This document shows, one piece after another, positions 1 through 64,000 of a stretch of 64,000 nucleotides of DNA. The DNA lies in the NCBI GenBank assembly GCA_903839875.1, contig CAIMDZ010000217.1, forward strand, positions 1-64,000, in the 5' to 3' direction. Position 1 is the first letter of the stretch; each line of letters opens with the position of its first letter. The position numbers and the translations under genes are program-made. This DNA comes from an uncultured Bacteroidota bacterium. GTDB taxonomy: Bacteria > Bacteroidota > Bacteroidia > Chitinophagales > Chitinophagaceae. A model generated the notes under the pieces. That model was given only the letters and a program-made list of their open reading frames with translations. It did not search any database and was not told the DNA's origin.

Positions 1-208
1 CAATTCTGAAACAATAAAACATTGATTATCAATCAAAATGTGTGCAACTTTATTTTTTGCACAGTCAAAAGTCAGAAATTGCATACGCTTATCTGGGCCA
101 ACGGAATAAAATTGCACAGGTGTGCAATTCTGAAACGATAAAACATTGATTATCAATCAAAATGTGTGCAACTTTATTTTTTGCCCAGTCAACAATCAGA
201 AATTGCAT
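1..208. repeat. Two direct copies of an 84-bp intergenic repeat, 124-bp period
   Basis: Positions 1-84 and 125-208 are near-identical, with only a few substitutions. Each copy contains the odd palindrome ATTGATTATCAAT and the pair TGTGCAA / TTGCACA, the second arm changed to TTGCCCA in copy 2. The first copy touches the window edge, so more copies may lie to the left. No gene is visible in 1-340. The spacer between the copies ends in a perfect palindrome, annotated separately. Function is unknown; a regulatory or mobile-repeat origin is possible. Confidence 0.85.
111..128. promoter_or_regulatory. Perfect 8-2-8 palindrome, possible operator
   Basis: ATTGCACA-GG-TGTGCAAT is a perfect inverted repeat lying at the junction between the two 84-bp repeat copies. 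A nearly identical palindrome (ATTGCACA-AA-TGTACAAT on the opposite strand) occurs in the dispersed copy at 46184-46217. It could be a dimeric regulator site or the core of a repeat element. The sequence alone does not decide. Confidence 0.4.
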
Positions 209-324
209 GAGTCACATATACTAAACGAGAGAAATGCATCAATAATAGCCTGTTCCAGAGACTAAGATGAGAGACATAAATTCCAACGTGCTCCTATCAG
301 GGGCAGGGGGTAAAAACTTTAAAC

Positions 325-332
325 TATCTTCG
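325..332 (+). promoter_or_regulatory. Candidate -7 box (TATCTTCG) of the helicase gene
   Basis: TATCTTCG resembles the Bacteroidota -7 element TAnnTTTG and ends 8 bases before the helicase ATG. No clear -33 TTG is seen at the expected spacing. If used, the transcript would have almost no leader. Confidence 0.35.
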
Positions 333-340
333 CAGTAATT

Positions 341-1681
341 ATGGAAGTAATAAGTTTTGATGATCTTAATTTAAATAAGCCTTTATTATCTGCATTAGAT
401 GACCTGGGGCTGAAGCATCCGACCACTATTCAGAAGAAGGTGTTTTCTGTTGTGATGAGCGGAAGGGATGTGTGCGGTATCGCGCAAACGGGTACGGGTA
501 AGACTTATGCCTACCTGCTGCCGTGCCTGCGCCTCTGGCAGTACGACAAAAGTAAACTACCCCAGATAATGATATTGGTGCCTACCCGTGAACTGGTGAT
601 ACAGGTGGCTGAAGAAGTGAAGAAGCTGGCTGCTTATATGAGTGTGGATGTGGTGGGTGTATATGGCGGGGTAAACATGAAGCCGCAGGCGCTGGCCGCA
701 GAGAATGGTTGCGATGTGGTGGTAGGCACTCCGGGCCGGCTACTGGACCTGATGCTGGACGGTTCGGTAAGGGTAAAGAATATAAAACGGCTGGTAATAG
801 ACGAGGTGGATGAAATGATGAATCTGGGTTTCAAAGTGCAGTTGTCACGTATATTGGGCATGCTGCCGGAAAAACGGCAGAACCTGGCATTCTCAGCTAC
901 CATCACCGAAGAGGTAGACGTGGTAATGAATGAGTATTTCAATGGACCTGAGCGGGTGGAGGCCGCACCTACGGGAACACCTCTGGAGAATATCAATCAG
1001 TCGGTATACCATGTTCCGAATTTTAATACCAAGGTAAACCTGCTGGAGCAGTTGCTGAACAGCGATGCCACTATGAACAAGGTACTGGTGTTTGTGGCAA
1101 CCAAGTCGCTTGCCGACCAGGTGTTTGAAGAAATTGAACCAAAATTTCCCGGAGCAGTTGGGGTTATGCACTCCAACAAATCGCAGAATGTGCGCTTTGC
1201 TACCGTGAATAAATTCCAGGCCGGTGAATACAGGTTTATTATTGCAACAGATATTATAGCAAGGGGTATTGACATAGAAGGGGTATCGCATGTGGTGAAT
1301 TTTGACGTGCCCAATGAGCCGGAAGCTTACATACACCGCATAGGGCGAACCGGCAGGGCAGACAGGCGGGGTATAGCCATAAGCTTTATGACGGAAAAGG
1401 AACGGGAAGATTTTGAGAAGATCGAAACGCTCATGCACTTTGCAGTGCCGGTGATACCATTGCCGGATGACCTGGTGATTTCGGATGTGCTGACGGACGA
1501 TGAAAAGCCAAAAGTAAAGATGAAAACGGTGCTGATAAAGCTGCCGAATGTGCATGAGGGCGGTGGAGCATTTCATCAGAAATCAGAGAAAAATAAAAAG
1601 GTGAATGTTAAGGTGAGCCACAAGGATAAGATGATGCAGAAATATGGCAAGCCAAAGACGAGGGGGATGAAGAAGAAGTGA
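341..1681 (+). CDS. DEAD-box ATP-dependent RNA helicase (DEVD variant)
   Basis: Cytoplasmic ATP-dependent RNA helicase that would remodel RNA or RNP structures such as ribosome precursors. All family motifs are visible: a Q-motif region (F6 to PTTIQ), motif I QTGTGKT at about 49-55, PTRELV (Ia), GTPGR (Ib), motif II at 154-157 reading DEVD instead of DEAD, SAT (III) at about 185, ARGIDIEGV (V) and HRIGRTGRA (VI). The 446 residues match a compact two-RecA-domain enzyme with a short basic tail (KTRGMKKK) likely to bind RNA. The ATG follows a -7-like box directly and there is no Shine-Dalgarno. The specific paralogue (RhlE, DeaD or CshA type) cannot be fixed by eye. Confidence 0.95.
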   Translation: MEVISFDDLNLNKPLLSALDDLGLKHPTTIQKKVFSVVMSGRDVCGIAQTGTGKTYAYLLPCLRLWQYDKSKLPQIMILVPTRELVIQVAEEVKKLAAYMSVDVVGVYGGVNMKPQALAAENGCDVVVGTPGRLLDLMLDGSVRVKNIKRLVIDEVDEMMNLGFKVQLSRILGMLPEKRQNLAFSATITEEVDVVMNEYFNGPERVEAAPTGTPLENINQSVYHVPNFNTKVNLLEQLLNSDATMNKVLVFVATKSLADQVFEEIEPKFPGAVGVMHSNKSQNVRFATVNKFQAGEYRFIIATDIIARGIDIEGVSHVVNFDVPNEPEAYIHRIGRTGRADRRGIAISFMTEKEREDFEKIETLMHFAVPVIPLPDDLVISDVLTDDEKPKVKMKTVLIKLPNVHEGGGAFHQKSEKNKKVNVKVSHKDKMMQKYGKPKTRGMKKK

Positions 1682-1817
1682 AATACGAGCCCGAAAACCC
1701 TGTCCCTGAAGGGGACCACAATTTAGTTGCGGGTCTTTATTCCGGCTTATAGAAGATGAAGGGCAATAAACAGGTTTTTTACAAAGTTGTACAGATACAA
1801 ATTGAAAATATAGAGGT

Positions 1818-2363
1818 ATGAAATTTTCTTTGTTGGTAGCGCTTTTTTGTGGGTTGGTTCCTTATCTGGCAATAGGGCAGAATAAGCATGCCCAACTGCA
1901 AAAGGAAGACAATGTAACCGTAACAATTGACTCTGTTGCGTTTTGTAAGGTTCTGGGTCAGTTGCTGGCTGATGCACCCGGTAATTTTGAGAAAGAAAAA
2001 GGCAATGTTATCGAAACAACAAGTACCGGAATGATCTATAGCACCAACCGTGGTTTGCCGGGAGCTATTACCTCTTCTATTATTTTGGAAAAGGAGTGGA
2101 GTTACGATGGCGTTATTTACCAGGGTCAGTCGAAAGGTGGATTGGAGAAAGCCTATTATGCCTGTAAAAATGTTTTGGATGCATGCCTGGTTAGTATTGG
2201 ATTTACCCGCAACACCAATAATAATGAAGGTAAAGGCCTAGAAAAATATCCGGTAGTAAGATATTCCAAACCCAATGTGGCTGGCCCTGTGGTAATGCTG
2301 AAGCTAGAAAATTCAGACTTTAACGCACTCTACACAGTTTCAGTTGTAGTAAGCAGTAAATAA
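1818..2363 (+). CDS. Exported protein of unknown function
   Basis: 181 residues with a clear signal peptide: MKFS, a hydrophobic stretch, then cleavage near IGQ at about residue 21. The mature part has no motif I recognise. It contains one CKN segment and a C-terminal beta-like stretch (YTVSVVVSSK). It stands alone between the helicase and the acyl-CoA synthetase, with an A/T-rich leader and no Shine-Dalgarno. A periplasmic location is inferred from the signal peptide only. Confidence 0.7.
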   Translation: MKFSLLVALFCGLVPYLAIGQNKHAQLQKEDNVTVTIDSVAFCKVLGQLLADAPGNFEKEKGNVIETTSTGMIYSTNRGLPGAITSSIILEKEWSYDGVIYQGQSKGGLEKAYYACKNVLDACLVSIGFTRNTNNNEGKGLEKYPVVRYSKPNVAGPVVMLKLENSDFNALYTVSVVVSSK

Positions 2364-2467
2364 GCCAATTACCATCAGCGTATTAATAATTAATCAGAAA
2401 TAAGAAATGTTTTACTAAATTTAATCTTTAAGGTAAACTACATTCTTAAGTAAACCTAAATCAAGGT

Positions 2468-4246
2468 ATGGTCCAACGTCTATTTGATATTGTAGAACAG
2501 AGAAGCACCAAGGCGCCCAATTCCATTATGCTTGCAGCAAAGGAAAGCGGGGAATGGCGTACCTACAGTGGCAGAGAAGTATGGGAAAGCGCGCAGAAGC
2601 TTGCAGGAGGATTACTTTCACTAGGTATCGCTAACCAGGTACTGGCACCCGAACAACAGGAAAAGATAGCTATCATATCAGCGAACCGTCCTGAGTGGAT
2701 GATAACAGATATTGGCGTGCAGCTAACCGGTGCAGTGCTTACACCTGTTTATCCTACCATCAGCCCTTCTGAACTGGTATATGTTTTCAATGAGTCAGGC
2801 GTGCAGATCGTCTTTGTTGCCAACCAGGAGATTTATGAACGGTTTAAGGACGCATTAAAGGAAATACCTTCAATCAGGTATGTTTTTTCGTTCGATGTAC
2901 TGGAGGGAGTCGCGAACTGGAAAGAATTGCTGGCTAAAAACCTTCAGCCTGATTTGTCGGTAATCGGAAGGATTAACAAAGATACACTTGCTACCATAAT
3001 TTATACGTCAGGAACCACAGGCAATCCTAAAGGGGTAATGCTTACACACAATAACATTGTGAGTAATGTAACAGACTCTATGCCTGCATTTTCTTTTGCT
3101 GAGGAAAACAGCCGGGCGCTTAGCTTCCTGCCTCTTAACCATATTTTTGAGCGAATGGTTACCTATGTGTACATAAATTCAGGCGTATCTATATATTATG
3201 CCGAAAGTATGGATACCATTGGGCTGAACCTGAAAGAAGTAAAACCATTAGTGTTTACTACGGTACCAAGGCTACTGGAGAAAGTGTATGAGCGTATTAT
3301 GAATACCGCCCTGGAACTATCGGGAATTAAACGCATTTTATTCTTTTGGGCGCTTGAACTGGGTAAGCGCTATGACAATAAAAAAACAGGGAATCCCTGG
3401 TACAACTTCCAGTTATGGTTGGCCAACATGATCATTTTCAGTAAGTGGCGGGCAGCTCTTGGTGGCAATGTAAAGGCAATAGTGGTTGGCTCAGCGGCCT
3501 GCCAGGAAAGACTTGTGAGGATATTCACTTCAGCACATATTATTATAATGGAAGGCTATGGGCTTACCGAAACATCTCCGGTTGTAACTGTAAACAGGTT
3601 TGAGTCGGAGAACAGAAGGGTAGGGAGTATAGGCCCGCTTATAGACAATGTGGAAGTGAAACTCGCCGATGATGGCGAGATATTGGTAAAAGGGCCCAAC
3701 GTAACGATAGGTTATTATAAGCATCCTGAACTGACTGCCGAATCTATGAAGGATGGATGGTTTCATACCGGTGATATAGGCCAATGGGTAGAGGACCGCT
3801 TTCTGAAGATCACTGATCGTAAGAAGGAGATATTCAAGACTTCGGGAGGTAAGTATGTGGCTCCACAGGTAGTTGAAAACAAAATGAAGGAAAGCCCTTA
3901 CATAGAGCAGATGATGGTAATAGGTGCAGGCAGGAAATTCGTCAGCGCACTTATTGTGCCGAACTTTAACCAGGTAAGAAAATACCTGAGGGAAAATGAT
4001 CCGGAGCTCCCGGTTCCGGAAAGCAATGCTGAATTGATAAAATTACCGGAAGTAACAACCTTGCTGCAAAAACAGGTTGATAAGTATAACATTCAATTCA
4101 GCCACCCGGAGCAAGTAAAAAAAATAGCACTGCTTGCCGATGAATGGACTATTGACAGCGGTGAGCTTACTCCATCGTTGAAAATAAAGCGCAAAATTAT
4201 TGAACAGAAATATGCAACTCAAATAGAGTCTTTGTACAATGAATAA
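2468..4246 (+). CDS. Long-chain acyl-CoA synthetase (AMP-forming)
   Basis: ATP-dependent activation of fatty acids to acyl-CoA through an acyl-adenylate, feeding lipid synthesis or beta-oxidation. The AMP-binding signature YTSGTTGNPKGV is at about 178-189, followed by the adenylate-contact motif GYGLTE at about 363 and WFHTGD at about 432. The C-terminal lid has ITDRKKEIFKTSGGKYVAP, which carries the hinge aspartate and the lysine-rich loop of the FadD/ACSL group. At 592 residues it has the length of bacterial long-chain enzymes (FAA1-like) rather than short acetyl-CoA synthetases. It appears monocistronic. Substrate chain length is inferred from the subfamily, not shown. Confidence 0.93.
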   Translation: MVQRLFDIVEQRSTKAPNSIMLAAKESGEWRTYSGREVWESAQKLAGGLLSLGIANQVLAPEQQEKIAIISANRPEWMITDIGVQLTGAVLTPVYPTISPSELVYVFNESGVQIVFVANQEIYERFKDALKEIPSIRYVFSFDVLEGVANWKELLAKNLQPDLSVIGRINKDTLATIIYTSGTTGNPKGVMLTHNNIVSNVTDSMPAFSFAEENSRALSFLPLNHIFERMVTYVYINSGVSIYYAESMDTIGLNLKEVKPLVFTTVPRLLEKVYERIMNTALELSGIKRILFFWALELGKRYDNKKTGNPWYNFQLWLANMIIFSKWRAALGGNVKAIVVGSAACQERLVRIFTSAHIIIMEGYGLTETSPVVTVNRFESENRRVGSIGPLIDNVEVKLADDGEILVKGPNVTIGYYKHPELTAESMKDGWFHTGDIGQWVEDRFLKITDRKKEIFKTSGGKYVAPQVVENKMKESPYIEQMMVIGAGRKFVSALIVPNFNQVRKYLRENDPELPVPESNAELIKLPEVTTLLQKQVDKYNIQFSHPEQVKKIALLADEWTIDSGELTPSLKIKRKIIEQKYATQIESLYNE

Positions 4247-4414
4247 CATGCCTACACAAATATTTTGTATAAAGAATTGCCACTGAAGTTCTATTATATT
4301 CCTCACTTCATGCCAAAGGCATCAAACGTTTGTAGCAAAAAAAGCAAGGAGCATCTGATGGGCAGACGGCATAAACGGATTGAGGAAAAGAAATGATGAT
4401 CTTATTGTAACAGG

Positions 4415-4855
4415 CTATCCTCCCTTTATGGCGGTTACCACCATTCCTAATACATAAAGTGCAATAAAAACAATGGTTACAATACCAATTGATTTGAAAT
4501 GGTTTTTCAGATATTTCATTGACTTGTTGAACAGGAACTGGTTATTTGTTACAACTGATTTCTTTACCAGGATACAAAACCTGGTGATGTAATAGACAGG
4601 GAAAAAGTTAAACAGGAAAATAAATGCGATAATGAATACCACCGAAGCAAAACTCATCTGTTGCCCGGTGCCCATATAAACAGGCAGATACACGTAGTTG
4701 ATAAAGACGATTAGGCCTGAAAACAGGACCAGCAAAATAGAGAAAATAATGGCAATAAATTTCGCCCAACGAACAGAATCGCTAATGTAGAGTTTCGTCG
4801 TATCATCTACATTAAGCCCGAATATTTCCGGTTCATCGCTAATATCTGTTGCCAT
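4415..4855 (-). CDS. Small integral membrane protein, DUF5362-like
   Basis: 146 residues. An acidic cytosolic N-terminus (about 1-28) with WAKF is followed by three to four hydrophobic segments near 31-52, 68-90 and 122-142, and a conserved-looking amphipathic stretch (FLFNKSMKYLKNHFKSIG) before the last helix. The arrangement resembles the Bacteroidota DUF5362 family, whose function is unknown. It ends head-on against the acyl-CoA synthetase gene. It lies downstream of the coiled-coil gene on the same strand, about 110 bp away, so co-transcription is possible. Confidence 0.7.
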   Translation of the reverse strand: MATDISDEPEIFGLNVDDTTKLYISDSVRWAKFIAIIFSILLVLFSGLIVFINYVYLPVYMGTGQQMSFASVVFIIAFIFLFNFFPVYYITRFCILVKKSVVTNNQFLFNKSMKYLKNHFKSIGIVTIVFIALYVLGMVVTAIKGG

Positions 4856-4964
4856 GGTTCTTTTTTTTCACTGCATTATTTGATTTCGGTCATACAATAA
4901 GCTCGTGTCACAAAATATATCTCTCCAATGCAGTTCGTTTTTATTATTCAAAAAAGTATTCAGC

Positions 4965-6167
4965 TTACCTCCGCCCCTTCATAAATTCCTTCATCATTGC
5001 TTCAACAATATCCTCGTCCTGGTTGTATAGATTGTAGGTATGAATAAGGTCCTTTAAGTGTTTTAAAGCATTTGGCCCACAGAAATCACCTTGTTCATAT
5101 TCAAGTGACGATACGTTGAAAGCCAGTTGGTTCTTTTCAATTTCAAGTTTAAGTACATTTAAGTGCGACGGATGATCTGAAAAACGCTTTAATGGATTAT
5201 AACGCGGGTGTGCATCCAATATGTCTATCTGCATTTCCAGTTCCATCACCTGCTCCCTGAGCGCCTCGTTGTATATGGCCAGCTTATCATTACTTAGTTT
5301 GCCGGGGTCGTTGGTTTCTTTCTGGATCCACTCTACCTCCAGCTTCAGCAATGTGTGCAGGTCGTTATTTTCATAGGCTACTGTCAATTGCTTCATTATT
5401 ACTTCCTTCTCCAATTTCTTCTCATGATCAGGTTCAAGGTCTGGATGAAAGGCTTTGGCGAGTTGTTTATAAATGCTGCTGATGCTTTTCTTTCTTACTT
5501 CCTCTATTTGCTTTTCGCGTTCTTCCTGCTGCAGTTGTTTTTTGGTTTTTTTCCGGTTTGCATGCTTTTCTCCAATTTCCTCAGCTTGCCGGGCAAATTC
5601 TTCCTGCATTTCTTTTAATTTTTGTATTATCTCATCTTCGCTCATGCCTGCATTCATGCCACCGAGATTTATTTCGAAACCTGCATCCCTGAACTGCTCC
5701 TCCAGGTCGTCTTTCATTTCATTAAATGCATTGTTTTTTACTTCATCGAAACTTTCTCCATATATGACTTTATACATAGCTTTAAGCTCTTCATCAGGTT
5801 CTTTGGGTGACAGGTAAAAGATCTCGTCCAGGGCACCGGAGATTATTTCCTTCAGGATATTTTTTTCATTTTTTGAAAGAAATTTCTTTTCACCGGTGTA
5901 ATATGGAAAAAATATTTTGATGGCCTCTGTCCGAAGTGCTACAAGTCGCTGTTCCAATGGATGAATATGCGTGGCATAATATTCCAGGTTCTTATTCAGT
6001 GCCGCTGAACAGTGCTCAAGGTCTGTGCGCAGCTTTTCTATTTTTTTTACCAGGCGGTTAAAATCCTTTTGCTGTTTGTTAAGGATCTGTTTGCCCTGCC
6101 CGATGATGGCAAGCCCTTTTTTTTGTTGCTGTTTTTCATTCCCTTTGTCGAATAGATTTTGTTGCAT
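4965..6167 (-). CDS. Coiled-coil protein with a J-domain-like HPD segment
   Basis: 400 highly charged residues rich in K, E and Q. Long predicted coiled coils cover about 30-75 and 180-230. A J-domain-like core follows: SIYKQLAKAFHPDLEPD puts the HPD tripeptide at about 241-243 after a basic helix, and a helix ending in LTVAYENND follows, as in helix III of DnaJ. J proteins stimulate the DnaK ATPase through HPD. Here the domain is central, preceded by coiled coil, and there is no Gly/Phe or zinc region, so it would be a type-III-like J protein. The C-terminal third has no motif I know. No partner gene is adjacent. A chaperone role is an inference from HPD alone. Confidence 0.65.
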   Translation of the reverse strand: MQQNLFDKGNEKQQQKKGLAIIGQGKQILNKQQKDFNRLVKKIEKLRTDLEHCSAALNKNLEYYATHIHPLEQRLVALRTEAIKIFFPYYTGEKKFLSKNEKNILKEIISGALDEIFYLSPKEPDEELKAMYKVIYGESFDEVKNNAFNEMKDDLEEQFRDAGFEINLGGMNAGMSEDEIIQKLKEMQEEFARQAEEIGEKHANRKKTKKQLQQEEREKQIEEVRKKSISSIYKQLAKAFHPDLEPDHEKKLEKEVIMKQLTVAYENNDLHTLLKLEVEWIQKETNDPGKLSNDKLAIYNEALREQVMELEMQIDILDAHPRYNPLKRFSDHPSHLNVLKLEIEKNQLAFNVSSLEYEQGDFCGPNALKHLKDLIHTYNLYNQDEDIVEAMMKEFMKGRR

Positions 6168-6387
6168 ACCGATGCCTTATTGAATAGTTTCCGGATAGAT
6201 TGCGAATGTAAAAAAGGATTTTCTATTGGGGGGATTATTTTATGCACAGTGGTGGGGAAAGTGTGTATTATTTGCTGGATTTTCGCTCACCCATTGCAGT
6301 TATTTTCAAAAGGGACAATTTGTCATTACTATGTTCGATGTCGGTTTTTTTTCGGTCAGTTGAAGGTGTTGGGTAGTTTTTTATGTT

Positions 6388-6430
6388 AATAATTTCAGTT
6401 GTACGATAATTTCGTACAACTGAAATTATT
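6388..6430 (-). terminator. Perfect 19-bp-stem hairpin downstream of proS
   Basis: Arms 6388-6406 and 6412-6430 are exact reverse complements with a 5-base loop (TAATT), starting 33 bases after the proS stop. The stem is A/T-rich and has no long T-run, so termination strength is uncertain. Its perfection suggests a transcript-end stabiliser or protein site as the alternative. Confidence 0.6.
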
Positions 6431-6463
6431 CAAATTCTGTCTAGCGTTTTAATACGCCCACAT

Positions 6464-7942
6464 TTAATACGCCCTCGCAAACAACACTCTTTCTTTCGAT
6501 AGCTTTCCTGTAAGTATGCATTTCCCTTCTTCCTTTTCGTTATTGATCGGTATGCACCGGATAGTAGCCTTGGTCAACTCCTTGATCTTTTCTTCGGTTT
6601 CGCCAGTTCCATCCCAGTGGGCAGAAACAAAGCCTGGGTTTTCATCCAGTACCTTTTCAAATTCTTCCCAGCTGTCTACTTTCCTTGTGTTCCCGTTGCG
6701 GAAATTCAAGGCTGTCTGGTACATGTTTTTCTGGATGTCATCCAACAATTGAATGGCATGACTGGCAAGGTTGTCGAGTGTGATATTTTCTTTTGCTTTT
6801 GTATCCCTTCTGGCAACTTCTGCAATACCATTTTCAATGTCACGGGCGCCCAAAGTAATGCGTACCGGTACTCCTTTTAATTCGTACTCAGCAAATTTAA
6901 ACCCAGGGCGTGTGTTGTCATCATTATCAAATTTCACACGCACGTTATGTTGTTTAAGCGTAGCCATCAAATCACTTGCGATGCTATTGATTTTTGCAAC
7001 TGCCTGCGGGTCTTTATTGAAGATTGGAATAATGACAACCTGTAATGGCGCTATCTTTGGAGGAAGGATTAACCCTTCATCATCGCTGTGCGCCATCACC
7101 AGGGCGCCTACCAGGCGTGTTGACACACCCCAGGATGTTGCCCATACATAATCGTAATTATTGTTCCTGTCCTGGAATTTAACATCGAATGCTTTTGCGA
7201 AATTCTGGCCGAGGAAGTGTGAGGTGCCTGCCTGCAATGCTTTGCCATCCTGCATCAGCGCTTCAATACAATAAGTATCTTCAGCACCTGCGAAACGTTC
7301 ATTGGCTGTCTTTACTCCTCTTACCACGGGCATGGCCATATATTCTTCGGCGAAAGTGGCATATACTTCCAGCATCTTCTTTGTTTCTTCTATCGCCTCT
7401 TCCCGCGTAGCATGAGCGGTATGGCCTTCCTGCCACAGGAACTCAGTAGTGCGCAGGAACAGTCGTGTGCGCATTTCCCAGCGAACTACATTAGCCCATT
7501 GGTTGATGAGCAATGGAAGATCCCGATAAGATTGTATCCAGTCTTTATAAGTATTCCAGATGATGGTTTCAGAAGTAGGCCGTATGATCAGTTCTTCTTC
7601 CAGCTTAGCATCAGGATCCACAATAATACCGTTGCCGTTTGGGTCGTTTTTAAGCCGGTAATGAGTAACAACCGCACATTCTTTAGCAAAGCCTTCCACG
7701 TGCGCGGCTTCTTTGCTCAGGAAACTCTTAGGAATCAGTAAGGGGAAATAGGCATTCTGGTGGCCGGTTTCCTTAAACATTTTATCCAGTTGATCTCTCA
7801 TGTTTTCCCACAGGGCATATCCATGTGGTTTGATGACCATGCAACCTTTTACAGCAGAATAGTCTGCAAGACCACTTTTTAATACTATATCATTATACCA
7901 TTGGGCATAATCATCCTTGCGATTTGTTAAAATTTTAGCCAT
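6464..7942 (-). CDS. proS: Prolyl-tRNA synthetase, short archaeal/eukaryal type
   Basis: Charges tRNA-Pro with proline in the cytosol. Class II motifs are evident: [12 protein letters not shown] and [14 protein letters not shown] (motif 2 region), [14 protein letters not shown], and [15 protein letters not shown] leading into motif 3. The anticodon-binding domain follows (VVIIPIFNK to [16 protein letters not shown]). At 492 residues it lacks the roughly 180-residue editing insertion of E. coli ProS. It ends in the aromatic C-terminus RAY typical of the ProS type 3 group. A -7-like box lies about 48 bases upstream and a perfect hairpin follows the stop. It is divergently arranged with the Gly-rich gene. 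Confidence 0.97.
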
Positions 7943-7989
7943 AGTAAACCTTATTCCGTTTTAGCCATCTATTTATTGGTGAAATGTTG

Positions 7990-7997
7990 CAAAAGTA
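7990..7997 (-). promoter_or_regulatory. Candidate -7 box (TACTTTTG) of proS
   Basis: On the minus strand TACTTTTG matches TAnnTTTG exactly, 47 bases before the proS ATG. It lies within the 95-bp divergent proS/Gly-rich-gene intergenic region. Confidence 0.5.
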
Positions 7998-8013
7998 GTA
8001 ATTTCACTATGCA

Positions 8014-8027
8014 TTTTTACGTAAAAA
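8014..8027. promoter_or_regulatory. 14-bp perfect palindrome in a divergent promoter region
   Basis: TTTTTAC-GTAAAAA is a perfect palindrome ten bases before the ATG of the Gly-rich gene and upstream of the proS -7 box. It could be an operator shared by both genes, or chance in A/T-rich DNA. Confidence 0.3.
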
Positions 8028-8037
8028 ACAATTCGAC

Positions 8038-9231
8038 ATGAAACGTATCATATTAATTGGTTTGTTACTCATGGGAGCAGGAGCAATAGCTAACGCCCAA
8101 ACTGATGACATTTATTCTAACGGATCTGACCAGCGCAACAAACGTCGTGCAGATCACAGCAGCAGTTTGAACGGCGATAATGACCGGGCAAATAACGGAA
8201 ATACTCAGGATCAGCAAACTAATGCAGATCAGGGGAATGCTGATAATTCGCCGGATAGTTATATCAATTATAATAATCCTGACGAATATGTGGATAATGA
8301 GGATGATTCATACGCGTCGCGTCTGAATCGTTTTGATAATTCATTTTATAATATGGGTTATTACAGTATGTTTTATAGCCCATATTGGTATAACCGCAAT
8401 TGGTACGACCCTTATTGGGGTTATAACCCATGGTATTCCTATGGTTTTGGATTTGGATATGGTCCCTATTGGTCCTCAGGCTGGGGCTGGAACTCCTGGT
8501 GTGGATACGGAGGTTTCTATAGTTGCTTTAGCTATCCCTATTATGCCGGTGGCTGGTATGGACATTGCTACAATGGCTATTGGAATGGGTATTATGCCGG
8601 AATAGATGGCAGGCATGGATATGGCGGTTACCGAAATGCCGGTTATGGTCCTCGGGTGGCAAGTATAGGTAACAGGATGGGCAACAGGTTGGCTTCAACC
8701 GGTTTCAGAACAACAGCTAATAACCAGATAGGTCTCAGGTCAAATACTCTTGCCGTTGCTTCGAACAGGGGTAATGCAGTAAGCAACAGAGGTGGTGGAT
8801 ACCAGACCAATGGAGCGCAGCGCGGAAATGCAAATATGGGTGGCGGGCAAGGCCAGCGTTATAACCAGCAAAATGGTAATCGCAGCCAATCGCGTGGGAA
8901 TAACGTCAGAAATTTCTTTGGTGGAGGTAACAACCGCAATGGTGGCAACTCCGGCAGCAGGCAGCAAGCTCAGAATTACAATGGCGGAAGCCGTAATAGC
9001 GGTGGATTTTTTGGTGGAGGTAACAGGAGTAATTCTTCGGGAGCCCGCAATTATGGTGGGGGTGGAAATGGCGGCGCCCGCAGTTCGGGTGGTGGTAATT
9101 TTGGTGGAGGCCGAAGTTCAGGCGGCGGATATGGCGGTGGCCGTAGCTCAGGTGGTGGCGGAGGTCGCTCAGGTGGCGGCGGTGGTCGTTCTGGCGGTGG
9201 TGGCGGTCACTCAGGTGGCGGACGCAGGTAA
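8038..9231 (+). CDS. Exported Tyr/Trp- and Gly-rich low-complexity protein
   Basis: 397 residues in four zones. A signal peptide (about 1-20, ending ANAQ) comes first. A polar Asp/Asn-rich zone at 25-90 follows. Next is a Tyr/Trp/Gly zone at about 100-195 dense in YW, WY and GYG. The C-terminal half is Asn/Arg/Gly/Ser-rich and ends in repeated GGGRSGGGGG units. No enzymatic motif is visible. The composition suggests a disordered or adhesive envelope protein. A strong stem-loop terminator follows the stop. Genes of this kind next to proS are familiar to me from Bacteroidota genomes, but I know of no established function. Confidence 0.75.
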   Translation: MKRIILIGLLLMGAGAIANAQTDDIYSNGSDQRNKRRADHSSSLNGDNDRANNGNTQDQQTNADQGNADNSPDSYINYNNPDEYVDNEDDSYASRLNRFDNSFYNMGYYSMFYSPYWYNRNWYDPYWGYNPWYSYGFGFGYGPYWSSGWGWNSWCGYGGFYSCFSYPYYAGGWYGHCYNGYWNGYYAGIDGRHGYGGYRNAGYGPRVASIGNRMGNRLASTGFRTTANNQIGLRSNTLAVASNRGNAVSNRGGGYQTNGAQRGNANMGGGQGQRYNQQNGNRSQSRGNNVRNFFGGGNNRNGGNSGSRQQAQNYNGGSRNSGGFFGGGNRSNSSGARNYGGGGNGGARSSGGGNFGGGRSSGGGYGGGRSSGGGGGRSGGGGGRSGGGGGHSGGGRR

Positions 9232-9258
9232 CAATTCCAATAGTTAACTTTTTTATAA

Positions 9259-9291
9259 AAAGGCATTGTTACCTGGTGTAATAATGCCTTT
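9259..9291 (+). terminator. Intrinsic terminator after the Gly-rich gene
   Basis: Arms 9259-9272 and 9278-9291 form a 14-bp stem (one G-T pair) with the 5-base loop CTGGT, 27 bases after the stop codon and followed by A/T-rich sequence. Confidence 0.75.
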
Positions 9292-9390
9292 AATATTTCA
9301 GGTGAAAGTGAGGTATGAATTTTGCAGGTATTATTTTCAATAAACGATTTTAAACATTCTGATTTATTATTTGTCAAAAAAATAAAAAAT

Positions 9391-10959
9391 ATGCGTATCA
9401 AAGGTTTGGCAATTCTCCCGGCAATAGTAATTTATTCTTTGAGTACTTATGCCCAGGACGTAACTGAGGCATATAATCTTTCAAATCTAACTGTTCAGGG
9501 TACTGCACGGTCTATGGGTTTTGGAAACACGCTTGGTTCTGTTGGCGGAGATTTCAGCGCTTTGAGCGTAAACCCTGCGGGAATCGGGATATACAGGAGT
9601 TCTGAGTTAACATTTACACCTGCCTTACGTATCAATTCGGCTACCGGTGATTATTCAGGTACTACCTCATCAGATAATAACACCCGTTTCAATATTAATA
9701 ATTTCGGGATTGTGCTGACCAATGCACACAAAGGCAAACGTTACGATCACAGAAGCTGGAAAACAGTTTCATTTGCTTTCGGTATGAACAGGGTGGCGGA
9801 TTTCAACCACGATTATTCTTATAGCGGGGTAAACAATACAAGTTCGGCAACCCAGGTTTTTGAATCGGATGCCAATAAGTATCCCGGAGATGCCGCTTCA
9901 GCAGGTCCATCGAGCGCTTTAGGGTACATGGGCAACCAGTCCGGCTTGCTAGTAATAAACTCATCCGGGCAATATGCGTCTGTAGTGCCATTTACAGGCG
10001 GAGTAAACCAGTTAAAAAGTGTTCATGAAACGGGCGGCATCAATGAATATGTGATATCACTGGGTGGAAACTATAAAGAGAAATTAATGCTGGGTATTAC
10101 CATTGGGATACCGTCAATTTATTACAACAGCAATTCTATTTATACCGAATCACTGGCTGCGGGAAACAATGCGCCGAACCCTGATAATTTTAATTCATTC
10201 ACTTATGGGCAGGCGCTTAACATTACAGGCACAGGCATCAATGCGAAGCTGGGCGCTATTTATAAATTCTCGGACTACTTCAGGTTAGGGGTGGCATTTC
10301 ATTCACCAACCTATTACAGCATCACCGATATATTTGATCCAAGTCTTTCCTCAAATTCACAAGGGAACAGCACTTATCTGACCACAAATGATGCTTTGAT
10401 GGAAAACAGGTTTGATTACCATTTGTCAACTCCCTGGAAAGGGGTAGTTAGCGCTACGGTGATGCTGAACAAGTTTGGCTTTATAACAGCGGATTATGAG
10501 TATGTCAATTACAAATCCATGAAGTACCGTTTCCCGGATGGTTATGATTATGGAGCAGGCTTATCATACCAGCAGGAGGCGAATGATATGAATCAGGTTA
10601 TCAGGAATACTTACAAAGGAGCTTCCAACTTTCGTTTAGGCGCTGAAGGCAGATTTGCAAAGTACTTCATGGCAAGGGCTGGCTTTGGGTATTATGGCGA
10701 TGCTTATTCTGAAACAGGTAAATCTGCAACGCCAGCTTCCTATACTACTGAACGTATTGACCTTAGTTGCGGATTAGGTTTCAGGTTCAAACATTTTTTT
10801 ACCGACCTGGGTCTTGTTCACAGTATGTACAAGGGTTATGAACAACCATATGTGGCAGATTATAGCAACGTAGTTTCCGGTCTGCCCGCAACTGTACCTA
10901 CAGCTAAGATCAATTATAGCATTAATAATGTGGCACTTACGGTGGGAGTGAAAATATAA
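9391..10959 (+). CDS. FadL/OmpP1-type outer membrane transport protein
   Basis: Predicted outer-membrane beta-barrel of 522 residues, of the family that moves hydrophobic compounds. The ATG at MRIKGLAIL was chosen because it opens a normal signal peptide ending TYAQ; the frame extends 23 codons upstream without one. The mature N-terminus has the family-like sequence TARSMGFGNTLGSVGGDFSA followed by NPAGIG, as in FadL/TodX-like Bacteroidota proteins. Alternating aromatic beta-strands continue to the terminal LTVGVKI. Substrate is unknown; an acyl-CoA synthetase lies 5 kb upstream but not in the same operon. Confidence 0.8.
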   Translation: MRIKGLAILPAIVIYSLSTYAQDVTEAYNLSNLTVQGTARSMGFGNTLGSVGGDFSALSVNPAGIGIYRSSELTFTPALRINSATGDYSGTTSSDNNTRFNINNFGIVLTNAHKGKRYDHRSWKTVSFAFGMNRVADFNHDYSYSGVNNTSSATQVFESDANKYPGDAASAGPSSALGYMGNQSGLLVINSSGQYASVVPFTGGVNQLKSVHETGGINEYVISLGGNYKEKLMLGITIGIPSIYYNSNSIYTESLAAGNNAPNPDNFNSFTYGQALNITGTGINAKLGAIYKFSDYFRLGVAFHSPTYYSITDIFDPSLSSNSQGNSTYLTTNDALMENRFDYHLSTPWKGVVSATVMLNKFGFITADYEYVNYKSMKYRFPDGYDYGAGLSYQQEANDMNQVIRNTYKGASNFRLGAEGRFAKYFMARAGFGYYGDAYSETGKSATPASYTTERIDLSCGLGFRFKHFFTDLGLVHSMYKGYEQPYVADYSNVVSGLPATVPTAKINYSINNVALTVGVKI

Positions 10960-11779
10960 AAATCTGAAACCCCTGTTCCTTTAGGCAATATCATTGACTT
11001 AAGGCATTTACACTGGTTTTTGGGTCATGTAGTATTTCCTTTAGCCTTATGTTCCCGTTTGAATTTTCTGCTTTTCCGTATTGGTTCTGTTATTTTTGAC
11101 ACTCTTGCAATCAATATTTTTATGCCTTTTGCAAGCTTTCCGGTCACAAAGATGGATTATATGCACTCAAATCCGGTGGTAAAAAATTGGAGCCTTGTTA
11201 AAGAGCCTGGTGATTATGTGCATAGCTCTGCGGGTTACTATTTAACTGGAAAACAGGGGATATATGAAGTAATGAATACAAACGACTGGATAAACGAAAA
11301 TTAGTATTCCAGTAGGTTAATAGAAAAATAATTGTATGGAACTAAGAGGTAAATATCAACTACAGTACCCTGATGCCGCCGAGAGTACTCCGTCAACACA
11401 CAAGCTTGGCTATGGAGAGACACGGCGGGGACGGAGAGTAAAAGCAATGTGGGTTAAGGAAATTATGTGGTTATATGAAGGGCAGGTACAATAAACCCCC
11501 GAACGTACAAGCGAGCGTGGCAACGGATTGTGATGGCAATAATAAAGCCCGGACCCAAAGCTGTTACTATTTCACTCCTCCACCGTTCCCCGTTGTGAAG
11601 AAACTAAATATTTCCGTTTTTTATTATCAGATAAAATTTTTATTGTTTTAAATTATTTGTACTTTTATCATAACTGATTGCCGGGAAATTGCAGGTAGTT
11701 CAACTCATGTGCATGGGTCATGTAAATTCTATGTAACCGGTTACCTTATAAAATACAAAACAGAACCTAAAATTTACCT
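10960..11779. other. 820-bp intergenic region with transposase relic and possible REP remnants
   Basis: Apart from the relic transposase end annotated separately, no intact gene is visible. At 10979-11003 there is a variant of the short dispersed motif GGCAATATCATTGACTTAAG. Around 11380-11440 a stretch contains CTCCGT and, about 60 bases later, ACGGAG, an inverted pair that may be the decayed hairpin of a REP element tied to the relic. The last 200 bp are A/T-rich and lead into the giant adhesin gene. Confidence 0.5.
11152..11304 (+). pseudogene. C-terminal relic of a REP-associated tyrosine transposase (Y1/IS200-like)
   Basis: The last 50 residues of an open frame read MDYMHSNPVVKNW, then EPGDYVHSSAGYYLTGKQG. 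This is the family-typical C-terminal end of RAYT transposases (pattern YIHxNPVxxGxVxxPxxYxxSSAxxYL). The catalytic HUH and tyrosine regions are absent, and the preceding residues of the frame do not resemble the family. It is therefore a truncated, decayed copy. RAYT proteins act on REP hairpins; REP-like elements are present at 51105 and 53557 in this window. Confidence 0.7.
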
Positions 11780-14700
11780 ATGCTCAATTCTACTGCTAAA
11801 ATCCTATTTTTATTTGCGCTTATTTCCTGCTCCTTTTTTGCCCGTGGCCAGGTAACTGCAAATTTTACCCTTAGCGATACTGCAGGCTGCGCCCCAATGG
11901 TTATCCATTTTACTAACACTTCAACCGGAGCCACCAGCTATTCATGGGATCTGGGGAATGGTACTACAACTACTCTCACCGATGTTTCGGGTTCCTATCT
12001 TACGGCTGGAGTTTATACCATTACATTAGTTGCCCATAATGGTTCACTGAGTAATACGCATACTGCCACCATACACGTATATGCATTACCCACCGTTAAT
12101 TTTACCGGAAGCGCTACTACTTTATGCCCTGGTAATTCTGTAACATTTACCAGTACTACCATACCAGGGTCATGGGGTGGATTAACCTATAACTGGAATT
12201 TCGGTGATGGGTTGACAAGTTCAGCGACTTCTCCGGTTCATGCTTATGGAACGCCGGGAGATTATAATGTTACTTTATTTGCTACAAATGGTAAAGGGTG
12301 TATTAACTCCTTAAGCAGGCCATCCTATATTCATGTAAATACACCGGCATCAGTTGGTTTTTCTGCTGCAAGCGTTTATTTATGCAATGCGCCATCACTG
12401 GCAACTTTCTCAAATACTACAATAGGGATAGGGCCTTTCATCTATCTCTGGAGATTTGGTGATGGCGGTACTTCAGTATTAACAAACCCCACCCATAATT
12501 ATACTTCTTCCGGAACATTTGACGTCACACTAAGAGTGACGGACGGGCATGGCTGTATTGACAGCCTTGCTCTGCCAGGGTATATGACTGTTGGTAATCT
12601 TGCAGCTTCATTTACCCCTGTCTCCACAGTTTGTGTTAATTCCCCGGCAACCTTCATCAATACCAGCACAACGCACATAGCAAGCTCGTGGGACTTTGGT
12701 GATGGCGGCACAGCCACGGACGAAGACGGCACCCATGCTTATGCAACTGCCGGAACCTATACAGTGAGACTTGTAATTTATGACGGAACCTGTTATGATA
12801 CAATAACTCATCCGGTTACCATTTCACATCCTACAGGTAGTTTTACCATTACACCCACCGCACCTTGTCCGCCGCCCAGGCTGCGTACCTATACTGCAAC
12901 TATCCCTTCTGGAAGCACTGTTAACTGGTTTTCCCTTATTTACGGATCACTTGGGTCGGGATCTGTTTTAAGCCACACGACACCCGTGCGTATCGTACCC
13001 TTTGGTACTGATATTGTAGGTGAGATAGATTCTATTACTATGGTAATAACCAATAGCTTTGGCTGTAAAGATACCGTAGGGAAAAGAGATACTACCAATT
13101 CCTTCACATTTCGCATTGATGGCGTGATGTACGGCTGTGCGCCGCTCTATATATTCCCGATTCCAACGCTTTATTCTCAAATTTACTCCCCCTTTGCAGG
13201 TGGCCCCTGGTGGCAATTTGGTTACCCTAATCCATTCTCGATGGGGTCATTTCCTTATCCTTATAGTATCGCAAGTTATTCCTGGAATTTTGGTGATGGG
13301 TCTCCTACATCTCTATCTCCTTCTCCAACGCATATCTACAGTGTAGTTGGCGGTGTATATACCCTTAGTTGCCATATTACCTCATCGAACGGATGTTCTC
13401 AAAATGCTACTAACACTGTAAAAGTGGGCGCTCCGCCTCCTACTCCTTCTTTTACCTTACATCCAACCCATGAATGTGCAGGAGTGCCGGTTCATTTTAA
13501 TGCTACTGCTACCGGAGTTTTCAATGATATGAAGTGGGATTTTGGAGACTCCAACGGCGATACCGGACTCAATCCTGTTCACGTTTATACAACTCCGGGA
13601 TTTTATACTCCCCAGTTCTGGACCTATTATAATGGATGTCCGAGTAGTATCTATTTGATGCATGACACCGTTGATTCGCCAAGTGCTGTGATACATTACA
13701 ATTTTGATTGTTATCCGAGAAATAAGATGTCTTTTTCCGATGCTTCCTTTGGTGATGATTCCCATCTCTGGCAATTCGGAGATGGTGCAACATCCACCGC
13801 ATTTAATCCCATACATACTTACTCCTCGGCATCTGCTTACACTGTTACCCTTACTACCTGGAATGCAGCTTCCGGTTGCAGGGATACAGGCATTTTGCAT
13901 TTGGATATGAGCCCACTGCATGCAACCTTTCTTGCCAGTCGTGCAAATGTATGCAGGGATGTTATGGATACCTTTAGTATTGCCGTTACGGAAGCTCCAG
14001 GTGTCACTTTCTCCTGGGCAACAAAATACCGGTGGTATTATGATGGAATATTGACTGATTCTTTAGTTTCTACCTATGGTTTTGACACTGTTAGCCATAA
14101 TTATCATTCCACGGGCAACCGGACGGCTATGGTTGTTATTACGGATAACCAGGGCTGCAACGATTCCCTGTCTATGAATATATTGGTTGCCAAACCTGTG
14201 GATAGTTTCAGCATGGCTCCTGTTTCCGGGTGCGCACCATTGCCCGTTGTCTTTACTGATCACAGCACGCCAACGCCGGGCAGTACATTAGCCGGTTATT
14301 ATTGGTCGTTTGGAGATGGGACTACTGCATCTTCAGGCGTTCCTTCAATAACGCACGCCTATAGCCTTGCGGGAACCTATAACGTAAAAGAGATCATAAC
14401 CGACAATATCGGATGCATGGATACCCTGGTCAGCCATACCCATCCTGTAGTCACAAGGCCGACGGCGGCTTTTTCCGCAGCAACACTCAGTATCTGTAAT
14501 CACAGGAGCGTGCATTTTATTAATAGTTCTTCATCAATTATCGGTTCCCTGTGGATGTTTGGCGATGGAGATACCTCCACAGCCACCTCTCCAACCCATT
14601 TTTATAATACCCCCGGCACTTATTCGGTGACGTTGGTCGTTTACAGTGCATTAGGCTGCACGGATACGCTCACTAAAACCAGTTACATTCTGGTTAAGCC

Positions 14701-17700
14701 ATTACCGATACCTTCTTTTACCATGTCAGATTCATTCGCGGTTTGTTCTCCCTTCAGTGTCCACTTCACCAATACAAGCATCGGAGCGACGACCACATTC
14801 TGGACTTTCGGCGATGGCACATCTTCTTCTGTCACAAATCCAAGCGACGTTTACATTACGCCGGGTTACTACAGGGTAAAATTGCTCGCTATTAACGCTT
14901 TATCCTGCTCCGACACTGCAATTGGCCATGTTAATCTTTTCGGATATTCCGGCGCCTTTACCTGTGCTCCGGTTACAGGTTGTTCTCCGTTGCCGGTTCA
15001 TTTTCATGGCACTTTCAGTAGTGTGGCCACAGTTATCTGGGATTTCAGCGATGGCGTTACCTCTCCTCCCACAACCATAGATACGATTTCACATACCTAT
15101 TTGAGTTCCGGAGCTTTTGTTCCAAAGCTCATCCTTACGGATAGTTTCGGCTGTACTAATTTCAGTATTGGAGCAGACACTATTAAAATCGGCCATCTTG
15201 CGGTCGGGTTCATAGCCACACCCATTCCGGTTTGCCAGGGTAATCCGATTACTTTCCACGATACAACATCCGGTAGTATTTCCCCCATCACCAGTTGGTT
15301 ATGGACTTTTGGGCCAGGTTATACCAGCACTTTATCATCACCTTCTTTTACTTATACAACTTCCGGCACTTATCCGGTAACCCTGACTGCCACAAGTAGC
15401 ATGGGTTGCAGCGGGACAGTTACCAGGAATATTGTTGTAAATTCGCTGCCATCTACAATTTCCGGTGCATCAGTAATTTGTATTGGCTCTACAACACCTT
15501 ATACCGATGCCTCAGCAGGAGGCGTCTGGACCAGTAGTAATATTGCGGTTGCAACTGTTGGTTCGGGTTCCGGAATAGTTTCCGGGATAGCTTTCGGTGT
15601 GACGACAATCACTTATTCTCTGGGAGCCGGTTGTACGGTTACTAAATCAGTTACAGTAAGTCCTGCTCCTGCTCCAATCACAGGTGGTTCAGGTGTTTGT
15701 GCAGGATCAAACTTATACCTTGCAGATGTTACACCTTTAGGTACATGGAGTTCTGTACTCACCGGTTTTGTGTCTGTTGGTTCTGCCTCAGGCATTATTA
15801 CCGGATTGACCACGGGAACAGATACCATTATTTATTCGGTAGGGGGCTGTTCTGTAAAAAAGACTATTACTGTTAATCCATTGCCTGCCCCAATCACCGG
15901 CAACACCCATATTTGCGTTGGAGTTACCTCCGTGTTGTCAAGTTCACCCACAGGTGGTATCTGGACCAGCAGCAACACACTCGTTGCCACAGTAGGATCC
16001 TTAACAGGTATTGTTGTTGGTATATCCGGTGGGGTAGCCAATATAATCTATACATCAGCAGCAGGCTGCCAGGTTGTGACTACTGTAACGATCAATACCG
16101 CGCCCGGTACTATTTCCGGGGGCTCATTTATATGTATTGGCGGCACAATACCTTATACCGATATTGTTACAGGTGGCACATGGACCAGCAGTAATACAGG
16201 CGTAGCCACAGTAGGCTCACTATCCGGATTGGTAACAGGTATGGGAATTGGCGCTGCCAGCATAAGTTATAATGCAGGTGGCTGCTCTGTTCTCAAAATA
16301 ATTTCTGTAAATGCCCTTCCGCCATCAATTTCAGGTCCCGGCACGGTTTGCGTAAGTTCAGCTATAACATTAACTGATGCCGCCGGTGGTGGTGTATGGA
16401 CCAGCAGTAATAATACGGTAGCGGTTATTGGTTCCTCATCTGGTATCGTTACCGCCTATGCTTCAGGTAATACAGATATAATGTATTCTCTTGGCGGTGG
16501 TTGTGTCATCTCTGTAGTGCTCACCGTTAACCCCTTGCCCGCCTCCATTTCCGGGCCGTCAAATATTTGCTTAGGTGGTGCATCAGCATTAAGTGATCTG
16601 ACAACAGGCGGCGTGTGGTACAGCGACAATACTGCGGTTGCAACTGTAAGTACCGGCGGGGTAGTATCAGGCGCTTCCGGAGGTGCAGCTACAATTAGTT
16701 ATACTTTGTCTACTGGTTGCGCATCTGCATACCTGGTAACAGTAATAGTTGTGCCCGCTATCACAGGCCTAAGCAACATCTGCGCCTGGGTAGATACCAT
16801 TACCGTACATGACATAGATTCTACAGGTTCCTATAGCAGCACGCTGGTTACAATTACCAATCTCGGGTTAGGTACAGGCAGGATCACAGCATTTGCACCA
16901 GGCATTGCAACTATTACTTATACTTTGCCCGGAGGTTGTTCTGCCACAACCCCACTGACAATAAACCCTTTACCGGGGCCGATTTCCGGACCTATGCATC
17001 TTTGCATCGGTTCATCTGCTACACTTATTGATACTGCCGCCGGTGGCACATGGTCTGCCTCAGGTACCGGTATTGCAACCATCGGTTCTTTATCCGGTGT
17101 GGTATCAGGGTTAGCTGTTGGCACAACTCATATTACTTATACATTGCCTACCGGATGTAGTACAGATACGCTGGTTACTATACAGGTTTTCCCTACAGCC
17201 GGGGTAATAACCGGGCCTTCGGTTTTATGTACCGGCGAGTCAATTACCCTGCTCGACACTGCAATTGGCGGTGTGTGGGTGAGCAGTAATGCCAATGCCA
17301 CCGTTTCAGGCGGAGTAGTAACCGGGGTATCCACCGGTACCGCGGTCATCAGTTATGCAGTAACCAATGTTTGCGGAACTATTGCTGCTACCAAAACGGT
17401 TACAGTATATCCTTTCCCCTTCACAGGCACAATTACTGGTCCCGACAGTGTATGCGTAAGCAGTTCGATTACCCTCACAGATACTGCATCGGGTGGGGCA
17501 TGGGGTAGTAATAATACCTTTGCCACTGTTACTGCATCCGGAGTTGTTACAGGCGTTATGCCAGGTGTGGATACCATTGTTTACCTGAACTCCAACGCTG
17601 CCTGCTTTTCAAAATCAGTCCACAGGGTGATTGTAAATCCGTTGCCTGATGCAGGTGTTATTACCGGTCCATCAAATTTATGCCTCGGTGATTCTGCAAT

Positions 17701-18784
17701 GCTGGCAAACACAGCCACTGGTGGTGTCTGGCGTCAAAGCAACAATATTGTTACAATGGTTTCTGTAACATCCGGTGTGAAAATATTACCGGTGAATACA
17801 GGCACCGACACCATTTTCTATTCAGTCACCAATTCATGCGGCACTGTTTTGGCATACCACTTGTTAACCATTGAAACGAAACCTTCTGTCGCTGCTATTG
17901 CCGGTCTTTCTGTGGTGTGTGCAGGTCAGAACATAACCTTAACGGATCCAACACCCGGAGGTTTATGGACCAGTGTCACTTCTCTAATCACCACCATTGG
18001 CAGCACTTCAGGTGTTGTAACTGGTATGTCGCCGGGCACGGATTCTATTATCTATACCGTTTCAAATGCCTGCGGTTCGGCCGATGCATTAAAACAAATT
18101 ACAGTAAACCCGCTGCCGGTTGCCGGAACAATTTCAGGCGATTCCACCCTTTGCGCTGGCGATAGTGTTACATTAAGTGATTTGGTAACTGGTGGCACAT
18201 GGAGCATTGAAAATCAGTACGCTGTCATTAAAGGTTCAGTAATCGTAACCGGGGTTTCAGCCGGTACCGATATGCTAAGCTATAGTGTCACCAACAGTTG
18301 CGGTACAACGGTTGCAACCCGCCGGATTACCATAGAACCCATACCAATTGGCCTGTTAATTACCAGGAACGGCCATGTGCTTTCCGTACCTTCCGGATAT
18401 GCCTTTTATCAATGGACATTGAATGGCGCACCTATACCCGGCGCCACAGTTAATACCTATACTTATTCCGGAACCGGCACTTTTTCAGTCATCGTTACCA
18501 ATTCCTTTGACTGTTCATTTACTTGTCCGGCTATGGTCATCACAGATTGTACTGTAGATGATATCAAAGTATTTCCAAACCCCGCGGCGTCTGTTGTCAA
18601 TATCTTGTGGTGCGAAGATATCACAGTCCGACTGTCAGCGGCAGACGGTAAGCTGATCAGGATATTTGAAAATACCACCGAAGTAGATATGAGTTTTCTG
18701 CCCAATGGCATTTATACTTTGTCGCTCTTTGATAACACTGGCAAAAAGTTATTGACAAAACGAATCACCAAATTAACCCAGTAG
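11780..18784 (+). CDS. Giant PKD / Ig-like repeat adhesin with T9SS sorting domain
   Basis: 2334 residues, exported by the Sec system (signal peptide about 1-24) and then by type IX secretion to the cell surface. Residues about 30-1215 hold twelve PKD-like cores recognisable by the W-x-FGDG-type motif (first LGNG, later FGDS, FSDG and FGPG variants). Residues about 1220-2190 hold thirteen Ig-like repeats of about 75 residues, each with a G-x-W-S/T-S-N start, the pattern VATVGS-SG-V-G, and an end in IxYxxxxGC. The end (about 2257-2334) is a type A sorting domain: VFPNPA at the start, NGIYTLSLF, and a basic KRITKLTQ terminus. The roughly regular Cys per repeat may form disulfides. It is monocistronic. 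An adhesin or matrix role is inferred. Confidence 0.9.
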   Translation: MLNSTAKILFLFALISCSFFARGQVTANFTLSDTAGCAPMVIHFTNTSTGATSYSWDLGNGTTTTLTDVSGSYLTAGVYTITLVAHNGSLSNTHTATIHVYALPTVNFTGSATTLCPGNSVTFTSTTIPGSWGGLTYNWNFGDGLTSSATSPVHAYGTPGDYNVTLFATNGKGCINSLSRPSYIHVNTPASVGFSAASVYLCNAPSLATFSNTTIGIGPFIYLWRFGDGGTSVLTNPTHNYTSSGTFDVTLRVTDGHGCIDSLALPGYMTVGNLAASFTPVSTVCVNSPATFINTSTTHIASSWDFGDGGTATDEDGTHAYATAGTYTVRLVIYDGTCYDTITHPVTISHPTGSFTITPTAPCPPPRLRTYTATIPSGSTVNWFSLIYGSLGSGSVLSHTTPVRIVPFGTDIVGEIDSITMVITNSFGCKDTVGKRDTTNSFTFRIDGVMYGCAPLYIFPIPTLYSQIYSPFAGGPWWQFGYPNPFSMGSFPYPYSIASYSWNFGDGSPTSLSPSPTHIYSVVGGVYTLSCHITSSNGCSQNATNTVKVGAPPPTPSFTLHPTHECAGVPVHFNATATGVFNDMKWDFGDSNGDTGLNPVHVYTTPGFYTPQFWTYYNGCPSSIYLMHDTVDSPSAVIHYNFDCYPRNKMSFSDASFGDDSHLWQFGDGATSTAFNPIHTYSSASAYTVTLTTWNAASGCRDTGILHLDMSPLHATFLASRANVCRDVMDTFSIAVTEAPGVTFSWATKYRWYYDGILTDSLVSTYGFDTVSHNYHSTGNRTAMVVITDNQGCNDSLSMNILVAKPVDSFSMAPVSGCAPLPVVFTDHSTPTPGSTLAGYYWSFGDGTTASSGVPSITHAYSLAGTYNVKEIITDNIGCMDTLVSHTHPVVTRPTAAFSAATLSICNHRSVHFINSSSSIIGSLWMFGDGDTSTATSPTHFYNTPGTYSVTLVVYSALGCTDTLTKTSYILVKPLPIPSFTMSDSFAVCSPFSVHFTNTSIGATTTFWTFGDGTSSSVTNPSDVYITPGYYRVKLLAINALSCSDTAIGHVNLFGYSGAFTCAPVTGCSPLPVHFHGTFSSVATVIWDFSDGVTSPPTTIDTISHTYLSSGAFVPKLILTDSFGCTNFSIGADTIKIGHLAVGFIATPIPVCQGNPITFHDTTSGSISPITSWLWTFGPGYTSTLSSPSFTYTTSGTYPVTLTATSSMGCSGTVTRNIVVNSLPSTISGASVICIGSTTPYTDASAGGVWTSSNIAVATVGSGSGIVSGIAFGVTTITYSLGAGCTVTKSVTVSPAPAPITGGSGVCAGSNLYLADVTPLGTWSSVLTGFVSVGSASGIITGLTTGTDTIIYSVGGCSVKKTITVNPLPAPITGNTHICVGVTSVLSSSPTGGIWTSSNTLVATVGSLTGIVVGISGGVANIIYTSAAGCQVVTTVTINTAPGTISGGSFICIGGTIPYTDIVTGGTWTSSNTGVATVGSLSGLVTGMGIGAASISYNAGGCSVLKIISVNALPPSISGPGTVCVSSAITLTDAAGGGVWTSSNNTVAVIGSSSGIVTAYASGNTDIMYSLGGGCVISVVLTVNPLPASISGPSNICLGGASALSDLTTGGVWYSDNTAVATVSTGGVVSGASGGAATISYTLSTGCASAYLVTVIVVPAITGLSNICAWVDTITVHDIDSTGSYSSTLVTITNLGLGTGRITAFAPGIATITYTLPGGCSATTPLTINPLPGPISGPMHLCIGSSATLIDTAAGGTWSASGTGIATIGSLSGVVSGLAVGTTHITYTLPTGCSTDTLVTIQVFPTAGVITGPSVLCTGESITLLDTAIGGVWVSSNANATVSGGVVTGVSTGTAVISYAVTNVCGTIAATKTVTVYPFPFTGTITGPDSVCVSSSITLTDTASGGAWGSNNTFATVTASGVVTGVMPGVDTIVYLNSNAACFSKSVHRVIVNPLPDAGVITGPSNLCLGDSAMLANTATGGVWRQSNNIVTMVSVTSGVKILPVNTGTDTIFYSVTNSCGTVLAYHLLTIETKPSVAAIAGLSVVCAGQNITLTDPTPGGLWTSVTSLITTIGSTSGVVTGMSPGTDSIIYTVSNACGSADALKQITVNPLPVAGTISGDSTLCAGDSVTLSDLVTGGTWSIENQYAVIKGSVIVTGVSAGTDMLSYSVTNSCGTTVATRRITIEPIPIGLLITRNGHVLSVPSGYAFYQWTLNGAPIPGATVNTYTYSGTGTFSVIVTNSFDCSFTCPAMVITDCTVDDIKVFPNPAASVVNILWCEDITVRLSAADGKLIRIFENTTEVDMSFLPNGIYTLSLFDNTGKKLLTKRITKLTQ

Positions 18785-18844
18785 CAGATAAATAAGGCGC
18801 TATTTTATGTCATTTTATAATACTCTAGTTGCGTTGTTAAGGCC

Positions 18845-18872
18845 GCAAAGCTCTTATTGACCAATGCACAAA
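18845..18872. repeat. 28-bp dispersed intergenic repeat, copy A
   Basis: Matches 48901-48928 at 26 of 28 positions (GCAAAGCTCTTATTGACC, then AATGCACAAA). It is followed directly by a CCTGCCGGCAGG palindrome that also occurs near 49820 and 53636. No gene is seen in 18785-19077. Confidence 0.75.
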
Positions 18873-19020
18873 CCTGCCGGCAGGCAAGTTTCTCCGGTGC
18901 ACATTATAAAATCTTTACCAAGCTGTCGCAATTACTTCTCTCTCTGCCACGCCCGACCTCAAAACCTTTCCTTTAAGAGACAACCGTCGGTTCTATTTGT
19001 CAATCCTGCAAAAGCATATA

Positions 19021-19056
19021 AAAAAAAATCCCGGCTGCCAAAGCGGCCGGGATTTT
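19021..19056 (-). terminator. Strong intrinsic terminator of the lipoprotein gene
   Basis: Stem of about 14 bp (arms 19025-19038 and 19043-19056, one G-T pair) around the loop CAAA, G/C-rich at its core. Read on the minus strand it is followed by a run of nine T (19020-19028). It begins 21 bases after the lipoprotein stop. The plus-strand side also has TTTT, so it may act in both directions. Confidence 0.85.
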
Positions 19057-19077
19057 CTGAAATTTACAACCTGAATA

Positions 19078-19533
19078 TTATAGCCTCTTAGCCGTAAATG
19101 TTCCACCGCTAATTACGGTTCCATCCGTCATTTTAAAACTGAAAGTTCCGGAAATTGTTGCGGTTGAAGCTGAAGAAATAACAACAGAACCTGAACTGGC
19201 TGCCTTCATATCAGCCGGAGCTGAGGTCGGAGCATATGTACCTGCAACTGTTGGCGTTGTTGCAGTACTATCAACCGTATAGGTAGTGGGGCTGGTATAA
19301 TTATAAATAGTTATGCCAAAATACGGAGGTGTAGCAGTAGAGGTTGTGCCGCTACTACCGGTAATAGACAATATACTGCCTGTAATAACGGCATAAACAT
19401 TAGTTACGTTAAAAGCAGTGCCACCAATACTGGCATGCATGGAGTAACTGGGACTGCTGCTCTTTTTGCCGCAGCCAGAGAATGCAGCTAATCCAAGCAA
19501 AGCTATAGCTGCGAATGTGAAGATTCTTTTCAT
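19078..19533 (-). CDS. Small outer-membrane-type lipoprotein of unknown function
   Basis: 151 residues. The ATG at MKRIFTF was chosen because it begins a lipoprotein signal peptide with lipobox FSGC (Cys at about 21). The frame runs 29 codons further upstream without a signal. The mature protein is Ser/Thr/Ala/Gly-rich with beta-strand patterning (GSILSITGSS, ISGTFSFKM, GGTFTAKRL), resembling Bacteroidota lipoproteins of the DUF6252 kind. The IS element inserted about 100 bp upstream of its start may have separated it from its promoter. Confidence 0.7.
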   Translation of the reverse strand: MKRIFTFAAIALLGLAAFSGCGKKSSSPSYSMHASIGGTAFNVTNVYAVITGSILSITGSSGTTSTATPPYFGITIYNYTSPTTYTVDSTATTPTVAGTYAPTSAPADMKAASSGSVVISSASTATISGTFSFKMTDGTVISGGTFTAKRL

Positions 19534-19633
19534 AAGTATTTCTGTGTTTTTTGTGATTAATTGTTTGAAGGTAATGGCTTTAGATACATAAACAAATTTT
19601 TCGGGCAATTTTTTAAGCAATACTAATTAACAA

Positions 19634-19641
19634 TTAAATTA
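19634..19641. repeat. Target-site duplication, left copy (TTAAATTA)
   Basis: Identical to 22950-22957 on the other side of the element. The 8-bp length agrees with IS1595-family insertion. Confidence 0.9.
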
Positions 19642-19665
19642 GGCACTAACATACCACTTTACACC
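19642..19665 (+). repeat. Left inverted repeat of the IS1595-like element
   Basis: 24 bp, starting GGCACTAACATACC and ending TTTACACC. Exact reverse complement of 22926-22949. Confidence 0.95.
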
Positions 19666-19691
19666 GAACTATATAACCCCAAACAATTAAT

Positions 19692-19787
19692 ATGACTAAA
19701 TATCAAAAGCAACAACTCAAAAACCAAATAATATTAGTTTTGATTATCATAGCAATGTTCTGTATATTACACTATTCAAATATATAG
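19692..19787 (+). CDS. 31-residue single-span membrane peptide inside the IS
   Basis: The frame starts ATGACTAAATATCAAAAG and encodes a basic N-terminus (MTKYQKQQLKNQ) followed by about 14 hydrophobic residues (IILVLIIIAMFCIL) and HYSNI. It is preceded by an A/T-rich region. Its stop codon TAG abuts a clear stem-loop terminator on the same strand, the best argument that it is expressed. It could be a toxin-like or regulatory membrane peptide; no family is recognised, and a chance frame is possible. Confidence 0.45.
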   Translation: MTKYQKQQLKNQIILVLIIIAMFCILHYSNI

Positions 19788-19816
19788 GAAACGACCAACT
19801 GTAATCTGTCGTTTCC
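19787..19816 (+). terminator. Stem-loop terminator inside the IS, after the membrane peptide
   Basis: Perfect 9-bp stem (GGAAACGAC at 19787-19795 and GTCGTTTCC at 19808-19816) with a 12-base loop, followed by TTTT. It also insulates the left end of the element from the minus-strand passenger operon. Confidence 0.7.
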
Positions 19817-19855
19817 TTTTATATTTCTTGTAACAAGAAAAGTTTAATTTTCCTT

Positions 19856-20224
19856 TCAAATTATATCTTTCTCTTTATTCGGCACAGTCATTATAGCCGT
19901 TAGTATTTTATCAAAGTCTGTTAAATCCTTACCGTATTTTATTTCGCTACGCCTATTCAATAATAACCTTAATTCATCTTCTGTTACACACACTTCCATC
20001 AAACCTATTAATTTCAGTGTTTCCATTAGCACAGCATCATTATCTAATGCTGACTGGTCAATAACATTGATTACCAGTTCATATACTTCTTTGCTATCCA
20101 CAACAGATAAATTTGAAAATACAAACTGACTGAAAATATCTGTAATAGACATCTTCCAGTCCAGCCTTTTTACCTGCTGCTGTAAGTAATCATATACCTT
20201 CTTATTTCGTCTTATATTATTCAT
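19856..20224 (-). CDS. 122-residue passenger protein coupled to the transposase
   Basis: No family recognised. The protein is helical and charged, with an Arg/Lys-rich start (MNNIRRNKKVYDYLQQQVKR) and mixed hydrophobic and acidic helices; there is no signal or membrane segment. Its ATG lies one base after the transposase stop (TGA-T-ATG), so translation is almost certainly coupled. This tight link suggests an accessory role in transposition or its regulation, but that is inferred from position only. Confidence 0.7.
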   Translation of the reverse strand: MNNIRRNKKVYDYLQQQVKRLDWKMSITDIFSQFVFSNLSVVDSKEVYELVINVIDQSALDNDAVLMETLKLIGLMEVCVTEDELRLLLNRRSEIKYGKDLTDFDKILTAIMTVPNKEKDII

Positions 20225-20225
20225 A

Positions 20226-21236
20226 TCACAAATTGTTTTTCAAATCTACATAACGTAATCTCCTACCACATCCAGTTAATACTACATTGAACCTTTCCGC
20301 TGTTTCTAAATGCCTTGTATTAAATCTATATTCTACCTCCCTACAATACCTGTGTAAATGCTTTTCCGTTACACGACCCATATAAGTAGTGCCCCATGTT
20401 TTCTTTAAAATATTCCACACCCCTTCAATACGATTACTTGTATAACCATCGCAAGTTACATAATTACGCAGTCTATGATATACTACCTCATGTTGATAAT
20501 CTTTATTGAGATTTTTATACACACCAAATTCGTCTGTAACCACTATTGAGCCTGCTTCTACATTATTAAATACAAACGGCAATATCGTTTCACCTTTTAC
20601 ATTATCTACAACTTCCATTCTCACTATTGCCTGCTCATAAACTATCTTTTCACTTACAGGTTTCAAATCAGCATTATTTTTGTTATCCCTATAAATTACT
20701 TCCGAAATTTCATCTTTAAACATACCAAATACGGGTTGCTTATCTTCGCCACTTCTACCCTGTGAACCCTTTATTTTCTTGTCTTTATGCCTGTTACCAT
20801 TTTTACCACCTACATAAGTTTCGTCTAATTCAATAGTGCCGTCAAAATTCATTAAGAAATTTTCATGCTCCATTGCGTAGCGTATGCGAGATAATAAGAA
20901 CCAACTACTTTTTTGTGTAATATTAAGTTCAGTAGCCATTATATAACTACTGATACCTTTCTTATGCGTAGTGAATAAGTAGATAGCAAGAAACCATGTT
21001 TGTAGCGGTATCTTAGTATTTTCAAAGATAGTTCCTGTTAGTACATTGAAATATTTACCGCTATTCTTACACTTGTATTTATTGCCAGCACATTTATATA
21101 CTTTTGAATGAGCATCAAACGGCGATATAACATTACCATTCCAGCGTAATGTTTCCAGATGAGATATACAGATTTGTTCTGTCGGAAATGCTTTAAGTAA
21201 ATCCAGTATGCTTTTAAACGGTTTCAATTCTAACAT
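20226..21236 (-). CDS. IS1595-family (ISXO2-like) DDE transposase
   Basis: 336 residues. The N-terminus has a degenerate zinc-ribbon-like region (about 20-65) that starts at EQICISHL and includes KCAGNKYKCKNSGKYF, then the TGTIFENTKIPLQTWF segment typical of the family. The catalytic core is visible: ELDETYVGGKNGNRHKDKK (first Asp), VVTDEFGVY (second Asp), and the C-terminal motif SNRIEGVWNILKKTWGTTYM followed by KHLHRY and EYRFNTR. This is the ISXO2-type arrangement. The length is normal and there is no frameshift. It cuts and pastes the element via the 24-bp ends. Confidence 0.95.
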   Translation of the reverse strand: MLELKPFKSILDLLKAFPTEQICISHLETLRWNGNVISPFDAHSKVYKCAGNKYKCKNSGKYFNVLTGTIFENTKIPLQTWFLAIYLFTTHKKGISSYIMATELNITQKSSWFLLSRIRYAMEHENFLMNFDGTIELDETYVGGKNGNRHKDKKIKGSQGRSGEDKQPVFGMFKDEISEVIYRDNKNNADLKPVSEKIVYEQAIVRMEVVDNVKGETILPFVFNNVEAGSIVVTDEFGVYKNLNKDYQHEVVYHRLRNYVTCDGYTSNRIEGVWNILKKTWGTTYMGRVTEKHLHRYCREVEYRFNTRHLETAERFNVVLTGCGRRLRYVDLKNNL

Positions 21237-21299
21237 ACCACAAAGATAAGACGAATTTTACACCAAAACAAAGAATTCTAAAAAAACTTATCCACAATT

Positions 21300-21698
21300 T
21301 TAATTAAGTCCGAGAAAAACATCCCGTAAAGCGTTCCCTTTGTCTTGTTCAAAAGACATATACGGGGCAATAAAATTCGGAGCCATTGTCCCTAAATCCA
21401 GTAAAGATATTGCGTCATTTCCTGTTGAATATAAAGTTATAGTTTGATTCCTTTTATTATATTTTATATTCAAATAAAATATACCTTTTTCCGTTTCAAG
21501 ATTATAATTCAGCGAAATCTCATTCGGATTATTATATGACAATACATCAATATATGTAACATTAACCCTTAAACGACCCACAAATTTAGCATTTACAAAA
21601 TTTGTCACCAGTTGTATATCTTCGTGATTATACGGCATATTCAATTTATTTAGTAAATAAAGTAATGTTGTTTGTATCCAGTGTTTAATCTTTCTCAT
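21300..21698 (-). CDS. 132-residue passenger protein of unknown function
   Basis: Not recognised. A basic amphipathic N-terminus (MRKIKHWIQTTLLYLLNKL) could associate with a membrane. The rest looks like alternating beta-strands (GRLRVNVTYIDVLS, ISLNYNLETEKGIFYLNIKY, QTITLYS) and ends in an acidic helix. It starts 5 bases after the upstream Cys-rich gene, so the two are co-transcribed. It precedes the transposase by 63 bp. Confidence 0.65.
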   Translation of the reverse strand: MRKIKHWIQTTLLYLLNKLNMPYNHEDIQLVTNFVNAKFVGRLRVNVTYIDVLSYNNPNEISLNYNLETEKGIFYLNIKYNKRNQTITLYSTGNDAISLLDLGTMAPNFIAPYMSFEQDKGNALRDVFLGLN

Positions 21699-21703
21699 GC
21701 CTA

Positions 21704-22135
21704 TTATAGCATGTGAAATGTCTTTTGTTGTATATACGCCCAGTTAATTATTTCTTCTTCAACTTTCAATATTCCCGCCTTTTTGTAAAACTCTTTCCGT
21801 ATAGCATCGTCTTTTGCCATTATTATTCTGTCTAATCTATCTTTAGCCGATATAATAACTTTCGTATCAAATTCAGTAAACACAAGATAATTCACGATTA
21901 AGTAGCCATCCGTAATAATTGTTTGCTTTTCTATTACCCTTCCGAATACTTTACAAAAGTCTTCGCCATGCGAACTTAATAATTTCTCAGCAGATAAATG
22001 ACTATCTACTATTGAATTTCTAATACCACACTTTATACATTCAACCGTAGTGAAGCCGAAATTATCGCCCATAGAAATGAAAGTATCATTGCCGCATGAG
22101 CATATTATTTGTTCATCTTTTTGAATTAGCCACAT
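21704..22135 (-). CDS. 143-residue passenger protein with an N-terminal zinc ribbon
   Basis: The N-terminal third has CSCG followed about 24 residues later by CIKCG, a two-knuckle zinc-ribbon pattern typical of small nucleic-acid-binding proteins. The rest is mixed alpha/beta with no motif I know. I chose the ATG at MWLIQKDEQ. The frame extends to an ATG overlapping the previous stop at 22192, but those 19 extra codons read straight through a perfect 10-bp hairpin and look non-conserved in style. If the upstream start is used the protein has 162 residues and is coupled (ATGGTAA overlap). Confidence 0.6.
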   Translation of the reverse strand: MWLIQKDEQIICSCGNDTFISMGDNFGFTTVECIKCGIRNSIVDSHLSAEKLLSSHGEDFCKVFGRVIEKQTIITDGYLIVNYLVFTEFDTKVIISAKDRLDRIIMAKDDAIRKEFYKKAGILKVEEEIINWAYIQQKTFHML

Positions 22136-22149
22136 AATATTGAAAATAG

Positions 22150-22180
22150 AGAAGTAGCGACCTATATAGCCGCTACTTCT
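22150..22180 (-). terminator. 10-bp perfect hairpin between passenger genes
   Basis: Arms AGAAGTAGCG and CGCTACTTCT with an 11-base loop that itself contains CTATATAG. It lies just after the 45-residue microprotein stop and before the ATG at 22135. It could be an attenuator or partial terminator that sets lower expression of the downstream passenger genes and transposase. Confidence 0.5.
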
Positions 22181-22185
22181 TCGTT

Positions 22186-22323
22186 TTACCATTGAACGAT
22201 TTGCCTGATGTAACGTTCAATTTTTCGCCAGATACAGTTGCTCTTACCGTCTTTACAGAAGTAAGCACCTTGACTGTTTGAATTGTTAGTTCTGCCGCAT
22301 ACTTGACATTGATACTTTGCCAT
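22186..22323 (-). CDS. 45-residue zinc-ribbon microprotein inside the IS
   Basis: Reading from ATGGCAAAGTATCAATG, the peptide begins MAKYQCQVCGRTNN and continues to YFCKDGKSNC before a basic end IERYIRQIVQW. The CxxC ... CxxxxxxC spacing is a plausible single zinc-binding knuckle. Its stop overlaps the first possible ATG of the next frame (ATGGTAA). The first gene of the minus-strand passenger operon is divergent from the XRE regulator, whose ATG is 96 bases away. Small size argues for caution, but four well-placed cysteines and operon position support it. Confidence 0.6.
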   Translation of the reverse strand: MAKYQCQVCGRTNNSNSQGAYFCKDGKSNCIWRKIERYIRQIVQW

Positions 22324-22418
22324 AGATAAGTTTTTTGATTGTTAGAGATGCGGCTAAGATAATAAAAGTCAGCAATAATGTTTACTTATTTGAAACAATT
22401 TTTTCCACTTTTCTTTCA

Positions 22419-22649
22419 ATGTATAAGAGAGATAAAGTAGAAGCGGAATATTTGAAAAATTTAGGTAAGCGTATCAAAACAATACGCAAAGAGAAGCATA
22501 TAAAACAGGTTGAACTCGGTTACTCATGCGATATAGAAAAGCAAAGCATGAGTAGAATTGAGGCAGGTAACACTAATCCCTCAATTTTATTGTTGAGGAA
22601 AATTGCTGAAATTTTAGGTGTAACTGTAAGTGATTTTTTAGATTTTTAA
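22419..22649 (+). CDS. XRE-family helix-turn-helix regulator carried by the IS
   Basis: 76 residues. A single HTH_3/cro-C1 domain: LGKRIKTIRKEKHIKQVELG (helices 1-2), the recognition region KQSMSRIEAGNTNPSILLLRK, then IAEILGVTVSDFLDF. The ATG at MYKRDKVEAEYLKN was chosen because the 28 upstream codons are hydrophobic and unlike the family. It is divergent from the passenger operon, so it is well placed to repress the operon and its own gene, as regulators of mobile elements often do. Confidence 0.88.
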   Translation: MYKRDKVEAEYLKNLGKRIKTIRKEKHIKQVELGYSCDIEKQSMSRIEAGNTNPSILLLRKIAEILGVTVSDFLDF

Positions 22650-22652
22650 AAA

Positions 22653-22889
22653 CTACTTGTCGGTTTCAGGTTCGCTTTCAGCATTATTATTGCTTTCAGG
22701 CTCACTTTCTGGCTTAGTATCTTCTTCGGGCTTACTTTGAGCGTTTGTGAACGGCTTGTCGGTTTCAGGTTTATCTTCGGAATCATCGTCCGATTTTACT
22801 CCAATAATGTCATTAACGATGCCGCCTACAACGGAATCACCCCAACTGGTGTTATTTACGAAAGTTTCAAACTTTTTTAGGTATTTCAT
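22653..22889 (-). CDS. Acidic, low-complexity 78-residue passenger protein
   Basis: A short structured start (MKYLKKFETFVNNTSWGDSV) is followed by a very acidic Pro/Glu/Ser/Asp-rich tail with repeats such as PESEPESN and SEPETDK. It is tail-to-tail with the XRE gene, 3 bases between stops, and begins 37 bases from the right inverted repeat. A short A/T-rich inverted repeat (CAAAAATA / TATTTTTG) just upstream may hold its promoter. Acidic DNA-mimic or linker roles are conceivable but unsupported. Confidence 0.55.
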   Translation of the reverse strand: MKYLKKFETFVNNTSWGDSVVGGIVNDIIGVKSDDDSEDKPETDKPFTNAQSKPEEDTKPESEPESNNNAESEPETDK

Positions 22890-22925
22890 ATATACTATAT
22901 ATCAAAAATAAGAATTGCTATTTTT

Positions 22926-22949
22926 GGTGTAAAGTGGTATGTTAGTGCC
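22926..22949 (-). repeat. Right inverted repeat of the IS1595-like element
   Basis: Perfect reverse complement of the left end, followed by the second TTAAATTA target copy at 22950-22957. Confidence 0.95.
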
Positions 22950-23102
22950 TTAAATTATTAGATTTTAGTTAATCAGCATTGCCCTTTTTCATTGTTCTCA
23001 TTCTAAGATTCCCATATAAAAAGCGCAGTAATTTTTTAATGTATTATTCTTGCGCTATAATAGTTTTTTGTTGTTTTTACATGAGAAGCGACATACATGG
23101 AG

Positions 23103-23110
23103 TATATTTG
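23103..23110 (+). promoter_or_regulatory. Candidate -7 box (TATATTTG) of the flavin reductase
   Basis: Exact TAnnTTTG match 38 bases before the ATG. No convincing -33 element. Confidence 0.45.
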
Positions 23111-23148
23111 CTTATTAATGTTGAATATGAAATTAATACCCCATTGTA

Positions 23149-23892
23149 ATGGAAGATAAAAAGCAAAATGAAGCAACCAATCTTTTAAATGAATTTCCTG
23201 AACAAAATAAAACAGCTCAACTCTATCCGCATATTATTTTAAAGGTTCTTGAAACGAGTTATATTACACATGATGTGAAGCGTTTTGTTCTGGAAAAACC
23301 ACCGGATTATACTTTCATACCCGGACAATCTGTAAACGTTTCAATAAATTTACCTGAGTGGAAAAATGAGTTACGTCCATTTACTTTTACCAATTTACCT
23401 GATGATAACTACCTGGAGTTTATGATCAAAATATACCGTGATCATAATGGAGTTACTAAAAAGATTGAAAGCATTAACCAGGGAGATGAATTGATACTAC
23501 ATGATATCTTCGGCGCTATTCAGTTTAAAGAAAACGGGGTTTTTATTTCAGCAGGTTCAGGCATTACTCCATTTCTATCCATCTTTCGCTACTTGTATAA
23601 ACATAAGCGTGCACATGGAAACATGCTGATATATTCAAACAAAACATCGGAAGATGTAATTATGGAAGAAAGTTTACACACCATGCTGAAGGATAATTTT
23701 ATTATGGTGTATACACGCGAAAATGTTGTTGGATTTATTGAAAAAAGAATTGACCGTAACTTTTTAATTGACCACATCAAAAATTTCAAACAGCACTTTT
23801 ACGTCTGCGGACCAGAAACTTTTGTAACAGATCTTAGAAACATTCTACTGAGTCTTGGCGCTACTGTAGACAATATAATTTTTGAATATTAA
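23149..23892 (+). CDS. Ferredoxin-NADP reductase-like FAD oxidoreductase
   Basis: 247 residues with the FNR fold. The FAD-contact motif RPFTFTNLP (consensus RxYSxxS/T) is at about 76-84. The NAD(P)-binding start SAGSGITPFLSI is at about 135-146, and the terminal nucleotide motif YVCGPETFV near 218. There is no C-terminal 2Fe-2S domain and no transmembrane segment, so it is a soluble electron-transfer flavoprotein. A short polar N-terminus (about 1-25) precedes the FAD domain. The partner protein is unknown; neighbours give no clue. Confidence 0.85.
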   Translation: MEDKKQNEATNLLNEFPEQNKTAQLYPHIILKVLETSYITHDVKRFVLEKPPDYTFIPGQSVNVSINLPEWKNELRPFTFTNLPDDNYLEFMIKIYRDHNGVTKKIESINQGDELILHDIFGAIQFKENGVFISAGSGITPFLSIFRYLYKHKRAHGNMLIYSNKTSEDVIMEESLHTMLKDNFIMVYTRENVVGFIEKRIDRNFLIDHIKNFKQHFYVCGPETFVTDLRNILLSLGATVDNIIFEY

Positions 23893-23896
23893 TGTT

Positions 23897-23931
23897 AAGT
23901 CAAAAGGGAAAAGTCAAAACCTATAAGTGAG
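23897..23931. repeat. Degenerate heptamer array, five units
   Basis: AAGTCAA-AAGGGAA-AAGTCAA-AACCTAT-AAGTGAG: five consecutive 7-bp units, each starting AAG or AAC, beginning four bases after the stop of the flavin reductase gene. Confidence 0.55.
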
Positions 23932-24115
23932 TAACCCAATAAAATCAACGCTGTGTAAAGTTTAGACCAGACAATATCGAGTTGACTTAATTGCAAATTA
24001 ATAATCCGAACAACAAAGTCAAAAGTATCTCCCAAGCCAGTATAGGCTTTAACTTTGTTATCCGGCCCTTAGGGTATACTAACAGACATCACCGGTAAGG
24101 AGAATGAAAAATCAA

Positions 24116-24421
24116 TTACTTATGGTAGTTTATTTCCTTCAATTCCTGAGCATGGTGCTTTGCATCATCGCTCAGAAATTCACCTGCAATAGCATGGTGG
24201 CCGTGAGCAAGAATTGAGTAATAGGCTGCCTTTCCCTGATCACCTGCTTCATACTGTTTTGCCGCTTCAAGGTGATATTTTGCTGCCGCTTCATGATGAG
24301 CTGCTGCACTTTTATGATTTTCAATTGTTATTTTGTTTGCCTTTTTTGAGGAGTCAGATAAGCCGGCACTCTCTTTTATTTTTTTCGATTTAATTTCTTT
24401 TTGCTTTTTCATAATTTTCAT
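24116..24421 (-). CDS. Small His/Ala-rich helical repeat protein
   Basis: 101 residues. A Lys-rich start (about 1-30) is followed by a helical segment with recurring A-A/H-H-E-A-A-K-Y/H patterns: SAAAHHEAAAKYHLEAAKQY and GKAAYYSILAHGHH. The pattern is familiar from small Bacteroidota proteins of unknown role; the histidines suggest metal binding or stress function, untested. There is no signal peptide and the gene is monocistronic. Confidence 0.65.
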   Translation of the reverse strand: MKIMKKQKEIKSKKIKESAGLSDSSKKANKITIENHKSAAAHHEAAAKYHLEAAKQYEAGDQGKAAYYSILAHGHHAIAGEFLSDDAKHHAQELKEINYHK

Positions 24422-24592
24422 TCAATATAAGTGAATGTGTAAAGTACAGTAAAAATACCTTATTGGATAATATACTAAATAATTTGGCACCTATCTGTTT
24501 TTTCAACATTGATCGTTTGGTCCCGGAAATCAGGCTCAGCCGACTTATCCTATACATCCCGCTTATACTCAGATACCAAAGGTTGCAAATTC

Positions 24593-24747
24593 GGGCATTG
24601 GTAACTAAGTAATGATATATTTCACTGGTTTTTATAGAAAACCGGATACTAAATAAGCTGCCAAAATTGTAGTATTCATCGTTTATTTGATGCAAAAAAG
24701 CAACGGAAACACTTGATTCTACTATCATTACTTAGTTACCAATGCCC
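24593..24747. repeat. 155-bp fold-back/MITE-like element with perfect 25-bp ends
   Basis: Arms 24593-24617 and 24723-24747 are exact reverse complements, starting GGGCATTGGTAACTAAG. The 105-bp interior has no coding potential. The ends start with GGG-CAT, loosely like IS1595-type ends, but no target duplication was found at the 8-bp flanks. It could be a non-autonomous transposon remnant or a long hairpin element. Confidence 0.75.
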
Positions 24748-24789
24748 AACTTTTGACTTATAACTTACGACTCACAACTTACGACTAAA
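24748..24789. repeat. Degenerate heptamer array, six RACTNNN units
   Basis: AACTTTT-GACTTAT-AACTTAC-GACTCAC-AACTTAC-GACTAAA. It abuts the fold-back element on the left and ends two bases before the stop codon of the channel gene on the right. Confidence 0.7.
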
Positions 24790-24791
24790 AA

Positions 24792-26102
24792 TCACTGCAT
24801 CCTTTCTTTGGCCATGTTCTTGATATGCTTTTCGAAAGCAGGATAGTTGGTAACAACGTCATCAAATGATTCTTTGTCGAGTGAGTACAGGTCGCAATAG
24901 TCGCTTGCGCGAATAGTGGCGTTGCGTGGCTGCTTCATGAGCAGGGCTATCTCCCCGAAGAAATCACCTTCCTTTAATACCGCATATACCTGTTTGCCAT
25001 CCTGCGATGTTACCTCTACTGACCCCTTGTTGATGAAGTACATTTTATCACCTATTTCTCCCGAAACACAGATAGCATCTCCGGGAATATAAATACAGGG
25101 ACGTAGTTTGAAGATGACCTCACGTACCAGGTTTTGGTCGGCGCCCTTGAACAGAGGTACTTTTTCAATGATGCTGCGGTTGAGCAACATAGCAAATTCG
25201 AACCGGAATGATTCGGGCAACTCAGATAATATGGTTTCGTCGTTATATCCCTTACGGGTTTCCCACAGGTAATTGTAATACTGGTACACCTGCTCCTGTA
25301 AGTGCTGAGGTATTTTTTTGGATTTCATGAAGCTATTCATGCGGTCCACCCGCTCCTGGTGCCGTGCCTTGGCCATGTCAATATTGGTAAGCATATTTGC
25401 TATATTTCCAATAATGTAGCCATAAGCGCCTGCTCCGATTAATTGTACTCCCATGGTAAAGAGCATTTGCATACTCTTGGTTTTGTCGGGGGTAATATCG
25501 CCATAGCCGATAGTAGTTATGGTAGTAACGCTCCAGTACAGCGCCCTTACATATTCGTTGAGCCTGCCTACATAAGCTTCAGCAGGAACAAGGGGATAAT
25601 GAAGCCCGCGTATTGCCAGCCAGCCGCAAGAGGCCCAGTGAGCCGTAAGTCCCAGGAAGTAGAAGAAGAAACTAAGCCGCACAAAAACGGGGTTAGAGTT
25701 GATGCTGTTGAGCCACACTGACCGGAAACTGATTATGCGCAGCACCTTCAGAAGCCTGAAGAGGCGCAAGGCGCTGAGGCCGGTATTATTACCGATCATA
25801 AGAACAAAAATGTCGAACGGAATGGAGGCAAGAATGTCTATTAGCAACCAGCCTTTCAGGTATTTTTTTCTTTCAGCACCGCTATGATGAGGAGGTTTGC
25901 CATGATGCACCGGGCTGCGGAACCGGATATAAATATCAAGGATAAAACAGATAGTCACCATTTGGTCAACACACCTGAGCCAAATGGGAGTATTATAATG
26001 CATGACCAATCCGAAAGGAATCTCGATGGCTGCAAATGTGGCCAACAGGGAAATGAAAATATCCCAATAGAAAATAAACTTATGGTTCTTGTGATGCGAC
26101 AT
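24792..26102 (-). CDS. Cyclic-nucleotide-gated, voltage-sensor-type K+ channel
   Basis: 436 residues: a six-helix ion channel with a C-terminal cyclic-nucleotide domain, in the inner membrane. S4-like arginines are visible (RLFRLLKVLRII, about 113-124), and the pore filter TIGYGD is at about 197-202, which predicts potassium selectivity. A linker like the C-linker of HCN/CNG channels follows (QERVDRMNSFMKSKKIP). The cNMP domain ends in GDFFGEIALLMKQPRNATI, the phosphate-binding cassette with the conserved Glu and Arg. cAMP/cGMP gating is known for this family; here it is inferred. Upstream a TATCTTTG box lies 16 bases before the ATG. Confidence 0.93.
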   Translation of the reverse strand: MSHHKNHKFIFYWDIFISLLATFAAIEIPFGLVMHYNTPIWLRCVDQMVTICFILDIYIRFRSPVHHGKPPHHSGAERKKYLKGWLLIDILASIPFDIFVLMIGNNTGLSALRLFRLLKVLRIISFRSVWLNSINSNPVFVRLSFFFYFLGLTAHWASCGWLAIRGLHYPLVPAEAYVGRLNEYVRALYWSVTTITTIGYGDITPDKTKSMQMLFTMGVQLIGAGAYGYIIGNIANMLTNIDMAKARHQERVDRMNSFMKSKKIPQHLQEQVYQYYNYLWETRKGYNDETILSELPESFRFEFAMLLNRSIIEKVPLFKGADQNLVREVIFKLRPCIYIPGDAICVSGEIGDKMYFINKGSVEVTSQDGKQVYAVLKEGDFFGEIALLMKQPRNATIRASDYCDLYSLDKESFDDVVTNYPAFEKHIKNMAKERMQ

Positions 26103-26118
26103 TGTTTTGAGGATGATT

Positions 26119-26126
26119 CAAAGATA
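26119..26126 (-). promoter_or_regulatory. Candidate -7 box (TATCTTTG) of the channel gene
   Basis: Exact TAnnTTTG match on the minus strand, 16 bases before the ATG; implies a very short leader. Confidence 0.45.
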
Positions 26127-26381
26127 TATAAAAAACATCAGGACATTACACCCATATGCTCAATACCATAGTCCACAAGGGATAAATTTGTTACTTCATA
26201 GCAATGATCAATCTAAGGATATATGCTGAACAGTCATGGTTCGGCACGGCTCACCACGACAGTTATCTATTTCGCTTTCACAATACAATTCACACATTTA
26301 TCCTTTACCAAGTTTAACTTTGTTACAAATAAATAGCAACGGAACAATATTTCACTATTGGCGCCAGGGAACCGGGAGTTT

Positions 26382-26885
26382 TCACAGCGATGTTTTTTGC
26401 TTATAATCAGGTTGCATGTTTCGTTCGAAATGCAGGCCGGGAGCCAATATCAGCACAAGGGCAAGCACTAGCATAATTGCCGACCGGACCAAAATATTAA
26501 AGTACAATGTACCCGGCCTGTTCACATGAAGAATCAGGATGATGATGGTATAGATGAAAGTAAGCAGGAACCCGGCACATAACAAAATAAAATGAGCCGG
26601 CCAGTTTAGTACTCTGAAATTTATTCCACTGAGCATAATGAAATGCAGGATGCCGGTTAATATTCCAATAAAAATTTTTCCTGCATCAACATTTGAATAG
26701 CTTACCTTTTTGAACAAATTCCGCAACCTGATATCGTTGTAAAAAATGAAGCCCAGAAACAGGTACATACACGCCAGCACCAGCAAGGACAGAAACACAA
26801 ACAGAGTACCACCGGTAATGTTCAGCAACCGCATGCTAATGCCTATCAGGCATAAAACAACACCTACTTTTTCCGTGAATTTCAT
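26382..26885 (-). CDS. Polytopic membrane protein of unknown function
   Basis: 167 residues, about five transmembrane helices and little else. The ATG at MKFTEKVG was chosen over one ten codons upstream because it starts right at the first positive charges before helix 1. Short loops and a basic C-terminal tail (RNMQPDYKQKTSL) lie at the inner face by the positive-inside rule. It follows the PIG-L deacetylase gene on the same strand after a 66-bp gap and may share its transcript. Confidence 0.6.
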   Translation of the reverse strand: MKFTEKVGVVLCLIGISMRLLNITGGTLFVFLSLLVLACMYLFLGFIFYNDIRLRNLFKKVSYSNVDAGKIFIGILTGILHFIMLSGINFRVLNWPAHFILLCAGFLLTFIYTIIILILHVNRPGTLYFNILVRSAIMLVLALVLILAPGLHFERNMQPDYKQKTSL

Positions 26886-26950
26886 TGAATAAAAATAAAT
26901 AATTATGCCCTGCAAACAGTTGATTCTAACTTGTCCAAAAATCTCAACAA

Positions 26951-29416
26951 CTATTTCCCTATACTCAGCATATTCATTAACAGTCTTATCGCGCCTTTAT
27001 TACCTGCGGGTACCTGGCGGGAGAAAGAAAGTGAAGTATAGATATAGTGTCCTTTACCGGTTTTTGCATACAGTGTCCCCCCGGTGAGGGGTTGTTCCCC
27101 TGCATCGTGCATAGAGAACAGGGGTTTGTACTGGTCATCCCATTTGGTAGTGAAGTAAAGACCACGTTCCTGCACCCAGCCTGTAAAGTCATTATCAGTG
27201 ATCTTATTCGGGTAGTTGAGCAGCCGATGCTGCGGATCAACAAAATCAACTTTTGCATCTTCTTCGGTAACCCGGTCGCTGGATAGAGAGAACGGATAAG
27301 GGCCAAGTTTTGTAGTTGCCAGGTCTTGCTGTGTGTTATACTGCATGACCAATGTGCCACCGTTTTGCGCATACTGAAACAATACTGGTAACCAGTAAGC
27401 CATACGTTTTTCCACATTCACCGCGCGGATTCCTGTAATGATAGCATCATACTTTTTCAGGTTGGCGGCATTCGTCAGATCACCTTCTTTAAGAATATCT
27501 ACGTCAAGGCCGGCCTCCCGCAGGAATGTGGGAATGAAATCCCCTGCGCCCTCAATGTAGCCAATTCGTTTTACGGTGCACTTCCAGTTATCTCTGAGTA
27601 CTTTGGCATAAGGATCGGTAAAATATTGAAGTGTGGGCAAGTGGTTGTATTGAATAATATGCTGGGATAAGCTGTATTCATTCCCTCCTGAGGTCAGCCT
27701 GGCATAAAGGTAGAAATCACCCTCCCCCTGCTGCAACGAAACCTGTGGCGGAATATTAATGGTAATAACGGTATCTGTTGAAACAATTAAATTAAGTCCG
27801 GGAAAAGCAGCGACTGTAGTTTGTCCGGAAATAGTAAGTGTTGCGTCTTTCAGGTCTTTATAGGCATGGATGCGCACTTCAGCATGCACCGAACCATCGC
27901 GGGCAGTTACCAGCAGGCTGTTATTGAATGCTACTATAGCATCGGGCACAATGCGCAATTGCTCTACAATATCACCTTTCACAGGATCCAGTTTTTTATA
28001 GGAAAGCGGAATTTTTATTATTAGTTCTGTTCCCCCAACGTTTAGTTTAAGATGTCCAAAAAGCCCTGCGGGTGTCTCTGGTAATCCTAACAGGCTGTCA
28101 TCCGGAACTGAATACAGGTCAGCGCCTGCCAGGTGTGGGAAGGAAAGCCAGTATGGCTGGGTTAATGGTGTAGCTGCCGGAATGCCTATAGTGTGTTCAA
28201 ATGTTAACAAAGTATCAAGTGGCAGAAGCATATTAGTTATGGTATCAGTATTTCCCCATTGTATGGAGCTAAGTGTAACAGGTGTGTGCGAACGTGCTAT
28301 AACATGCAAGGTAAAAGGCATTACGGCGCCACATACTGTCTGTGGCTGTTTGGCATATAACTCAGCCATAATACCGGCGCAGTCAATTATGATTTTGTCC
28401 AGTTCTTCCAGTTTCTGATTACGCCAGTATGGATCCTGAACTGAATCTACTTTCCTCCGCAAACCAAGCAGCGCAGGCAGGCTGGCATCAGGGTGCAGGA
28501 AGTCGAAATGGCTTATGATCACTTTCAGGTCTTCTGCAATATCAACCCTTCCTACTCTGGCCCATGTAATATCTATTCCATCGAACAGGGATTGGGAAAG
28601 ACTATCGCCGTCCACCAGCTTAAAATACTCAGTTTGCAAACCCGGAACGCTTGGTGTACCTGCACCCTGGCTCTTATGAATGCTGCGGCTTTGGCCTGCA
28701 AGCTCCCCACACCCTATTCCCATTGCCGGAAGGTATTCTCCCACCGGCAGTTTAAACTGGTCTTCAGACGTTGTATTCCGGTCCCCAAATTTATAGGTGT
28801 TCAGCAATAACCTCTTAGCATGCCAGTTATACGGATAATTTATTACACTTCCGGATTGTACCTTATTACTGGTTTGTTTGAATGCCTGGGTGCCAATTAT
28901 TGAAGATGCTGCGTGTTGCCCGTGCCCCGCTCTTGTATCCGGCGGAAACCTCAGGATCACCACATCCGGCCTGAACCTGAGCATAACTGCTACAACATCA
29001 TTAACCAGCAGCTCTTGTGGCCAATGCTTAAAAGTTTCTTCATGTGTCTTTGAAAAACCGAAATCAATAGCACGTGTAAAAAACTGTTCTGCCCCGTCGA
29101 GTTTACGTGCCTCAATAAGCTCGTGAGTACGGATTAGTCCAAGCGCTTCTCCCTGTTCGCTGCCCAGTATATTTTGTCCGCCATCTCCCCTGGTTAGTGA
29201 AAGGTAGGCTGTATGAATGTCTTTATTATTAACGAGCCATGCCAGCAACCTGGTATTTTCATCATCAGGATGAGCTGCTACATACAATACATTTACAAGA
29301 TGACTGAGTTGTGATAATTCATGGTAAATTTTTATGGAATTAGCTGACCGGACTTGCTGGGCTCCGGCAAATATTGCATTCAAAATTAGAACCAATGCGC
29401 AAAGTATTTTATTCAT
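26951..29416 (-). CDS. Exported PIG-L/LmbE-family deacetylase, multidomain
   Basis: 821 residues with a signal peptide ending FAGAQ. The zinc-dependent N-acetyl-sugar deacetylase signature AHPDDE is at about 48-53, followed by SLTRGDGGQN and the RTHELIEARKLDGA segment, and later RFPPDTRAGHGQHAAS with the His of the active site. The C-terminal half (about 300-821) has beta-rich regions and a late glutamine-amidotransferase-like fold (YDAIITGIRAVNVEKR, then GGTLVMQYN) as in Bacteroidota multi-domain PIG-L proteins. It probably acts on acetylated glycans in the periplasm or outside; substrate unknown. Confidence 0.85.
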   Translation of the reverse strand: MNKILCALVLILNAIFAGAQQVRSANSIKIYHELSQLSHLVNVLYVAAHPDDENTRLLAWLVNNKDIHTAYLSLTRGDGGQNILGSEQGEALGLIRTHELIEARKLDGAEQFFTRAIDFGFSKTHEETFKHWPQELLVNDVVAVMLRFRPDVVILRFPPDTRAGHGQHAASSIIGTQAFKQTSNKVQSGSVINYPYNWHAKRLLLNTYKFGDRNTTSEDQFKLPVGEYLPAMGIGCGELAGQSRSIHKSQGAGTPSVPGLQTEYFKLVDGDSLSQSLFDGIDITWARVGRVDIAEDLKVIISHFDFLHPDASLPALLGLRRKVDSVQDPYWRNQKLEELDKIIIDCAGIMAELYAKQPQTVCGAVMPFTLHVIARSHTPVTLSSIQWGNTDTITNMLLPLDTLLTFEHTIGIPAATPLTQPYWLSFPHLAGADLYSVPDDSLLGLPETPAGLFGHLKLNVGGTELIIKIPLSYKKLDPVKGDIVEQLRIVPDAIVAFNNSLLVTARDGSVHAEVRIHAYKDLKDATLTISGQTTVAAFPGLNLIVSTDTVITINIPPQVSLQQGEGDFYLYARLTSGGNEYSLSQHIIQYNHLPTLQYFTDPYAKVLRDNWKCTVKRIGYIEGAGDFIPTFLREAGLDVDILKEGDLTNAANLKKYDAIITGIRAVNVEKRMAYWLPVLFQYAQNGGTLVMQYNTQQDLATTKLGPYPFSLSSDRVTEEDAKVDFVDPQHRLLNYPNKITDNDFTGWVQERGLYFTTKWDDQYKPLFSMHDAGEQPLTGGTLYAKTGKGHYIYTSLSFSRQVPAGNKGAIRLLMNMLSIGK

Positions 29417-29753
29417 CTGAAAATAATTGTTTTTTTAGTTGCCAGATGGAACTCCCATGAACTTCTGAATGTTGCAAACGGAGGAATTTTCATTCCTCTG
29501 TGTGCTAAACTTCAGCTTTAGCATGGTCGTTTCATAGCCTGAGAATCCGGTGGTTTCAATTGTGAAACTCAAATGTACTACTTCATAAAGAAAACTAAAT
29601 TATCCCATTAAACACTTCTCTGAGTATATTATTACTTTACAAACAAATTAACCATACAATATATCATATATCTATCATTATTCAACTAATGAAAAAAAAT
29701 CCCTATTTTTACTCATTCTAAAAAAACTACCCGGCTAAATTCGTAAAAAAACA
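29417..29753. other. Intergenic region with REP-like hairpins, no gene
   Basis: Two small hairpins are visible: GAGGAAT/ATTCCTC (29481-29487 with 29492-29498) and TGCTAAA/TTTAGCA (29513-29519 with 29527-29533). They resemble the loop halves of Bacteroidota REP-like elements. The remaining stretch is A/T-rich and divergent between the PIG-L and beta-propeller genes, so both promoters should lie here. Confidence 0.45.
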
Positions 29754-32207
29754 ATGAATCAAAAATCATTCTTCATTTCGCTTACCGCCTTTTTCTTAAT
29801 AGTATTATCAACCCAATCAAATGCTAAGAATATAGCGGCAAATTCTTCCAACCTGTTTTTTATAGAAAATAAGGGCCAGATTACAGACCAGCATTATCAG
29901 CCGAGAAATGATATTCAGTATGCATTGCACGCACCGGGTATTAATATATTTATTGGTAATGGCGGGTTGCACTATCAATTTTCCAAAACCAAAATAAAAT
30001 ACCCTGACCTGCCCGGTAAAATAAAAAAGGAGTTGGCAGAAGAGAAAGAGGTCTCGACGCTAAATGAAGACTTAGCCACAACTGAAACATACCGTATGGA
30101 TGTTGAACTGGAAGGGGCAAATATGAATGCAGAAGTGATTGCTTCCGAACCAGAGGCATATTATGAAAATTATTACCTGCCAGGTTGCCCGGAAAATGGC
30201 ACGCTGGCGCATACCTGCAATAAAATAACCTACAAGAATATATATAAAGGTATTGATTGGGTCATCTACCTTAAAAACAATAAACTGGAGTATGAGTTTG
30301 TTGTAGGTCCGACGGGGAATAAGAAGGACATAAGGCTGAAATATTCGGGACAAAGTTCATTGTCAATAAATGCCGAAGGAAGTATTATTGCCACAACACC
30401 AATGGGCACAATAACAGAACATGCGCCTGTTTGCTATAGCCCCGATGGAACTGTCATTCAGTCAGCATACAGACTGAATAATAACGTGATTGATTATGAG
30501 ACAGGTAAACACCGGAATATTATTATAGACCCGGTATTGGAATGGGGGACCTATTACGGCCCGGATTCAAATAATACCACTATTTATGCAACTACCTGCG
30601 ATGGTTCGGGCAATATTTATTCCAGCGGATTGACCTATGCTCCTACCGGAACCAATGTGGCAACAACTGGCAGTTATCAGGATGTTTATGGCGGCGGATG
30701 TGATGCTTTCTTAGTTAAATTTGATTCATCCGGAAACAGGATATGGGGAACCTATTATGGTGGAACCGGTGGTGACTGGGGTGTGGGAGTTGCATGGGAT
30801 CATGGGGTAAATATATATTTAGCAGGAGTTACCCAAAGCAGCTTAACCAATATTGCCTCAGCAGGCGCTCAACAGACTGTTTATGGCGGCGGACTTGAAG
30901 ATGGTTTCGTAGTAAGATTCAATACTGCAGGCGTTAGATTATGGGGCACTTACTTAGGCGGTACCGGAGCTGAAATCCCGGGGTCTGTTGTCTGCGATTT
31001 GCTGGGACATGTATATATAGGCGGATTTACAACAGGTACCAATAATATAGCTACCCCCGGCAGCTTCCAGCCTGCCAAAGCCGGTGGATATGATGACTTC
31101 CTGGTACAGTATGATTCTATGGGCGTTCGTCAATGGGGTACTTATTATGGAGGAAACAATAGTGAATTCGCAGGTATTGCATGCAGTGACGGGTATTACG
31201 TATATCTTTCCGGCTATACTTCCTCCCCAACAGGTATTTCCACGCCTGGTGTTCAGCAAGCAGCGCTGGGTGGAGGTACTGACGCATTCCTGGCAAAATT
31301 CAATTCTGCAGGGGCAAGGGACTGGGGTACCTATATTGGCGGATCAGATGCGGAATCTATGGGTGGCATTACCTGCGATAATGCCGGTTATATTTATGTA
31401 TTTGGCTCTACCGGCAGCGATACCGGAATTGCTACTCCCGGCAGTTTTCAACTGACAAGAGGCGGTATGACTGATGCCTTCCTTGTTAAGTTCAATCCCG
31501 ATCTGGGACGCAGAATATGGGGGACCTATTTCGGAGGCCCTGATGCAGAGAATACAGATATGAGCAGAATAGTTTGTGATAATCTTGGAAACGTATACGT
31601 AACGGGTTTTACTGCAAGCACATCGGGGATTACATCGGCAGGGGCATGGCAGCCAGCATTCGCCGGCGGAGCCCAGGATGCTTTCCTTGCTAAATTTAAT
31701 TCTATAGGTCATGAATTATGGAGTACCTATTATGGGGGCACTATGGATGACGAAGCCCGTGCCTGCGCCTTTGACGGTGCGAACGTCTATATCGCAGGAT
31801 ATACCAACAGCAACAACGGTATAGCCACACCGGGCAGTTTTCTTGATTCAGGAGGCGGGGCCACTTTTTATTACCAGTGCTTTCTTGCAAAATTCTTAAT
31901 TACTGATGTTCCAGACCCTACTTTAGGAACCGGAACTTATCAACCCGCTGCAGAAAACATCAGCATCTTCCCCAATCCTAACCGCGGTTCTTTCACTTTA
32001 AAAGCCAATTTTGCCAATGAGAACGGAGTTGCCCGATATTCAATAACCGATATGGCCGGAAGGTATGTTATGGATGGCGAGACCGATATTATTGATGGTA
32101 ACCTGAACCAACAATTAAAGCTTACGCATTCTTCACCGGGAGTTTACCTGTTAAAAATTGTTTTACACGACAAGGTGAATATGGTGCAGTTTGTGGTGGA
32201 ACCGTAA
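29754..32207 (+). CDS. T9SS-secreted beta-propeller (SBBP-repeat) protein with DUF7948-like N-terminus
   Basis: 817 residues. After a signal peptide (about 1-24), the segment FFIENKGQITDQ and the following 200 residues match the start of DUF7948-type Bacteroidota proteins. From about 260, seven blade-like repeats carry WGTYYGG and variants (WGTYLGG, WGTYIGG, WSTYYGG), each about 60 residues apart with AFLVKF or AFLAKFNS, the SBBP repeat signature. The terminus (about 735-817) is a type A sorting domain: IFPNPNRGSFTLKANF, SPGVYLLKI, MVQFVVEP. Secreted to the cell surface via T9SS; role unknown, likely binding. Confidence 0.88.
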   Translation: MNQKSFFISLTAFFLIVLSTQSNAKNIAANSSNLFFIENKGQITDQHYQPRNDIQYALHAPGINIFIGNGGLHYQFSKTKIKYPDLPGKIKKELAEEKEVSTLNEDLATTETYRMDVELEGANMNAEVIASEPEAYYENYYLPGCPENGTLAHTCNKITYKNIYKGIDWVIYLKNNKLEYEFVVGPTGNKKDIRLKYSGQSSLSINAEGSIIATTPMGTITEHAPVCYSPDGTVIQSAYRLNNNVIDYETGKHRNIIIDPVLEWGTYYGPDSNNTTIYATTCDGSGNIYSSGLTYAPTGTNVATTGSYQDVYGGGCDAFLVKFDSSGNRIWGTYYGGTGGDWGVGVAWDHGVNIYLAGVTQSSLTNIASAGAQQTVYGGGLEDGFVVRFNTAGVRLWGTYLGGTGAEIPGSVVCDLLGHVYIGGFTTGTNNIATPGSFQPAKAGGYDDFLVQYDSMGVRQWGTYYGGNNSEFAGIACSDGYYVYLSGYTSSPTGISTPGVQQAALGGGTDAFLAKFNSAGARDWGTYIGGSDAESMGGITCDNAGYIYVFGSTGSDTGIATPGSFQLTRGGMTDAFLVKFNPDLGRRIWGTYFGGPDAENTDMSRIVCDNLGNVYVTGFTASTSGITSAGAWQPAFAGGAQDAFLAKFNSIGHELWSTYYGGTMDDEARACAFDGANVYIAGYTNSNNGIATPGSFLDSGGGATFYYQCFLAKFLITDVPDPTLGTGTYQPAAENISIFPNPNRGSFTLKANFANENGVARYSITDMAGRYVMDGETDIIDGNLNQQLKLTHSSPGVYLLKIVLHDKVNMVQFVVEP

Positions 32208-32370
32208 TAACCAATGACATTGCCCTTTAGGGGGTACGTTGAGAATATGCAATCAGCTAAGGATTTCTCCATAGCTTTTTACTTAGTATTGGTTGTATTC
32301 TCTCCGTTAATAATAAAGGAGAAAGTTGGATTGAAAATCGAAGTTAAATGGTTTATTCTACTGTGAAGCT

Positions 32371-32400
32371 CCGGAACAAGGTCCCGATTTTTATCGGGAG
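32371..32400. repeat. Dispersed CCGGAACAAGGTCCCGAT repeat overlapping the ruvX stop
   Basis: CCGGAACAAGGTCCCGAT-TTTT-ATCGGGAG includes a 7-bp stem with a TTTT loop (32382-32399). The reverse complement of the same sequence occurs at 49945-49975 with an A-rich loop. It overlaps the last codons and the TAA of ruvX, and may also act as its terminator. Confidence 0.7.
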
Positions 32401-32813
32401 GGGTTTGTGGTTCCCAGGTATTCCTGCAACATCATTACTGCACTTACGGTATCTATTAATTCTTTCTTTTCACGGTCCTTTTTCCTGAGGCCCATGCCTG
32501 ATATCGCTTGTGAGGCCATCCTGGAGGTGAGACGTTCGTCTATTTTTTCTACGGGCAGTTTGGGAAAAACATTGCCGAATTTCAGAATAAACTTTTCAAC
32601 AATTGATGTGGCATCGGTAGGAGAGTTATCGAAATTAAGCGGATAGCCTATAAGTATTTTTTCAACAGGTTCTTTGGCCATATACTTTTTCAGATACCCT
32701 ATCAACTCACCGGTATCAACGGTTTCGAGGGCCGTGGCTATAATTTGTAATGGGTCGGTGACGGCTATACCGGTTCTTTTTTTGCCGTAGTCTAATGCGA
32801 GTATGCGTGCCAA
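32391..32813 (-). CDS. ruvX: RuvX/YqgF Holliday-junction-resolvase-like nuclease
   Basis: 140 residues of the RNase-H-like YqgF family, linked to processing of pre-16S rRNA 5' ends and to Holliday-junction resolution. The first catalytic Asp is in LALDYGKKRTGIAV (Asp8), DERLTS supplies the central Glu, and the late Asp is in ELIDTVSAVMMLQEYL. The start is TTG: an in-frame TAA lies two codons upstream and no ATG precedes the core motif. The last codons CCC-TCC-CGA-TAA come from a dispersed hairpin repeat, so the native C-terminus may have been changed. Confidence 0.92.
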   Translation of the reverse strand: MARILALDYGKKRTGIAVTDPLQIIATALETVDTGELIGYLKKYMAKEPVEKILIGYPLNFDNSPTDATSIVEKFILKFGNVFPKLPVEKIDERLTSRMASQAISGMGLRKKDREKKELIDTVSAVMMLQEYLGTTNPSR

Positions 32814-32826
32814 ATCAGTTTATTTT

Positions 32827-33273
32827 TTAAGGTTTCAAAAAAGTGGCGACTAATTGCCCAGCGTCATTTTTGGTTGCACAGAGAATATTCTCTATGCCAA
32901 AATTCGACCCAGTCTGTATTAATGTTAATTTCAACTTGAAATCGGAGGTTTTCCCGTCGTACGTGTATGGCGTGTTGACTGAGTATATATACTTGTTCTC
33001 CGAGGACATCTTAACATCGAATCTATCCCAATAGATTCGGTACATAGAATCATCCTTAGGCCACTTAAATTCAATATATAAACCAGGATTTATCCTGCAA
33101 CTTTCAAGGATTGCAAAACCTGGCAGGTAATCTGTACAGTGTCGACATTGCCCGCTTTCAAGCATCAGGCAAAATTTATGCTCCGTAAAGCGAATTGTTG
33201 TTTGCGCTGTTAACATTCCACTGTAGGTTAACAGCAACATCGACGCAGTATGCAAAATTAATGATCGTTTCAT
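32827..33273 (-). CDS. Exported protein of unknown function
   Basis: 148 residues with a signal peptide (MKRSLILH to about LTAQ). The mature part contains a short Cys/His patch (CLMLESGQCRHCTDYLPG) that might hold a disulfide or metal, and ends in beta-like strands. It lies between dnaG and ruvX on the same strand with gaps of 13-14 bases, so it is probably co-transcribed. No family recognised. Confidence 0.6.
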   Translation of the reverse strand: MKRSLILHTASMLLLTYSGMLTAQTTIRFTEHKFCLMLESGQCRHCTDYLPGFAILESCRINPGLYIEFKWPKDDSMYRIYWDRFDVKMSSENKYIYSVNTPYTYDGKTSDFKLKLTLIQTGSNFGIENILCATKNDAGQLVATFLKP

Positions 33274-33287
33274 CTAGGCAGGTTTGG

Positions 33288-35246
33288 TTACTTGTACTTA
33301 TGCGATTTATAAACCACTGTCCCATGCCGCTTCAAAATATCACGTTCCATTTTTCTGAGGTCTATAAACTTTTCCTGCAAAACCTTCTGGGTCAATGGAT
33401 CTGATTCCTGGCTCAGGCGCGATGTTACCTGGTCTTGTATGATCAAAATCTTTTTCAGTTCGAAGTAGGATAGGGTGCTGTCTACATCATTGGTGTAGAT
33501 CATTGGCCCGGTGACACTTTCGATGCCATATTTTTCTTTCCATTTACCGCTGATATCCTGCTGCGGGTGCAGCAGTGAAGCCATTTTATCCCTGGTAGAT
33601 TTGTCAGTATGGTTGGTGAAAAAATGGAGCAGGGGGGTGTTCCCGAAGTGCCTGTAATGCTCATAATATTCTTCAAAAAGCCTGGCGACCATGGGCTGTT
33701 CCAGCAAGTCGGGGCCAATACGGTCTTCTATCATTTTCGCCACCGACTCAAATCCATCATAAGCCATGTGTCCGTATTCTATTAATATTTTTAATAACTG
33801 CCATTCCTGCTGTTCCTCAGATGCCTTTGATTTGCCAAGCGGGATATTTTCAATTTCCTGCTCCTGTTCAATAGTTAGCATCTCCGGTTTGGGAATTGCT
33901 TCTTCACGCCGGGCATGTTTTTGCTCATTCTCTATCCGCTCGCGTATGTTTTTGTTGACGAGGTTTACAAGGCCCGCCTCGTCCACATTCAGCTTGCTTG
34001 CGGCCTCACGTATATAGTGCGACTGCAGCGAAAAGTCTTCCGCCTTATTGATGCGGGATATGCTCTCGGCAATTTCCTGTACCAGTTTTGAACGCTTTAC
34101 GGGGTCTTTGCCCGCATCATTGAGCCCAATCTCCAGGCGGAAACTGATGACGTCCTGCTTATGCTCCTTGAGGTATTCATGAAATTTCGCTGAACCTGAT
34201 TTCTGTACATAACTATCCGGGTCTTCGCCCTCCGGCAACAACACCAGTTGCACATTAAAGCTCTGCGACAGCGCCATGTCCAGTCCGCGGAGGGCGGCCT
34301 TGATACCTGCGGGGTCGCCATCGTAAAGAATGGTGAGATTTTTGGTAAGCTGTCCTATCAGCCGAAGTTGGTCTTCGGTAAGCGATGTGCCGCTGCTGGA
34401 AACCACATTTTCCACGCCGCCCTGGTGCAGGGATATTACATCGGTATAACCCTCCACTAGCAGGCATTCATCCTGCCTGCCAATGGCCTGCCTGCTCTGG
34501 TACATGCCATAAAGTACCTTGCTCTTGACATATAATTCATTCTCAGGGCTATTGATGTACTTGGGCGATTTCTCGTTACTCTTGAGTATCCGCGCACCAA
34601 AGCCAAGTATGCGCCCTGTCATAGCCTGGATTGGGAAGATGACCCTGCCGCGGTACAAATCGTGGAACGAACCATTACGGTTCTTCACCAGGCCGGCGCG
34701 TTCCAGCATTTCTGCTTTGTAACCTTTAGCGGTAACGGCACGGTAAAAGTCGTCACCACCTTCGGGGTTATAGCCCAGCCGGAAACGCTCAATAATTTCT
34801 TTCCTGAATCCGCGCTGCTTGAAGTAGGACATGCCGATCAACTGGCCTTCTTCGTTCTTCAGCAAGGTATCATGAAACCAGGTTGCGGCAAATTCATTGA
34901 GTATGCGCAGGCCTTCCTCGGCCAGCTGTTTTTGCTGCTGTTCGGGTGTACGCTCTGTTTCTTCAATGGTTATTTTGTAATAGTCGGCCAGCCAGTGTAT
35001 GGCTTCGGGATAGGTAAGCTTTTCATGCTCCTGCACAAAGGTGACCACGTTGCCTGCCTTGCCGCAGCCAAAGCACTTATAAATGCCTTTGGCGGGCGAT
35101 ACATTGAAGGAAGGTGTCTTCTCATTATGGAAGGGGCAATTGGCAATATAATTGGTTCCCCGCTTCTTCAGCCGCACGAACTGCCCAATGACATCTACGA
35201 TGTCGGCACGGTTCATTACTTCCTGTATGGAGGCGGGGTTGATCAT
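33288..35246 (-). CDS. dnaG: DNA primase
   Basis: Synthesises RNA primers for replication with the replicative helicase. 652 residues with the complete architecture: an N-terminal zinc-binding region with CPFH (about 37-40) and CFGC (58-61), the RNA polymerase core, and a TOPRIM domain with LLVEGYTDV (about 260) and YDGDPAG (about 310). The C-terminal half (about 440-652) is helical and would bind helicase. The ATG is preceded by TATCTTCG only five bases upstream and then by ten copies of an 8-bp repeat, an unusual promoter setting. Confidence 0.97.
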   Translation of the reverse strand: MINPASIQEVMNRADIVDVIGQFVRLKKRGTNYIANCPFHNEKTPSFNVSPAKGIYKCFGCGKAGNVVTFVQEHEKLTYPEAIHWLADYYKITIEETERTPEQQQKQLAEEGLRILNEFAATWFHDTLLKNEEGQLIGMSYFKQRGFRKEIIERFRLGYNPEGGDDFYRAVTAKGYKAEMLERAGLVKNRNGSFHDLYRGRVIFPIQAMTGRILGFGARILKSNEKSPKYINSPENELYVKSKVLYGMYQSRQAIGRQDECLLVEGYTDVISLHQGGVENVVSSSGTSLTEDQLRLIGQLTKNLTILYDGDPAGIKAALRGLDMALSQSFNVQLVLLPEGEDPDSYVQKSGSAKFHEYLKEHKQDVISFRLEIGLNDAGKDPVKRSKLVQEIAESISRINKAEDFSLQSHYIREAASKLNVDEAGLVNLVNKNIRERIENEQKHARREEAIPKPEMLTIEQEQEIENIPLGKSKASEEQQEWQLLKILIEYGHMAYDGFESVAKMIEDRIGPDLLEQPMVARLFEEYYEHYRHFGNTPLLHFFTNHTDKSTRDKMASLLHPQQDISGKWKEKYGIESVTGPMIYTNDVDSTLSYFELKKILIIQDQVTSRLSQESDPLTQKVLQEKFIDLRKMERDILKRHGTVVYKSHKYK

Positions 35247-35251
35247 TTACG

Positions 35252-35259
35252 CGAAGATA
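35252..35259 (-). promoter_or_regulatory. Candidate -7 box (TATCTTCG) of dnaG
   Basis: On the minus strand TATCTTCG ends five bases before the dnaG ATG, same motif and spacing class as before the helicase and ABC-F genes. If used the dnaG mRNA would be nearly leaderless. Confidence 0.4.
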
Positions 35260-35261
35260 GG

Positions 35262-35341
35262 TTGATTTGTTGACTGGTTGAAAGGTTGAATTGTTGATAG
35301 GTTGATAAGTTGATTGGTTGAATTGTTGAAAAGTTGATTGG
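35262..35341. repeat. TTGANNNG octamer array, ten perfect-phase units
   Basis: Ten consecutive 8-bp units all fit TTGANNNG: the variable bases read TTT, CTG, AAG, ATT, TAG, TAA, TTG, ATT, AAA, TTG. The array lies directly upstream of the dnaG promoter. Related TTGATAGG units recur near 62973. Confidence 0.9.
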
Positions 35342-35367
35342 TTTAAATGGAGTTTGATAAATAGTAA

Positions 35368-35375
35368 TATCTTTG
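35368..35375 (+). promoter_or_regulatory. Candidate -7 box (TATCTTTG) of the hepT-like gene
   Basis: Exact TAnnTTTG match 25 bases before the ATG at 35401, on the opposite side of the octamer array from dnaG. Confidence 0.5.
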
Positions 35376-35400
35376 TAACGTAAATAATCTGAAATAGCGG

Positions 35401-35808
35401 ATGGAGCAAGATATTCGGTGGAAACAAAGATTTGATAATTTTGGAAAAGCTTACGTGTCTTTACAGGAGCTATTGCAGCAAACAGAAATTGATGAGGATG
35501 TGCGGGTTGATGCTGCAATTAAAAGGTTTGAGCTTGTATTTGTACTTGCGTGGTAGACTTTGCAGGACTATTTAGTTGAAATGGGGTATGTTGAATACAA
35601 AGGACCAAAGCAGGTTATCGGAAAATCGTTCCAGGATAATATTATTACTGACGGTGCATTATGGATTAAGATGCTGGAAGACCGTAATACGCTTGCTCAT
35701 GCATATGACTATGATAAAAGCAGATTGATTTATAAGGATATTGCAACAATTTATTTCAAGGAAATGGAACAGTTCTATAAAAAACTGAAAGATGAATCAG
35801 CAAAATGA
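35401..35808 (+). pseudogene. HepT-like (HI0074-family) toxin with in-frame amber codon
   Basis: The frame begins MEQDIRWKQRFDNFGKAYVS, as in HI0074-family HEPN proteins, and reads 51 codons to RFELVFVLAW, then TAG, then in the same frame TLQDYLVEMGYVEYKGPKQV to the end at KDESAK. The family has Lys at this position (AWKTL), so AAG to TAG is the likely change. The HEPN RNase motif R-x4-H-x-Y is intact downstream (RNTLAHAY). HepT cleaves RNA or tRNA in its active form. The partner gene overlaps the end by 17 bases. Readthrough, suppression or a dead toxin are possible. Confidence 0.85.
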
Positions 35809-36127
35809 ATTTGGCATATATGCGGAGGCATATAAATGGATACAAAGGGCATTCCTGATGTTTCCTGAGATTTATGAAGTTGTTATTTTTGGCTCACGCG
35901 CAAAAGGTAATTTTCAACCAGGCTCTGATGTTGACCTGGCTATAAAAGGCCATGGCCTCGACTACAGTTATACCGAAAAAGTGCGCAATTTGCTCCAGGA
36001 AGGTTTGTATACTCCTTATTTTTTTGATGTGGTTGATTATGATAAAATTTCAAACGCCGCGCTAAAGGAACACATAGACCGTGTAGGGAAAGTATTTTAC
36101 AAGCACGATGCAGTAACAACAGCATAA
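35792..36127 (+). CDS. MntA-like minimal nucleotidyltransferase antitoxin
   Basis: 111 residues. The nucleotidyltransferase motif is clear: VVIFGSRAKG then GSDVDLAIKG, the GSx(10)DxD pattern of DNA-polymerase-beta-like minimal NTases. MntA antitoxins AMPylate a tyrosine next to the HepT R-x4-H-x-Y motif. The ATG lies inside the end of the HepT-like frame with a 17-base overlap, a usual toxin-antitoxin arrangement. It looks intact while its toxin partner carries a stop codon. Confidence 0.88.
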   Translation: MNQQNEFGIYAEAYKWIQRAFLMFPEIYEVVIFGSRAKGNFQPGSDVDLAIKGHGLDYSYTEKVRNLLQEGLYTPYFFDVVDYDKISNAALKEHIDRVGKVFYKHDAVTTA

Positions 36128-36136
36128 TAATGGAAT

Positions 36137-36382
36137 TTATATTTTTTTGATTTTCCTTTTGTAAGTTTGGAAGAATTCTTCGTACGTAAACGTAACAGTA
36201 TTGGTGTTACTTCTGAGGTTTTCAATTCGCTCAATTAGTTCATTACGACGCTTATTTTTGGCAGCATTAAAAGCAAAGGCGGTTTTCCGTGCACGCTGTT
36301 CCTGCGAGTCTTTAGGCGTCTTTCCTTGACTGCCCCAAAAACCGATTTCATCAAGAAGATGATTTTTGTTTTTCGTACTCAT
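36137..36382 (-). CDS. Small basic protein of unknown function
   Basis: 81 residues, strongly charged: MSTKNKNHLLDEIGFWGSQG, then an Arg/Lys/Glu helix (KNKRRNELIERIENLRS), ending TYKRKIKKI. The pattern is like short chromosomal helical proteins but no family is recognised. It is convergent with the antitoxin gene and ends nine bases from it. Its start is 33 bases after the stop of the TonB receptor... it lies downstream of no same-strand gene, so it is a separate unit. Confidence 0.45.
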   Translation of the reverse strand: MSTKNKNHLLDEIGFWGSQGKTPKDSQEQRARKTAFAFNAAKNKRRNELIERIENLRSNTNTVTFTYEEFFQTYKRKIKKI

Positions 36383-36415
36383 TCACTCTAAGATACAAAC
36401 ATTTTTTGTGCCGTC

Positions 36416-38779
36416 CTAAAACTTAAAATTATAAGTAATACTCGGAATGATCGGCAGTATCGAAACCTGGTACACTGTAACCTTTACGCCACTGCTCAGG
36501 GTCCCGGGATTATCTACATACAGGAAGTAGGGGTTATGCCGGTCGTAAACGTTGTAGATGGAAAATGCCCAGCTCCCGTGCCACTTGCGGGGCTTTGCAT
36601 GCTGGGGTGTGTAGGTGGCTGAAATATCAAGCCTGTGGTAGGGTGGCAGGCGGTAAGCATTTGTTTTACTGTATAACTGCACCACCTGGCCGTCTACAAC
36701 ATAAAATGCGGTTGGCAATGTGATGGCATTGCCGGAGCCAAAAACAAAAACTGTAGAGAAGGTCCATTTTTTGCTCCATTCATAACTACCTACTACAGAA
36801 AGATCATGCCTGCGGTCGTACTTGGCGGGGAAGGATTGGCCATTGTTTAAATCGGGAAATTTCTGGTAGGTCCATGAAAGGGTATAGCCTATCCATCCTG
36901 TGAATTTCCCCTGGGTTTTATTAATAAAAAATTCAGCGCCATAGGCAGTGCCGGTACCGAATACATAAGATAGTTCAGGGTCATCAATTGTATTGGGTAC
37001 ATAGTGTTCGTTATACTGCACCTGGTTGTGCATCTCTTTATAGTATACTTCTACTGATGTCTCCACCTTATTGTCGAGGAAGTTGCGGAAATAGCCTGCG
37101 GAATACTGCCATGCCATCTGTGGTTTTACATTGTAGGTGCTTGGCACCCATACATCGGTAGGCAGGGTGGTGCCGTTGTTGGATACCAGGTGTATATACT
37201 GGTAGGTTTTTGAAACGCTTGTCTTAAGAGAAGAAACGTCATTAAGCGCAAAGCGCAGGTTCAGCCTTGGTTCCCATCCTCCATAGTCTTTTACAGGTTG
37301 GTTGCGACCGTATTTTGTGCTGTCGGTTTTGTTGCCGTTAGCGTCCAGATTATAGGCAGTATAAGGGCCAACCTGCTGGAACCATGAATAGCGTAAGCCT
37401 GCATTTATTTTAAGCCATTTGGTTGGTTCGAAATCATCGAGGATATATACGCCTGCCTCATGTGCGTACTTAATAAAAGCATTGTTGGGATCCAGAACAA
37501 TAGTATCTATTCTGCCGGAAACCTGGTTGGGAATAAATTCATGATGAGTATAGGCAATACCTGCTTTGAAATGATGGTTGTTGCTGCTGTAATAATCAAA
37601 ATCCGTCTTCGCATTGTAGTCAGTAATGCCGGAAGATATTTTTATAGCAAAGTTATTCTGGCTGAAATTGGAAGCGAAATTATAATCGTTATATACAAGG
37701 GTAGTATTTTCAAACAGTTTATCGGTGAACTGGTGGTTCCAGCGGAGTGTCGCAGTTTTATTGCCCCAGGGGATATCAGCTTTGAAGGTGCCTCTTGTAT
37801 TCTGGAATTTGAATTTATCAACACCCATGTAGCCACTTAGGTATACCCGGTCTTTCTTGCCCAACCGGTAATTGGCCTTGAGGTTCAGGTCGTAAAAATA
37901 ATAACCTGAATTTTTCAGCTTGCTGGAAAAAGGCCTTGCCAGTGCATCTATATAAGTGCGGCGACCTGAAATAATAAACGAACCCTTATCTTTTTTTATA
38001 GGGCCTTCGATTGTAAGTCTCGATGCGATCAGGCCTATTCCACCCTCAGCATGATAGGACTTCATATTTCCTTCTTTCATGGATACATCTACTACTGACG
38101 AAAGCCTGCCGCCATAATTTGCAGGTGCGCCCCCCTTAATCAGGGTTACATCTTTAATTGCATCAGAATTAAATACAGAGAAAAAACCGAAGAGGTGACC
38201 GGTGTTATAAACCACTGCATCATCAAGTAATACCAGGTTCTGGTCAGGCCCACCGCCGCGCACATAAAACCCCGAATTCCCTTCACCGGCAGACTGTACC
38301 CCTGGAAGCAACTGCAACGTTTTTAGAATATCCACTTCCCCGAATAGTACCGGTAATGCTTTTATTCTTTCTATTGACAGGCTTACTGTGCCCATCTCCG
38401 TATTTTTTACATTCGCATCTTTTCTTTGTGTGGTAATATGCACTTCCTTTAGCATGGTAGCGCTGTGAAGTTCTGCATTGAAGGAAAAGTTACTCGTAAG
38501 GTCTACCTCTTTAATAAGGGGAGTATAACCTACATAAGAAAAAATCACAGTGTATTTGCCGGGAGGTACCGAAACAGAATAAAATCCGTAATTATTGGTA
38601 AGTGCACCCTGGTCGGCGTCCTTGATGTATATGGTGCCCGATATTATTGATTCACCTGTTTCCGCATCACGCATATAGCCGCTCAGCGATACCTTTTGTG
38701 CCAGCAAAATTGCAGGCAAAAAGAGTACCATTAAGATTAGTAAGTGGATTTTGATGATGGTTTTCAAGAAGAAGGTCAT
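36416..38779 (-). CDS. TonB-dependent receptor with carboxypeptidase-regulatory-like N-domain
   Basis: Outer-membrane active transporter, 787 residues. A signal peptide (about 1-27, ending LLAQ) is followed by a CarboxypepD_reg-like domain (about 28-112: SLSGYMRDAETGES and GFYSVSVPPGKYTV). Then come the plug domain (LPVLFGEVDILKTLQLLPGV and GFYVRGGGPDQNLVLLDDA) and a 22-strand barrel to the C-terminal SITYNFKF, with the Phe end used for barrel assembly. The family imports siderophores, metals, glycans or peptides. No SusD partner is adjacent. The metal-linked lipoprotein DUF3347 lies just upstream on the same strand. Confidence 0.92.
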   Translation of the reverse strand: MTFFLKTIIKIHLLILMVLFLPAILLAQKVSLSGYMRDAETGESIISGTIYIKDADQGALTNNYGFYSVSVPPGKYTVIFSYVGYTPLIKEVDLTSNFSFNAELHSATMLKEVHITTQRKDANVKNTEMGTVSLSIERIKALPVLFGEVDILKTLQLLPGVQSAGEGNSGFYVRGGGPDQNLVLLDDAVVYNTGHLFGFFSVFNSDAIKDVTLIKGGAPANYGGRLSSVVDVSMKEGNMKSYHAEGGIGLIASRLTIEGPIKKDKGSFIISGRRTYIDALARPFSSKLKNSGYYFYDLNLKANYRLGKKDRVYLSGYMGVDKFKFQNTRGTFKADIPWGNKTATLRWNHQFTDKLFENTTLVYNDYNFASNFSQNNFAIKISSGITDYNAKTDFDYYSSNNHHFKAGIAYTHHEFIPNQVSGRIDTIVLDPNNAFIKYAHEAGVYILDDFEPTKWLKINAGLRYSWFQQVGPYTAYNLDANGNKTDSTKYGRNQPVKDYGGWEPRLNLRFALNDVSSLKTSVSKTYQYIHLVSNNGTTLPTDVWVPSTYNVKPQMAWQYSAGYFRNFLDNKVETSVEVYYKEMHNQVQYNEHYVPNTIDDPELSYVFGTGTAYGAEFFINKTQGKFTGWIGYTLSWTYQKFPDLNNGQSFPAKYDRRHDLSVVGSYEWSKKWTFSTVFVFGSGNAITLPTAFYVVDGQVVQLYSKTNAYRLPPYHRLDISATYTPQHAKPRKWHGSWAFSIYNVYDRHNPYFLYVDNPGTLSSGVKVTVYQVSILPIIPSITYNFKF

Positions 38780-38837
38780 AGTATTGCTGATCGGTTGTGT
38801 TTGAATATCAGGATGCAGTCCGGGGGGGCTGATTATT

Positions 38838-39434
38838 TTACAAACTATCTTTTACCTCGCCGCACTCCATCATTTTCTGCCCGAAATATGGATTTCTAAT
38901 TTCCATATCATCACTCAGCCAGAATGCTCCTTTGTCGTTAAATGCCATAGGACAATATTCATGATATACTCCGGCGTTCTTTATGTTAGCAACCTTAAGC
39001 AGACCATAAACGGCATTTGATATAGTTTCGAAGGACGCGCGTTGTTTTTCACAGCTTTTGTCATTAATACCGGCAATTGTTTTGCTTTCCTTAATTATGG
39101 TATCTACATAGGGTTTAAGTGCCGTGCCGTTTGTTGCATCTTTTTTCAAAAAGGACTGCAAGCTATCTGCAATTACTATCAGTTTCGCAGCAGCGCTGTC
39201 GGCATCAGTAGCCTTTGTGGCGACCAAAGCATTTTTCAGGTTGTAATACCCGGTTACCACAGACATCAGAATAGTTGTTCCAGCTTCATTCAATTTACTT
39301 TCCGCTTTTTTAGATGCAGGTTTAGGTTTAGTCTTTGTGGAGTCAGTGGTGGAAGAAGACGAACTATTGCTACTGTTATTGCAACTGATCAGACTTACAA
39401 GGCAGCAAGTGAAAACTAAATATAATAAACGCAT
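38838..39434 (-). CDS. DUF3347 lipoprotein, likely metal-associated
   Basis: 198 residues with lipobox LISC (Cys18) and a Ser/Asn/Thr-rich linker. The C-terminal DUF3347 region is recognisable by ALVATKATDADSAA near its start and by YHEYCPMAFNDKGAFWLSDD followed by IRNPYFGQKMMECGEV at the end, with the conserved Cys, Met and His that in this family are linked to copper efflux systems. It lies 58 bp upstream of the TonB receptor on the same strand. A box TACTTTTG lies 19 bases before the ATG. Confidence 0.85.
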   Translation of the reverse strand: MRLLYLVFTCCLVSLISCNNSSNSSSSSTTDSTKTKPKPASKKAESKLNEAGTTILMSVVTGYYNLKNALVATKATDADSAAAKLIVIADSLQSFLKKDATNGTALKPYVDTIIKESKTIAGINDKSCEKQRASFETISNAVYGLLKVANIKNAGVYHEYCPMAFNDKGAFWLSDDMEIRNPYFGQKMMECGEVKDSL

Positions 39435-39453
39435 AAGAGAAAAAATTTCTTTG

Positions 39454-39461
39454 CAAAAGTA
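39454..39461 (-). promoter_or_regulatory. Candidate -7 box (TACTTTTG) of the DUF3347 gene
   Basis: Exact TAnnTTTG match on the minus strand, 19 bases before the ATG. Confidence 0.5.
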
Positions 39462-39642
39462 ATGGAATGGGGCGGAACTTTGGATTTGAGCTTAAAAACA
39501 ATTAGCGGAAGACCCGTGTCTAATTTAAGGCCAATTATTTTTTTAAATATAAACCAATAATTGCTGCCATTTTACCTGTAACTAATTTACTGGCATATAT
39601 TATGCTTTGTGTGAATAGGGACTCAAATGCGTAGTTCCCCAT

Positions 39643-39670
39643 TTTTAGCTTTTCACTTTTAGCTTTTGCC
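39643..39670. repeat. Degenerate heptamer array, four TTTTNNC units
   Basis: TTTTAGC-TTTTCAC-TTTTAGC-TTTTGCC, immediately before the promoter-like TAACTTCG box (39672-39679) and 16 bases before the ABC-F ATG. Confidence 0.65.
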
Positions 39671-39671
39671 T

Positions 39672-39679
39672 TAACTTCG
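39672..39679 (+). promoter_or_regulatory. Candidate -7 box (TAACTTCG) of the ABC-F gene
   Basis: Matches TAnnTTYG and ends seven bases before the ATG, the same short spacing as at the helicase and dnaG genes. Confidence 0.35.
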
Positions 39680-39686
39680 CAGCCTT

Positions 39687-41639
39687 ATGTTGATCTCATT
39701 ACAAAATATTTCATTTTCATTTGGTGCAAGGGCGATTCTTGAGGATGCAAGCTGGCAGATACATACAGGCGAGCGAATAGGGCTGGTAGGTAGTAATGGT
39801 ACCGGAAAATCTACTTTATTGCGAATCATGACGGGCGCATATACGGTTGACAGCGGTGTAATAAATAAACCCAAAGATGTATCTCTTGGCTTTTTTAACC
39901 AGGATTTATTGAGTTTTTCCACCAATGATTCCATCCTGAAGGTAGGCATGCAGGCATTTGAAAAAGCTCATGAAGTAGAGAAGGTAATGGAAAGGATAAT
40001 AAAGGAGCTGGAAAGTAATGCTGATGATGCCGATCTGCTTGATGATTATAGCCATGCCCTGCATGACTTTGAGGTTGCCGGCGGGTATGAAATGGAACAT
40101 AAAACTGCCGAGGTACTTGAGGGCCTTGGATTTTCTACTGCCGACTTGCAACGGCCTTATGACCAGTTTAGCGGAGGGTGGCGTATGCGGGTCTTGCTGG
40201 CAAAAATGATGCTGCAACAACCTGAATTGCTATTGCTGGATGAGCCTACCAACCACCTTGATCTGCCATCCATCGAATGGCTGGAGCGCTACCTGATCAG
40301 TTATCCAGGCAGCGTGGTCATTGTTTCGCATGACAGATACTTCCTGGACCGTATGGTGACGAAAATTGTGGAAGTGTGGCAACGCGGCCTGCACCAGTAT
40401 AGCGGTAATTATACCTTTTTCCAGAAAGAAAAAGAGGAACGTATGGTACTGCAGCAGCGGGCGTTTGAAAATCAGCAGGATTATATTAAACAGCAGGAGC
40501 GGTTTATTGAGCGTTTCAGGGCAAAGGCCACTAAAGCCGCGGCGGCTCAAAGCGCTATTAAAAGGCTCGATAAACTGGATGTGATAGAAGCCCCTGACGG
40601 ATCTATGCCGGCAATGAATATCAATTTTGATATTGCAATACAGCCCGGCAAAATAATTTGTACACTTAAAGATATTACAAAGCGTTTCGGGAATCTCACC
40701 ATCCTGGAGCATGCCGATGCTGAAATAATAAGGGGTGATAAGATAGCGCTTATCGGGGCAAACGGAAAGGGAAAGTCTACTTTGCTGCGCATAATTACCG
40801 GAAGTGAGTCTTATGAAGGTGAAAGAAAGTGGGGACATAATGTAGAAGAGAGCTTTTACGCGCAGCACCAACTGGAAGCGCTGACTGTGGAGCATGAAGT
40901 GCTGGAGGAAATGAAGCTCTGTGGCAGTGGAAAGAACGAACTGGAACTCAGGCAATTGCTGGGTTGCTTCCTGTTTAGCGGTGATGATGTTTTTAAAAAG
41001 ATCAAGGTGTTGTCGGGCGGGGAAAAGGCGAGGGTAGCGCTGGCAAAGGTTATAGCCGCCAAAGGCAACTTCCTGCTGCTGGATGAGCCTACCAACCACC
41101 TGGATATGCAATCGGTGGAAATGCTGATAGAGGCGCTCACTAAATACAAGGGTACCCTAATAATCGTATCGCACGACCGTTATTTTATCAGCAGGACCGC
41201 GAACAAAATATGGAATATTGAAGATGGCAAAGTAAACGAATTCAACGGGCCATATGATGAGTGGTCTACCTGGTTTCATGACAAACAAAAAAGAGAACTT
41301 GCCGTAAAACAGACTGCACCAAAACCTATCGAAAAAAAGGAAGAAAAACCCGCTCCCAAACCCAATGTTAACAACGACCAGTTGAATGCCCTGCGAAAGG
41401 AATTGCAAAAACAACAAAAGCTTTTCCAGAAGCTGGAGGAAGACATTAACAAATTAAAGCAGGATACTGCTGAATTAGAGGCAAAACTGGCAGATCCTGC
41501 ATTCTACTCCAACAAAACCGAGTTTCTTAAAGTGGATGAACAGTACCGTAAACACGGTGAAAGACTGGTTCAGTTAAATAAGGAATATGACAAGTCGTTT
41601 GAATTGATCATTGAACTGGAGGAGAAAGTTAAACCCTAA
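39687..41639 (+). CDS. ABC-F type ATPase with two nucleotide-binding domains
   Basis: 650 residues, no membrane segments: a ribosome-associated or resistance-type ABC-F protein. Domain 1 has Walker A GSNGTGKST (about 35-43), signature FSGGWRMRVLLAKM and Walker B LLLLDEPTNHLD. Domain 2 repeats this with GANGKGKST, LSGGEKARVALAKV and LLLDEPTNHLD. A charged linker lies between them. The C-terminal coiled coil (about 560-650: NALRKELQKQQKLFQKLEED) is typical of the Uup/EttA-like group. Translation factor or antibiotic-protection roles are known in the family; which one applies is not visible. Confidence 0.95.
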   Translation: MLISLQNISFSFGARAILEDASWQIHTGERIGLVGSNGTGKSTLLRIMTGAYTVDSGVINKPKDVSLGFFNQDLLSFSTNDSILKVGMQAFEKAHEVEKVMERIIKELESNADDADLLDDYSHALHDFEVAGGYEMEHKTAEVLEGLGFSTADLQRPYDQFSGGWRMRVLLAKMMLQQPELLLLDEPTNHLDLPSIEWLERYLISYPGSVVIVSHDRYFLDRMVTKIVEVWQRGLHQYSGNYTFFQKEKEERMVLQQRAFENQQDYIKQQERFIERFRAKATKAAAAQSAIKRLDKLDVIEAPDGSMPAMNINFDIAIQPGKIICTLKDITKRFGNLTILEHADAEIIRGDKIALIGANGKGKSTLLRIITGSESYEGERKWGHNVEESFYAQHQLEALTVEHEVLEEMKLCGSGKNELELRQLLGCFLFSGDDVFKKIKVLSGGEKARVALAKVIAAKGNFLLLDEPTNHLDMQSVEMLIEALTKYKGTLIIVSHDRYFISRTANKIWNIEDGKVNEFNGPYDEWSTWFHDKQKRELAVKQTAPKPIEKKEEKPAPKPNVNNDQLNALRKELQKQQKLFQKLEEDINKLKQDTAELEAKLADPAFYSNKTEFLKVDEQYRKHGERLVQLNKEYDKSFELIIELEEKVKP

Positions 41640-41897
41640 ATCCCTGAAGGGACTTCACAGGGGAATCTGGTTGCAGCTCAAGTGCATAAATAGGCTTTAA
41701 TTTCGGTTTAACCAACTCCTGATTATACTATCATAATTGTTAAATTCCTTTGTTTCTGAGAAATGGCATAAGGATATTAGACCAAAGTCATAAATTAGCG
41801 TAGCGAATCTGGATCAAAATTGCTATTCATATTTTAAAGGGTTAAATGATGACACCTCCCTTTAGGATAGGGGTTTTATTGGTGAATGAGTACAGAC

Positions 41898-41905
41898 TAT
41901 ATTTG
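41898..41905 (+). promoter_or_regulatory. Candidate promoter (TTG-N16-TATATTTG)
   Basis: TATATTTG fits TAnnTTTG exactly, with a TTG at 41879-41881, 16 bases upstream, near the -33/-7 spacing used in Bacteroidota. It serves the barrel protein whose ATG is 23 bases downstream. Confidence 0.5.
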
Positions 41906-41928
41906 AATTGGAAAGGAAGAACATTATT

Positions 41929-42723
41929 ATGAAGCTGCAACTATTTACTTGTTTATGTTTATCAATTGTATTGTCTGCATCGGCACAGAATAAGGATAAA
42001 CTCTTTGGACCGGCAGAGGCGCCGGAACCTAAGCATGGTTTTATCCTGAATGCAAACGGACATTTTGACATCCCGGGAGGCGATATGGCCAAACGCTTTG
42101 GAACAAGTTACAGGGTAGGGCCAGCTTTGTTATATAAAACCGGTTCTAACTGGCTATTCGGCGCTAAGTTTGATTTCATTTTGGGGGGAACTATTAAAGA
42201 GGATTCTTTGATGATAAACATCAGGGACAAATACTCCAACTACAATACCCATGTGTACGAATTTATCAATGGCAGCGGGCAGAGGATAGGGGTGCCTGTT
42301 CATGAGCGGGGATATGCGGTCGGACTTACGTTTGGCCGGATATTCTCGTTCAGTAAGCAACATCCTGATGATGGCCTGACCCTGATGGCATCCGTCGGAT
42401 TTATACAACATAAGATCAACATATTTGATAAGGATAAGACTGTACCTCAGTTACGGGGCGATTATGTGAAAGGATATGACCGGCTTACCAATGGTGCTTT
42501 TGCTGAATTGTATGCAGGCTATAGCCATTTTTCAAGGAGCAGGCTGGTGAATTTCACTATCGGCCTGGATGGATTATTTGGTTTTACACAGGGCAGGCGC
42601 GATTATTTGTTTGATGTAATGCGCCCGGATAATAAGCAACGCCTGGATATCCTTTACGGTATTCGTGGCGGCTGGTTCATTCCTATGTTCAGGCGCAAAT
42701 CGGAGGATCTGCTTTTTGAATAA
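41929..42723 (+). CDS. Predicted small outer-membrane beta-barrel protein
   Basis: 264 residues. The ATG at MKLQLFTCL opens a signal peptide ending SASAQ; the frame extends seven codons further. The mature protein alternates short aromatic strands ([30 protein letters not shown]) in a pattern of an 8-12-strand barrel, without a recognised family. Its stop is 40 bases before the thymidine kinase ATG, so they may be co-transcribed. Confidence 0.65.
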
Positions 42724-42763
42724 ATTCCACGAATTATTATTTTTATTCGCTAAAAATTTCCAA

Positions 42764-43330
42764 ATGTTTATAGAACCATACAGGAATGGAAATCAAAAGG
42801 GGTGGATAGAAATTATAAGCGGATGTATGTTTTCCGGGAAGACAGAAGAGCTGATCCGCAGGCTGAGACGTGTGCAGATAGCCGGGCTGAAGGCCGAAAT
42901 ATTTAAGCCTGCCATGGAAAAGCGCTTTGATGCTATTGATATTGTTTCTCATGATTCAAGAAGGATAAAGTCAACACCCGTTGTTAACTATTTTAATATT
43001 CTTTTACTTTCAGAAGATGTGGATGTGGTGGGTATAGATGAGGCGCAATTCTTTGATGAAGGTATTGTTGAGGTTGCTGATGAGATAGCCCTTAGGGGAA
43101 CCAGGGTAATTGTAGCCGGGCTGGATATGGACTTTACCGGTAAGCCTTTCGGGCCAATGCCGGCTTTGCTTGCCAAGGCGGAATATGTTACCAAGCTACA
43201 GGCTATATGCGCCAAATGTGGCGATAATGCCAGCTATTCATACAGGATACCCAAAATTGACGACCGGGTATTGCTGGGAGAGAACGACGTGTATGAACCG
43301 AGGTGCAGGAAGTGTTTTTATGGCAAGTAA
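42764..43330 (+). CDS. tdk: Thymidine kinase
   Basis: Phosphorylates thymidine to dTMP for salvage, in the cytosol. 188 residues. The P-loop GCMFSGKT is at about 20-27, DEAQFF is the Walker B-like Asp-Glu, and the zinc site is formed by CAKC and CRKC at the end. I chose the ATG at [10 protein letters not shown] because the 33 earlier codons overlap the upstream barrel gene's stop and do not match the family. The stop TAA merges into a heptamer array. Confidence 0.95.
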
Positions 43331-43378
43331 ACTGAAAACTGTCAACTGGAAACTGTCAACTGGAAACTGCCAACTGCG
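43330..43378. repeat. AACTGNN heptamer array, seven units
   Basis: AACTGAA-AACTGTC-AACTGGA-AACTGTC-AACTGGA-AACTGCC-AACTGCG. The first base is the last base of the tdk stop codon. It occupies most of the 74-bp gap before the TolC gene. Confidence 0.9.
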
Positions 43379-43392
43379 AATTGAAATTTGTT

Positions 43393-43400
43393 TACTTTTG
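43393..43400 (+). promoter_or_regulatory. Candidate -7 box (TACTTTTG) of the TolC gene
   Basis: Exact TAnnTTTG match ending only four bases before the ATG at 43405, so the message would be leaderless or start inside the first codons. Confidence 0.4.
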
Positions 43401-43404
43401 CGTT

Positions 43405-44850
43405 ATGCGCTTAGTTTTAGCCATCCTTACAGCATTTTTGTTTTATAATACTACTACGCAGGCACAGGCCGGTAGTGGAATTGATAATTTATGGACATTG
43501 CAGCATTGTGTGCAGTATGCCATTGAACATAATATTTCCATAAAGCAGGATTCTCTTACAGCACGCCTTGCGAGGAATACCCTGCTGCAAAGCAGGTTAT
43601 CGCAATTGCCGGTATTGAGCGCAAACGGCAGTTATGGCAAGAGCTTTGGCCGGTCAGTTAATCCTACTACAAACCAGTTTGTGGATATTAGCTATGACTT
43701 TGTAAGTGTATCCGGTAATGGCAGCCTGCTGCTGTTTGGCTGGAACCAGGTTCACAATACGATTGCCCGCAACAGGTATGCCCTCGAAGCCAATCTTGCC
43801 GACCTTGATCAATTAAAGGATGATATTTCGGTAAATGTTGCCAATGGCTTCCTTACCTCATTGCTAGCCAAGGAGCAAATAAATGTGAGTACCAACCAGG
43901 TAAATCTTACCAAGGCGCAACTTACCCAGACAAGGGCATTTGCCGAGGCAGGCCGGCTTCCGGAACTAAATGTAGCCCAACTTGAATCGCAACTGGCAAC
44001 TGACAGCGCTAATCTTATCAACTCCATTGCCAATTATAACTCTGCTATACTGGACCTGAAAACGACCCTAAACCTCGATTTTGAAACGCCATTCAACATA
44101 CAGGTGCCGGAAGTGGAGCCTGCTGACCAGCTATTAGTGACTATTATGCAACCAGAGGAAATCTATAAAAAGGCACGGACTCATTTTGGTTCTATAAAAG
44201 GCAGCCAGTTCCGTGTGAACGCTGCTGAAAAAGGATTGGCGGCAGCCAAGGGTAATTTATTACCACAGTTTGCGCTCAATTACCAGGTAGGTACCAACTG
44301 GGCAAACAATTATTATAACTACATCAGCAGTCCGGATGGATATAAAGAAGTCGGGATTACAGACAGTATTTCGGGTAAAGTGTACCCGGTGTATGCTCCT
44401 GTTTACAAGACTGTAAGTTCAACTATGCCATTCAATTCACAACTAAGCAACAACTTCCGCCAACTGGTATCGCTTGGAGTAAATATCCCGATATTCAATG
44501 CATGGCAATCGCAGTATTCCGTGCGGCAGGCTAAAATTAACCTTGCCCAGCAACAGCTTACAGAGTATAACGCGGAACTGACACTAAAACAAAATGTGTA
44601 CAAGGCCCACAACAATGCTATTAACAGCATACAGAAGTATAATGCGGCCAGGCGGGCCTATGATGCCTCTGCCCGTGCACTTGACTTTGCCCGCAAGCGT
44701 TACGACCTGGGCCTTACCAGCACCGTAGACCTTCTTGTGACCCAGAACCAGGAATTCGTTGCGGCATCCAATTTTATCAGCGCTAAGTACGATCTCATTT
44801 TCAAGCTTAAAGTAATAGACTATTACCTGGGCAAGGAGCTAAAATTATAA
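43405..44850 (+). CDS. TolC-type outer-membrane efflux channel
   Basis: Outer-membrane duct of tripartite efflux or type I secretion, 481 residues. The ATG at MRLVLAIL starts a signal peptide ending TTQAQ; the frame begins eight codons upstream with TTG. The OEP repeats are visible: QHCVQYAIEHNISIKQDS near the N-terminus, long amphipathic helices (LTKAQLTQTRAFAEAGRLPE) and the second copy before YDLGLTSTVDLLVTQNQEF. It stands without MFP and RND partners, followed immediately (3 bp) by an inositol-phosphatase-like gene. Confidence 0.92.
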   Translation: MRLVLAILTAFLFYNTTTQAQAGSGIDNLWTLQHCVQYAIEHNISIKQDSLTARLARNTLLQSRLSQLPVLSANGSYGKSFGRSVNPTTNQFVDISYDFVSVSGNGSLLLFGWNQVHNTIARNRYALEANLADLDQLKDDISVNVANGFLTSLLAKEQINVSTNQVNLTKAQLTQTRAFAEAGRLPELNVAQLESQLATDSANLINSIANYNSAILDLKTTLNLDFETPFNIQVPEVEPADQLLVTIMQPEEIYKKARTHFGSIKGSQFRVNAAEKGLAAAKGNLLPQFALNYQVGTNWANNYYNYISSPDGYKEVGITDSISGKVYPVYAPVYKTVSSTMPFNSQLSNNFRQLVSLGVNIPIFNAWQSQYSVRQAKINLAQQQLTEYNAELTLKQNVYKAHNNAINSIQKYNAARRAYDASARALDFARKRYDLGLTSTVDLLVTQNQEFVAASNFISAKYDLIFKLKVIDYYLGKELKL

Positions 44851-44853
44851 TGA

Positions 44854-45630
44854 ATGGATGAACTAAAGGATGTATTGCTTCTTGCAACTAAAGAAGCCGG
44901 TAAAATAATTCTGCAATACTTTAATACTGCCTTTAAAATAGACCATAAAGAGGGCATTAATAACCTGGTGACTGAAGTAGATAAACTGTCGGAGGATAAG
45001 ATCATTGAGGTTATCAGGGCTGCGTATCCGGCACATACCATCATAAGTGAAGAAGTAGGTGAGCTGATACAGTCATCTGATTATCAATGGATCATAGACC
45101 CGATTGACGGGACGGTAAATTTCGCACATGGCATACCCATTTGCTGTGTGAGTATCGGGTTGATGCATTTTAATGAGTTGATTTTAGGGGCGGTTTATAA
45201 CCCGATGATGGATGAATTGTTTCTTGCCGAACGGGGCAAGGGCGCCACGCTCAATGGCATGCCGATCAGCGTTTCTGCCAAGCGCGATTTTAAAACAGCC
45301 TGCCTGGTAACGGGTTTCCCGTATAAATGGCCGGATAATACAGAGCACCCAATAAAAGTGTTTGAACGCATAGTACTTGAGGGTCTTCCTGTTCGCCGTC
45401 TTGGCTCTGCTGCTATTGACCTTTGCTGGGTAGCCTGCGGAAGGTTTGACGGATTCTGGGAATACAATCTTAATGCATGGGATGTAGCTGCTGGCTACCT
45501 CATACTGCTGGAGGCCGGCGGTAAGATCACTGATTTTGACGGGGCTGTTTATAATGTCTTTGAAAAGGAGACACTGGCAACTAACGGGCTGATACATGAA
45601 CAGATGCTTAAGGTGATAAGGAAGAAGTAG
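44854..45630 (+). CDS. Inositol monophosphatase-family phosphatase
   Basis: Mg2+-dependent phosphomonoesterase, 258 residues. Metal-site motifs are complete: VTEVDKLSE, IISEEVGE (second acidic pair), DPIDGTVNFAHGIP (the DxxDGT signature), and WDVAAGYLILLEAGG near the C-terminus. Family members dephosphorylate inositol-1-phosphate or act as SuhB-like regulators, or convert 3'-phosphoadenosine 5'-phosphate (CysQ). By eye it is closest to the IMPase/SuhB branch. It starts three bases after the TolC stop. Confidence 0.9.
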   Translation: MDELKDVLLLATKEAGKIILQYFNTAFKIDHKEGINNLVTEVDKLSEDKIIEVIRAAYPAHTIISEEVGELIQSSDYQWIIDPIDGTVNFAHGIPICCVSIGLMHFNELILGAVYNPMMDELFLAERGKGATLNGMPISVSAKRDFKTACLVTGFPYKWPDNTEHPIKVFERIVLEGLPVRRLGSAAIDLCWVACGRFDGFWEYNLNAWDVAAGYLILLEAGGKITDFDGAVYNVFEKETLATNGLIHEQMLKVIRKK

Positions 45631-45631
45631 A

Positions 45632-45659
45632 TTTTTGGAATTTGTATTTGGGAATTTGT
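45632..45659. repeat. Heptamer-like array (TTTGG/AATTTGT units)
   Basis: TTTTTGG-AATTTGT-ATTTGGG-AATTTGT, four roughly heptameric units starting two bases after the phosphatase stop. GGAATTTG recurs with a 14-bp shift. It is less regular than the other arrays. Confidence 0.4.
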
Positions 45660-45841
45660 CTCAGGAATTATTTTGTCAACGATCCTCAGCGGGATCCATC
45701 CGGATCATGCAATACTGAATTGAGTGAAATTGAAGTATGCATGGGTGCCAGGCAAGAGACAATGTTTTACATATTGAAGAAAATTCATTTTCTGAAACAA
45801 AAAAATTGTTATCTTGCAGTTAGGACGTAATAATTAATCTT

Positions 45842-46061
45842 ATGCATGATGATGAATTTTACTTGATTGTAAGTTCTGTTCTTGCGCTTGTGATGAATTT
45901 TTTATTGGTAGGAAAAAGCAGAACAACTGGAATTTATAGTAATCACCCAGATTATTTACAGTGCAGCCTTTTGCATCTGGATTTTTTTTATTGCTCATAG
46001 TTATGGAGGCCCTGCTCCTTATTTTACTTTCTCTTATTCAACTGGGCACATGCTTTGCTAA
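45842..46061 (+). pseudogene. Possible frameshifted remnant of a small membrane protein
   Basis: ATGCATGATGATG opens MHDDEFYLIVSSVLALVMNF with a hydrophobic helix. At about residue 37 the frame is lost, but a +1 frame continues with another hydrophobic stretch (IIYSAAFCIWIFFIAHSYGG) before a stop at 46059-46061. Two-frame membrane character is suggestive only. The family is unknown and both parts may be chance. Confidence 0.25.
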
Positions 46062-46183
46062 TTGCATTGGGATTGGTAATTAATTTTTTCCGGAGGCAAT
46101 GATGAATTTAGTCGAAAGTTGCTGTTGGTTGAAGTTTAAGCTTAATATCTTTTTTCAACTGCAATGCCAGCTACCCCCACCGA

Positions 46184-46217
46184 ATCGTTTCAGAATTGTA
46201 CATTTGTGCAATTTTAT
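46184..46217 (-). repeat. Inverted-orientation copy of the 1-208 repeat core
   Basis: Read on the minus strand, ATAAAATTGCACA-AATGTA-CAATTCTGAAACGAT matches 106-139 (ATAAAATTGCACA-GGTGTG-CAATTCTGAAACGAT) except for three bases in the six-base centre. It lies 86 bases upstream of tsaD. Confidence 0.85.
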
Positions 46218-46272
46218 ACAATAGTAATTTGGCAGGTAAAAAAAAGGTTACTTCTCTTTATCCCCTTTCAGG

Positions 46273-46280
46273 TAACTTTG
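46273..46280 (+). promoter_or_regulatory. Candidate -7 box (TAACTTTG) of tsaD
   Basis: Exact TAnnTTTG match 22 bases before the tsaD ATG. A second, weaker box TACTTTCG lies at 46285-46292. Confidence 0.5.
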
Positions 46281-46302
46281 TGTTTACTTTCGGGGTTAAT
46301 AC

Positions 46303-47313
46303 ATGCCTAAACAAATAAATATACTGGCTATTGAGTCATCGTGCGATGAGACAAGTGCAGCGGTGGTGCGGGATGGGAAGGTGCTGAGTAACGAGATAGC
46401 TACTCAGCAGGTGCATGAGCGGTTTGGCGGGGTGGTGCCGGAATTGGCATCGCGGGCGCATATGCAGAATATTGTGCCGGTAGTGGATGCCGCGCTGACG
46501 GATGCAGGATTGGATAAAAAGGATATTTCGGGAGTGGCTTTTACTCAGGCGCCGGGATTGCTGGGGTCGTTGCTGGTAGGAGCATGTTTTGCCAAGGCTT
46601 TCGCGCAGGCGTTGAATGTTCCGCTGATTGCGGTGCACCATATGCAGGCGCATGTACTGGCTCATTTTATTGATGATAGTCCGGAGTTCCCGTTCCTGTG
46701 CCTGACGGTTTCGGGGGGGCATACGCAAATAGTTTTATGCCGCAGCCACCTGGATATGGAGGTGTTGGGGGAGACGATAGATGATGCTGCGGGTGAGGCT
46801 TTTGATAAGGTGGCAAAGATGCTGGGGCTGCCTTATCCGGGGGGGCCACTGGTAGATAAGTATGCTGCGATGGGGGACCCGATGAAATTTAAATTCCCGA
46901 TTGCGGAGATGAAGGGCTATTCATTTAGTTTCAGCGGCATCAAAACTTCGGTGCTCTATTTTTTGCAGGCGAATAAAAAAATGAACCCGGATTTTATTGA
47001 GCACAACCTGTATGATATATGCGCAAGCGTGCAGTACACGATTATAAAGACGCTGATGACCAAACTGAAAAAGGCTGCGAAGGAACATGGCATAAAGCAG
47101 GTGGGTATAGCGGGCGGTGTATCGGCTAATAGCGGATTGAGGAAGGCTATAAATGAAACAGGTGCAGAGCTGGGCTGGAAGGTGTACATACCAAAGTTTG
47201 AATACTGCACAGACAATGCAGCTATGATAGGGATTACGGGTTATTATAAATATCTAAAAGGTAACTTTGCGGATATGTCGGTTAGTCCGACAGCGCGGGC
47301 AACATGGCAATGA
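46303..47313 (+). CDS. tsaD: tRNA N6-threonylcarbamoyladenosine synthase subunit TsaD
   Basis: Transfers the threonylcarbamoyl group to A37 of ANN-decoding tRNAs, in a complex with TsaB and TsaE. 336 residues. ESSCDETSAAVV at the N-terminus, metal-binding HHMQAHVLAH at about 110-119, LTVSGGHTQIVL and the late DNAAMIG with its Asp fit the Kae1/Qri7 family throughout. It overlaps the next gene by ten bases. tsaB and tsaE are not in the window. Confidence 0.97.
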   Translation: MPKQINILAIESSCDETSAAVVRDGKVLSNEIATQQVHERFGGVVPELASRAHMQNIVPVVDAALTDAGLDKKDISGVAFTQAPGLLGSLLVGACFAKAFAQALNVPLIAVHHMQAHVLAHFIDDSPEFPFLCLTVSGGHTQIVLCRSHLDMEVLGETIDDAAGEAFDKVAKMLGLPYPGGPLVDKYAAMGDPMKFKFPIAEMKGYSFSFSGIKTSVLYFLQANKKMNPDFIEHNLYDICASVQYTIIKTLMTKLKKAAKEHGIKQVGIAGGVSANSGLRKAINETGAELGWKVYIPKFEYCTDNAAMIGITGYYKYLKGNFADMSVSPTARATWQ

Positions 47314-48023
47314 GCAACAATTATTTCCAGTTCAAACGGTTCAGGATAGGGCAGGAGCGGTGCGCTATGAAGGTGACAACAGATGCATGCATACTGGGCG
47401 CATGGACGCCTGTATTCCCGGGGTTGAAAAGGGTGCTGGATATTGGTACGGGCACGGGTTTGCTGTCGCTGATGCTGGCGCAGCGCAGTTGGGAGATTGC
47501 AATAGATGCGGTAGAGATAGATATGGATGCAGCGCAGCAGGCTAGAGAAAATTTTATGGCGTCGCCCTGGCGGGAACGGTTAAAAATTGTGGAGGGGGAT
47601 GTCAGGGATCATCCGTTTATGGTGAAATATGATCTGATCATTTGTAATCCACCTTTTTTTAATAACAGTCTGCTGAGCAATGATGCCAATAAAATGGTGG
47701 CTCGGCATACGGTGGAGTTAAGTAACAAAGAACTCGCAGATGTAATTCTCGCAAACCTGGCGGAGGATGGGTATGCATCGGTGTTGCTTCCGGTAACGGA
47801 GTATGGGGTTTGGAAGCAATTGGCAGAGGGTGGAGGAATGCATGAGCATGGGGCGCTGTTAATAAAACATAGAGCGGATGCGGAGGTGAAAAGGATTGTG
47901 GGGTTGTTTAGCAAGAGTGAGCCTTCTTTTATGGAAGAGGAGACGCTGGTGATTATGGATGGCGAGGGGAATTATACGGAAGGGTTCAGGGAGTTGCTGA
48001 AGGCGTTTTATCTGGCGTTATAA
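47304..48023 (+). CDS. tRNA1(Val) A37 N6-methyltransferase-like (TrmN6/YfiC)
   Basis: 239-residue Rossmann methyltransferase. The SAM motif is VLDIGTGTGLLSLMLA, and the catalytic DLIICNPPFF (NPPF) is typical of N6-adenine and MraW-type tRNA methyltransferases; KVTTDACILGAW near the start fits the YfiC group (VGTDGVLLGAW pattern). YfiC methylates A37 of tRNA1(Val). The gene overlaps the tsaD stop by ten bases, so the two tRNA-A37 modification genes are translationally coupled. Confidence 0.9.
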   Translation: MAMSNNYFQFKRFRIGQERCAMKVTTDACILGAWTPVFPGLKRVLDIGTGTGLLSLMLAQRSWEIAIDAVEIDMDAAQQARENFMASPWRERLKIVEGDVRDHPFMVKYDLIICNPPFFNNSLLSNDANKMVARHTVELSNKELADVILANLAEDGYASVLLPVTEYGVWKQLAEGGGMHEHGALLIKHRADAEVKRIVGLFSKSEPSFMEEETLVIMDGEGNYTEGFRELLKAFYLAL

Positions 48024-48328
48024 CGTTGTCGCGGGGAGCGGTTTTCACGCAAAGACGCAAAAGGAGGTTTCCGGTGTTGTGTTTTTAAGCTCGCATCGGG
48101 GTTGCGAAATAACCCCGGGCTTTTATAAATGGAGTTGTTTGGTATGTGGAAATGTCCGGCGCGAAAGTTGTTGGTGGGGACACCCACAACGGCGGAAAAT
48201 GCATTGTTACTGTGGGGTGTGAAAAATGGTCTCCCGCAAAGGCGCAGAGGCGCAAAGACGAGAGTTGTTGTGTTGTGTTTTTAAGGGCGCAAAGGTGTGG
48301 TGTCAAAGTCTCGTGCAAAGATACATTC
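48024..48328. repeat. Intergenic repeat region with octamer units, no gene
   Basis: GCAAAGGC-GCAGAGGC-GCAAAGAC (48236-48259) is an octamer array. GTTGTGTTTTTAAG occurs at 48076-48089 and 48272-48285, and a shortened version at about 49863. Frames crossing this stretch on either strand are built of these repeats and are not genes. Confidence 0.65.
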
Positions 48329-48781
48329 TTATACCTTGGGTGCATCTTTGTCTAATGGGAAGGGTGGAAGTTTTATTATTTTGGGGCTGAAGAGGAAGTA
48401 AATAGCTGTCATCATCCAGCCTGCCCAGATGAGGTAGAAGCCGGCATGGAAATGGTGGCCCAGCAGTTGATGCGTATAGTCGTCCTGGAAATCGTAGCAG
48501 GTGAGGTAAAGACCACCTACGGCTGCAAGCAGGAGGATGAAATGTATGATGCGGCCAATGACCACATGGGTCATTTGATATAAAGTAAAGTGGATGAAGA
48601 AGAAAATAAGCTGAACGATAAAAACTGCAATAGCGCCCTGCCACCAGATTTTTGTGATATTGTAACCTTTGTGGAATAAGCTAATGCCCACTTTGGCTAT
48701 CCACCTGGATTCAGCCATGAGGCAACCTGAAGCAATGGAAAGTGCGGCGAGTAACAGTATAAGAATGAATGAGCGTTTCAT
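48329..48781 (-). CDS. Four-helix membrane protein of unknown function
   Basis: 150 residues with hydrophobic segments near 3-22, 40-62, 70-94 and 116-136; several His/Trp (GHHFHAGFYLIWAGWM) sit in the last loop and helix. The ATG (MKRSFIL) was chosen over an in-frame GTG two codons upstream. No family recognised. It is alone on its strand next to repeat-rich spaces. Confidence 0.5.
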   Translation of the reverse strand: MKRSFILILLLAALSIASGCLMAESRWIAKVGISLFHKGYNITKIWWQGAIAVFIVQLIFFFIHFTLYQMTHVVIGRIIHFILLLAAVGGLYLTCYDFQDDYTHQLLGHHFHAGFYLIWAGWMMTAIYFLFSPKIIKLPPFPLDKDAPKV

Positions 48782-48900
48782 CTTCACAAAAATGTTTTAT
48801 ACTTCAAGAGGCATATATCTGTGCAAAAAAGTTTCATCCCGCACGTGCGGGACTAAATTTCATTTCATTTTTACTACACTCGCGTCACGTTTTTAAGCTC

Positions 48901-48928
48901 GCAAAGCACTTATTGATCAATGCACAAA
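48901..48928. repeat. 28-bp dispersed intergenic repeat, copy B
   Basis: 26 of 28 positions match 18845-18872. It is preceded by GTTTTTAAGCTC, shared with the GTTGTGTTTTTAAG family at 48076. Confidence 0.75.
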
Positions 48929-48957
48929 TTTACCCCGTTTACAGTATAACAAAGAAA

Positions 48958-49773
48958 TTATTTTCTTCCTGATTTTTTGCCGGTGGCAGTATTTTTATTT
49001 ACCGGCTTGGCTTTTATATACACCAGTTTGATGTTGCTTTTGTCGGTCTGGCGTTCGTCTATATCAAAGTGTTTGGTGCTTTTTATAAGCTGGCCTAATT
49101 TTTTAAACCCATAATTGCGCGGATCGAAATCAGGATGTTTTTTAAGGAGCATGGTACCCACATCGCCAAGGAAGGCCCATCCTGCTTCGTCGGCGAGGTC
49201 GCTGATGCTGGTTGCGATGAGCTGTATGGTTTTCTGGTCGAGGTGTTTTACGGTATTTGTTTTTGGTTCTTCTTCTTTTTTGTCTTCTTCTTTGGAGACT
49301 TGTTCAGGAAGTTCGTGCAGGACTTCGGGAGCCTGGGAAAGGATCTCGATGTAGATGAATTTGTCACAGGCAGCTATGAAAGGGGAGGGTGTTTTCTTCT
49401 GGCCCATTCCTATCACCTTTACTCCCGCTTCGCGCAGCCTTAATGCAAGCCGTGTGAAATCACTGTCGCTGGAAATGATGCAGAACCCATCTACCTTGCC
49501 GGTATAGAGTATATCCATGGCATCAATGATCATGGCCGAGTCGGTGGCATTTTTTCCGGTGGTGTAGCTATATTGCTGGATGGGTGTGATGGCATTCTCC
49601 AGCAGCACAGACTTCCATCCTGAAACAGTAGGTTTGGTCCAGTCGCCATAGATGCGTTTAAAGGTGGGTGTGCCATATTTGGCGATCTCTTCCATCATAC
49701 CTTTTACATTGGCATAAGGAACGTTGTCTGCATCTATGAGTACTGCAAATCTTAATTCGTTGAAGTTTTGCAT
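48958..49773 (-). CDS. NYN-domain RNase-like protein with C-terminal OST-HTH/LOTUS domain
   Basis: 271 residues. The N-terminal NYN/PIN-like nuclease domain (about 1-145) shows the acidic pattern LIDADNVPYANV, NATDSAMIIDAMDI and IISSDSDFTRLALRLREAG, with the typical Asp ladder. An acidic, Lys-rich linker (about 155-175) follows, then a LOTUS/OST-HTH domain (about 180-250: LIATSISDLADEAGWAFLGD, DPRNYGFKKLGQLIKS). The tail (KNTATGKKSGRK) is basic. This NYN plus OST-HTH architecture is found in both bacterial and eukaryotic RNA-processing proteins; target RNA is unknown. Confidence 0.9.
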   Translation of the reverse strand: MQNFNELRFAVLIDADNVPYANVKGMMEEIAKYGTPTFKRIYGDWTKPTVSGWKSVLLENAITPIQQYSYTTGKNATDSAMIIDAMDILYTGKVDGFCIISSDSDFTRLALRLREAGVKVIGMGQKKTPSPFIAACDKFIYIEILSQAPEVLHELPEQVSKEEDKKEEEPKTNTVKHLDQKTIQLIATSISDLADEAGWAFLGDVGTMLLKKHPDFDPRNYGFKKLGQLIKSTKHFDIDERQTDKSNIKLVYIKAKPVNKNTATGKKSGRK

Positions 49774-50113
49774 CGGTGTGTATTTTAATATTCGGTGTTA
49801 TACAATTGCCTCTTGCAAACCTGCCTGCCGGTAGGCAGGGGCGCAAAGGCGCAATTTTCTTTGTTGTGTTTTTAGGGGTGCTAAGGAGGTGTACCAATAC
49901 TCATTATAAATTGGTCTGAACTCATTTGCCTATAAACCCCGACTCTCCCGAAAAAAAATCGGGACCTTGTTCCGGGAGGTGTTATTACATCTCCTGTTTT
50001 TGGATCAATCTAACTTTGGTATCAGCATTAAATTATCAGTGTCATAGTGAAAAGTACAAAGAAATCCGGCTATTGTTTTACAGCCGGATTTCTTTTATTA
50101 AAATCCGGAAATA
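49774..50113. repeat. Intergenic repeat region; no gene
   Basis: Contains a CTGCCTGCCGGTAGGCAGG palindrome (49821-49839), GTTGTGTTTTTAG (49863) and a reverse copy of the CCGGAACAAGGTCCCGA repeat (49945-49975), followed by the terminator of the aldolase gene. Confidence 0.6.
50061..50092 (-). terminator. Intrinsic terminator of the transaldolase-like gene
   Basis: Perfect 11-bp stem (GAAATCCGGCT / AGCCGGATTTC), 10-base loop, 21 bases beyond the stop. T-rich on the plus strand and A-rich on the other, so it may work in both directions. Confidence 0.75.
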
Positions 50114-50767
50114 TTATTGCATAGCCTGGGCATCCTTGAGGAACTGTTCGAGGCCAATGTCAGTTAAAGGATGTTTCAGTAATCCAAGAATAGAAGATAA
50201 AGGGCAGGTACATACATCAGCGCCGGCTTCGGCACAGCGGATAATATGGAGCGGGTTGCGGATGGATGCGGCAAGTACCTCGGTCATGAAACCTTGTCCG
50301 TTATAGATGTTTACGATCTGTTCGATCAGTTGAACGCCATCCCAATTGATGTCGTCTATGCGGCCGATAAACGGTGAAACGTAGGTGGCGCCTGCTTTGG
50401 CAGCAAGTATAGCCTGACCGGCAGAAAATACGAGGGTGCAGTTGGTACGGATATCGTTATCTGTAAACCACTTGATGGCTTTAATCCCTTCCTTTATCAT
50501 GGGTACTTTTACGACAATGTTTTTATGGATAGCAGCCAGTTTTTTGCCTTCTTCCACAATACCTGCGAAGGTAGTGCCAAGTACTTCGGCGCTCACGGGC
50601 CCGTCTACCATTTCGCATATGGTCAGGTAATGTTGCATAACGGCATCATGCCCTTTGATACCCTCTTTTGCCATCAGGGATGGATTGGTGGTAACACCAT
50701 CAAGGATACCAAGTTCATGTGCTTCTTTAATCTGAGCAAGATTTGCCGTGTCTATAAAAAATTTCAT
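50114..50767 (-). CDS. Transaldolase / fructose-6-phosphate aldolase-like protein
   Basis: 217-218-residue class I aldolase of the short TalC/FSA group. MKFFIDTANLAQIKEA at the N-terminus with GVTTNPSLMAKEG, the Schiff-base lysine in VVKVPMIKEG, and SPFIGRIDD are the family landmarks. The ATG at MKFFIDTA was chosen because the 11 earlier codons do not match the family. It acts in the pentose phosphate pathway or in dihydroxyacetone metabolism. Upstream is a box TAACTTTG 20 bases before the ATG. Confidence 0.92.
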   Translation of the reverse strand: MKFFIDTANLAQIKEAHELGILDGVTTNPSLMAKEGIKGHDAVMQHYLTICEMVDGPVSAEVLGTTFAGIVEEGKKLAAIHKNIVVKVPMIKEGIKAIKWFTDNDIRTNCTLVFSAGQAILAAKAGATYVSPFIGRIDDINWDGVQLIEQIVNIYNGQGFMTEVLAASIRNPLHIIRCAEAGADVCTCPLSSILGLLKHPLTDIGLEQFLKDAQAMQ

Positions 50768-50787
50768 ATTATTGATTGTTTCGGAAG

Positions 50788-50795
50788 CAAAGTTA
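50788..50795 (-). promoter_or_regulatory. Candidate -7 box (TAACTTTG) of the aldolase gene
   Basis: Exact TAnnTTTG match on the minus strand, 20 bases before the ATG. The divergent space up to 51357 holds no gene. Confidence 0.5.
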
Positions 50796-51104
50796 GTCAA
50801 AACTTTAGCTACAGGTGGATTAATGAAATGCAGAGGAGGGCAAAAGTGAATAAAGTGTGGATACAGGGCATAAAAAAACTGGCAAGTTACTCACATCGCA
50901 CCGCTACAACCGCCCGCCCTTGCTACATTCCTGTCCTGGGGGATTCAGCAGGAGCTGGCCGTATAAGACTTGCCAGGGCGGCAAAGGTAGGGAAAAAAGT
51001 GAAGCGCAGTAAATTATTTTTCAGAAATAATTTACCCCCTGCCCCAAAAGGGGAATACCACTAATTTAAGCTTTCTCCGCACAACCGATCCCACGGGAAA
51101 CCCT

Positions 51105-51215
51105 TTGCGCCACCGCTAAAGCTAATGCGGCACGCGGCCAGGGTTCGTACTTGTTGTTCATTTACCGGGGGGGGCACCCGCGGCTATTCACGGGGAAGCC
51201 CTTCGGGCTACCGCT
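51105..51215. repeat. REP-like intergenic element, copy A (degenerate)
   Basis: TTGCGCCACCGCTAAAGCTA, then GGCACGCGG, TTTACCGG and a disturbed GCACCC hairpin, ending in GAAGCCCTTCGGGCTA (5-bp AGCCC/GGGCT stem). The order of parts matches copy B at 53557. Nothing else is seen in the roughly 590-bp gap 50768-51357. Confidence 0.7.
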
Positions 51216-51357
51216 GGTGGCCACCAATATTTGATTTCATTGAACAACCTGGAAAATTTTCCGTTACTACTTATCTTTAATTTTCTATGCAGGGGTTTAG
51301 CATTGTCTAATCAGAAATTTATAACTTGGCGATTAAATTCATTTATCTGAAGAATTG

Positions 51358-53391
51358 ATGCAGCAAAAACCAGATACCAAAGGAATTCCTTTCCTGAATA
51401 GAATGACGATGACCATGAAGCTATCTATTTTGCTGGCTGTGATCTCATGCATGGTATATGCCAATACTGTACAGAATGGTTATGTGCTGGACGATTCAAT
51501 GATGATCACTCAAAACAACATTGTACAACAGGGCATGAAAGGGGTGCCCATGCTGTTTATGACTTCGCATCTGAAGGGTTTTGAAGGCAACCTGGTTACG
51601 GATAATTACCGGCCGCTTTCCCTGGTCATGTTTGCTGTTGAGTTTCAATTATTCGGGTTAAATCCACTGCCGGGGCATGTGATAAATATTTTAGTGTTTG
51701 CCGCATGTGTGGTTGCACTATTCTTTTTTTTTAACAAGTTATTTAATGGAGATAAAATAGTTGCGGCATTTATTGCAGCTTTATTATTTGCTGTTCATCC
51801 TATTCATACAGAGGTAGTGGCAAATATTAAAAGCAGAGATGAATTACTGTGCTTTTTCTTCGCTTTTCTTTCGTTCATTGTTTATTTGAATTATGCACGA
51901 CAAGGCAAATTATACCAACTGATATTTGCGTCCCTGTATCTGTTTCTCTCTTATTTATCCAAGGAAACAGTTGTTACATTTATAGGGATGATACCGCTTG
52001 TATTTTTCCTCTATAAAAACGAAAATATTATACGGAGTGTTAGCATTACCATTAGTTCTGTGGCAGTGTTAGGCGTTTTTATGCTCATCAGGCATTTTGT
52101 GTTAAAGAGCAATGAAACGTCTGCGACAATAGAGGTGAAACTGGTTTTAAATTTGCTTGTTAATGCACCGGATGCTGCCAGTAAACTTGCTACAGAAATC
52201 CTGATACTCGGATACTATATCAAAACGTTGTTCATTCCGTATCCGCTTACATTTTTTTACGGGTATAATAGTATTCCATTTGTGGGATTTGGGGATTTCC
52301 GGGTTTTGCTTTCACTGACGCTCTATCTTTTCCTTTTAGTATCTGGTGTGCGAAAACTATTCAAAAACAAAAAAGATCCTTGGGCATTTGCAGTACTGTT
52401 TTACCTGGCATCTATTGCGCTCTTTTCTAATATTCCGTTCCTGGTGAGTCCGGCATATGCCGACAGGTTTGCCTTCTTTCCTTCTGTGGGGTTTTGCCTT
52501 TTTGTGGCACTTGTTTTTGAAAAGCGGGTATTATACTTCGCGCGATGTGACACATGGAAAAATAAGTTTCAGGCAAACGCGCAATTACGAGGTAAAGATC
52601 AAAACAAGCCGTTGTTAAGCCCGCAGCAGCCGCAGTTACCAAATGAACCAGTTTATCCGGGTTGTGATATAGAAAAAGAGGGCGGGGGAATGGAAGTTGT
52701 GAAACGTGTAACTGCGCTTGCAGTATTGGGTAGTATTGTGGCGTTTTTTTCCGTTCTAACTATTTACCGCAACCTGGATTGGAAGGATAATTATACCCTT
52801 GTTTTTTCCGACCTGCCAAAATCCCTGAATGATACATGGCTACAGTATTATGCCGGCCTGGAATTACAAAGAAAGTTTGAAGAAGAACCAGACAGCCTGA
52901 AAGCGCAGAAAATAAACGAGGAGAGTATTCGCCATTTTTTAAAGTCGCTGGAGATTTACCCGGCCAATACAGAAACGCATGCCGATATCGGGGTGGCATA
53001 TATGCGTACTTTAAATTTCGATTCTGCCGGGTATCATTTTATAAAGGCCTACGAATTGAGGCCTGTGGATATACGTGTTGCCAGAAATTTAGCAACAATG
53101 TATTTCAGGCAACAGGATTTCATTAATGCCTTATATTATTACAGGAAGACCATTGAGATAGATTCAAATGAAACGATGGCCTGGTATAATATGGGCGCCT
53201 GTTACTCAAGACTGCAAAAACCGGATTCATCCATTTTTTGCTTCCGGAAGGTTTTAGCTATTGATCCTGGTTATGAAGATTATAAACCTCTTGTTAACCT
53301 TGCTCTTTTATATAAAATAACCGGCCAGATGGATTCTGCCCGTAAATATGAGCAAACCGCCAGGCCGTATTATCCCGAGTTTTCGCTGTAA
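51358..53391 (+). CDS. Multi-pass membrane protein with C-terminal TPR repeats
   Basis: 677 residues. The ATG at MQQKPDTKG was chosen over a TTG one codon upstream. About ten hydrophobic helices lie in the first 400 residues (ILLAVISCMVYAN; KDWAFAVLFYLASIALFSNI), with NIKSRDELLCFFFAFLSF and DNYRPLSLVMF between them, as in protein-O-mannosyltransferase-related TMTC proteins. A TPR region follows (about 510-670: NTETHADIGVAYMRTLNFDS, NMGACYSRLQKPDSSIFCF). Glycosyl transfer is inferred from the resemblance only. Confidence 0.75.
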   Translation: MQQKPDTKGIPFLNRMTMTMKLSILLAVISCMVYANTVQNGYVLDDSMMITQNNIVQQGMKGVPMLFMTSHLKGFEGNLVTDNYRPLSLVMFAVEFQLFGLNPLPGHVINILVFAACVVALFFFFNKLFNGDKIVAAFIAALLFAVHPIHTEVVANIKSRDELLCFFFAFLSFIVYLNYARQGKLYQLIFASLYLFLSYLSKETVVTFIGMIPLVFFLYKNENIIRSVSITISSVAVLGVFMLIRHFVLKSNETSATIEVKLVLNLLVNAPDAASKLATEILILGYYIKTLFIPYPLTFFYGYNSIPFVGFGDFRVLLSLTLYLFLLVSGVRKLFKNKKDPWAFAVLFYLASIALFSNIPFLVSPAYADRFAFFPSVGFCLFVALVFEKRVLYFARCDTWKNKFQANAQLRGKDQNKPLLSPQQPQLPNEPVYPGCDIEKEGGGMEVVKRVTALAVLGSIVAFFSVLTIYRNLDWKDNYTLVFSDLPKSLNDTWLQYYAGLELQRKFEEEPDSLKAQKINEESIRHFLKSLEIYPANTETHADIGVAYMRTLNFDSAGYHFIKAYELRPVDIRVARNLATMYFRQQDFINALYYYRKTIEIDSNETMAWYNMGACYSRLQKPDSSIFCFRKVLAIDPGYEDYKPLVNLALLYKITGQMDSARKYEQTARPYYPEFSL

Positions 53392-54132
53392 CGGATGAAG
53401 AGTTGTAAATCATTAGCAATAATTCAATGTTAAAGTCTGCAAGGGAATGTCATTAACTTTAGTTGTTTTAGTGTTTCCCCTGCCACATTCAACCCTTCCC
53501 GGGCAATGTCATCTATTTAAGCGATTTCGGTATTATTCTACACCACATTCAACACCTTGCGCCAACGCTAAGCTAAGGCGGCACACGGTAGGAGTTGGTC
53601 TGTATTTTTGGTTTACCGTGGGTTGCACCCACGGCTGCCTGCCGGCAGGCAGGTTCAACTTGAAGCCTTTCAGGCTTCCTTAAGTTAATGACATTGGGGC
53701 TTCACCCTGCCGGATGGGTGATTCACGGGAAAACTCTGTGGGCTTGTTTAGGTCAATGACATTGGCCATTTAGTTGAATTTAACTACAATTGTTAAATTC
53801 GGCGCATGTTATACCATGGTAGAATAGACTATTATCCATTTATGTATATAAATACTAGATAATACAAAATTGAATGCTGATTAATTCAGGTTTATTAGCT
53901 AAATAATTGTTTGTGCAATTATCATTCATCAGAGCCACAAATAAAACCCTGTAAAATCCGGAAAACGTAGCAATGATAGGGAACAGGAGCTGTATTGCAT
54001 CTGAATACTATTACTGAAATCAAATTGGTAAGAGGAGCTTAAAACGATTTTTTTTTAAAAAAAATAGAGAAAGTAGCTATTGTTGATTGTTTTTTTACTA
54101 TTTTTCGGCATTATTTCTAAACTATCATAGAT
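53392..54132. other. 741-bp intergenic region, REP-like repeats and promoter area
   Basis: No gene is supported. Repeated pieces of a short motif with CAATGTCAT or ATGACATTG occur at about 53445, 53505, 53684 and 53750, around REP copy B. The last 100 bp are A/T-rich with TATTTTTCGG near 54099, possibly the promoter of the next gene. Confidence 0.55.
53557..53679. repeat. REP-like intergenic element, copy B
   Basis: TTGCGCCAACGCTAAGCTAAGG, GGCACACGG, then the perfect hairpin CCGTGGGT-TGC-ACCCACGG (53616-53634), a CTGCCTGCCGGCAGGCAGG palindrome, and GAAGCCT-TTC-AGGCTTC (53662-53678). It is the better preserved of two copies and a candidate substrate of RAYT transposases. Confidence 0.8.
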
Positions 54133-57100
54133 ATGGGATCAGGAAATTTTTACTTGAAACAAGTAAATACTAAAAAAAATGTGAAAGGAAATCGTTTTTT
54201 ACGGTCATTCCTTATTGCAGGTTTATTGTTAATGGGCATGCCGCTTATGAGTAAGGCTAATACTGCACCGGTATTCCAGTATGGTACTGCGTATACTATT
54301 ACAGTTTGCCAGAACTCGAATATTATCGTTGATCCCTTTTTAACAATAATAGATCCTGATGCCGGACAGGGTGAAACATGGAGCTCAACAATCATACCTA
54401 CCTATGGTACACTGAGCCAATCGGCATCGTATAATATCGCTACCGGTGGATATACCTCCACATCCGGATGGACTTATACGCCAAATCCCGGAACAACAGG
54501 TATTGACAATTTTACAATTAAGATAGATGACGGTAACGGCGGTACTTCTACCATCGCAATTACTGTAGTGGTATCTGCTCTGCCTTCTGTTAATATTGTT
54601 TCTATACCTCCGGTATGTGCAGGCGCAACAAGCACACAATTATTTTACGACAGCCCTGCTAATATAGGGCCTGACAACCATAATTCGACAATTGCAGGAA
54701 ACAGCACGTGGATAGTTCCTCCGGGAGTGAATAGTGTTGATTTCGATCTCCAGGGTGGGACAGGCGGTATGGATGACCACAGCGGTTTGCCTAATCCGGG
54801 CCTCGGCGGACGTGTGCAGGGGACTCTTTCTGTAGTACCCGGCCAGGTATTAAATATTAATGTTGGAGGCCAGGGTGCTAACGGTTCTGTTTCAGGTGCG
54901 GCCGGTGGATTCAATGGTGGCGGCAACGCTAATTTCTATTTCTTTGGATGCGGTGGCGCCGGTGGCGGAGCATCTGATATTCGCATAGGTGGTAATGGCC
55001 TTGCTAACCGCGTAGTAGTTGCCGGCGGCGGCGGCGGTAACGGCTGGGATTCTCCGGGTGCATCTTGCGGCGGCGATGGCGGTAACCTTATTGGCGGTGC
55101 AAGCTGTAACAATGTTGGTGGCGGCCATGCAAGCGGAGGCACCCAACTTACAGGCGGGTCACATGCAACCTACGTTGGCTGGACACCGGGTGGAAATGGT
55201 TCAATAGGTACCGGTGGAGATGGCAGCGTACAAGGCATTTCAGGCGGCGGCGGCGGCGGCTACTTTGGCGGCGGCGGCGGCGTATGGTGCGGTGGTGGCG
55301 GTGGCTCTTCATTCGCTGATGGCAGTTATGCTTCAAGTGTTGTGATGACACAGGGCTATAATATTGCTGGCGGTGCGGTACTTCTTCATTATACAATTCC
55401 AGGTACCTACGACATCACCTGGGACCCGGCAGCAATTGCAGTTGGCTTTGTTAATGTGAGCGGGGCGTCATTCCCTGCTTCACCGATTACTATCGCTATT
55501 CCTCCTGGAGCGCCGGCGGGAACTTATAACGCAAACTTTACTCTTACAAATAATCTTCCCTGTACCAGCAATATTTATCCAATCAATGTAACCATTAACC
55601 CAATACCTGATGTTGCACCTATCACTGGCCAGGCGGTTTGTAATACTGACAATACAGTGCCTGTTTTCTTTAGTGGCACAGTAAGTGGTACCACATTCGA
55701 CTGGACAAATGGAACGACAAGTATTGGTTTAGGAGCCAGCGGTACCGGCACTTCTATTGGTTCTTTCACTGCGGCTAATATTAGTGCTATTCCGGTGTTT
55801 GCAACAATAACTGTTAAACCTTCGGCGGCAGGATGTGATGGCGCTACTACCACCTTTACTTATTCGGTTAACCCTACACCAATGCTGAGCAGTTCTCTTT
55901 CTGCCGGTTCGATTTGCGACAGCAACATGTTCCATTATTATCCTGCAAGTGGCACACCAGGTTCTTCATTTATCTGGTTCCGTACTTATAATCCAGGTAT
56001 CACTGTTGGAGGTAGTTCAGCAGGCGGAAGTGGTGCTGGTGATCCAGCTGAGCAGTTACATAATATTACATCTGATCCGGTTGTTGTTCAATACCAATAT
56101 ACACTTGCGGCTAACGGTTGCACCTACAGCCAGTTTGTTTATGTAACTGTTAATCCTACTCCAAAGTTAGGTAGCTCACTTAATCCACCTGCAGTATGCA
56201 GCGGTACACCATTTGTTTATGCACCCTGGAGCGCGACAGCGGGTACAACCTTTGCATGGAGCAGGAGTGCAGTGCCTGGTATCAGTAACTCGGCCTGGTT
56301 AGGAACAAATGGTATTAATGAAACATTGATCAATACAACTGCCGCTCCGGTAGTAGTATCCTATGTTTATACCCTTGTTGCAAATGGCTGTCCATATACT
56401 CAGACTGTTATGGTTACGGTTAACCCGTCACCGGTACTGAACACCAACTTAACCCCGCCTGCAATTTGTAGCGGCACATTGTTCCCTTATGGTCCGGGTT
56501 CTGCAACTATTGGTACTACGTTCTCATGGAACCGTCCATTTACCCCCGGTATCAGCACTTCTCCAAATTTCGGTGCGGATTCTATTAATGAAACATTGAC
56601 CAACATTACCCCTGATCCGGTTGTTGTTAATTATACCTATACTTTAATGGCAAACGGATGTTCTAATACTCAGAATTTACCGGTTACTGTTAATCCAAGT
56701 CCAAAGTTGAATAACAGTACATTGTCTCCAAAAGTTTGTGACAGCACATTATTCAATTATTATCCGACCAGCCTGACAGCAGGTACTTCTTTCACATGGA
56801 CACGTGCAGTTGTTGCAAATATCACTGCCGGTCCGGGTTCAGGTTTTGGCAACCCAATGGAAACATTGGTAAATACTTCAGCAAGTCCACAAGTAGTTAC
56901 TTATATATTTACATTAAGTGCAAATGGCTGTTCCAATACTCAAAACGTATTACTGACCGTAAATCCAAAACCAACACTGAGCAGTACGCTCACTCCGGCT
57001 GCAATTTGCGACAGTTCAAAATTCGATTACAATCCGACAAGCAATACTGCAGGTACTACATTTGCATGGGAGCAACCATATGTTCCGGGTATTTATGCTA

Positions 57101-58284
57101 TGCATCATTTCGGTACAAATAATCCAAATGATACCCTGATCAATTCTACTTATGTAGTTGTGGATGTTCCTTTCACTTATACATTAACAGCAAATGGCTG
57201 TTCAAATGTTGAAGTGCTATCTGTAGCTGTAAATCCTACACCAAAACTGTTACCTCCGTTTACAGGTACAGTATGCAGCGGATCACCGTTTACTTATGTT
57301 CCAAACAGCTATACACCGGGTACAATTTATCAGTGGAATCGTCCACAGGTATCACATATTACACCTGTTACAGCTTTCTCAACCGGTAACATAAATGAAA
57401 CACTAACTAATGATAGTTATGCACCGGTATTTGTTGAGTACTTCTACAGGTTAAGTGTAAACGGCTGTATTAATCTTTACCCGCAATCAGTTAAGGTAAA
57501 GGTTAATCCAACACCAACCGTGCCTGCAATAACCACATATCCTCCAAATAATCTTTGTTCAGGAACTATGTACCAGAATTTCGGTTCTAATACACCACTT
57601 TCTCCTTTGCAATATCATTGGACTGCAACGAACGCAACCGTTTATGGTGAAGGAACAAACAACCAGTATGCACTCGTTAATTTCAATATCCCAAACACTA
57701 CTGCTGTTGTTACGCTGACTTCTAATGTAAGTGGTTTTAGTTGTTCAATCAACAATTCATACATTGTAAAAGTTGGATCCGGCGTATCAGAAAACCCACA
57801 GGTTATTTATTATAATGGCCAGTTCATCTGCCTGAAAAATGATAATGGCAGCTACCAATGGGGTTATGATGATTCAAAAACGCTTGATTCAACTATTATC
57901 CCAGTCGAGATTGATCAGAATTATAATAATTCCAACCCTGATTTCAACAACAGGAACTATTGGGTAATTACGAAGAAGGATGAATGTATGCAGAAATCTT
58001 ACTACAACAGGCCATCAGGAATTGGTAATGTAAATGATGATCAGCCGGAAGTGAAAGTTTATCCAAACCCGACTAACCAAATACTTAATGTGGAAATTAC
58101 TTCAGTAATGGGCGGCAAAATGCAGGCGGAAATATTAAATATGCTAGGCCAGAAGATGGATATGCAACCTGTAATAAATAACAAGGCCACTTTCGATGTA
58201 GCTGGTTTGCCATCAGGAGTTTACCTGGTAGATTGCTATAACAATGGCGTGAGAATAGGTACTTCAAGGTTCATTAAAAACTAA
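54133..58284 (+). CDS. Large T9SS protein with Gly-rich and PKD-like repeat regions
   Basis: 1383 residues. A long n-region precedes the signal peptide hydrophobic core (RFLRSFLIAGLLLMGMPLMS, about 22-41). A cadherin/Ig-like region (about 45-150) includes NTAPVF and DGNGGTST. Then a Gly-rich domain (about 189-426) has many GGGGG stretches like the receptor-type glycine-rich domain. Six repeats of about 90 residues follow (about 580-1150), each with TPKLGSSL-like starts, a CSGTPF or CDSTLF motif and F-x-W-x-R centre. The end (about 1305-1383) is a type A sorting domain: VKVYPNPTNQILNVEITS and SGVYLVDCYNNG. It is followed after 39 bases by an OmpA-type gene in the same direction. Confidence 0.88.
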   Translation: MGSGNFYLKQVNTKKNVKGNRFLRSFLIAGLLLMGMPLMSKANTAPVFQYGTAYTITVCQNSNIIVDPFLTIIDPDAGQGETWSSTIIPTYGTLSQSASYNIATGGYTSTSGWTYTPNPGTTGIDNFTIKIDDGNGGTSTIAITVVVSALPSVNIVSIPPVCAGATSTQLFYDSPANIGPDNHNSTIAGNSTWIVPPGVNSVDFDLQGGTGGMDDHSGLPNPGLGGRVQGTLSVVPGQVLNINVGGQGANGSVSGAAGGFNGGGNANFYFFGCGGAGGGASDIRIGGNGLANRVVVAGGGGGNGWDSPGASCGGDGGNLIGGASCNNVGGGHASGGTQLTGGSHATYVGWTPGGNGSIGTGGDGSVQGISGGGGGGYFGGGGGVWCGGGGGSSFADGSYASSVVMTQGYNIAGGAVLLHYTIPGTYDITWDPAAIAVGFVNVSGASFPASPITIAIPPGAPAGTYNANFTLTNNLPCTSNIYPINVTINPIPDVAPITGQAVCNTDNTVPVFFSGTVSGTTFDWTNGTTSIGLGASGTGTSIGSFTAANISAIPVFATITVKPSAAGCDGATTTFTYSVNPTPMLSSSLSAGSICDSNMFHYYPASGTPGSSFIWFRTYNPGITVGGSSAGGSGAGDPAEQLHNITSDPVVVQYQYTLAANGCTYSQFVYVTVNPTPKLGSSLNPPAVCSGTPFVYAPWSATAGTTFAWSRSAVPGISNSAWLGTNGINETLINTTAAPVVVSYVYTLVANGCPYTQTVMVTVNPSPVLNTNLTPPAICSGTLFPYGPGSATIGTTFSWNRPFTPGISTSPNFGADSINETLTNITPDPVVVNYTYTLMANGCSNTQNLPVTVNPSPKLNNSTLSPKVCDSTLFNYYPTSLTAGTSFTWTRAVVANITAGPGSGFGNPMETLVNTSASPQVVTYIFTLSANGCSNTQNVLLTVNPKPTLSSTLTPAAICDSSKFDYNPTSNTAGTTFAWEQPYVPGIYAMHHFGTNNPNDTLINSTYVVVDVPFTYTLTANGCSNVEVLSVAVNPTPKLLPPFTGTVCSGSPFTYVPNSYTPGTIYQWNRPQVSHITPVTAFSTGNINETLTNDSYAPVFVEYFYRLSVNGCINLYPQSVKVKVNPTPTVPAITTYPPNNLCSGTMYQNFGSNTPLSPLQYHWTATNATVYGEGTNNQYALVNFNIPNTTAVVTLTSNVSGFSCSINNSYIVKVGSGVSENPQVIYYNGQFICLKNDNGSYQWGYDDSKTLDSTIIPVEIDQNYNNSNPDFNNRNYWVITKKDECMQKSYYNRPSGIGNVNDDQPEVKVYPNPTNQILNVEITSVMGGKMQAEILNMLGQKMDMQPVINNKATFDVAGLPSGVYLVDCYNNGVRIGTSRFIKN

Positions 58285-58323
58285 ATTTTCAACATTAAAT
58301 TTTCAACACTAAATATATCATAG

Positions 58324-60306
58324 ATGAAAAGATTTTTTTTCTTGTTGATAGCTGCCAATGGCGCTTTATCAGCCATCGCGCAAACTTCAAATACCAATCA
58401 GGCTGACGGTTCCAAACATCAACACAGGTGGTATAAGAGTGACAGCCTGATGAAAAGATGGGTGTTTGATTTCAATGTATTGGGTGGCGTGCTGACCCGC
58501 GACATGAATTTAGCCAATACAAGTGGTAATTATACTAATGGTATCTCCGGTAATAATACAGGAGATATGAATTTCCGTAATGGCACTTCCTATGGCGCTG
58601 ACGCCCAGCTGGGCTATTTCTTCGGAAGCAAGGGCCATTTTGGTATTGGTGCAGGTTTAATGTATCTCTACCAGCAAGGAGACCTGACTTTGGAGAATTT
58701 CCATGTTCAGTACGCAGCTAACGACAATAACGGAAATGTATACAGGCAGGTAATAACAGCTAATGATAAGATTACTGAAAAGATTACCGTTACCAATGTA
58801 AATATTCCGTTATTGCTGAAGTACAAAACAAGGTTCTCCAGGAGATTTGGTTTTACAGCAGATGCAGGAATATTATATAACCTGCAAATGAGGCATGAAT
58901 ATAAAACCAACGCATCGTTTGACTATGAAGCAATTTATCAGTTTACCGGTGGCGGAGATAATGGTACGCCAACCGTTTATGATAATAATCCTACTCCTAA
59001 TTCAAACGATTACCTTATTACCCGTAACAGCTACTTAAGTCACCACCAGGGTGGAGATGTAAATGCTTACTTTAATTCTCAATACCAGCATGGTTACAAT
59101 GTAGGATTGGATGTTAAACCAAACGGCAACTCAGGAACTGTTGATTATCTTAATGGTACAGTTGGGTTTATGTTCCAGCCTTCACTGAATTACTTCTTAT
59201 CTGATTGGTGCGCTCTTAATATTGGCGCTTACTACATTTACCAGCCTTATAATAACTCAGTACCTACAGGTTACAGACTTACAGATAAGGTAGGCGGATA
59301 CAATTCTGCTTTGAACAGCGTATCGTCGGGAAATAGTCAGTCATATGGTGGTAACCTTGGTATTCGTTTCTTCTTTGGTAATAAACAAGCTGCTCCGGTT
59401 ATTTCATTTATTGATCAAAGTGATCCTACTGCCTGTGGCGCCTGCGATGGAACAGTAACCCTTTATGGCTTGCCAAGAGGGAAAAATGTTACTATTACTT
59501 ACAACATGAATGGTGTTGCTCAGACCGGGTATACGGGTTTTGTTGCAAACGATGGTACTGTTAAGATATCTAACCTTTGTGCCGGTTATTATACCGATAT
59601 CACTGCAAAGATTGGCCATAAAACTGCAATGGCTACTTCAGTTGTACTTAATGAGCCTGTTATTAAAATTTCTTCCATCACTTCAACCAATCCTACTGTT
59701 ACAGGTACCTGCAATGGCAGTATGGTAATACACGGTATGACTACAGGAAGAAACCTGACTGTTAATTACAATTACAATGGTACTGCAGCTACTCCGCTTA
59801 CAGTTGTTATAGGTACAGATGGAAACATTACCATGAAAGACCTCTGTGCCGGTAGCTATTCCGGAATATCAATTTCAGGTAATAATTGCACCGCCAGCGC
59901 AACTTCTGATATTACACTGGTAGCGCCTCCGCCACCACCTGTTGAAAAACCACGTCAACCTTCTATTGACCCATCAACACCTATCCTTTTCGATCTTGGT
60001 AAATCTGATATCCACGAATCTTCTCTGGATATCCTTGAAGAAGCTGTATTGGAATTGAATGACAATAAGACTTCTTATGTGATCATAGATGGTCATACGG
60101 ATGATATCGGTACACCATCATCAAACAGGGTATTATCTTACAAACGCGCCCAGGCCGTTAAGGATTACCTGAAAGAAATGGGTATTGACGAGAAGAGACT
60201 GATCACTGTTGGCCATGGCGAAGAGCAGCCAATCGCACCAAATACATCCTCTGAAGGTCGTGCCAAGAACCGTCGCGTAATCATGACATTAAGGAAGCAC
60301 GAATAA
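58324..60306 (+). CDS. OmpA-family outer membrane protein with two internal repeats
   Basis: 660 residues. After a signal peptide ending SAIAQ there is a beta-barrel-like region (about 45-350). Two related repeats of about 75-80 residues follow, starting DPTACGACDGTVTLYGLPRG and NPTVTGTCNGSMVIHGMTTG, both ending in a LCAG segment, in the style of SprB-type repeats. A Pro-rich linker (APPPPPVEKPRQP) leads to the OmpA peptidoglycan-binding domain: ILFDLGKSDIHESS, IDGHTDDIGTPSSNRVLSYK and GRAKNRRVIMTL. It probably anchors the upstream T9SS protein to the cell wall or is its surface partner. Confidence 0.9.
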   Translation: MKRFFFLLIAANGALSAIAQTSNTNQADGSKHQHRWYKSDSLMKRWVFDFNVLGGVLTRDMNLANTSGNYTNGISGNNTGDMNFRNGTSYGADAQLGYFFGSKGHFGIGAGLMYLYQQGDLTLENFHVQYAANDNNGNVYRQVITANDKITEKITVTNVNIPLLLKYKTRFSRRFGFTADAGILYNLQMRHEYKTNASFDYEAIYQFTGGGDNGTPTVYDNNPTPNSNDYLITRNSYLSHHQGGDVNAYFNSQYQHGYNVGLDVKPNGNSGTVDYLNGTVGFMFQPSLNYFLSDWCALNIGAYYIYQPYNNSVPTGYRLTDKVGGYNSALNSVSSGNSQSYGGNLGIRFFFGNKQAAPVISFIDQSDPTACGACDGTVTLYGLPRGKNVTITYNMNGVAQTGYTGFVANDGTVKISNLCAGYYTDITAKIGHKTAMATSVVLNEPVIKISSITSTNPTVTGTCNGSMVIHGMTTGRNLTVNYNYNGTAATPLTVVIGTDGNITMKDLCAGSYSGISISGNNCTASATSDITLVAPPPPPVEKPRQPSIDPSTPILFDLGKSDIHESSLDILEEAVLELNDNKTSYVIIDGHTDDIGTPSSNRVLSYKRAQAVKDYLKEMGIDEKRLITVGHGEEQPIAPNTSSEGRAKNRRVIMTLRKHE

Positions 60307-60327
60307 ATTTAGTATATTATATTTATC

Positions 60328-60359
60328 ACAAAGGCTATCTCTTACAGGATAGCCTTTGT
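60328..60359 (+). terminator. Intrinsic terminator after the OmpA gene
   Basis: Perfect 12-bp stem (ACAAAGGCTATC / GATAGCCTTTGT) with an 8-base loop, 21 bases after the stop, followed by TATTATTAT. Confidence 0.85.
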
Positions 60360-60508
60360 TATTATTATCAAATGTTATTTTTCTATTAACAGACATACCT
60401 ATTTTTGAGAAATTGTTACATATTATTAAATAGTAATATATTGAATTCGTTGGTTAATAAGTACAAGTATCAACATGTGTTTTTTTATGACCAAAATCAT
60501 CTTTTAAG

Positions 60509-60522
60509 TTGATCATAATCAC
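60509..60522. promoter_or_regulatory. FNR/CRP-like box upstream of hmgA
   Basis: TTGAT-CATA-ATCAC differs from the FNR/CRP-family palindrome TTGATnnnnATCAA by one base. It lies 64 bases before the hmgA ATG, in the promoter area, and would fit oxygen or carbon control of aromatic catabolism. An AAGGAGGG (60557-60564) is also present 21 bases before the ATG, too far for normal ribosome binding. Confidence 0.35.
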
Positions 60523-60585
60523 TTATTTAGTTTATCTGCACTGGTAATATTGTAATAAGGAGGGTTTTATCCCGCTATTCAAAAT

Positions 60586-61743
60586 ATGCCATTTTACCAT
60601 ACACTTGGAAAAATTCCAGACAAAAGACATATTGTTTCCAGACAGCCAAACGGGCAATTATACCAGGAAGAATTAGTAGGCACCCAGGGCTTCGCGGGTT
60701 TGTCTTCACTGGTTTACCACCTTTATCCGCCTACGCGCGTAAAACAAAAAGGGGCGCCATATCCGGTACAACCAAAAATAGCCGTAGAAAATGGCCTGAA
60801 TGCCATGAGTTTCCTGGGTTTTAACCTGCCTTCGGAACCGGATTACCTGAAAAGCAGAAAGACCCTTTTTGTGAACCAGGCAATGCATATAGGGCTTGCT
60901 GCACCTCAATATGCGACCCCATATTTTTATAAAAACGCCGATGCGGACGAAATGCTTTTTGTTCACAAAGGCAGCGGTACTGTGCATACGATGTATGGCG
61001 ATCTGTCGTTTCAGTATGGCGATTATATTGTAATTCCCAGGGGGACGGTTTATAAAATATCTTTTGATACAACAGATAACCGGCTGCTGTATATAGAATC
61101 ATTCGATCCGATTTTTACACCGAGGAGATACAGGAATGATTTCGGCCAGCTACTGGAACATGCTCCGTTTTGTGAACGCGATATTAAGCGCCCCCAAAAC
61201 CTGCAGACATTTGATGAAATGGGTGAATTTGACATTTTCATCAAAAAGAAAGGAGTCATGTTCCCTTACGTTTATGCCAATCATCCTTTTGATGTTGCAG
61301 GTTGGGACGGCTACCATTATCCGTATACCTTTTCTATTTTCAATTTCGAACCGATTACCGGCAGGATACATATGCCGCCGCCAATACACCAGACATTTGA
61401 AAGCAGGAATTTTGTGGTTTGCTCATTTGTGCCCAGGCTCTATGATTATCACCCGCTGGCCATTCCCGCTCCGTACCACCACAGTAATATAGATAGTGAT
61501 GAAATACTCTACTATGTGGATGGGGATTTCATGAGCCGGAATAATATTACGCAAGGCCAGTTTACACTGCACCCCGGCGGCATCCCGCACGGTCCGCATC
61601 CGGGAGCAATAGAAAGAAGCATAGGACAGAAAGAAACCAAAGAGCTGGCAGTAATGATAGACCCTTTCAACCCGGTAATGGTAACAGAAGAAGCGCTGAA
61701 AATAGAAGTAAACGACTATTATAAATCATGGCTAACTAATTAA
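60586..61743 (+). CDS. hmgA: Homogentisate 1,2-dioxygenase
   Basis: Opens the homogentisate ring to maleylacetoacetate, with Fe(II) and O2, in the tyrosine/phenylalanine catabolic route. 385 residues. Landmarks: LGKIPDKRHI near the start, LGFNLPSEPDYLKSRKTLF, the iron-site region APYHHSNIDSDEILYYVDGD with its His and Glu, and LHPGGIPHGPHPGA with the other His. The shorter length is like the bacterial HGD-like group without the longer N-terminus of the mammalian enzyme. The hppD ATG follows 11 bases after the stop. Confidence 0.92.
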   Translation: MPFYHTLGKIPDKRHIVSRQPNGQLYQEELVGTQGFAGLSSLVYHLYPPTRVKQKGAPYPVQPKIAVENGLNAMSFLGFNLPSEPDYLKSRKTLFVNQAMHIGLAAPQYATPYFYKNADADEMLFVHKGSGTVHTMYGDLSFQYGDYIVIPRGTVYKISFDTTDNRLLYIESFDPIFTPRRYRNDFGQLLEHAPFCERDIKRPQNLQTFDEMGEFDIFIKKKGVMFPYVYANHPFDVAGWDGYHYPYTFSIFNFEPITGRIHMPPPIHQTFESRNFVVCSFVPRLYDYHPLAIPAPYHHSNIDSDEILYYVDGDFMSRNNITQGQFTLHPGGIPHGPHPGAIERSIGQKETKELAVMIDPFNPVMVTEEALKIEVNDYYKSWLTN

Positions 61744-61754
61744 TAAATCACAAA

Positions 61755-62912
61755 ATGCGAACACCTGATCTGAAAAACGTAACAAATTATAATTATGGAA
61801 TTGAAAAGATTTTCGAGACGGCAGAAGACTTTCTTCCAATAAACGGTACAGACTATGTAGAACTATATGTAGGGAATGCGAAGCAGGCAGCACACTTCTA
61901 TAAGACCGCTTTTGGCTTTCAATCCCTGGCTTATGCGGGATTGGAAACAGGGGTACGCGACAGGGTATCCTATGTGCTGAAACAAGATAAAATAAGACTT
62001 GTTTTGACAACACCATTACGTTCTGAAGGGCCGATAGCTGAGCACATAAAGAAGCATGGTGATGGTGTAAAGGTAATTGCTTTATGGGTGGAAGATGCCA
62101 GAAAGGCATTTGCCGAAACTACTAAGCGCGGAGCAAAGGTTTGCTTTGAACCAATGGAGGAAGGCGACGATAACGGAGAAGTAATAAAAGCAGCCATACA
62201 TACCTATGGCGATACCATTCATGTTTTTGTAGAGCGAAAGAATTACACCGGTATTTTCCTGCCAGGCTACTCAGCCTGGGAATCTGATTATAACCCCACG
62301 CCTGTGAACCTCAGATACATTGATCATATGGTAGGTAATGTGGAACTCGGGGCTATGAATACATGGGCTGATTTTTATAAAAATGTAATGGGCTTTTCGA
62401 ATATTGTCACCTTTGATGATAAAGACATTTCGACGAAGTATACCGCCTTAATGAGCAAGGTGATGGCGAATGGAAACGGAAGGATAAAATTCCCAATCAA
62501 TGAACCGGCTATGGGTATAAAAAAATCGCAGATAGAAGAATATCTTGATTACTATGAAGGACCCGGTTGCCAGCATATAGCCGTAGCAACAGATGATATA
62601 GTTTTTACAGTTTCGGAAATGCGTAAAAGAGGAGTTGAGTTTCTGCATGTTCCCGGAACTTATTACGACTCTGTGTTGCAACGCGTAGGCACTATATCCG
62701 AGGACCTGGAAACATTGAAATACCTGGGCATCATGGTAGACAGGGATGAGGAGGGTTACCTGCTGCAAATCTTTACAAAGCCAGTAGAGGACAGGCCTAC
62801 TTTATTCTTTGAAATCATACAACGAAAGGGGGCAAAATCATTTGGGAAAGGCAATTTCCAGGCACTATTTGAATCCATAGAAGCAGAGCAGGAGAGGAGA
62901 GGAACGCTTTAG
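61755..62912 (+). CDS. hppD: 4-hydroxyphenylpyruvate dioxygenase
   Basis: Converts 4-hydroxyphenylpyruvate to homogentisate, the substrate of the preceding gene. 385 residues in two vicinal-oxygen-chelate halves. The iron ligands are in RYIDHMVGNV (His), GPGCQHIAVATDDI (His) and LFFEIIQRKGAKSFGKGNF (Glu), the last with the family's C-terminal gate helix EAEQERRGTL. KFPINEPA is the substrate-contact strand. It is in one operon with hmgA. Confidence 0.95.
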   Translation: MRTPDLKNVTNYNYGIEKIFETAEDFLPINGTDYVELYVGNAKQAAHFYKTAFGFQSLAYAGLETGVRDRVSYVLKQDKIRLVLTTPLRSEGPIAEHIKKHGDGVKVIALWVEDARKAFAETTKRGAKVCFEPMEEGDDNGEVIKAAIHTYGDTIHVFVERKNYTGIFLPGYSAWESDYNPTPVNLRYIDHMVGNVELGAMNTWADFYKNVMGFSNIVTFDDKDISTKYTALMSKVMANGNGRIKFPINEPAMGIKKSQIEEYLDYYEGPGCQHIAVATDDIVFTVSEMRKRGVEFLHVPGTYYDSVLQRVGTISEDLETLKYLGIMVDRDEEGYLLQIFTKPVEDRPTLFFEIIQRKGAKSFGKGNFQALFESIEAEQERRGTL

Positions 62913-62932
62913 TTGATTGGTCTCCGCCTTCG

Positions 62933-62994
62933 CTGAAATAGCTTCGGCGGACGAAGGATAGGTTGATAGGTTGATAGGTTGATTTTCGGAGGGA
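62933..62994. repeat. Dispersed hairpin and TTGATAGG octamers
   Basis: TCCGCC (62933-62938) and GGCGGA (62956-62961) flank a repeat containing GCTGAAATAGC. It is directly followed by GGTTGATA repeated (62971-62994), the same 8-bp unit class as the array upstream of dnaG. Nothing else is seen in the 335-bp gap before paaA. Confidence 0.65.
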
Positions 62995-63247
62995 CTTATA
63001 ATAACGTGTTTTGCAAATAGCGGACCCTTGATAATATAATTATACGAGCACAGAAGAGCTACGCTCGGGTATTTGCAAACCTTTTCGTCAGCATGACAAA
63101 AGCGAGGAATAGAATAAGCGCGGGTTATGTCATTTATATATTTTTGGCTGTTCATAGGTTGGGAGATCAGGATGACAGGTTGAAAGGTGGAATTGAAATG
63201 GTTTTATTTTTTTTGTTTAATGGAAATTGAAAAAATATTTTTTATCA

Positions 63248-64000
63248 ATGGAACAAATTGAAAAGGCTGGTATTTCGGATGATATAATGCTGAAGAATTT
63301 TGAAACAAAAATTGAAAACGGTGATTCTATTGAACCAAGGGATTACATGCCTGAAGGTTACAGGAAGCACCTTATCAGGCAAATATCACAGCACGCCCAC
63401 TCGGAGGTAATAGGTATGCAACCCGAAGGGAACTGGATTACGCGTGCTCCCAGCCTAAGGGCCAGACAGATATTACTGGCAAAGATCCAGGATGAAGGTG
63501 GACATGGTTTATATTTATACAGCGCTGCTGAAACTCTTGGGATATCAAGGGCTGAAATGATAGACCAACTCCATACCGGGAAAGCGAAGTATTCCAACAT
63601 TTTTAATTATCCGGCCATTACCTGGGCCGATATAGGCGCAATAGGATGGCTGGTGGATGGGGCAGCAATTGTTAACCAGGTTTCGCTGCAGCGTACTTCC
63701 TATGGCCCGTATAGCAGGGCTATGGTACGTATATGCAAGGAGGAAAGTTTTCACCAGCGCCAGGGTTATGAGATAATGGCGAAACTGATGAAGGGTACAA
63801 AAGATCAGCAGGAAATGGCGCAGGATGCCATGAACCGCTGGTGGTGGCCTTCTTTAATGATGTTTGGCCCTCATGACAGTGACTCTCCGCATACAGGTAA
63901 TGCATTCAAATGGAAAATCAAGCGGCATTCAAATGATGAGTTACGGCATAGATTCATTGACAAAACCGTGCAGCAGGCAGAAGTGATAGGTCTTGCCATA
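63248..64000 (+). CDS. paaA: 1,2-phenylacetyl-CoA epoxidase subunit PaaA (partial)
   Basis: First 251 residues of the catalytic subunit of the phenylacetyl-CoA monooxygenase; the frame runs off the window. [20 protein letters not shown] then [19 protein letters not shown] and the di-iron ligand clusters [11 protein letters not shown] and [15 protein letters not shown] match the family closely, as does [20 protein letters not shown]. The enzyme epoxidises the ring of phenylacetyl-CoA in aerobic catabolism. The ATG follows an A/T-rich leader. Subunits PaaB-E should lie just outside. Confidence 0.95.

Follow-up and report, generated by a model that had tools for sequence, protein, structure and literature searches.

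A cargo-carrying IS1595-family element with a transposase-coupled tail gene, which may encode a transposase-docking accessory protein, and a separate XRE/zinc-ribbon/orf132 cassette

The analyzed window, a contiguous stretch of 64,000 nucleotides from an uncultured member of the Chitinophagaceae, contains a 3308-bp element of the IS1595 family at positions 19642-22949. The element and its immediate borders comprise the following features:

19634..19641, no strand: left target duplication TTAAATTA, an exact 8/8 match to the right copy
19642..19665, plus strand: left terminal inverted repeat GGCACTAACATACCACTTTACACC, 24 bp, with 24/24 identity between the ends
19856..20224, minus strand: orf122, the tail gene coupled to the transposase, with a helical body of no named family and a C-terminal tail
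19877..19924, minus strand: codons of the 16-residue tail LTDFDKILTAIMTVPN (score 19.6 versus a flank maximum of 10.7)
20226..21236, minus strand: IS1595-family transposase (Pfam and NCBIfam matches)
21241..21272, minus strand: promoter-like TTTG-N20-TATCTTTG upstream of the transposase, read from the sequence and containing GGTGTAAA of the terminal repeat
21300..21698, minus strand: orf132, a cassette gene with a conserved hydrophobic N terminus
21704..22192, minus strand: orf162, a possible zinc-ribbon protein with no relative among the loci examined
22186..22323, minus strand: orf45, a small zinc-ribbon cassette gene (cysteine pattern)
22419..22649, plus strand: XRE (HTH_3) regulator of the cassette (Pfam match)
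22653..22889, minus strand: orf78, an acidic repetitive protein
22926..22949, minus strand: right terminal inverted repeat, 24 bp, the exact reverse complement of GGCACTAACATACCACTTTACACC
22950..22957, no strand: right target duplication TTAAATTA, an exact 8-bp copy

Members of the IS1595 family have terminal repeats starting with GG and an 8-bp target duplication. Both traits are present here (GG-starting paired repeats identical at 24/24 positions, duplication at 8/8), confirming the exact ends drawn around 3308 bp in the initial annotation. With as many as three mismatches allowed, the end sequence had no further occurrence in the draft genome of 226 contigs, and the GC content of the element is 0.325 compared with 0.425 for the window. 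The joined flanks, used as an empty-site query against 40 genomes including its own, matched no relative as one piece; the sole match in another genome covered 48 nt of the query. No relaxase family, as would be carried by an integrative mobilizable element like MTnSag1, was found among the Pfam matches of the element. The transposase, annotated earlier as ISXO2-like, belongs to IS1595 by its matches to NF033547 (NCBIfam IS1595; 164.9 bits, cut-off 75) and PF12762 (Pfam DDE_Tnp_IS1595; 110.8 bits, cut-off 27). Its N-terminal zinc ribbon (PF12760) reached 15 bits, under the cut-off of 25.4, and the protein lacks the first cysteine pair that its relatives have.

The TTTG-N20-TATCTTTG stretch upstream of the transposase resembles the Bacteroidota promoter consensus and is retained in a related element of Flavipsychrobacter stenotrophus (L098). 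A broken stretch similar to the terminal repeat lies at this promoter, of which L098 retains the GGTGTAAA part alone. An old end at the transposase promoter was rejected as an account of how these elements generally capture cargo: in an ungapped scan it topped all controls in 1 of 46 cases (L059), and the stretch in the element described here did not beat every control window.

The XRE gene is divergent from the minus-strand genes preceding it, with orf78 convergent on it from the other side. This regulator and its divergence had been noted before, together with a single passenger operon; the latter does not hold, as orf122 appears to go with the transposition core and the XRE, zinc-ribbon, and orf132 genes with an exchangeable cassette. 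Of the two genes labeled as zinc ribbons, orf45 (22186-22323) has the clearer cysteine pattern, and the label of orf162 (21704-22192) comes from four cysteines read in a protein with no family match in Pfam or NCBIfam. Comparison of the cassette genes with family libraries gave no function beyond the HTH regulator, and in PADLOC the XRE protein had HTH-type matches and orf162 a single weak one, to Cas11e (E 0.0017).

The XRE, zinc-ribbon, and orf132 genes form a cassette common to two distantly related IS1595 elements: the XRE gene is 71% identical (dS 0.57) to its counterpart in L056, and the transposases of the two elements are about 32% identical. L098 has the XRE gene, the small zinc ribbon, the orf132 N terminus, the transposase, and orf122 in common with the element, so that part of the cargo does occur with the same kind of ends in another genome. 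A profile of orf132 found two matches in 60 genomes (the present element and L056), each beside an IS1595 transposase, and in this search orf132 was not seen apart from the transposase. The three genes appear to be an exchangeable cassette separate from orf122; this cassette would be cargo with a divergent repressor-type regulator of its own. We infer that the XRE, zinc-ribbon, orf132, orf162, and orf78 genes within the ends are dispensable for transposition, making this a cargo-carrying IS1595 element.

The gene orf122 starts 1 nt beyond the transposase stop, in agreement with the tight coupling reported in the initial annotation. Its product has no match to the Pfam P63C, RhuM, or KilA-N bodies, and its structure model consists of a helical body, a low-confidence stretch (residues 97-101), and a separate helix (residues 101-112). 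The tail score of 19.6 versus 10.7 was obtained with close relatives left out of the scoring; the tail is hydrophobic at positions 0, 4, 7, and 8. The pN of orf122 (0.137) is like that of the transposase (0.131), unlike those of the XRE gene (0.223) and the zinc ribbon (0.394). It appears to be part of the transposition core, unlike ordinary cargo.

In many related elements there is a gene whose product has a short amphipathic tail at its C terminus (approximately LSDFDxxLKxxLxYNP), and orf122 belongs to this set, its tail scoring above the flank open reading frames (ORFs). The tail gene overlaps or abuts the transposase stop in 57 of 79 cases, as assigned by eye. Bodies of the tail proteins are P63C, RhuM, KilA-N, unnamed, or merely a lysine-rich leader; a similar tail recurs on different bodies, some proteins are almost without a body, and the gene for the small version is often found at the distal end of the element. 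The lysine-rich small proteins are putatively connected to the other tails, largely via by-eye alignment.

Because the tail genes (79) and roughly a dozen of the tail registrations are by-eye assignments, 79/94 is an upper figure and 46/94 the mechanical one, the latter being the elements whose best non-transposase ORF exceeded the 1% flank threshold in leave-clade-out scoring (31 exceeded all 1292 flank ORFs, and 48 elements fell below the threshold). With hand-picked frames, 51 of the 94 were over the threshold. Among the 16 elements found in relatives, 4 were over it (that of the window, L034, L044, and L046). The element set omits L161, L166, and L170, which occupy the same places as L035, L039, and L036, and three further elements that were left out (L171, L037, and L051) are not represented in the set of 76 tails. 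A matrix trained on all 76 was used for a later set of 28 loci and for proteins outside IS1595. In the later set, 6 of 28 loci were over the 1% threshold in the gene adjoining the transposase, four of them above the flank maximum, and 22 had no such tail there; as several start positions were scored and the best one taken, the per-locus chance rate is above 1%. Not in this set are L275 (the element of the window) and L266 (which duplicates a training element); it does include L273, L276, and L281, which are the earlier L094, L095, and L097; L273 and L281 are among the six positives, and their tails are absent from the matrix. Furthermore, a profile of the small tail (A1), built without the transposase and with L035 and L036 omitted, gave four matches in other genomes among 395, three of which have an IS1595 transposase no more than 1 kb away. 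Single-linkage ORF clusters were not used, as they included antisense ORFs of the transposase. A tail in every IS1595 element is ruled out by the 48 elements below threshold, the 22 negative later loci, and 15 of the 94 elements with no tail gene in the by-eye list, 12 of which are among the 25 viral-contig elements.

These 15 elements, the diversity of the cargo, and the existence of other loaded IS1595 elements would suit plain passengers, orf122 included, with no role in transposition. We consider this very improbable given the transposase-like conservation of orf122, the recurrence of the tail, and its covariation with the transposase.

In sets cleared of transposases more than 85% identical, tail distance correlates with the distance between transposases (Mantel test, r 0.65, p 0.0005, n=62), and body class shows no such correlation (r -0.02, p 0.64). 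For P63C, RhuM, and KilA-N bodies alone (n=22), the correlation was 0.71 for the tail (p 0.0002) and 0.22 for the body (p 0.09); when every multi-domain body is included (n=32), there is a correlation between body class and transposase distance (r 0.40). On the transposase tree, the P63C/RhuM/KilA-N set needs 7 body-class changes compared with a shuffled mean of 6.5, and well-supported sisters differ in their bodies (L143/L126, L140/L131, and L145/L119). Covariation alone cannot separate interaction from co-inheritance, and with the tail gene adjoining the transposase in 57 of 79 cases, the tail could have been inherited with it by descent and linkage, bodies being replaced by recombination and tail and transposase never touching. 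In coupled elements, however, the swapped body separates the tail from the transposase, which plain linkage would not easily account for, and the same hydrophobic tail face is kept on unrelated bodies; we regard co-inheritance without contact as improbable.

Outside IS1595, 4 of 11 RhuM proteins have a similar tail scoring above the flank maximum, which rules out a tail exclusive to the family; two RhuM proteins with such an ending lie in type I restriction loci. In PHROG, the bodies of tail proteins match anti-repressors, with BstA for 2 of 52. Together with the phage-associated P63C, KilA-N, and RhuM domains, this could point to a phage-related defense or addiction gene that benefits host or element and whose tail binds a host factor instead of the transposase. 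This is unlikely, although the most serious alternative: the tail and the transposase covary even where bodies differ, some tail proteins are almost bodiless, and all 12 P63C proteins examined outside IS1595 lack the tail.

The reading we favor, at about even confidence, is an IS1595 element in which the coupled tail gene encodes an accessory protein docking on the transposase, with a separate cassette alongside. The C-terminal amphipathic helix would dock on the transposase, and the body, exchangeable between elements, would supply transposase control, DNA contact, or target choice; the orf122 product would be a protein of this kind. More tentatively, and somewhat short of even confidence, a widespread branch of IS1595 (here in Bacteroidota and Bacillota) may work with two proteins, keeping an adaptor helix matched to the transposase and swapping DNA-binding or phage-type bodies, by which the core would be rewired to new controls or targets; with its unnamed body, orf122 would be one of these adaptors. 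If docking is true, the large IS1595 family, whose members are commonly regarded as single-gene elements, would have a second, modular component. The tail of about 16 residues would also be a handle in the annotation of many small proteins that lack names, and the tail-gene set would provide natural body swaps on closely related transposases.

Cargo was rightly recognized in this element from the outset, but cargo-loaded IS1595 elements are not in themselves unusual, being a known kind exemplified by tISCpe8 and MTnSag1 (PMC5704250); the family itself has a 2009 paper by Siguier et al. As far as that source describes them, they share with the present element the transposase family and a single pair of ends around extra genes; the element here differs in having no drug-resistance gene and in its last gene, which belongs to a tail-gene set that the IS1595 literature consulted here does not describe. 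P63C, RhuM, and KilA-N proteins, known from phages and plasmids, recur as the bodies of many related tail proteins, but orf122 has none of these bodies, and the P63C proteins examined outside IS1595 are tail-less. Tn7 and other larger transposons use target-selector or accessory proteins. The idea of one transposase with exchangeable partner proteins would be common to both, with a comparable logic if the tail gene has the docking role proposed here.

The element is delimited by ends that are identical inverted repeats at 24/24 positions, with TTAAATTA on either side, marking insertion with target duplication exactly where the initial annotation had placed it. Also borne out were the proposed coupling, the orf122 start lying 1 nt past the transposase stop, and the divergence of the XRE regulator gene from the minus-strand genes. 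The features are as follows:

19081-19533: short lipoprotein-like gene neighboring the element, no Pfam match
19642-22949: element, 3,308 bp
19856-20224, minus strand: orf122, the tail gene
20226-21236, minus strand: IS1595 transposase
21300-21698, minus strand: orf132
22186-22323, minus strand: small zinc ribbon (orf45)
22419-22649, plus strand: XRE regulator
23149-23889: FAD/NAD oxidoreductase gene, neighbor on the other side
54133-58281: 1,383-aa protein; Pfam assigns it a secretion sorting tail, PKD-like repeats, and a glycine-rich domain

Since the element sits between the lipoprotein-like and oxidoreductase genes, no obvious gene is interrupted. A search of the 5.29-Mb draft genome, allowing up to 3 mismatches, found no further copy of the terminal repeat. 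Two curated models place the transposase in the IS1595 family, and the residues that we take to be the catalytic D, D, and E are invariant among six aligned transposases. The first zinc-ribbon cysteine pair, kept by several relatives, is absent from it and likewise from the transposase of L034. A promoter-like stretch at 21241-21272, and its counterpart upstream of the transposase in the Flavipsychrobacter stenotrophus element (L098), holds GGTGTAAA, which corresponds to the inner portion of the terminal repeat, with the start codon a few bases beyond; self-repression and a leaderless message are possible.

Related transposases were present in 18 of 40 genomes of the bacterium itself, its genus, and its order. 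Paired ends with a duplication, within the limits of the script, were found in 16 of 34 sequences (33 stretches from the 40 genomes plus the window); the least strict cases were L044, whose duplication has 2 mismatches, and L051, whose ends have 4. The extra genes of these 16 elements differ, although some are common to L035 and L036, and include a PIN-like pair and one for a protein resembling a type I methylase, both named from reading. A search with a transposase alignment yielded 413 loci in named genomes, of which the best 80 were kept, plus 59 in viral contigs; paired ends with a duplication delimit 55 of these 80 and 25 of the 59. With three duplicates removed and one element without a transposase (L086) added, the comparison set comprised 94 elements; the 93 with a transposase carry a median of 2,080 bp of other DNA.

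Protein clustering of this material brought together 50 genes from 50 elements whose products have unlike bodies and similar last ~20 residues. Of 76 tails, 67 have Phe at position 0, 73 have Leu, Ile, or Met at position 4, and 38 have Leu at position 8; mean hydropathy is high at positions 0, 4, 7, and 8, which form one helix face. Bodies of 52 scanned tail proteins were P63C (13), RhuM (6), and KilA-N (6), and two of the 52 matched the PHROG of the abortive-infection protein BstA; the remainder have an unnamed body, as in orf122, or consist of a basic leader plus the tail. Nine streptococcal elements (L147, L149, L150, L151, L155, L156, L157, L165, and L169) of 3.1 to 5.8 kb have two more genes in common after the tail gene, encoding proteins of ~95 aa and ~183 aa, the latter nucleotidyltransferase-like as named from reading.

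To set the tail against chance, non-transposase ORFs and 1,292 flank ORFs were scored with a matrix omitting each element's close relatives (transposases at least 60% identical). In 46 of the 94 elements (51 with hand-picked frames), the best non-transposase ORF scored above the 1% threshold set by the flanks, and in 31 it exceeded every flank ORF. At the sequence level, the tail is recurrent. Passes came from named genomes (35/52), viral contigs (7/25), and the relatives (4/16); the last, low figure is due partly to wrong script-chosen frames and partly to lysine-rich small proteins that resemble the other tails only loosely and were grouped with them largely through by-eye alignment. Among 28 loci sampled later, the gene adjoining the transposase passed the 1% threshold in 6 (binomial P of 3e-7 if the rate is 1% and 1.6e-4 if it is 3%) and the flank maximum in 4.

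A profile built from 10 of these lysine-rich proteins (A1) had no NCBIfam match, and just one member had a Pfam match, weak and unrelated. It gave 19 matches in 10 of the 40 genomes, 9 of which also have an IS1595 transposase, versus 18/40 overall (hypergeometric P = 0.0013, biased because ten matches are seeds). An IS1595-type end lies 64 to 199 nt downstream of 7 of 9 nonseed matches, and two of the 7 (L086 and L041) also have a second end that matches it and a duplication; no such end was found for the remaining two, L092 and L093. Across 395 genomes of the phylum, five were positive, including the bacterium's own; three of the four other matches have an IS1595 transposase at most 1 kb away, and the fourth, L096, whose frame a stop interrupts, has none that near. 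The transposase-less element, L086:7193-7893, has 701 bp, paired ends, an 8-bp duplication, and a small tail gene that differs from that of L042 by 12 synonymous and 5 replacement changes in 52 codons.

Transposase distance correlated with tail distance (r = 0.65) and not with body class (r = -0.02; n = 62, all bodiless tails pooled as one class). The contrast was weaker for real bodies of all classes (0.61 versus 0.40; n = 32) and clear for P63C, RhuM, and KilA-N only (0.71 versus 0.22; n = 22). On the transposase tree these three bodies show no more grouping than after shuffling (7 changes versus a shuffled mean of 6.5), and well-supported sisters carry unlike bodies (L143/L126, RhuM and KilA-N; L140/L131, P63C and KilA-N; L145/L119, P63C and other). 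Body swapping is shown at the sequence level. For P63C relatives on plasmids (16 of 16 records listed) and phages (30 of 49 listed), the alignment ends at or before residue 299 of 329, ahead of the tail, and the tail was missing from 12/12 P63C proteins examined outside IS1595. RhuM differs: of 11 such proteins outside IS1595, 4 (L240, L241, L251, and L252) have a similar tail, with no IS1595 transposase in the fetched stretches around them. Two of these, L241 and L252, lie in type I restriction loci. The tail may have originated in RhuM or may serve a wider purpose. Within IS1595 elements, we propose that the tail would bind the transposase and the body would modulate or target it.

AlphaFold modeling from 8 sequences gave orf122 (mean pLDDT, 77.6) a helical body extending to residue 96, then a low-confidence segment at 97-101 and a separate helix of modest confidence at 101-112. 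Low-identity relatives occur in Flavobacterium, Chryseobacterium, Taibaiella, and others, and when 295 genomes of the class were searched with orf122 as the single query sequence, no copy besides that of the window was recovered. The L098 tail gene is 75% identical to orf122 and is separated from its transposase by extra genes. Against L098, with synonymous change near saturation, pN was equal for orf122 (0.137) and the transposase (0.131) and higher for XRE (0.223) and the zinc ribbon (0.394), a pattern of purifying selection.

The window, L098, and L056 all carry the set of XRE, small zinc ribbon, and orf132, and an orf132 profile matched 2 of 60 genomes, those of the window and L056. In L056, around which no ends were recognized, the cassette is convergent with a transposase just ~32% identical to that of the window, yet the XRE proteins are 71% identical (synonymous distance, 0.57); we therefore read the cassette as probably exchanged between element lineages. 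The XRE protein would repress the cassette. The zinc ribbon has conserved cysteines and a Trp-ended C terminus, and orf132 has a conserved hydrophobic N terminus followed by a divergent part; a membrane-linked effector under a repressor, our guess, would fit these features.

Searches of the open-access literature yielded no account of such a conserved tail gene for the IS1595 family; earlier notice elsewhere is possible. Likewise, none is described in the retrieved passages of PMC5704250, PMC12561309, PMC10782964, and PMC7371123. Judged from sequence, the less ordinary regularity behind the element appears to be that partner proteins are exchanged while the tail they bear stays matched to the transposase. 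The element in the window is itself a real, ordinary-looking loaded IS1595 element: the paired-end counts and the median of non-transposase DNA mark such elements as ordinary, in agreement with the passages of PMC5704250 that report cargo-carrying members of the family.
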